21,386 nt of DNA, taken from the IMG/VR virus record IMGVR_UViG_3300044825_000859, positions 1 to 21,386 of that record; one strand, given 5' to 3'. A model generated the notes under the pieces. The model made no database searches, was not told the DNA's origin, and saw only the letters and a list, made by a program, of their open reading frames with translations. Position 1 is the first letter of the stretch, and every line of letters begins with the position of its first letter. Positions 1 to 21,386 of this stretch are shown here, in pieces. The translations under genes and the position numbers were made by a program. This DNA is from a virus.

Positions 1-47
1 AGGGCCGATATCTCTCCTCAATCCGAAAAACCCCTAGGCGGTGAGTC

Positions 48-338
48 ATGGCTGGTCTACGCCTGGCGTCGTCTGGTGAGCCTGATGTTCCCGTGACGCC
101 CACCAGCATCGTGACCGCACTGGACGAGGGGCCGCGCGAGGTTCTTGCTGCGATGAGGTTTGCGCTGGCTCGGAAGCTTGACGCGGGAGAGGTTTCGTCT
201 AACGCCATCGCTTCGGCTTACAAGGAACTTCGCGAGCTGGATCGCCAGATCCGCGCATTTGATGCGGCCGACGAGGAGGAGAAGCGCCGTGCCGCACCTG
301 CCGGAACCCGTCGATCGTTCAACGCTGCCGCTATCTAA
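48..338 (+). CDS. Putative terminase small subunit
   Basis: A 96-residue, mostly helical and charged protein directly upstream of the large terminase, the position and size usual for the DNA-recognition subunit of the packaging motor. Residues 20-75 (start TSIVTALDEG) form two predicted helices rich in Ala, Arg and Glu, resembling short actinophage TerS-like proteins whose helices end in a run such as RELDRQIRAFD. The tail is basic (EEKRRAAPAGTRRS). The 47 bases before the start hold no recognisable gene and only a weak GGTGAG ribosome site. The large-terminase start lies inside this gene, 50 nt before its stop, so the two are probably translationally coupled. Assignment rests on position and composition; a classical helix-turn-helix is not clear by eye. 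Confidence 0.55.
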   Translation: MAGLRLASSGEPDVPVTPTSIVTALDEGPREVLAAMRFALARKLDAGEVSSNAIASAYKELRELDRQIRAFDAADEEEKRRAAPAGTRRSFNAAAI

Positions 339-1854
339 GGTTGCGCGTCACGTTGTAATTCCCGAGGGGATTGTCGATTCGCTCTGGTACGAGGTCGGGC
401 AGCGGTGCGAGGAGTTTGGTGAGTCGTTCGATGCCTGGCAGGACGGGCTTGGCGAGGTTGCGCTAGGTGTCCGCGCTGATGGAATGTTTGCCGCGACGGT
501 TGGCGGTATCACGCTTTCGATTCCGCGTCAGGTTGCCAAGACGTTTATCGTGATGCGCATTGTCGTGGCGCTGTGCACGCTGTTCCCTAACCTCACCGTC
601 ATCTGGACCGCACACCGTATGCGCACGGCGACGAACACGTTTCAGAAGATGAAGTCGTTTGTGCTGCGCTCGAGCATCCGCCCATATCTCAAGGCCGGGT
701 CGAATAACGGCACGGCCATTCGTGATGCGAACGGTGAGCAAGAGATCCCATTCGTAAACGGCTCTCGGATTCTGTTCGGCGCCCGTGAGCAGGGTTTCGG
801 TCGCGGCTTCGATGAGGTTGATGTCGAGGTTTTCGATGAGGCGCAGATCCTCACCGTTAAGGCCCTTGAGGACATGGTGGCCGCGACGAACCAGTCACGG
901 TTTCAGCATGGCGCCCTGTTGTTCTACATGGGTACACCACCACGTCCGCAGGTTGACCCGGGCGAGGTGTTCACGGCACGTAGGGCTGAGGCGCTGACAG
1001 CAAAGGTCGAGCTCGCGGGTGTTGACTTCGGTCCACCCGTGCAGTCGGGCGATGCGCTCTATGTCGAGTGCTCCGGCGATGCGTCCCTTGACGTTGATGA
1101 TCCGCGCCAGGTGCCTATCGCGAACCCGTCTTACCCGCACCGCACACCGCCCGTGTCTATCAAGCGCCTTCGCAAGAATCTGCCAGACAAGGGTTCGTGG
1201 CGTCGTGAGGGTTTGGGTATCTGGGATGAGTTGGCGGGTAGCACTCGCCTCATTACCTCTGAGCAGTGGTCTGAGACTGGCGTGCCAGAGCCGCCGACGT
1301 TGGGCGTGAAGTCCTTCGGTGTGGCGTTCTCTGCGGATGGCACGCGCGTTGCTGTGGCTGGTGCGATGAAGCACGCGGCCGGTGTGCATGTCGAGCTGGT
1401 GGGCGCGCAGTCTGGTGCTATCGGTTCCGGCATCGCATCTCTGGCCGATTGGCTCGAGGAGCGCTGGAACGAGACGGCGACCATTGTGATCTCTGGTCGC
1501 GCTGGTGCTGAGGTGTTGAAGCAGGCGCTCCTTGATCGCAGGGTTTCTTCCAAGGCGATCCATGTGGCATCGACTACCGAGTACTTCACGGCTTGCGCGA
1601 TGTTCGCCAACGATGTTGCCGAGACCTCCCCAACCATCACGCACCTTGCGACCGAGGGCCAGAAGGCTCTTGATGATTCTGTGGCTGTGTGTGACAAGAA
1701 GTCGCGCACGCAAAGCGGCGGTGCGTGGGGTTGGTTCACTTCCGCCACCAATGGCGACGAAACCCCCATTGAGGCAGCGAGCCTCGCTAACTGGGGTGCG
1801 AAAACTTCCAAGCGTAAACCCGGACGAAAGACCAGAGGGGCGGTGTTGGCGTGA
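289..1854 (+). CDS. terL: Terminase large subunit (ATPase/nuclease)
   Basis: A 521-residue packaging motor that translocates DNA into the prohead and cuts it. The GTG start at 289 is preferred over the longer frame because GAGGAGGAG lies just upstream (274-282) and residues before it look like out-of-frame sequence. The Walker-A-like motif SIPRQVAKT is at residues 77-85, in the 'PRQxxKT' form common in actinophage terminases. Walker B with catalytic glutamate is VEVFDEAQ (179-186), and the coupling motif MGTPP is at 214-218. The C-terminal nuclease fold starts near residue 340, with a likely first metal-binding Asp in FSADGTRVAVAGA (D350). Length fits the family (about 480-570). Its stop overlaps the portal start as GTGA. 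T-ending codons are frequent here. Confidence 0.93.
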   Translation: MPHLPEPVDRSTLPLSKVARHVVIPEGIVDSLWYEVGQRCEEFGESFDAWQDGLGEVALGVRADGMFAATVGGITLSIPRQVAKTFIVMRIVVALCTLFPNLTVIWTAHRMRTATNTFQKMKSFVLRSSIRPYLKAGSNNGTAIRDANGEQEIPFVNGSRILFGAREQGFGRGFDEVDVEVFDEAQILTVKALEDMVAATNQSRFQHGALLFYMGTPPRPQVDPGEVFTARRAEALTAKVELAGVDFGPPVQSGDALYVECSGDASLDVDDPRQVPIANPSYPHRTPPVSIKRLRKNLPDKGSWRREGLGIWDELAGSTRLITSEQWSETGVPEPPTLGVKSFGVAFSADGTRVAVAGAMKHAAGVHVELVGAQSGAIGSGIASLADWLEERWNETATIVISGRAGAEVLKQALLDRRVSSKAIHVASTTEYFTACAMFANDVAETSPTITHLATEGQKALDDSVAVCDKKSRTQSGGAWGWFTSATNGDETPIEAASLANWGAKTSKRKPGRKTRGAVLA

Positions 1855-3311
1855 GCACTTCCTCTTTTGGTTCCTACGGCACGTCACAGGTTCAGCCTAT
1901 TCAGAAGGCGATCTTCTTGGGGTTGGCTGACGCTGATCGCAGCATCCTTCTTGAGTTGATTGAGAAGCTGAACTACAAGCGTGTTCGCAATGAGTTGCGC
2001 CGTAGGTACTACGAGGGCCACAACGAACTTAAGGACCTAGGGATCTCAATTCCTCCGTCTCTTAAGACGGTTGAGGTTGTTGTGGGCTGGCCTGCTAAGG
2101 CCGTTGATTCCATGTCGCGCCGCACGGTTCTTGAGGGCTTCACGTCGTCATCCGATGGTGAGGAACTTGACGCGCTGGTTGCTCAGATTTCCGAGGACAA
2201 CAGGCTTGAGTCTGAGGCGTCTGCGGCTCACACGTCGGCCTTGATTCATTCGTGCGCGTTTGGCTTTGTGCACGTGGGCGACGAGTCAGCGGGTGAGCCT
2301 CCGATTCTGTTGACGGTGCGCTCTGCTGAGGATGCGACCGGCACGTGGGATCGTCGTCGTCGCGGTCTGGTGAACGCGCTGTCTGTGTCTGACATGGACC
2401 CCGTGACTTGCCAGCCGACGTTGATGAACCTGTATCTGCCTAACCGGGTTATCACTTTGCGTCGCACGGCCGTGGGAGTGTTTGAGGCGTCGGAGACTCA
2501 GCATGGCATGGGTATGCCGGTTGAGATGATCCCGTATCGCGCTGACCTGTCGCGCCCGTTTGGTCGGTCGCGAATCTCGCGCGGTGTGATGTACAACACT
2601 GACGCGGCGGTTCGCACGATGCTGCGTACTGAGGTTGGCGCGGAGTTCTACAACGCCCCCCAGCGGTATGCGCTTGGTGCGGATGAAACGTCGTTTCAGG
2701 ACAAGGACGGCAACCCCATTCCGGCGTGGTCGGTCATGTTGGGCCGTCTACTCACCTTGTCGCGCGACGAAGAGGGCGAACTTCCGCAGGTTGGTCAGTT
2801 CGCACAGCAGACGATGCAGCCGAACATTGACCAGTTGCGCGCCATTGCGCAGATGTTCTCCGCCGAGACTTCCCTGCCCGTGTCGGCTCTTGGCATTGTG
2901 AGCGACAACCCGGACAGCGCCCAGGCGATGCAGGCCAAGTGGGGCGAGCTCGGCATCGAGATTGAGCACTGGCAGACCACCGCACTCAAGCCAGCGTGGC
3001 GCCGTCTGATGATTCGTGCCGTTGCGATGGCTACCGATTCGCCTGCCGCTTTGGCTGAGGCGCGGTCACTGCGGGCCAAGTTTGGCAAGTGGTCTGAGCC
3101 TGATGAGGTTTCGCAGGCGCAGGCGGCTCTCGCGCGCGTGCAGGCCATTCCGCGTCTTGCCGAGACCGATGTGGAGTTGGAACACATGGGCTACGACCGC
3201 ACGGAGATTGAGCGCATTGAGACTCAATGGAAGCGTGCGGCGTCTCGGTCGAACATGGCGGCCCTTGCGGCGGCGGCCAGGCCAGTGGTGCCCGATGGCA
3301 TCGCGGGATGA
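1851..3311 (+). CDS. Portal protein (SPP1 gp6-like)
   Basis: A 486-residue protein immediately after TerL, with the size and opening of Gram-positive-phage portal proteins (Gp6 family): RRRYYEGHNELKDLGISIPP near residues 50-70, followed by VEVVVGWPAKAVDSMSRR. The dodecameric portal forms the DNA channel at one head vertex and docks the terminase. The GTG start overlaps the terminase stop (GTGA), indicating translational coupling. The C-terminus (about 400-486) is helical and Ala/Arg-rich. The MuF-like gene starts 17 nt before its stop. Codon use is unlike the downstream capsid gene: 13 of the first 38 codons end in T, against 4 of 38 in the major capsid gene. Confidence 0.9.
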   Translation: MSTSSFGSYGTSQVQPIQKAIFLGLADADRSILLELIEKLNYKRVRNELRRRYYEGHNELKDLGISIPPSLKTVEVVVGWPAKAVDSMSRRTVLEGFTSSSDGEELDALVAQISEDNRLESEASAAHTSALIHSCAFGFVHVGDESAGEPPILLTVRSAEDATGTWDRRRRGLVNALSVSDMDPVTCQPTLMNLYLPNRVITLRRTAVGVFEASETQHGMGMPVEMIPYRADLSRPFGRSRISRGVMYNTDAAVRTMLRTEVGAEFYNAPQRYALGADETSFQDKDGNPIPAWSVMLGRLLTLSRDEEGELPQVGQFAQQTMQPNIDQLRAIAQMFSAETSLPVSALGIVSDNPDSAQAMQAKWGELGIEIEHWQTTALKPAWRRLMIRAVAMATDSPAALAEARSLRAKFGKWSEPDEVSQAQAALARVQAIPRLAETDVELEHMGYDRTEIERIETQWKRAASRSNMAALAAAARPVVPDGIAG

Positions 3312-4098
3312 TGTTGCTCGACTCAAGGCCGCGAACGATGACCTTGTTGCGCTGACCGTTCGGGACCTAGAGAAGTTTTGGAGTTACGTCGACCTGTCGC
3401 AGCCTGTAGTGGCGCGTAACGCTCTTCTGCAATACGTGCCGCTGCTGGTGCAGCGTTACGGCGAGATGGCGGCCACGACGTCGGCCGACTGGTACGAGGA
3501 AGTCCGCGCCAAGTCTGGCGTGACTGGTCGGTTTGCGGCCATTCCCGCCAAGACCATCGCCGTCGAGGCCATTGAGTCCGAGGTTCGTTACGCGGCAGGC
3601 GCGCTCTTCACCGACGCACCCGCCGGAACGCTTGAAACACTCAAGGGCGCGACGGCGCGCTATGTGCTGAACGCGGGACGCGACACCATCGTTGGCTCGA
3701 CCAAGAGTGACCCAAAGGCCGCCGGTTGGTATCGCGTCACGAGTGGCGGCTGCGACTTCTGCGACATGCTCGCTAGTCGCGGTGCTGTCTATTCTCAACG
3801 CTCGGTCGACTTTGCCGCTCACGACCACTGCCGCTGTAGCGCCGCCCCCTCGTGGAGTGGTGGCCGACCCAAGGCGGACGCCCAACAGGTCGAAGCGTCA
3901 CAGCGCGCCGTAGAGCCAGCGAGTGCGGCCAAGGCTGGGCCGTCAAGTGACGCAAGCCCGAATCCGTCTACCCCAACACAGTCGGCGGCAGAGATGCGAG
4001 CTGAGACCGCGCGACTCAGGAATGAGCGCGAGGTGTTGCGTAGCGCGACCTTGTATGGCCGTGCTCGCGCCAGTGGCATCCCCGTTGTCGGCGAGTAG
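3295..4098 (+). CDS. MuF-like minor capsid protein
   Basis: A 267-residue minor head protein. The ATG at 3295 overlaps the portal by 17 nt; upstream in-frame sequence is an Arg-rich shadow of the portal frame. Residues 1-130 are helical. The hallmark is at 150-182: GGCDFCDMLASRG with C153 and C156, then AAHDHCRC with H176, H178, C179 and C181, a metal-site pattern shared by MuF/VG15-type head proteins of actinophages. The tail after residue 185 is low-complexity, Ala/Ser/Pro-rich and charged. These proteins sit inside the head near the portal and may be ejected. No peptidase active site is visible, so the label 'capsid maturation protease' sometimes given to this family is not supported by residues seen here. 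Confidence 0.85.
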   Translation: MASRDDVARLKAANDDLVALTVRDLEKFWSYVDLSQPVVARNALLQYVPLLVQRYGEMAATTSADWYEEVRAKSGVTGRFAAIPAKTIAVEAIESEVRYAAGALFTDAPAGTLETLKGATARYVLNAGRDTIVGSTKSDPKAAGWYRVTSGGCDFCDMLASRGAVYSQRSVDFAAHDHCRCSAAPSWSGGRPKADAQQVEASQRAVEPASAAKAGPSSDASPNPSTPTQSAAEMRAETARLRNEREVLRSATLYGRARASGIPVVGE

Positions 4099-4113
4099 CC
4101 GCACCCCCTGATT

Positions 4114-4164
4114 TCTGCCGCACGGCAGATACACCAAACACCCCACCGTCTAGCCCGCACGGGC
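4114..4164 (+). repeat. Two GC-rich hairpins sharing CCGCACGG
   Basis: In the 97-nt gap between the MuF-like gene and the scaffold gene are two perfect short inverted repeats: TCTGCCG-CA-CGGCAGA (4114-4129) and GCCCG-CA-CGGGC (4153-4164). Both have the same CCGCACGG apex. Neither is followed by a T-tract, so they are more likely mRNA processing or stability structures, or a protein-binding pair, than intrinsic terminators. Confidence 0.5.
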
Positions 4165-4195
4165 CATTCGGCGATCCCGCATGGGAGGACGAACG

Positions 4196-4726
4196 ATGAG
4201 CGAAACACCCCCTGTCGCGCCGCAAAGCGCCCCGGAGCCCAAGCCTGAGACCACCGCCCCCGCACCGACTACCGACTGGCAGGCCGAGGCCCGCAAGTGG
4301 GAGCAGCGTGCGAAGGAGAACAAGACCGCCGCAGAGGAACGCGACGCTCTCAAGGCGGCCCAGATGACCGAGGCCGAGAAGGCAGCCGCACGGCTCGCCG
4401 AGCTTGAGTCCGCAGTCAAGGGCTACCAGTCCAAGGAGCAGGCCGACGCGTGGCGCACCGAAGTGGCCGAGGCCACAGGCGTCCCAGCAGCGGCATTGCG
4501 TGGCTCAACGAAGGAAGAGATCGAGGCCCACGCCGCGACCCTCTCGACGCTCATCACCAATCCCCAGGCCCCACGTGGGCCGATTGTCCCTTCCGAAGGG
4601 TCCGGTTCCGACGCACCCGCTGGCGTCTCACAGATCACCGATGCCGTCCTCGCCACGATGACGCCGGGGCAGATCAACGAGGCGCGCAGGGCTGGGCGGC
4701 TGAACAAGATCCTCGGCATCAACTGA
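4196..4726 (+). CDS. Capsid scaffolding protein
   Basis: A 176-residue acidic, helical protein directly before the major capsid gene, the standard place for a scaffold. The ATG at 4196 has GGGAGGA at 4184-4190; an in-frame ATG at 4181 lies upstream of that ribosome site and is rejected. Residues 1-28 are Pro/Thr/Glu-rich and disordered. Residues 28-80 form a long coiled-coil-like helix (WQAEARKWEQRAKENK, AEKAAARLAELESAVKGY). The C-terminus is a small basic helical end (INEARRAGRLNKILGIN), typical of scaffolds that dock to coat protein. No protease signature is present, so the scaffold probably leaves the shell intact or is cut by something not seen here. Confidence 0.8.
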   Translation: MSETPPVAPQSAPEPKPETTAPAPTTDWQAEARKWEQRAKENKTAAEERDALKAAQMTEAEKAAARLAELESAVKGYQSKEQADAWRTEVAEATGVPAAALRGSTKEEIEAHAATLSTLITNPQAPRGPIVPSEGSGSDAPAGVSQITDAVLATMTPGQINEARRAGRLNKILGIN

Positions 4727-4745
4727 CCCGAAAGGACAGCCTCTC

Positions 4746-5561
4746 ATGGCTATCACCAACTACCACCCGGCCATTTGGCACGCGGCACTTCTCGAGAACT
4801 TCCACCAGTCGACGTTTGTCATCCCGACGCTGAACCACGACTACGAAGGCGACATCGTCAACGGTGGCGAGACCGTCAAGATCACGGGCTTCACCCAGCC
4901 AACCATCGGCACTTACGCGGGCTCCATCACTCGTCAGGCGCTCACCGACTCCACCCAGTCGCTCGCCATCGACCAGAAGAAGTACTTCGCGTACCTGGTC
5001 GACGACGTTGACAAGGTGCAGGCGGCGGGTTCGTTTGACCAGGTTCTCACGGACGCCGGTCAGGGTCTCGCCGATGTGGCCGAGGACTACGTCCTCACCG
5101 CCATGATCGCCAACGGCACCTCCGCTGGCACAACTGCAGTCACCACCTACGCCCTTGCAGACGCGGCGGTGAAGTCGATCCGAACCGCGCTTGTGAAGGC
5201 CAAGGTTCCCAACCGTGACCGCTACCTTGCAGTCAACCCCGAGGCGGCAGCCTTCCTCATGGACAACTCGTCCTCGCTGTTCAAGGCGAACGAGGCTGGC
5301 AGCGACAACGTGATCCGCAACGGCGTCATCGGCACCTACCGAGGCTTCCAGGTCATCGAGACCCCCTCGGCAGCGATGGCGAACACGGCCAAGCCGTGCT
5401 TCATCGGCTACCACGGCCGCTCCGTGGCGTTCGTGAACCAGATCATCAAGCAGCGTGCGCAGACCGTCACCGACGCCTTTGGCGACCAGATCGACGGACT
5501 GAACGTGTACGGCGGCAAGGTGCTTCGCGCCACCGCCGTGCAGACGTACGTTTCCGCGTAA
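4746..5561 (+). CDS. Major capsid protein
   Basis: A 271-residue shell protein, probably of the HK97 fold, following the scaffold by 19 nt with a ribosome site AAAGGA at 4731-4736. The opening (MAITNYHPAIWHAALLENF, then FVIPTLNHDYEG and GETVKITGFTQPTIG) matches the group of actinophage coat proteins whose N-terminus states 'xxNxxPxxWxAxLL'. The central part has the usual helix and beta-rich pattern (DDVDKVQAAGSFDQVLTDAG; VPNRDRYLAVNPEAAAFLM), ending GGKVLRATAVQTYVSA. The strongly C-ending codon choice suggests high expression. The short length and separate scaffold argue against a fused delta domain. Confidence 0.88.
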   Translation: MAITNYHPAIWHAALLENFHQSTFVIPTLNHDYEGDIVNGGETVKITGFTQPTIGTYAGSITRQALTDSTQSLAIDQKKYFAYLVDDVDKVQAAGSFDQVLTDAGQGLADVAEDYVLTAMIANGTSAGTTAVTTYALADAAVKSIRTALVKAKVPNRDRYLAVNPEAAAFLMDNSSSLFKANEAGSDNVIRNGVIGTYRGFQVIETPSAAMANTAKPCFIGYHGRSVAFVNQIIKQRAQTVTDAFGDQIDGLNVYGGKVLRATAVQTYVSA

Positions 5562-5579
5562 CCGAAGGGAACACCGATC

Positions 5580-5738
5580 ATGCCCTGGATCAAGGCCAAG
5601 AATGGCAACGTCTTTGACGTCGAGGACGTCAGCGCTGTTGCCGCACTCATTGCCCAAGGGCATGAGGCGTTCGAGTCGGACCCGCGAAAGGAAGGCGCCA
5701 AGGCTAAGCCCTGGCGCCCCGAAGCCGAGTCCGAGTAA
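5580..5738 (+). CDS. Small head-region protein, 52 aa
   Basis: A 52-codon gene filling the space between the major capsid and head-tail adaptor genes. It starts ATG at 5580 with GAAGGGA at 5564-5570 and stops at TAA 5736-5738. The sequence begins MPWIKAKNGNVFDVED, contains an Ala-rich helix (VSAVAALIAQGHEAF) and ends in a charged tail with KPWRPEAESE. No membrane segment or cysteine is present. Similar tiny ORFs between coat and adaptor genes are common in actinophages and some prove to be structural, but I recognise no defined family. C-ending codons and tight spacing support it as real. Confidence 0.75.
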   Translation: MPWIKAKNGNVFDVEDVSAVAALIAQGHEAFESDPRKEGAKAKPWRPEAESE

Positions 5739-5766
5739 CCGCATCATCTAGTAGAGAGGGGCCGCC

Positions 5767-6153
5767 ATGTTGACTCCACCGTTTGCCACTGTCACCGACT
5801 TGGTGAACCGTTGGCGGCTCCTCTCTACTGCGGAGACGTTGCGCGCCACGACGCTTCTTGAGGATGCGTCACAACTGATTCTTGATGAGGACAAGCGTGG
5901 TGTGCTTGATGCACTCACCACCCCAACAGCAACCCTTGTGCGGATCACGTGCAAGATGGTTGAGCGGGTGTTGAGCACTGATGTTGACTCGCCTGCCGCG
6001 ACTGAGGTCACCCAGACGGCGGGACCGTTCTCCACTGGCATGAAACTTGCCGGTGCGTCTGGTGACCTGTATCTCACCAAGGCGGAACGTCGCCAGTTGG
6101 GTTTCTCGCGTCAGGTCGCGGGCGGCTCTGATATGTGGTCGGTGCCCGCGTGA
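5767..6153 (+). CDS. Head-to-tail adaptor (Gp19/Gp15/Gp42-like)
   Basis: A 128-residue helical connector protein expected to form the ring below the portal. The N-terminus FATVTDLVNRWRLLS followed by ETLRATTLLEDASQLILDE is the typical helical opening of the phage Gp19/Gp15/Gp42 family, and the C-terminus has the matching GDLYLTKAERRQLGF ending, where such proteins recognise the next neck protein. The ribosome site GAGAGGGG lies at 5754-5761. The stop TGA overlaps the GTG start of the next gene. Confidence comes from both position and sequence pattern. Confidence 0.8.
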   Translation: MLTPPFATVTDLVNRWRLLSTAETLRATTLLEDASQLILDEDKRGVLDALTTPTATLVRITCKMVERVLSTDVDSPAATEVTQTAGPFSTGMKLAGASGDLYLTKAERRQLGFSRQVAGGSDMWSVPA

Positions 6154-6488
6154 GGTTCCCGGGCGGTGTGACCGTGACGATTGTTCGCAGCGCTGGAACC
6201 GACGCCTACGGTGACCCGATTCCTGGCGCGCCGACGCGCATCGACATTCAGCTCTGTGGCGTGGCTCCTCGCATGTCGACCGAGCCAACCGAGCGCGGCC
6301 GTCAAGGTGTCGTCGTTGGCATGTCGGTGTACCTTCCCGACGACGCCTCGACCATTCCGTTGTTCACGGATCAGCTCGAGATCGCGGGTGTCCTGTACGA
6401 CATTGAGGGCGAACCGGGCGACTGGACAAACCCACTGACCGGATGGCACCCCGGCTCTGAAATCGCAATCAAGAGGGCGGCTGGCTGA
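6150..6488 (+). CDS. Head-to-tail stopper-like neck protein
   Basis: A 112-residue beta-rich protein in the neck cluster. The GTG at 6150 overlaps the preceding stop as GTGA and starts at RFPGGVTVTIVRSAGTDAYGDP; an alternative GTG at 6135 would add five residues. The pattern (VTVxRS..TDAYGDPIPG, then VYLPDDASTIPLFTDQLEIAGVLYDIEGEPGDWTNP) is that of head-closure or stopper proteins, with a small beta-barrel that plugs the DNA channel after packaging. Its stop overlaps the next ATG as TGATG. The assignment is partly positional. Confidence 0.7.
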   Translation: MRFPGGVTVTIVRSAGTDAYGDPIPGAPTRIDIQLCGVAPRMSTEPTERGRQGVVVGMSVYLPDDASTIPLFTDQLEIAGVLYDIEGEPGDWTNPLTGWHPGSEIAIKRAAG

Positions 6489-6790
6489 TGGGCCTTGAGC
6501 GCTTGGATCACCAGGGCATCGAGTTCATTCTCAAGACCCAGATGCGCGAACCGGTCATCAAGGCAGCCGAAGCAATGGCCGCTCACATCAGGTCTCAGGG
6601 TATCAAGGTTGGCGACCGTGATGGTGGACCACGTGAGCGCGACTTGCCCGTCACTGTGAAGGTCCACACGTCAGACCGCGTGCGCGCCGTGGTGCTCATC
6701 AATCACCCGGCCGCGATTGCGGTTGAGGCTAAGCATGGCGTGCTCAAGAAGGCCGCCGCATCCCAGGGGCTCGAGGTGAAGTCGAAATGA
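6488..6790 (+). CDS. HK97 gp10-like neck/tail-completion protein
   Basis: A 100-residue protein starting at an ATG that overlaps the preceding TGA by one base. It opens with helices (FILKTQMREPVIKAAEAMAA) and continues with short strands (LPVTVKVHTSD, RVRAVVLINHPAAIAVE) ending in a basic helix (KHGVLKKAAASQGLEVKSK). The phrase 'NHPAAIAVEAKHGVL' resembles the HK97 gp10-type segment in which a conserved (Y/H)A..vE.(K/R)HG closes the fold. Such proteins sit at the head-tail interface. The stop overlaps the tail-terminator start as ATGA. Confidence 0.7.
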   Translation: MGLERLDHQGIEFILKTQMREPVIKAAEAMAAHIRSQGIKVGDRDGGPRERDLPVTVKVHTSDRVRAVVLINHPAAIAVEAKHGVLKKAAASQGLEVKSK

Positions 6791-7194
6791 CCAAGCCTGT
6801 CGCAGTTCCCCCCAGGGCCGAACGAGTAACCATCGACTACCTAGTGCCAGCGCTTGCCTCACGTGGGCATGACGTAACGGTTGGCGTGAACCTCCCGACC
6901 ACCTGGGTCAAGGGCACCAAGCCTCACGTGCAGGTGGCGCTTGACGGAACTCCCGAGATTGATTATCCGATCTTGTGGCGCGCATCGGTGCGCGTGACCC
7001 TGTGGCACGAATCGACAACAACGGCGCAGGATCTCGCCGCGTTGTGCCAAGGGCTATTGCTCGCCCATCCCGGCGACTCGCTGACTTCGGGATGCCTCCC
7101 CGGCACGGGCGTCCTTCCTGCCGAGGACCCAGACACGAAGGCGCAACTCGCCTCGATCAGTGTCGTCATGAAACTGCTCGGCCAACTGGTCTAG
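6787..7194 (+). CDS. Tail terminator protein
   Basis: A 135-residue protein in the position of the tail terminator, which caps the tail tube and joins it to the head. ATG at 6787 overlaps the previous stop (ATGA). The core has an alpha/beta pattern with alternating strands VTVGVNLPTTW, HVQVALDG and ASVRVTLWHES, helices TAQDLAALCQGLLLAH, and the typical final ASISVVMKLLGQL strand. This is the arrangement of gpU-like or minor-tail terminator proteins of actinophages. It precedes the major tail gene by 72 nt. Confidence 0.75.
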   Translation: MTKPVAVPPRAERVTIDYLVPALASRGHDVTVGVNLPTTWVKGTKPHVQVALDGTPEIDYPILWRASVRVTLWHESTTTAQDLAALCQGLLLAHPGDSLTSGCLPGTGVLPAEDPDTKAQLASISVVMKLLGQLV

Positions 7195-7206
7195 AGCCTC
7201 AGTCTC

Positions 7207-7224
7207 TCCCACCTTCGGGCGGGA
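7207..7224 (+). other. UUCG-loop hairpin before the major tail gene
   Basis: TCCC-A-CC-TTCG-GG-C-GGGA folds into a short hairpin with one A/C mismatch and a C(UUCG)G tetraloop. It lies 13 nt after the tail-terminator stop and 43 nt before the major-tail start. It has no T-tract. It may protect the 5' end of a processed major-tail mRNA; this role is inference. Confidence 0.4.
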
Positions 7225-7266
7225 TGAACCGCGAAGCCACACCCATCACTCCCGAAGGAGAACACC

Positions 7267-8052
7267 ATGACCGGCACCCCGGCCAACGCGTCCGTTTGGG
7301 CGAACGCTGACGTTTACATTGCCCCCATCGGCACCGCACTTCCCGCCGACGTCTCCACCCCGTTCTCGGGTTCCTGGAACCTGCTCGGACTGCTTGACGG
7401 CGGCGACGGTTTCGAGGAAACCCGCTCTGTTGACAAGAAGGATCACTACGCGTGGGGTGGAACTCTCGTCACCACGTCGCGGAAGAACTTCAAGCTCGAC
7501 AAGAAGTTCTCGCTGCTCGAGGACAACACGTACACGCGTTCGCTGGTCTGGCCCGGTTCGTCGGCGTCGTCCATCGTTGTCCCCACCCCGGTCCCCATGC
7601 TGATTGCGTTTGAGACTCGCACGGGCGGCAAGGTGCAGCGTCTCATCACCGCGAACTACGCGCTGATTGACGTTGATGGTGGCATCAAGGACGGCGAAGA
7701 GGACCTGACGAAGCGCACGATGGTTGCGACGATCTTCCCGACGTCGGCCAACCCTGGTGTGCTGTTCACTCGTCAGGCGGTCCCGGACATTGCGTCCATC
7801 GCGATCACGCCGCTGACCCTGGCACTCTCGCTGGCTGGCGCGAAGATCAAGACCCTTGTGGCGACGGCGACCTACACGGACGCCAGCACCGGCAACATCA
7901 CGGACCAGGCGAACTGGATCACGTCGGACGCCGCGAAGGCCACTGTCTCGCACGGGTTCGTCACGGGCATCGCAACGGGCACAGCAAACGTGTCCTGTGC
8001 CTACGGGGGCGTCACGTCGACGGCTCCGTGTGTGGTGACCGTCTCCGCCTAG
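7267..8052 (+). CDS. Major tail protein with C-terminal Ig-like domain
   Basis: A 261-residue tail-tube subunit. The start has a strong ribosome site (GAAGGAG, 7254-7260). Residues 1-170 match the actinophage tail-tube pattern: ANADVYIAPIGTALPAD, SWNLLGLLDGGDGFEE and DKKDHYAWGG, ending near FPTSANPGVLFTR. Residues about 175-261 form a Big_2-type immunoglobulin-like domain: SIAITPLTLALSLAGAKIKT, ATYTDASTGNITDQANW, then SHGFVTGIATGTANVSCAYG. That domain should project from the tube surface and may bind host cell-wall sugars, as proposed for such domains. Two cysteines (NVSCAYG and TAPCVV) lie within the Ig domain and could pair. A perfect hairpin follows the gene. Confidence 0.88.
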   Translation: MTGTPANASVWANADVYIAPIGTALPADVSTPFSGSWNLLGLLDGGDGFEETRSVDKKDHYAWGGTLVTTSRKNFKLDKKFSLLEDNTYTRSLVWPGSSASSIVVPTPVPMLIAFETRTGGKVQRLITANYALIDVDGGIKDGEEDLTKRTMVATIFPTSANPGVLFTRQAVPDIASIAITPLTLALSLAGAKIKTLVATATYTDASTGNITDQANWITSDAAKATVSHGFVTGIATGTANVSCAYGGVTSTAPCVVTVSA

Positions 8053-8057
8053 TAGAC

Positions 8058-8096
8058 CTACCGGCCGGGAGTTCTCGCGGTTCGCCCGGCCGGTAG
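8058..8096 (+). terminator. Perfect 12-bp hairpin after the major tail gene
   Basis: CTACCGGCCGGG (8058-8069) pairs exactly with CCCGGCCGGTAG (8085-8096) across a 15-nt loop, beginning 5 nt after the major-tail stop. There is no U-tract after it. It is well placed to act as a partial terminator or 3'-end stabiliser that keeps major-tail mRNA far more abundant than the downstream chaperone and tape-measure mRNA. The structure is seen; the attenuation role is inferred. Confidence 0.7.
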
Positions 8097-8141
8097 CCCC
8101 ACCTTCAACCGCGATCACCACCAATCAAGGAGAACCGCGCC

Positions 8142-8459
8142 ATGCCTGAAATCCCCGAGGGTGCCACTGTGCCCCAGGACCACCAGAAGCCCGCCGCCCA
8201 GATTGAAGCCGAACGCACCACGACCATCCCTGTCACATGGCGCGAGCGGGCATTCACCATCCCGGCGACCATTGACGATTGTCCCATTGAGGTCATCGAA
8301 GCGATGGAGGCTGGCAAGGGCCTCGCCATCGTTCGCGGCATCTTGGGCGAGTCTCAGTACGCCGCATTCAAGGCGAAGCACAAGCCGACTGTGCGCGACC
8401 TGAACTCGCTCTCTGAGGTCATCATGGCCGCATTGGGGTTTGAGAAGCCGGGGGAATAA
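8142..8459 (+). CDS. Tail assembly chaperone, short form (gpG-like)
   Basis: A 105-residue protein between the major tail and tape-measure genes, the invariant place of the G/GT chaperone pair in siphophages. It starts ATG 8142 after AAGGAG (8128-8133). Residues 1-30 are acidic/Pro-rich; residues 30-105 are helical (DDCPIEVIEAMEAGKGLAIV, RDLNSLSEVIMAALGFEKPGE). The stop TAA at 8457-8459 lies directly after the run CCGGGGGAA, the likely frameshift site. Chaperones coat the tape measure during tail assembly and are absent from the virion. Confidence 0.85.
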   Translation: MPEIPEGATVPQDHQKPAAQIEAERTTTIPVTWRERAFTIPATIDDCPIEVIEAMEAGKGLAIVRGILGESQYAAFKAKHKPTVRDLNSLSEVIMAALGFEKPGE

Positions 8460-8833
8460 CTCGGCTCCTCCGCCTGCTTCGGGAGCACCCGGACGCGGTG
8501 GAGTCGGACCTCTCGCGCTACCACCACATCGACTACCGCGACCGTTGGCGCTTTGACGCTGATGGTGTGCGGCGGCTCACGTTGCGAATGATCGTAGTGC
8601 GCCTGCGACACCTTCCACCCGAGTCCGCCACCGCGCTTGCTGAGGGTGGGGATGGCTGGACGCTCGACAACTACCTGAGCGCGCACAACTTCCACGCCAC
8701 ATCGGGTCAGCCGCATCCGTGGCTCCCGAAGCATCAAGCGACGGTCTCGCCAGAAACGGCCAAGGCTCGAGCTGACGCGATCGCACGCAAACGCCAGCGC
8801 GAAATTGACATCGCCGAGGGGCGCATCACCTAG
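8142..8833 (+). CDS. Tail assembly chaperone, -1 frameshift fusion (gpGT-like)
   Basis: The -1 frame is open straight through the short-form stop, from the slip region to TAG 8831-8833. A slip at 8450-8456 would give about 104 residues of the short form plus about 126 from the T frame (ITRLLRLLREHPDAVESDLS..., with HIDYRDRWRFDADGVRR and a C-terminal basic helix ARADAIARKRQREIDIAEG). The T frame has no convincing ribosome site of its own; its first GTG is at 8498, well inside the reading. The phase difference is exactly -1, as in lambda G/GT. The exact slip codon is not certain because the A-site pairing is imperfect. Confidence 0.8.
8450..8456 (+). promoter_or_regulatory. Probable -1 ribosomal frameshift site
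   Basis: G-GGG-GAA in the zero frame, directly followed by TAA. The five-G run lets the P-site glycine tRNA re-pair one base back on GGG. Re-pairing of the A-site tRNA (GAA to GGA) would be mismatched at its middle base, so slippage may be mostly P-site driven with the adjacent stop codon stalling the ribosome. A weak 5-bp stem (GCTCC 8464-8468, GGAGC 8482-8486) lies downstream. Compare the classical lambda slip site GGGAAAG. Confidence 0.7.
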
Positions 8834-8848
8834 ACGAGAGGCGCACCC

Positions 8849-10678
8849 ATGGCAAACGTCGGCTACGCGACCCTGAGCGTCATCCCGTCCGCCAAGGGAT
8901 TCGGCAAGACTCTCGCCGCTGACGTGGACCCGCAACTTGACGAGGCTGGCCGCACGTCAGGCGCACGCTTTGGGCGCGTACTTGGCGGCGCGGCAGTCGC
9001 AGCGGCCGGAATCGCAGTCTCTGGCATTGCCGCTGTGCTTAAGACGGGCGTACAGGAAGCCCTCGACGCGTCGGGCGGCATCGCCCAACTTGAGGCCGGT
9101 ATTAAGTCCACAGGCGGCGTCGCGGGCGTCACGGTCGAGCACCTCACCGACATGGCCGGATCTCTGCAACTCATGTCGGGCCAGACCGACGACAGCATTG
9201 TTGCCGCCGAGCAGTTGCTCCTCACGTTCACGAACATTCGGAACACCGGAACCGCGAAGATTTTCGACGAAGCGACCCTTGCGGCGACGGACATGGCCGC
9301 AAAGTTGGGCGGCGACGCATCATCCAATGCAACCCTTCTTGGGAAGGCGCTCAATGACCCGGTGAACGGGCTGTCGGCGTTGACTCGTGCGGGCGTGCAG
9401 TTCACCGACGATCAGAAGGCCGTGATCCAGGGTCTTGTTGACACGGGCGACGTCGCTGGTGCGCAGTCGATCATTCTCGCGGAACTGAACACCCAGTTTG
9501 GTGGCGCGGCCGAGGCGGCCGGTAAGTCTCTGCCGGGTCAGCTTGAGATTGCGAAGCGCAAGTTCGAGAACATCTCGCAGACCATCGCGGAGAAGTTGAT
9601 ACCCGTGGTGTTGCCCGCGCTCATGAGCATTGCGGACACGGTGACGGAGGACATTCTTCCGGCCGTGGCCCAGTTCATTCAGGAGTTCAAGGACGGAACC
9701 GGCCCAGGCGGGAAGTTCCGTGACGTCCTAGACAAGGTGGGCGCGGTCCTGTCGGCGGTCGTCGGTTTCGTCAAGGACAACATCAAGTGGCTTGGACCAC
9801 TCGCTCTTGCGATTGGTGTGGTCACGGCGGCGGTGTGGTTGGTTAACATTGCGATGGCCGCAAACCCGGTAAGTCTCATTGTGATCGGGATTGCCGCGTT
9901 GGCCGCTGCGTTCCTTTGGGCGTACAACAATGTGTCGTGGTTCAAGACCGGCATTGATGCGATTGGCGCCGCGTTCGTTTGGCTGTGGGACAAGATCCTC
10001 AAGCCTTACATCGACGCGCTTGTGACCACGTGGTCGTGGATGTGGTCCAACGTCATCAAGCCGGTGGTTGAGTTCATCATCGCCTACTTCAAACTCATGG
10101 GCGACACGTACTTGTGGGTGTGGGACAACGTGCTGTACCCCACCATTCAGGCGCTCTCGACGGCGTTCACGTGGGTCAAGGATCGAATCGGCGAGAACTT
10201 CGCCCTAGTGAGGGCCATTATCTCGGGAGCGGCCGACTTCATTCAGGACCGCTGGGACAAGACCATCGCATTCTTTCGCGAGGCCCCCGGCAAGATCGGC
10301 GGCTTCTTCTCGAAGATCGGCGACACCATCACGAACGTTTTCAAGGGCGCATTCAATGGCGTCGCGCGAATGTGGAACGACAGTGTTGGCAAGTTGTCGT
10401 TCACGATCCCGGACATTGTGGGTGTGCCGAATCGTGGTGAGACGTTCTCGTTCCCCAAGATTCCGCTGCTGGCTGAGGGTGGCATTGTTACTAAGCCGAC
10501 GTTGGCGATGGTGGGTGAGGGTCCTGAGTCTGAGGCTGTGATTCCGCTGTCGAAGCTCGACGCGATGCTGAGTGGGCGCGGCGGTGGTAAGGGCCAGACG
10601 ATCCACATTCACGGTATCCAGAACGTTGACCAGATTGCGGCCGAGTTGCCGCGTATCCAGTACAGGGGCGCCGCATGA
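8849..10678 (+). CDS. Tape measure protein
   Basis: A 609-residue protein that sets tail length and is ejected during infection. N-terminal residues 1-75 (GYATLSVIPSAKGFGKTLAA; GRVLGGAAVAAAGIAVSGIAAVL) are the usual actinophage opening. A hydrophobic block at about 315-355 (GPLALAIGVVTAAVWLVNIA, then SLIVIGIAALAAAFLWAY) can form membrane-spanning helices. It is followed by a Trp-rich region with repeated 'W.W' spacing (FVWLWDKILKPY, TWSWMWSNVIKPV, YLWVWDNVLYPT). The C-terminus carries the conserved GEGPESEAVIPLSKLDAML motif. At about 1.5 A per residue it predicts a tail of roughly 90 nm (rule of thumb). No lytic transglycosylase or peptidase domain is visible. Its stop overlaps the Dit start as ATGA. 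Confidence 0.92.
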   Translation: MANVGYATLSVIPSAKGFGKTLAADVDPQLDEAGRTSGARFGRVLGGAAVAAAGIAVSGIAAVLKTGVQEALDASGGIAQLEAGIKSTGGVAGVTVEHLTDMAGSLQLMSGQTDDSIVAAEQLLLTFTNIRNTGTAKIFDEATLAATDMAAKLGGDASSNATLLGKALNDPVNGLSALTRAGVQFTDDQKAVIQGLVDTGDVAGAQSIILAELNTQFGGAAEAAGKSLPGQLEIAKRKFENISQTIAEKLIPVVLPALMSIADTVTEDILPAVAQFIQEFKDGTGPGGKFRDVLDKVGAVLSAVVGFVKDNIKWLGPLALAIGVVTAAVWLVNIAMAANPVSLIVIGIAALAAAFLWAYNNVSWFKTGIDAIGAAFVWLWDKILKPYIDALVTTWSWMWSNVIKPVVEFIIAYFKLMGDTYLWVWDNVLYPTIQALSTAFTWVKDRIGENFALVRAIISGAADFIQDRWDKTIAFFREAPGKIGGFFSKIGDTITNVFKGAFNGVARMWNDSVGKLSFTIPDIVGVPNRGETFSFPKIPLLAEGGIVTKPTLAMVGEGPESEAVIPLSKLDAMLSGRGGGKGQTIHIHGIQNVDQIAAELPRIQYRGAA

Positions 10679-11532
10679 TTCCGGTTCAGGCTCAGCGCGC
10701 AACCTTGGGGACGTTTGAACTGTCGGCGACTCACGCGGGCGACATTGACGTGATCCTTGAGGACCTCGATGGTTGGGGTGCTCCGGCATCATCGGCTGAG
10801 ACGGTGCAGAAGCCGGGCCAGCATGGTGTGTGGGTGTCTGACGGCTTCCATGTGGGCAAGTACATGACGGCCATGGGGGCGATCATTGCGCCTTCGCGGG
10901 ACCAGGCTCGTGAGAAGTTTGACGAGTTGGTCTCTGCGGCTACGTTGACGGACACGACGCTCACCGTTATCGAAGGCTCCATGACGCGTGCGGTGACGGT
11001 TCGCCGTACTGGTGACGTGACGTATCAGCCCGAAGCAGATGGGTGCCTGGTCAACTGGTCCACGGTGTTGATTGCGGCCGATCCGCGCAAGGTGACGACT
11101 GACCTGACGGCCTCGACTGGTCTGCCTGCCACGTCGGGCGGCATGACGTTCCCGATGACGTTCCCGTTCACGTTCTCGGAGACGGTGACGTCGGGTGTGG
11201 TGACGTTGACGAATCCTGGCAACGCGCCGGGTCGCGTGACGTTGAAAATCACGGCAGGCGTGGGCGGCCTAACCGGTCCGGCCGTGACGCATATCGCGTC
11301 GGGCACGGTGCTCCAGTTCGCGGCATCGTTGACGATCCCCGAGGGCAACTGGATCTATGTCGATATGGAGGCCCGCAAGGTTCTCGAGAACTCGCAGCCG
11401 GGTGCTGAGCGTAATGGTTGGGTGACCGGTCGCGGGTGGTCTGAGTTCCAGCCTGGCGCTAACCAGTGGGCGTTCACGGCGCAGTCTGGCGTTGGCACCA
11501 TGGAAGTGACGGCAACGCCGTCGTGGTGGTGA
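10675..11532 (+). CDS. Distal tail protein (Dit)
   Basis: A 285-residue protein after the tape measure with the hallmark of siphophage Dit hubs: LEDLDGWGAPASSAETVQKP followed by QHGVWVSDGFHVGKYMTAMGAI, then a fold with TLTVIEGSMTRAVTVRRTGD (residues about 20-135). The C-terminal half (about 150-285) is a beta-sandwich of galectin-like type with repeated short Thr/Val/Gly strands (TFPFTFSETVTSGVVTLTNP). The hexameric Dit hub joins the tube to the tip and anchors receptor-binding proteins. ATG overlaps the tape-measure stop (ATGA). Confidence 0.85.
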   Translation: MIPVQAQRATLGTFELSATHAGDIDVILEDLDGWGAPASSAETVQKPGQHGVWVSDGFHVGKYMTAMGAIIAPSRDQAREKFDELVSAATLTDTTLTVIEGSMTRAVTVRRTGDVTYQPEADGCLVNWSTVLIAADPRKVTTDLTASTGLPATSGGMTFPMTFPFTFSETVTSGVVTLTNPGNAPGRVTLKITAGVGGLTGPAVTHIASGTVLQFAASLTIPEGNWIYVDMEARKVLENSQPGAERNGWVTGRGWSEFQPGANQWAFTAQSGVGTMEVTATPSWW

Positions 11533-11533
11533 C

Positions 11534-12640
11534 ATGAGCAAGTTGGAGTGGGTGGCGTGTTCCGCGACCACTGGTATCGTCATTACGGACTTGCCGGGGC
11601 TGAGCGTTGACCGTATCGCCGACGCGATGAACGGCTACGAGACGGCATCGGGTGTGCTGACCCTGGACGATAAGACGTCGGCGGAGTGGCTCAATGCGAC
11701 GCGTCCTGGTGGCGCCTATTTGGTGTTGCTTGAGGATGATGTGCCGGTGTGGGGTGGGCTGATTGCTCGCCGCACGCGGGGTAAGGGCGATTCTGTCAGA
11801 CTCGACATGGGCACCCCGGCAACGTATCTGCGTCGCCGTTTCGTGGGCGACGTCACGTACACGAGCGAGGACCAGTGCTCCATTGTTGAGGCGCTCGTGG
11901 TCGCATACGGCGAGGCCGACGGTCTGCCATTTGACTACGACGTGTCGGCGTCTGCGATCACCCGCGACCGCACCTATCTGGACCTGAACGACAAGTCACT
12001 CTTCTCTGTCATGTCCGAGCTCGCAGGCGTTGACGGTGGCCCCGAGTGGATGGTGGGTTGGGTCGCAACGACGGTGGGCACGCAGACTGCATACAAGCCG
12101 CAGTTGGTTGTTGCTGATCGCCTGGGCACGACACCGAACGCTGGACTTGACCCTGCCGTCACGTGGGAGTTTCCTGGCTCGATCACTGACTTCACGCTGG
12201 TCGAGGACTACGGGGACGGGTCTGGCGCGAACGACGTCATGGCGGTTTCGACGGCCGTGAACGATGTGCGACCCGAGTCGTCGCACGTGCTGGTGACCGG
12301 TGACTCGCGCCCCAAGTTCGAGTTGAGGTTCACACCATCCACGTCGATCAGCAGCACGGAGACGTTGGACTCGCACGCGGCATCTAAGGCGGCGCTGGTG
12401 GGCCAGGGCTCGCGGTCTTTGGCCGTGTCGCTTGTTGGCGATGCGGCTCGTCCGGGGGTTGATTTTCGGATGGGCGATGTTGTGGGCTTTGAGATCGGCG
12501 GCCTGTCTCATCCGATGCTTGCGTACCCGGACGGCCTCGGTGGCACGGGTCGTGTTGTTGGGTGGTCGCGCACTCTCAGTGGTGTTCAGCAGGTGACGCC
12601 GGTCCTGGCAGATTTGGTGGTGACTCATGGCCGGTGGTGA
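11534..12640 (+). CDS. Minor tail protein, tail-tip hub (Gp37-like/Tal position)
   Basis: A 368-residue protein starting one base after the Dit stop. Sequence VPVWGGLIARRTRGKGDSVR, then MGTPATYLRRRFV and WEFPGSITDFTLVEDYGDGS, is the pattern of siphovirus Gp37-like tail proteins, which replace Tal at the baseplate hub in many actinophages. The end (VVGWSRTLSGVQQVTPVLAD) is the standard closing beta-strand region. It has no enzymatic tail domain, so cell-wall digestion during entry must come from elsewhere, perhaps the SGNH protein further along. It overlaps the next gene by 14 nt. Confidence 0.8.
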   Translation: MSKLEWVACSATTGIVITDLPGLSVDRIADAMNGYETASGVLTLDDKTSAEWLNATRPGGAYLVLLEDDVPVWGGLIARRTRGKGDSVRLDMGTPATYLRRRFVGDVTYTSEDQCSIVEALVVAYGEADGLPFDYDVSASAITRDRTYLDLNDKSLFSVMSELAGVDGGPEWMVGWVATTVGTQTAYKPQLVVADRLGTTPNAGLDPAVTWEFPGSITDFTLVEDYGDGSGANDVMAVSTAVNDVRPESSHVLVTGDSRPKFELRFTPSTSISSTETLDSHAASKAALVGQGSRSLAVSLVGDAARPGVDFRMGDVVGFEIGGLSHPMLAYPDGLGGTGRVVGWSRTLSGVQQVTPVLADLVVTHGRW

Positions 12641-13202
12641 CGCATCACAGGTGCCCGCAGCGTTGGACCCGAGCTGGATCAATCGCAAGTTCGAGGCTAT
12701 CGAGCAGTGGCAACGCGAAATGATGCCCTCGGTTGCTCAGACCGTGACGCAGATGTTCCAGCAGCGAGTGCTCAACACCGCCAGTGTCGGGGCTGGGCTG
12801 GTTGGATTCGTCCCGCCATTCCCCAACGTTCTGGGCGGAATGGACGGTGCAACCCTCGCATCTCAGATCCCTGCGAACGCCGTGAAGATATCCGTCACAG
12901 GCGAAGTGAACTGGCGGCACACAATGGCCGCCACGGGAAGTGGCACTATCGCCGGGTATATCGCCTACGGGCACCCAGCGTCGTCTACCAAGGCCGGGTC
13001 TGTGAGGCAGTCCATCACGGGAACCATCACGGCTGGCAAGCCGAATGACCTGCACTTCCCGTTCGCCTTTCAGTGTGGCAATGTCGCGCAACTGATCGAC
13101 ACGGACGTCTCGCTGTTCTTCACGATCACTGGGGCGACATTCAATGGCGCCGACTCCGATATCGGGTCAGCCCAGGCAACCATCACGTACGGCTTGGCCT
13201 AG
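12627..13202 (+). CDS. Minor tail protein, 191 aa
   Basis: A 191-residue structural protein starting inside the preceding gene (ATG 12627, 14-nt overlap). Residues 10-50 are helical (LDPSWINRKFEAIEQWQREM) and probably a trimer stem or docking helix. The rest is Gly/Ala/Thr-rich beta-sandwich (AVKISVTGEVNWRHTMAATG; NVAQLIDTDVSLFFTITGATF). It resembles a small tip or fibre-anchoring protein, but I recognise no named family. The stop codon TAG shares the CTAG tetramer with the stop of the minus-strand gene that follows. Confidence 0.7.
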   Translation: MAGGDASQVPAALDPSWINRKFEAIEQWQREMMPSVAQTVTQMFQQRVLNTASVGAGLVGFVPPFPNVLGGMDGATLASQIPANAVKISVTGEVNWRHTMAATGSGTIAGYIAYGHPASSTKAGSVRQSITGTITAGKPNDLHFPFAFQCGNVAQLIDTDVSLFFTITGATFNGADSDIGSAQATITYGLA

Positions 13203-13396
13203 TACGTAGCGAGGCATCCGCCGACGGTGATAGCGGTCGTGCCGTCTGACCACACCTCGGTCATGTTCCCATACTCGTCACAAGTTGCGGCAGGTCCGAT
13301 TTCGGTGATGACGACAGGCGCGACAAAAGCCGAAGCGTGCGCACCAATGTCGCCACCTGCAAGAGCGCCGGCAATGAACAAAGCCACCAGTTCCAT
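13199..13396 (-). CDS. Small secreted or membrane protein on the opposite strand
   Basis: A 65-residue gene opposite to the tail operon and filling most of the 259-nt gap between two tail genes. From ATG 13396 it reads MELVALFIAGALAGGDIGAHASA, a hydrophobic stretch with an ASA-type signal-peptidase site, then a short domain with two cysteines (TCDEYGN and VGGCLATY). A TTG at 13417 would add MARYLVG and give a positive N-terminus. ATG 13396 is preferred because a TANNNT -10 box lies 6 nt before it (leaderless pattern) and there is no ribosome site. Opposite-strand frames look like shadow sequence. The function is unknown; exclusion of other phages at the cell surface would be a guess. Confidence 0.55.
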   Translation of the reverse strand: MELVALFIAGALAGGDIGAHASAFVAPVVITEIGPAATCDEYGNMTEVWSDGTTAITVGGCLATY

Positions 13397-13402
13397 ACCC
13401 AC

Positions 13403-13431
13403 AAGATACCGCGCCAAGCCTCAGGCGTCTA
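13403..13431 (-). promoter_or_regulatory. Candidate leaderless promoter of the 65-aa gene
   Basis: On the minus strand: TAGACG (-35, 13426-13431, 4 of 6), a 17-nt spacer, and TATCTT (-10, 13403-13408, fits TANNNT). Only 6 nt separate the -10 from the ATG at 13396, so transcription would begin at or beside the start codon, as common in actinobacteria. The -35 is weak. Confidence 0.45.
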
Positions 13432-13461
13432 TGTGAATCTCGTCACACCCAAGGAGCCCTC

Positions 13462-14670
13462 ATGACCATTCACGCCATCGGCTTGACGACACTGAACAAC
13501 ACGGCGAAGGACTTCCGCAACGACATGTCCGTGACGATGTTCGGCGCCACGGCTGCACGCCCCACAGGCGGACGCTCTGGGGTGCGCTACGGCACGCCAA
13601 CGAACACCGTCTCGCTGGTGTCGTTCGCCGGAACCATCAAGCCCCACTCCGGCATCATGGACGTGCAGACCGCCGCCGCCGCTGGCCCCTACTTCTATGC
13701 TGTCACCGCGAACGAGGCGTTCACCGTGTCGGCCGCGCACGCCACCCTGCCGCGTGTGGACATCGTGACGATCCGCATCAACGACAACGTGGAAGACGCA
13801 AGCGGTCTCGAAAGCGCTACCGCACACTACAAGGCCGGAACCGCCGCCGCATCACCCGTCGCCCCATCACCCGACACAACACGCGAGCTCGTCATCGCGC
13901 AGATCAACGTCCCGGCATCCGGGGGTGGCTCTCCCACGGTTTCGTGGGTGGCACCTACCGCAGTGGCAGCGGGCGGCATCATCCCAGTGCGCAACGACAC
14001 CGAGCGCGACGCCCTCCACACCTCCTACCCCGCCACCACTGACGCGCCCCTCATTGTGTGGCGCAAGGACGCGGCAACGTTTGAGTACACAGGCGGCACG
14101 GGATGGCAGCCACTCGCAGGCAACTACCGGCCCGCGAATGCCGCCGCACTCGCCGCGCTGACCGGGATGCTCGAGGGTGCCAAGGCGTACCAAGTAGACA
14201 CCAAGGTCACCTACCGCTACAACGGCTCGGCGTGGAAGGCGTGGGAGTCGGATTGGATCACGTACACGCCCACCCTGACGAACTTCGCCATCGGCACGGG
14301 TGGATCGGCGGCGAACTCGTGCGCCTATCGCTACGAGCAGGGCACCGTTCGCGTCAGCTTCAAGTTTCAGTTCGGCACCTCGGGGTTCTCTGTGTCCGGC
14401 GATCCGATCTTCACCCTGCCCCTTAACAGCGCGGCGCTCGCCCACACCTACGTGAAGCGTCAAGGGCAGGCGGAACTCTGGGACTCGTCGGGAGCGTCCA
14501 TTTCCCGTGAGGCTGTGATCTACCAAAACGCCGCCAATCTCGACAAGGTGATGCTCTACGGCCTGGGCACCGCGACGGCCGGCACGGTCTACAACATCTC
14601 GTCAACCCTGCCATTCACGTGGGCCGCAGCAGACATCCTCGCGGGCGAGTTCACCTACACGGCGGCGTAG
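13462..14670 (+). CDS. Minor tail/receptor-binding protein, 402 aa
   Basis: Starts after AAGGAG (13451-13456). Residues 1-150 resemble the base of tail proteins that attach to the tip (GGRSGVRYGTP, LPRVDIVTIRINDN, ELVIAQINVPASGG). Residues 175-262 contain two similar short units, ERDAL..SYP...WRKDAATFEYTGGTGWQPL and AALAALTGMLEGAKAYQVDT followed by YRYNGSAWKAW. Residues about 265-402 begin WITYTPTLTNFAIGTGGSA and have the beta-rich 'YTPTLTN..G' fold found at C-termini of receptor-binding proteins in Gram-positive phages. It is a good candidate for host recognition. A minus-strand gene separates it from the preceding tail gene. Confidence 0.75.
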   Translation: MTIHAIGLTTLNNTAKDFRNDMSVTMFGATAARPTGGRSGVRYGTPTNTVSLVSFAGTIKPHSGIMDVQTAAAAGPYFYAVTANEAFTVSAAHATLPRVDIVTIRINDNVEDASGLESATAHYKAGTAAASPVAPSPDTTRELVIAQINVPASGGGSPTVSWVAPTAVAAGGIIPVRNDTERDALHTSYPATTDAPLIVWRKDAATFEYTGGTGWQPLAGNYRPANAAALAALTGMLEGAKAYQVDTKVTYRYNGSAWKAWESDWITYTPTLTNFAIGTGGSAANSCAYRYEQGTVRVSFKFQFGTSGFSVSGDPIFTLPLNSAALAHTYVKRQGQAELWDSSGASISREAVIYQNAANLDKVMLYGLGTATAGTVYNISSTLPFTWAAADILAGEFTYTAA

Positions 14671-14673
14671 GTC

Positions 14674-15351
14674 ATGGCAACGAACTACGGCTCAGGATCA
14701 CTGGGCGCTTGGCAGGGCAACGTCCCTGTTGTGTCCGGCCCCACGCAGATCGCGTCGGCGATTGCTACTGGCGGGGCGTTCGTGTTCGGTGACTCGATCT
14801 CGGTGGAGAACGGCGCAGCACTGGCAACGGCGTTGTATGCAGCCACGGGTCAGACCATCGCCATCCACGCGTGGTCAGGACGCCCCACCGCGCCCGCTGT
14901 TGATCAGCTCGCCGCATGGGTTGCCCAGTATGGGTGTCCGCCTGTGGTTGTGATGGCCGTGGGTACGAACGACATCTTTGACCCGCCAGTGATGGCCGCT
15001 CAGGTGAAGCGCGTGTTCGAGATTGTCCCCCCGACTACCAAGGTTGTGTGGGTCACCACCTATGTGTCGAGGTGGAACCTCGGTCACCCGTACGGTTCGG
15101 CAGCGTACTTCATGGCCCGCGAGTCTGACCTTCGCAACACGGGCTGGGTGAACGCTCAAATCCAGAACGGTGTTGGCAAGCACCCTCGCGGCGTCGTGGC
15201 CGACTGGTACGAGGGCCTCTGCCTCAACCCCGGGTACTGCCTCACCTACTACCTGCGCGACGGCGTGCACACCACCGCGCTCGGCAAGAACGCATGGGTG
15301 TCCACAGTGGTGGCCGCGACCCAGAGAGCCAACGCGCTCCCCACCTGCTAG
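14674..15351 (+). CDS. SGNH-fold hydrolase (tail-associated esterase)
   Basis: A 225-residue enzyme 3 nt after the receptor-binding-type gene. All SGNH blocks are visible: block I FGDSIS (nucleophile S41), oxyanion glycine in WSGR (G69), block III GTND (N99) and block V RDGVH (D196, H199). SGNH enzymes remove acyl or acetyl groups. In this setting, among tail-tip genes, the likely job is deacylation of a surface sugar polymer (capsule, arabinan or O-acetylated peptidoglycan). No signal peptide is present, consistent with a virion or lysis enzyme. Residues 1-25 (GSGSLGAWQGNVPVVSGP) could be a docking segment. Three Cys at 183, 189 and 225 could form a disulfide. The substrate is unknown. Confidence 0.85.
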   Translation: MATNYGSGSLGAWQGNVPVVSGPTQIASAIATGGAFVFGDSISVENGAALATALYAATGQTIAIHAWSGRPTAPAVDQLAAWVAQYGCPPVVVMAVGTNDIFDPPVMAAQVKRVFEIVPPTTKVVWVTTYVSRWNLGHPYGSAAYFMARESDLRNTGWVNAQIQNGVGKHPRGVVADWYEGLCLNPGYCLTYYLRDGVHTTALGKNAWVSTVVAATQRANALPTC

Positions 15352-15360
15352 GAGGTGCCC

Positions 15361-16011
15361 ATGATCCAGACCAAACTCTCTGGCGGCACTCACTGGTTGG
15401 AACCTGTCGCCGCAGCATCGTTCGAGCGGTGTCTCGCGGCGGGTGCACCGAACGCTATCGAGTCGGCCGGTCGCACATGGGAAGCACAACAGGCGCTCCT
15501 GAAGCGTTACGGCTACCCGCGTGCTGAACTGCCAGCCCGGTCCTTCCACGTCAAGGGCCAAGCAATCGACGCACAAGCGCCACTCATTGCCTGGTTCGTC
15601 GCCCACCCCGAGCACGGCTGGCGTCGCACCGTGACCGCCGAGCCGTGGCACTTCCAGTACTTCCCACACCTTGACACACAGGAGGACGACATGGCCTTTT
15701 CCGCCGATCAACTACAGCAGATCGCGGCCAACGGTGTCGCCCAGGCACTCATGGGTCCACAGTCCCAGGCGCTCATTCGCAAGATCGTGTGGGACGAAAC
15801 GATGGTCCTGCGCGGCCCTGACGTGTCGGTCAAGCAAGACCTCGCGAACACGGGCACCATGGCGCGCGACATCCTCGCGGCCGTCCAGTCAGCCTCAGCG
15901 CCAGTCATCGACTACGACGCCCTGGCCGCCAAGATTCCGGCCCCCAAGATCGACTACGCCGCACTCGCCAAGGCCGTCAACGACGACGCCGCACGCCGAA
16001 TGCAGGGGTAG
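15361..16011 (+). CDS. Endolysin with M15 (VanY-like) peptidase domain
   Basis: A 216-residue lysis enzyme. AGGAGGT (15350-15356) sets ATG 15361 rather than the GTG at 15355. The N-terminal M15 carboxypeptidase domain (about 1-105) has the zinc and catalytic signatures SFHVKGQAID (H63, D70) and AEPWHFQY (E94, H97), with RTWEAQQALLKRYG earlier. The C-terminal part (111-216) begins MAFSADQLQQIAANGVAQAL and ends with a short repeat-like segment (DYDALAAKIPAP, then IDYAALAKAVNDDAARRM), perhaps for wall binding or oligomerisation. A strong ribosome site sits in the linker, so the C-terminal part may also be made separately. No signal peptide, so release would need a holin. Confidence 0.88.
   Translation: MIQTKLSGGTHWLEPVAAASFERCLAAGAPNAIESAGRTWEAQQALLKRYGYPRAELPARSFHVKGQAIDAQAPLIAWFVAHPEHGWRRTVTAEPWHFQYFPHLDTQEDDMAFSADQLQQIAANGVAQALMGPQSQALIRKIVWDETMVLRGPDVSVKQDLANTGTMARDILAAVQSASAPVIDYDALAAKIPAPKIDYAALAKAVNDDAARRMQG
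15680..15693 (+). promoter_or_regulatory. In-frame internal ribosome site within the endolysin
   Basis: AGGAGG (15680-15685), a 5-nt spacer and an in-frame ATG (15691) at codon 111 of the endolysin. It would yield a 106-residue C-terminal domain alone. The match is as good as the gene's own ribosome site. It falls exactly at the interdomain linker (HLDTQEDD). Known precedents are endolysins of clostridial and enterococcal phages that use an internal start to make their wall-binding subunit. Confidence 0.6.
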
Positions 16012-16013
16012 CC

Positions 16014-16346
16014 ATGTCTGCCGACGAGCAGTCCGAGGACACGAACGCCCGTGTCACCATCGCAACGCTGAGGGGCGAGATGCGCACTGGATTCGCGGAA
16101 ATGAACGGGAAGCTCACAGCGCTACTCGAGTCCATGACCCGCCGCGACAGTGACCACGCCGCACTTGAGGCAAGGGTGACGACGCTCGACGCGGATGTGC
16201 AGGAACTCAAGATGTGGCGCGTTCAGGTTGAAGCGACCGAGAAGGCGTCGCCCCGTTTGACATGGGCCGCGTTCCTGCGAGACACGAAGGGATGGGTCCT
16301 GGCTTTGCTCGCTATCGCGGGCGGCCTCCACGGGTTCATCAAGTAA
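16014..16346 (+). CDS. XhlA/BhlA-like membrane protein (holin-associated)
   Basis: A 110-residue protein starting 3 nt after the endolysin stop. Residues 1-80 are a long charged helix with coiled-coil character (TLRGEMRTGFAEMNGKLTAL; DHAALEARVTTLDADVQELK). A single C-terminal membrane segment follows (DTKGWVLALLAIAGGLHGFI). This topology, a cytoplasmic coiled coil plus one tail-anchored helix, is that of XhlA/BhlA-type lysis proteins. Adjacent endolysin supports a holin or holin-partner role. An r1t-type holin is also encoded 2.4 kb downstream. Confidence 0.7.
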   Translation: MSADEQSEDTNARVTIATLRGEMRTGFAEMNGKLTALLESMTRRDSDHAALEARVTTLDADVQELKMWRVQVEATEKASPRLTWAAFLRDTKGWVLALLAIAGGLHGFIK

Positions 16347-16380
16347 CACCGTGCATCAACCACCTGGGGAGGTAAGCAAC

Positions 16381-16617
16381 ATGGGTAAGTTGTCCGCGAC
16401 GCTCGCTGAGGGCGCTCCGATGCAGGGTCACTGGTGTGCGATCTGTGCACACATGGAGACCGAGGATGCTGAGACGCGCGAGGAAATGCGCGCCATGATC
16501 TCGGACCGCGCATGGTCGCCGTCGGCGATTGTGTACGCGTGGGCCAGAGATCTTGGTTTCGTGGTGGAGAACACTGCCGTGGATATTCACCGCAAGTCGG
16601 CGCGCGCCCGTGGGTAG
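16381..16617 (+). CDS. Small Cys/HTH DNA-binding-like protein
   Basis: A 78-residue protein; GGGGAGGT (16366-16373) fixes ATG 16381. Residues 17-24 read HWCAICAH (C19, C22, H24), an arrangement found in phage proteins where a short Cys/His site precedes a helix-turn-helix. Residues 44-72 (AWSPSAIVYAWARDLGF, then ENTAVDIHRKS) match a turn and recognition-helix pattern like 'SPSAIA..l.dlG.v....v..Hr'. The C-terminus is basic. Its stop overlaps the phosphoesterase start by 8 nt (GTGGGTAG), so the two are coupled. DNA binding is inferred from the fold pattern. Confidence 0.65.
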   Translation: MGKLSATLAEGAPMQGHWCAICAHMETEDAETREEMRAMISDRAWSPSAIVYAWARDLGFVVENTAVDIHRKSARARG

Positions 16618-17803
16618 GCTGGCCGGGTCGATTGTTACTGGCCCGCCGATGCGGCGTAACGTGCCGACGGCATTCATGTCCGGTGTTCAGTACGCACCGA
16701 ACGGCGAACTTGTGTCGGCCGCGATCAACGTGACCGATATCCCCGAAGATGAGACTGCGTGGCGGGAACACATCCTCGCGCAGACCGGGATGCCTGTGCC
16801 CGATGACCGTGAGGTCATCCTCACTGCTGTTCGCACGTGGACGATGGGCGCTGTTGAGAATCGCCATTTGACGTTCCGCATAGAGCCACGTTCCGCACAA
16901 AGTGGAACATGGAACGTCGCGGAACTGGTCAAGATCGCACGTGGCAACTCGTCACGCAAGCCAGCCAAGGCGTCAGAGGTTGCGCTGACCCAGACCCGCA
17001 TTGTCGGCCTGTCCGATGAGCAACTGGGCAAGGTGGACAAGCGCGGCGGAACCGAAGCGTTCTTCGAGCGGCTAGGCGTATTGCTCGGCGAGCTCGATGC
17101 CGAGATGAAAGCCCGCCCCTGTGAGGACGCGGTGATCCTCCTTGGCGGCGATCTCATCGAGGGTTTCCAGAACACCAAGCAGCAGTCGCACACCAACGAC
17201 CTGAGCCACCCCGAAATGCTGCGGGTTGCTAGGGCGTATCTGACTGAGGTAATAACGCGGATCGCATCACGTCATCGTAATACGCGCGTGCTCGCCGTCC
17301 CCTCCAATCATGGGGCCTGGCGTGACGGCAAGGACAACCTGGGTCTACCAGGTGACGACTACGGCCTTGACTGTGTGCGCGCGGTGGCTGAGTCGCTGGC
17401 AATGTCCGAGCGTTGGGCTGGCGTGGAGTTCATCTTCCCCGACCGTTGGGGCGTGTCTGTCGCGGTGCAAGTCCGTGACGACGTGGTGGCCCTGACGCAC
17501 GGGCACGTGGGCACGTCCGGTCCTGCATCGTTTGAGAAGTGGTTCGCTGGGCAAGCGCTTGGTGACTCACCCATCTCGTCCGCCACTGTTGTTGTGTCCG
17601 GTCACTTCCACCACCGCCGATACAACCCGCTTGGGAACATCGGCAACCGTGAGCGCGTCCACATTCAACTGCCCGCGCTTGACGGCGGCTCGGCATGGTT
17701 CGAGAACTCGTCCGGCCAGTGGTCACACCCTGGCATCTGGACGGCTGTCATTCGTGATGGAATCGGTCTCGACCACGAACGCCTGTTGCGTTCCGTCCGC
17801 TAA
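16610..17803 (+). CDS. Calcineurin-like metallophosphoesterase
   Basis: A 397-residue protein read from GTG 16610, which overlaps the upstream stop; the longer in-frame ORF has only shadow-like sequence before it. Metal-binding motifs occur in order: SDEQLGK (D136; the usual DxH is DxQ), LLGGDLIEG (D181), PSNHG (N233, H234), THGHVG (H297, H299) and SGHFHHRR (H332, H334). The N-terminal 120 residues are not part of the catalytic fold and may bind DNA or a partner. The family includes nucleases and phosphodiesterases; substrate cannot be read. It lies in the late operon after the lysis genes and is paired with a small HTH-like protein. A hairpin separates it from the convergent gene. Confidence 0.85.
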   Translation: MGRLAGSIVTGPPMRRNVPTAFMSGVQYAPNGELVSAAINVTDIPEDETAWREHILAQTGMPVPDDREVILTAVRTWTMGAVENRHLTFRIEPRSAQSGTWNVAELVKIARGNSSRKPAKASEVALTQTRIVGLSDEQLGKVDKRGGTEAFFERLGVLLGELDAEMKARPCEDAVILLGGDLIEGFQNTKQQSHTNDLSHPEMLRVARAYLTEVITRIASRHRNTRVLAVPSNHGAWRDGKDNLGLPGDDYGLDCVRAVAESLAMSERWAGVEFIFPDRWGVSVAVQVRDDVVALTHGHVGTSGPASFEKWFAGQALGDSPISSATVVVSGHFHHRRYNPLGNIGNRERVHIQLPALDGGSAWFENSSGQWSHPGIWTAVIRDGIGLDHERLLRSVR

Positions 17804-17820
17804 ACCCCCGGTCACGTGTC

Positions 17821-17867
17821 GCCCCGCCGTGACTGTCCGTCGGTGCCGACTTGTTCGGAAGCGGGGC
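17821..17867. terminator. Inverted repeat between convergent genes
   Basis: GCCCCGC (17821-17827) pairs with GCGGGGC (17861-17867), enclosing a second perfect stem GTCGG-TG-CCGAC (17839-17850). The structure fills the 65-nt gap between the phosphoesterase stop and the stop of the minus-strand HTH gene. Neither strand has a T-run, so it may be a weak or factor-assisted bidirectional terminator. Confidence 0.5.
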
Positions 17868-17868
17868 C

Positions 17869-18198
17869 CTACTTCCCCCACTTGCCGCGACCTGGGCGCG
17901 CCGCATTCCAGGCGTCAATGGTGGACGCCAGCCACCCGCGCGTCTCACCAATCCAGGCGTCAGGCTCCGGGAGTGCGTACCGGGAGAGTGTGCCGGGTGC
18001 GACGCCGATGCGCTCGGCGACCTCCTTGCGCGAGAGTGTTGAGCGCTTGCAGATGCTCACCTGGAATGCAATCGCATCGTCAGTGATCGGTCCGCCGCGT
18101 TCGCCGACCTCGCGGATCGCGCAGCACACGACGCATCGACCCGTGCGACCGCATCGGTCCTTTGCGCCGTGTGTCCGGCATTCAATCTTGGCGATCAT
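17869..18198 (-). CDS. Zinc-cluster plus helix-turn-helix DNA-binding protein
   Basis: A 109-residue regulator-like protein. ATG 18198 overlaps the stop of its upstream partner as ATGA; the longer frame is Arg/His-rich shadow. Residues 7-26 carry C7, H10, C16, C22, C25 and C26 (ECRTHGAKDRCGRTGRCVVC), a likely zinc site. Residues 54-75 form an HTH (TLSRKEVAERIGVAPGTLSRY) followed by LPEPDAWIGETRGWL and TIDAWNAARPGRG, the winged 'PePD...G...gWl..TId.W...RPGRG' signature of MerR/excisionase-like proteins of actinobacteria. Likely roles are promoter control or excision/integration, but no integrase lies in this window. It is the second gene of a two-gene opposite-strand unit. Confidence 0.75.
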   Translation of the reverse strand: MIAKIECRTHGAKDRCGRTGRCVVCCAIREVGERGGPITDDAIAFQVSICKRSTLSRKEVAERIGVAPGTLSRYALPEPDAWIGETRGWLASTIDAWNAARPGRGKWGK

Positions 18199-18593
18199 CA
18201 GGCCACCGTCCCAACCTGGATCGCGGACTTCACGACGGACTGGCCGTTGTAGTCGATGGTGAGCGTCTCGCCGTCGATGGCGGTGACGACCCCGGCGCAA
18301 CGGCTACGTGACTTCGAGGTCCAGTAGACCGTCACACCAACCTCTTTGCCCTTGAGGTTACGAGCCGCCTTGCGCTCTGCCTTCGCGGCCTCTTCGGCAA
18401 CGCGGGCCGCGTGGCGCTCTGCGATCTTCGCCTCGACTGCGTTGCGCGCATCCTCGAAGCGCTCAGGGTTCGCGATGATCGCCTTGCCGAATGCGACCTG
18501 GGCCTCTGAGAGGGCGCCCATCCTGGCCGCGTCATTGAACAGGCGAATCGCGTCTGCGTCTCCGTCTGTCAGGAGCCTGTCGATGGTGTTCAT
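18198..18593 (-). CDS. Coiled-coil plus SH3-like hypothetical protein
   Basis: A 131-residue protein that I cannot assign to a family. The start ATG 18593 has AAGGAGAGGA just upstream on the minus strand. Residues 1-50 form a small helical bundle (RLFNDAARMGALSEAQVAFG). Residues 55-82 are a highly charged Ala/Glu/Arg helix (AVEAKIAERHAARVAEEAAK). Residues 83-131 are beta-rich (KEVGVTVYWTSKSRSRCAGV, AIDGETLTIDYNG), like a small KOW/SH3 barrel. The last base of its stop overlaps the partner gene (ATGA), so the pair is co-translated. No trans-membrane segment is seen. Confidence 0.75.
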   Translation of the reverse strand: MNTIDRLLTDGDADAIRLFNDAARMGALSEAQVAFGKAIIANPERFEDARNAVEAKIAERHAARVAEEAAKAERKAARNLKGKEVGVTVYWTSKSRSRCAGVVTAIDGETLTIDYNGQSVVKSAIQVGTVA

Positions 18594-18634
18594 TGCTTCC
18601 TCTCCTTGGCCGGTCCCTTCGGCCTCATGTCTTT

Positions 18635-18662
18635 AGTTTACACCCGCGCGATGCATTGTCAA
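18635..18662 (-). promoter_or_regulatory. Sigma-70-type promoter of the minus-strand pair
   Basis: On the minus strand: TTGACA (perfect -35, 18657-18662), a 16-nt spacer and TAAACT (-10, 18635-18640, 4 of 6 to TATAAT). It lies about 42 nt upstream of the ATG at 18593. It is the clearest housekeeping-type promoter in the window, suggesting expression independent of the phage late programme. Confidence 0.75.
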
Positions 18663-18694
18663 GCGGGTGGACAAAGAATCTTCGAGTGAGATTC
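18641..18694. promoter_or_regulatory. Operator-like cluster of inverted repeats
   Basis: Three perfect inverted repeats overlap the promoter. CACCCGC (18641-18647) pairs with GCGGGTG (18663-18669) and brackets the -35. TTGTC (18656-18660) pairs with GACAA (18670-18674). GAATC (18676-18680) pairs with GATTC (18690-18694). The last two have the same 5-9-5 geometry and centres 20 bp apart. A repressor, possibly the HTH protein of this unit, could bind here and block the promoter. Repeats are seen; binding is inferred. Confidence 0.5.
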
Positions 18695-18740
18695 GCCACA
18701 ACGTCGCGCGCAATGGGCGCGTGCAGAAAAGGAGTACACC

Positions 18741-19034
18741 ATGAACACCATTTGGCTCAAGGCTGCGGGTATCCGCGCGCTCAAGACATTTGCTCAGACC
18801 GCCGTCGCACTCATCGGCACGGGCCTCGTTGGTGTGCTGGACGTGGACTGGCAGAGCGTCGCATCGGTCGCGTTCGTCGCCGCCGTCGTGTCAGTGCTCA
18901 CGTCGCTGGCCGGACTGCCCGAGACCACCCCCGTCCCCACCGTCTACGTGTCCGACGTGACGGGCGAGCGCATGACCCGTGTCACCCTTCCCGATGGCAC
19001 CGAGCAGCACTTCATCAACGACGGCATCGAGTAA
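18741..19034 (+). CDS. Holin, phage r1t family-like
   Basis: A 97-residue protein with two membrane segments: residues 15-35 (KTFAQTAVALIGTGLVGVL) and 42-60 (SVASVAFVAAVVSVLTSLAG), joined by the short DVDW turn. The spacing 'KTFAQ...VDW...A..SvLTS' is the pattern of r1t-type holins in actinophages. It makes holes that let endolysin reach the wall. The C-terminal tail (YVSDVTGERMTRVTLPDGTE) is a soluble beta-hairpin. The ribosome site AAAAGGAG is at 18727-18734. A small hairpin (CGCGC-AATGG-GCGCG, 18707-18721) lies just before it. It is 2.7 kb from the endolysin, an unusual separation. Confidence 0.78.
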   Translation: MNTIWLKAAGIRALKTFAQTAVALIGTGLVGVLDVDWQSVASVAFVAAVVSVLTSLAGLPETTPVPTVYVSDVTGERMTRVTLPDGTEQHFINDGIE

Positions 19035-19039
19035 GCGCC

Positions 19040-19345
19040 GTGGCTGACGTTGACCTCACTGCACCGTGGCTCACCATTGACATGGAGTTCCGCGTCGGCC
19101 AGTCGTTCTCCGAGGTCATCACCCTAGCGGGTGCCGACTGGTCCGGCACGTACACTGCCGAGATTGGCGGGCTGGCTGACGTTGCGGTCACCGCAGTGTT
19201 CGCGGCGTCCGACACCACGCTCACCATTGCACTCACGCACGCAGAGTCGATCAAGCTCGCGGCTGGCATGTACTCATGGCACGCGGTGAACGCGGCTGGT
19301 GAGCCTGCTTTTGGTGGCAATGTTCAGGTGATCCCAGTTGGCTGA
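19040..19345 (+). CDS. Fibre-module protein, 101 aa
   Basis: A 101-residue protein starting GTG 19040, 5 nt after the holin stop; ribosome site is weak, so coupling from the holin is likely (ATG 19082 is an alternative). The sequence has the common beta domain found before phage collagen-like fibres: [58 protein letters not shown], then NVQVIPVG. It probably forms the proximal or chaperone portion of the fibre. The stop overlaps the next start by 8 nt (TTGGCTGA). Confidence 0.65.
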
Positions 19346-19799
19346 CTTCATTGTGCGTCCGAACATGACGCCGCTCACTGTTCGCCCTCCTGCCGCTCGA
19401 GCACCTATCGCAGTGACGGTGAGTGGCGGGCAGGGTCAACGTGGCCTCACTGGCGCAACAGGCGCGACCGGTGCCACTGGACCCAAGGGCGACACCGGCA
19501 ACACTGGCGCTCAGGGCCCACAGGGAATCCAGGGCGAAACGGGACCGGCTGGCGCTGACGGACCACAGGGTCCGCAGGGCGTTCAGGGCATCCCCGGCGA
19601 CACTGGCCCCACTGGTGCGACTGGTCCGGCTGGGTCTACGGGTGCGGCTGGACCAACTGGCGAGACCGGACCCCAAGGCCCCCCCGGCACTGGCGTCACC
19701 ATCGGCACCAGCGCACCCACCCTCGCGACCGGCGCACAGGCGCTGTGGATTGACACCACTGGCGGAAACGTCAGCCTCAACCTTGTGACGGGAGACTGA
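19338..19799 (+). CDS. Collagen-like tail fibre protein
   Basis: A 153-residue protein. TTG 19338 overlaps the upstream stop; ATG 19365 is a possible alternative. Residues 1-29 form a docking segment ([16 protein letters not shown]). Residues 30-119 are about 30 uninterrupted Gly-X-Y triplets (such as [16 protein letters not shown]), predicting a collagen triple helix about 26 nm long if fully extended. The C-terminus ([20 protein letters not shown], ending NLVTGD) is a small domain common after phage collagen rods and may set trimer register. No prolyl hydroxylase is expected; Thr and charged residues would stabilise the rod. Confidence 0.9.
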
Positions 19800-19800
19800 C

Positions 19801-20883
19801 ATGGCCGTAGTGAACATGTTCGGCGCACTGAGCCTCGAGGCCACACAGGCAGCACTCAAGACCGCTGTGGACACTCTCGTGGCCGCGCTGCGCATCCGGG
19901 GCAACGTGGCCGACAATGACGCGCCGGGCATTGTCGCCCTCGCAGTCCGCCGCGACTCCGACACCATCGGTGTTGCAGACGACGGCGACTACTCCATGCT
20001 GCACACCGACGAAGCGGGCAGGCTCAAGGTCGCCACCCAGCCTGGTTCCGTGGTCGCGGCAACCGGCACCCTGACCACAACCGCAGCGGCGGCCACAGGT
20101 CTCACAGGCGGTGCCGTTGCAGGCGCAGTAGGCACCATCGCCTACAAGGTCACCCGCATCAGCAACCTCATGCTGCACGTGAAGAACACCGGCTCTGTAT
20201 CACTCGCGGCTGGCACGTTCGTGTGGGAAGGGTCGCTCGACTCCACCAACGGCACAGACGGCACGTGGTTCGGGTTGCAGGCCGTCCGGTCGAACGCGAA
20301 CACCATTGAGACTTCCATCGCACCAGCCACCCTCGCCGCTGGGGTTGGGTATGCGGCGGCGTGGGAACTGTCGGCCAACGGTCTCGCGTGGGTTCGCATC
20401 CGATGCACCGTGAACACCACAGCCAGCGCCGCCGCGACGTGGACAATCCTCCCCGGCACCTATGCCACCGAGCCAATCCCTGCCGCGCAGGTCTCGGGCA
20501 CACAGCCAGTCTCGGGCACCGTCACCGCGAACCAGGGCACACTCGTCACCCCCACTGCATCGAACATCAACTCTGCCGCGACCACCAACACGGCATTCAT
20601 CAAGGCATCTGCTGGCACCGTGTACAACGTGTCCGTGTACAACTCGGGAGCATCGACGGCATACGTGAAGCTCTACAACCAAGCGACCGCACCGACTCTC
20701 GCGTCAGCCGTTCCCGTGATCGTGATTCCCGTACCAGCCACGTCCACCGTGATGCACAACCTTGGCGTCGTGGGTCACAGGTTCACGACCGGTATCGCCA
20801 TTGCGATCACTGGTGGTGCGGGAGACACTGACACGACGGCCACCGCTGCCGGTCAGGTGAAGGTGCTTACCTCATACATCTAG
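19801..20883 (+). CDS. Distal tail fibre protein (probable receptor-binding)
   Basis: A 360-residue protein starting one base after the collagen gene stop. Residues 1-35 form an N-terminal helix (SLEATQAALKTAVDTLVAAL). Residues 100-230 and 255-360 are two Ala/Thr/Gly-rich beta domains (LMLHVKNTGSVSLAAGTFVWEG; VYNVSVYNSGASTAYVKLYN). A threonine-rich linker (AQVSGTQPVSGTVTANQGTL) joins them. The composition and the place after a collagen rod suggest the tip part of the fibre that contacts the cell. It has no enzyme motif. It is the last gene of the late operon and ends just before the terminator. Confidence 0.72.
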   Translation: MAVVNMFGALSLEATQAALKTAVDTLVAALRIRGNVADNDAPGIVALAVRRDSDTIGVADDGDYSMLHTDEAGRLKVATQPGSVVAATGTLTTTAAAATGLTGGAVAGAVGTIAYKVTRISNLMLHVKNTGSVSLAAGTFVWEGSLDSTNGTDGTWFGLQAVRSNANTIETSIAPATLAAGVGYAAAWELSANGLAWVRIRCTVNTTASAAATWTILPGTYATEPIPAAQVSGTQPVSGTVTANQGTLVTPTASNINSAATTNTAFIKASAGTVYNVSVYNSGASTAYVKLYNQATAPTLASAVPVIVIPVPATSTVMHNLGVVGHRFTTGIAIAITGGAGDTDTTATAAGQVKVLTSYI

Positions 20884-20894
20884 CCCCTCAGACC

Positions 20895-20913
20895 GCCGCG
20901 ACCCCAGCGCGGC
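20895..20913. repeat. GC-rich hairpin upstream of the main terminator
   Basis: GCCGCG-ACCCCAG-CGCGGC is a perfect 6-bp stem 12 nt after the fibre gene stop and just before the large terminator. It may protect the 3' end of the late mRNA or reinforce termination on the minus strand. Confidence 0.45.
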
Positions 20914-20919
20914 AACAGA

Positions 20920-20966
20920 CAGCCCCGGCTCAACATGCGATGGACGCATGGAGCCGGGGCTGTTTT
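20920..20966 (+). terminator. Strong intrinsic terminator of the late operon
   Basis: CAGCCCCGGCTC (20920-20931) pairs perfectly with GAGCCGGGGCTG (20951-20962). Inside it CATGCG (20934-20939) pairs with CGCATG (20945-20950) over a 5-nt loop, separated by an AA bulge. TTTT follows at 20963-20966. This is the only classic hairpin plus T-tract in the window. It also lies 18 nt beyond the minus-strand gene stop, so it may stop transcripts from both directions. Confidence 0.9.
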
Positions 20967-20983
20967 GTCGTTCTAGGCCGTGT

Positions 20984-21163
20984 TCATGGGGACGTGGCAC
21001 GGACAAGCCATGCGACGAAGCGCGGCAATCGGAGCATGTCAACCATCTGCGCAAACAGTGAGAACGCCGCGCCATCGAGTCGAGCTCGCTGTGCCAGTGA
21101 CGAATGCCTGACCACCCACACCTCACGGAAGAACGGCGACAGGTCACGATACGGCTCGCTCAT
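20984..21163 (-). CDS. Small helical protein, 59 aa
   Basis: A 59-residue protein from ATG 21163, preceded on the minus strand by GGAAAGGTGG. The longer frame from 21199 is less likely because its extra residues overlap the Cys-rich gene. The sequence (MSEPYRDLSPFFREVWVVRH, then FSLFAQMVDMLRLPRFVAWL) suggests two amphipathic helices rich in Phe, Leu and Arg, perhaps a membrane-interacting or protein-interacting peptide. No known family is recognised. It is the last gene of a minus-strand operon that ends against the late-operon terminator. It overlaps the upstream Cys-rich gene as ATGA. Confidence 0.6.
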   Translation of the reverse strand: MSEPYRDLSPFFREVWVVRHSSLAQRARLDGAAFSLFAQMVDMLRLPRFVAWLVRATSP

Positions 21164-21282
21164 GGTTCCACCTTTCCACTGTGGCACGGACAAGTACACG
21201 TCAGCTCGCCGTTAGATCCTGGGCAAGGGTGCGAGCATTTGCCGACACAATGACCGTCAAGGCACCAACCGAACTTAGCCAC
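21160..21282 (-). CDS. Tiny cysteine-rich protein, 40 aa
   Basis: Reading from GTG 21282 gives a 40-residue protein with seven cysteines (7, 12, 16, 20, 29, 31, 33) and three histidines (11, 18, 34). It begins MAKFGWCLDGHCVGKCSHPC and ends CTCPCHSGKVEP. This spacing suggests one or two zinc sites or a zinc-knuckle-like fold. It is joined by overlaps on both sides: 8 nt with the upstream gene (GTGGCTAA) and ATGA with the downstream gene. That tiling of three reading frames supports it as real despite its length. Function unknown; similar small Zn-binding proteins are often encoded by actinophages. Confidence 0.65.
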   Translation of the reverse strand: MAKFGWCLDGHCVGKCSHPCPGSNGELTCTCPCHSGKVEP

Positions 21283-21386
21283 GGTCGCCCCCGTCCAACA
21301 GGTGGGCCTTGATCGCGGTGGCCCCAGCGCGGAAGCCCTTCTCGTATGCCACGCCGCGCGCTACTGCGTTGGCGTCGTACTTGGCT
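21275..21386 (-). CDS. Partial C-terminus of a minus-strand gene
   Basis: The last 36 residues of a gene entering from the right edge: begins AKYDANAVARGVAYEKGFRA and ends with stop TAA at 21275-21277. The pattern 'GxxYEKGFRAGxxA' resembles the C-terminal helix of small actinophage hypothetical proteins. Too little is present to name it. Its stop overlaps the start of the Cys-rich gene, placing it in the same operon. The promoter must lie outside the window. Confidence 0.65.
   Translation of the reverse strand, partial: AKYDANAVARGVAYEKGFRAGATAIKAHLLDGGDRG

Follow-up and report, generated by a model that had tools for sequence, protein, structure and literature searches.

We confirmed, in the late operon of an uncultured actinobacterial phage, a pair of minus-strand genes that probably constitutes a leftward regulator cassette, expressed early or in lysogeny from a strand-specific promoter-leader of a common type, with a function that we infer from its layout and relatives. 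The DNA analysed (the window, a contig of 21,386 bases from an actinophage-like siphovirus) had been described in an earlier note, where the block was taken for a moron, an added cargo unit expressed outside the late programme of the phage. A mobile member of a leftward regulon is, in our best reading, the more informative frame.

A near-identity search of phage records with the window returned no match. The same phage is present at 100% identity in a longer contig of 34,404 bases (G001; window position = G001 + 20), which extends the view of its gene content. The plus strand encodes terminase, portal, capsid and tail genes, followed by a metallophosphoesterase and an r1t-type holin. The right half, read in G001, contains a helicase, a methyltransferase and a XerC-like tyrosine recombinase with an adjacent Xis-like gene, and further a RecE-like exonuclease, an SSB, a WhiB protein and a replication initiator. 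Lysogeny of this phage is uncertain, since no CI-type repressor gene was recognised in G001. As the earlier note had it, two genes (hereafter G1 and G2; table 1) run against the late operon, between the metallophosphoesterase and the holin, and the ATG of G2 overlaps the stop of G1 (TGATG), coupling the pair translationally. Their GC content (64.4% vs. 62.8% for the window) does not set the cassette apart as compositionally distinct, recently acquired DNA. A second leftward operon, at the late/early boundary, encodes proteins of 213 and 77 aa without a family. Beside the holin, no clear endolysin was recognised in window 14674-16011, where 14674-15351 is GDSL-lipase-like and 15355-16011 gives a weak VanY/endolysin match.

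Table 1. Features of the minus-strand cassette and its surroundings (window coordinates; strand left empty where not applicable).
Feature	Position	Strand	Basis or remark
Metallophosphoesterase (phrog_284), left flank of the insertion	16529..17803	+	Directly precedes the holin in the relative G002
Nested inverted repeat GCCCCGC...GCGGGGC between convergent stops, possible terminator	17821..17867		No T run
G2, 109 aa, phrog_597 winged HTH	17869..18198	-	Open frame, profile match, alignment, model
G1, 131 aa, partner gene, no named family	18198..18593	-	Open frame, model, G002 homologue of residues 1-43
Leader end with Shine-Dalgarno AAGGAGAGG for G1	18594..18607	-	Sequence
Leader stem-loop GGCCG-AAGGGAC-CGGCC	18608..18624	-	Between predicted transcription start and Shine-Dalgarno; part of the shared composite
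SigA-type promoter TTGACA-N16-TAAACT	18635..18662	-	Pattern scan and shuffles
Inverted repeat CACCCGC-N15-GCGGGTG around the -35 hexamer, candidate operator	18641..18669		Alone not above chance
Inverted repeat GAATCT-N7-AGATTC, candidate operator	18676..18694		Alone not above chance
r1t-type holin, right flank of the insertion	18741..19034	+	
3' end of the second leftward operon, same promoter-leader	21275..21386	-	Extends to 22146 in G001; promoter at 22216

G2 joins a Cys/His-rich N-terminal extension to a MerR/Xis-like winged HTH, and the HTH assignment made in the earlier note is borne out. Its membership of phrog_597 (E 2.4e-24 over residues 54-109) is accompanied by a core, LP..D..G..GW..T.D.W..R, invariant in the aligned homologues. 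The Cys/His-rich extension is unique to the window copy, without counterpart in any aligned homologue; it is modelled at low confidence, and the Zn cluster is putative. In a model built from 17 homologues the HTH and wing reach a mean pLDDT of 80-88 (residues 51-100), and the best structural neighbours, though weak, are the MerR-like RacA and BldC, together with the excisionase RdfS. We rejected a CI-type immunity repressor, given that the HTH_3 match of G2 is sub-threshold and its fold winged and MerR/Xis-like. A defence library gave only a weak, short HTH match, for G2. G1, in turn, is modelled as N-terminal helices followed by a C-terminal SH3-like small barrel, the very domain previously proposed for it. 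Searches of phage records, viral contigs and bacterial genomes with G1 found matches only in the same phage and in its relative G002, and no named family was found.

The perfect TTGACA promoter proposed upstream of G1 (TTGACA at 18662-18657, 16 nt, TAAACT at 18640-18635) proved to be the only sigma-70-type site in 17000-19500. Across the 34.4-kb genome (G001), the pattern TTGACA-N15-19-TAnnnT occurs at four sites against 0.25 expected, a number reached in 0 of 200 shuffles; these lie at the cassette, at the second leftward operon (22216), at the xis gene (25723) and at 33685. The inverted repeats on the promoter side and between the convergent stops are also present, but neither set rises above chance: two promoter-side repeats with arms of at least 6 were seen vs. 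0.57 expected (p about 0.10), while the nested repeat has p about 0.16 against shuffles and RNA folding z values of -0.94 and -0.20. Operator and terminator repeats were, in consequence, dropped as independent evidence. Rfam gave no match. At 18593-18628 (-), a 12-codon frame starts with an ATG at the expected +1 and terminates in the ATGA of G1; a conserved leader peptide MRPKGPAKERKQ was discarded as an explanation, the matching frames in two sister leaders continuing without that stop. The Xis-like HTH gene behind the tyrosine recombinase (25723-25940 in window-equivalent coordinates, +) has a TTGACA promoter of its own; the ATG comes 6 nt behind the -10 hexamer, which makes the gene a candidate for a leaderless mRNA. 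At 33685 (window-equivalent, +) a perfect TTGACA-N17-TACATT has a stem-loop with a T-rich tail no more than about 60 nt behind it; there is no obvious gene there, and a short non-coding RNA or an attenuator is possible.

The cassette promoter belongs to a larger arrangement. Three sister leaders, at window 18662, at 22216 in the same phage and at 11647 in G002, present the same order: TTGACA, spacer, TAnnnT, six bases, a ATGAGGCC stem-loop, a GAGAGG-like Shine-Dalgarno (SD) sequence and the start codon. A (G)GCGGG-5 nt-CCCGC(C) stem-loop occupies the same place in the cassettes of KayaCho, Laurie, Swish, AnClar, Shatter and Sbash. Scanning for the whole composite returned two sites in G001, one in G002, eight in KayaCho and one in Sbash (41.8 kb covered), every one of them leftward and none on the opposite strand, compared with 0.02 or fewer per genome in shuffles; the composite was defined after the first examples, and so the KayaCho, Sbash and G002 scans are not fully blind. 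In G002 it sits at the leftward operon that contains the G1 and G2 homologues, and a leftward operon of Splinter also has it. Among phages with a G2 homologue, the scan did not find it in the Arthrobacter phages, ReqiPine5 and Bipolar. KayaCho has the composite before its leftward operons generally, including a second counter-strand gene of the structural region, gp17; it therefore marks a strand-specific gene set and not the HTH cassette alone. A stem-loop private to the HTH cassette is excluded by its occurrence at many KayaCho leftward operons.

Additional observations concern these leaders. KayaCho gp17 (NC_022061, 16141, -) is a lone leftward gene within the structural operon of a lytic phage, with the same promoter and stem-loop, and the KayaCho leftward promoters have in common a spacer inverted repeat of the form ACCCGA...TCGGGT. 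A collection scan for the exact leader, TTGACA...ATGAGGCC, produced 78 matches, near a rough chance expectation; five carry a stem, three of them from the window phage and G002. An unrelated 45.7-kb contig (IMGVR_UViG_3300027503_000029, 5012, +) has a TTGACA promoter and a ATGAGGCCCGTT stem-loop with a start codon shortly downstream, an arrangement like that of the window leader. Across groups the stem pairs differ in a compensatory manner, which is only suggestive, the sequences having been picked for having a stem. Both an RNA hairpin and a DNA operator are possible identities for the leader element.

Comparison with relatives speaks to the mobility of the block. In the close relative G002 (IMGVR_UViG_3300022561_000028), whose metallophosphoesterase and holin are 70% and 90% identical to those of the window phage, these two genes lie 78 bp apart with no cassette, against a gap of 937 bp with the cassette in the window. 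The check set beforehand in the earlier note, whether relatives have or lack the block as a whole, thus came out in its favour. G002 does encode homologues of both genes past the holin, on the minus strand and in swapped order: G2 at 10471-10680 and G1 at 10055-10387, the latter homologous only over the first 43 residues of G1 (59%). There, the pair forms the distal part of a leftward run beginning with a Cro/CI-like gene and a tyrosine integrase. Two more distant contigs (L031 and L032) likewise have no cassette between the holin and its close upstream neighbour, and a G2-like domain lies downstream of the holin on the minus strand. The empty site of G002 and its displaced homologues are most simply read as the sign of a modular cassette that was probably relocated into the metallophosphoesterase-holin junction of the window phage, a direction based on one close and two distant relatives.

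The G2 family is a recurrent presence on the counter-strand of actinophages, as judged from its distribution. A tblastn search with G2 found relatives in 651 of 50,697 phage records, almost all infecting Actinobacteria, and all 60 evenly sampled match rows were on the record minus strand. In the annotated neighbourhoods that we read, the homologue stands opposite the structural genes, just as the window G2 is opposite the late genes; the exception is the 152-kb Gordonia phage Skog. The counter-strand homologues include those of the lytic cluster B phages KayaCho, Laurie and Swish. Late or other rightward genes lie on both sides of the cassette in cluster B, Sourvirus, ReqiPine5, Bipolar and Sbash, and in NM241 it is found between terminase and portal; in other phages, those of Arthrobacter among them, its place is close to the distal end of the leftward lysogeny genes. 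Within cluster B and Sourvirus the partner genes share homology; elsewhere they are mostly unrelated.

What, then, survives of the moron label? The unit, its empty site and its own promoter do, but foreign cargo outside the phage programme is not supported. The HTH family is a phage-resident one, found counter-strand across hundreds of actinophages, the G002 pair belongs to the distal part of a leftward lysogeny operon, and the sharing of the promoter-leader with the other leftward operon of the window phage argues, on sequence grounds, against expression independent of the phage programme. We propose instead that transcription of the G1-G2 unit would follow the leftward set, early and/or during lysogeny, and not the late genes. 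G2 would act as a DNA-binding modulator of leftward promoters, perhaps also of the convergent late region, with G1 as its exchangeable partner; late transcription running through on the other strand would silence the unit, and vice versa. For G2, a role as modulator of the leftward gene set is best supported, since lytic cluster B phages have the family just as commonly.

A regulatory or lysogeny link of the cassette, raised in the earlier note, is plausible because the homologous genes 32-34 of the Mycobacterium phage Sbash, which run leftward, are expressed in the lysogen according to RNA-seq (PMC6426596). This is the only homologous unit for which expression data were found; lysogen RNA-seq of CarolAnn, Blueberry and Utz was set aside as support, no G2 homologue being identified there. 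The same Sbash genes bear on a classic moron cargo, in which the pair would be a superinfection-exclusion or defence unit expressed from the prophage and G2 only its own regulator. Lysogenic expression would fit, as would the fact that Sbash genes 32 and 33 are the remaining candidates for Giles defence (PMC6426596) and that the block is present in the window and absent from G002 as a unit. We nonetheless consider such cargo unlikely: deletion of Sbash gene 34 had no effect on the tested defence (PMC6426596), the defence library gave only the weak, short HTH match described above, and lytic cluster B phages, too, have the G2 family as a standard component, with G2 the constant member and the partners varying.

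Other explanations fare worse. Leftward transcription might in itself be a roadblock against the late operon, tuning the holin and late genes with the proteins secondary; convergent geometry, a strong promoter adjoining the holin and the recurrent counter-strand placement beside tail and lysis genes agree with this, yet the strong conservation of the HTH protein sequence and the position of the unit past the holin in G002 and the Arthrobacter phages render it rather improbable. A role of G2 as excisionase or recombination directionality factor, the annotation given to some Gordonia homologues, is very doubtful: immediately behind the integrase of the window phage stands a separate Xis-like gene, G2 lies 6.7 kb from that integrase rather than beside it, and the family is found in cluster B KayaCho, which has no annotated integrase. 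These facts outweigh the Xis-like winged-HTH features of G2 (phrog_66, E 2.5e-4), the presence of RdfS among its fold matches and the annotation of GemG gp30 as excise. Finally, long frames are plentiful on either strand of high-GC DNA, but chance open frames antisense to an unrecognised plus-strand coding sequence are disfavoured to the point of being hardly credible by the phrog_597 match of G2, by the conservation of the G1 N-terminus in G002 and by a significant promoter with SD sequences ahead of both genes.

The regulator cassette that we favour has implications beyond this phage. Hundreds of actinophages have small leftward genes annotated inside their late operons, with no function assigned. 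The present case links such genes through one HTH family, exchangeable partners and a movable unit whose empty site can be demonstrated, and the common promoter-leader is also found at an operon with published lysogen RNA-seq (Sbash). We tentatively put forward that the composite (SigA promoter, 5' stem-loop, SD) may define a strand-specific leftward regulon common to unrelated actinophages, of which the counter-strand HTH cassettes of late operons would be mobile members, and that the winged-HTH protein (or another phage or host factor) might recognise promoter or leader and time leftward vs. late expression. This offers a testable idea on how rightward late and leftward early/lysogenic programmes stay apart in lytic and temperate phages alike.

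Among known systems, the morons of lambdoid phages, such as HK97 gp15, to which PMC6426606 refers, are extra transcription units with their own promoter, placed between late genes and present or absent as a unit. The window unit differs in being counter-strand, in the phage-resident nature of its HTH family and in a promoter-leader common to other phage operons. Closer parallels are found in actinophages. KayaCho gp37-39, of cluster B (Bclasvirinae), is likewise a leftward cassette with a stem-loop leader and the G2 homologue (62% over 55 aa) as its last gene, located between tail and lysin A genes; unlike in the window, however, the partners are a Cro-like HTH and a protein of 186-257 aa, the phages are lytic and the KayaCho composite recurs at eight leftward sites. 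Sbash 32-34 (Chenonavirus) also is a small leftward operon with rightward flanks, the same composite and the G2-family HTH as its last gene (gp32, 46% over 65 aa), but its partner genes, 33 and 34, have no relationship to G1 and a repressor-integrase module is nearby. In the lysogeny operon of Arthrobacter Andrewvirus and Galaxyvirus the G2 homologue is similarly on the minus strand and convergent with the holin; here the unit lies past the holin, on the distal side of the repressor-integrase genes, and no composite was found.

In the literature searched, the nearest described elements to the promoter-leader are the cluster K SAS/ESAS and the cluster O promoter PL2. The former is a repeated element near the translation start of a subset of non-structural genes (PMC3203893) and resembles the window leader in its closeness to that start. 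Nevertheless, SAS is a 13-bp asymmetric translation-start element, whereas the window has a symmetric stem-loop that precedes the SD and is linked to a SigA promoter and a single strand. We discarded an identity of the two, as the 13-bp GGGATAGGAGCCC is absent at the start codon and the leader reads GGCCGAAGGGACCGGCCAAGGAGAGGAAGCAATG. PL2, in the part of its report drawn on here, is a SigA-like promoter for the leftward Corndog gene 53 inside the structural operon, with a predicted leaderless start (PMC4351075); that same part reports no common gene family or stem-loop leader for PL2, which nevertheless parallels the window in providing a counter-strand gene inside structural genes with a SigA-like promoter.
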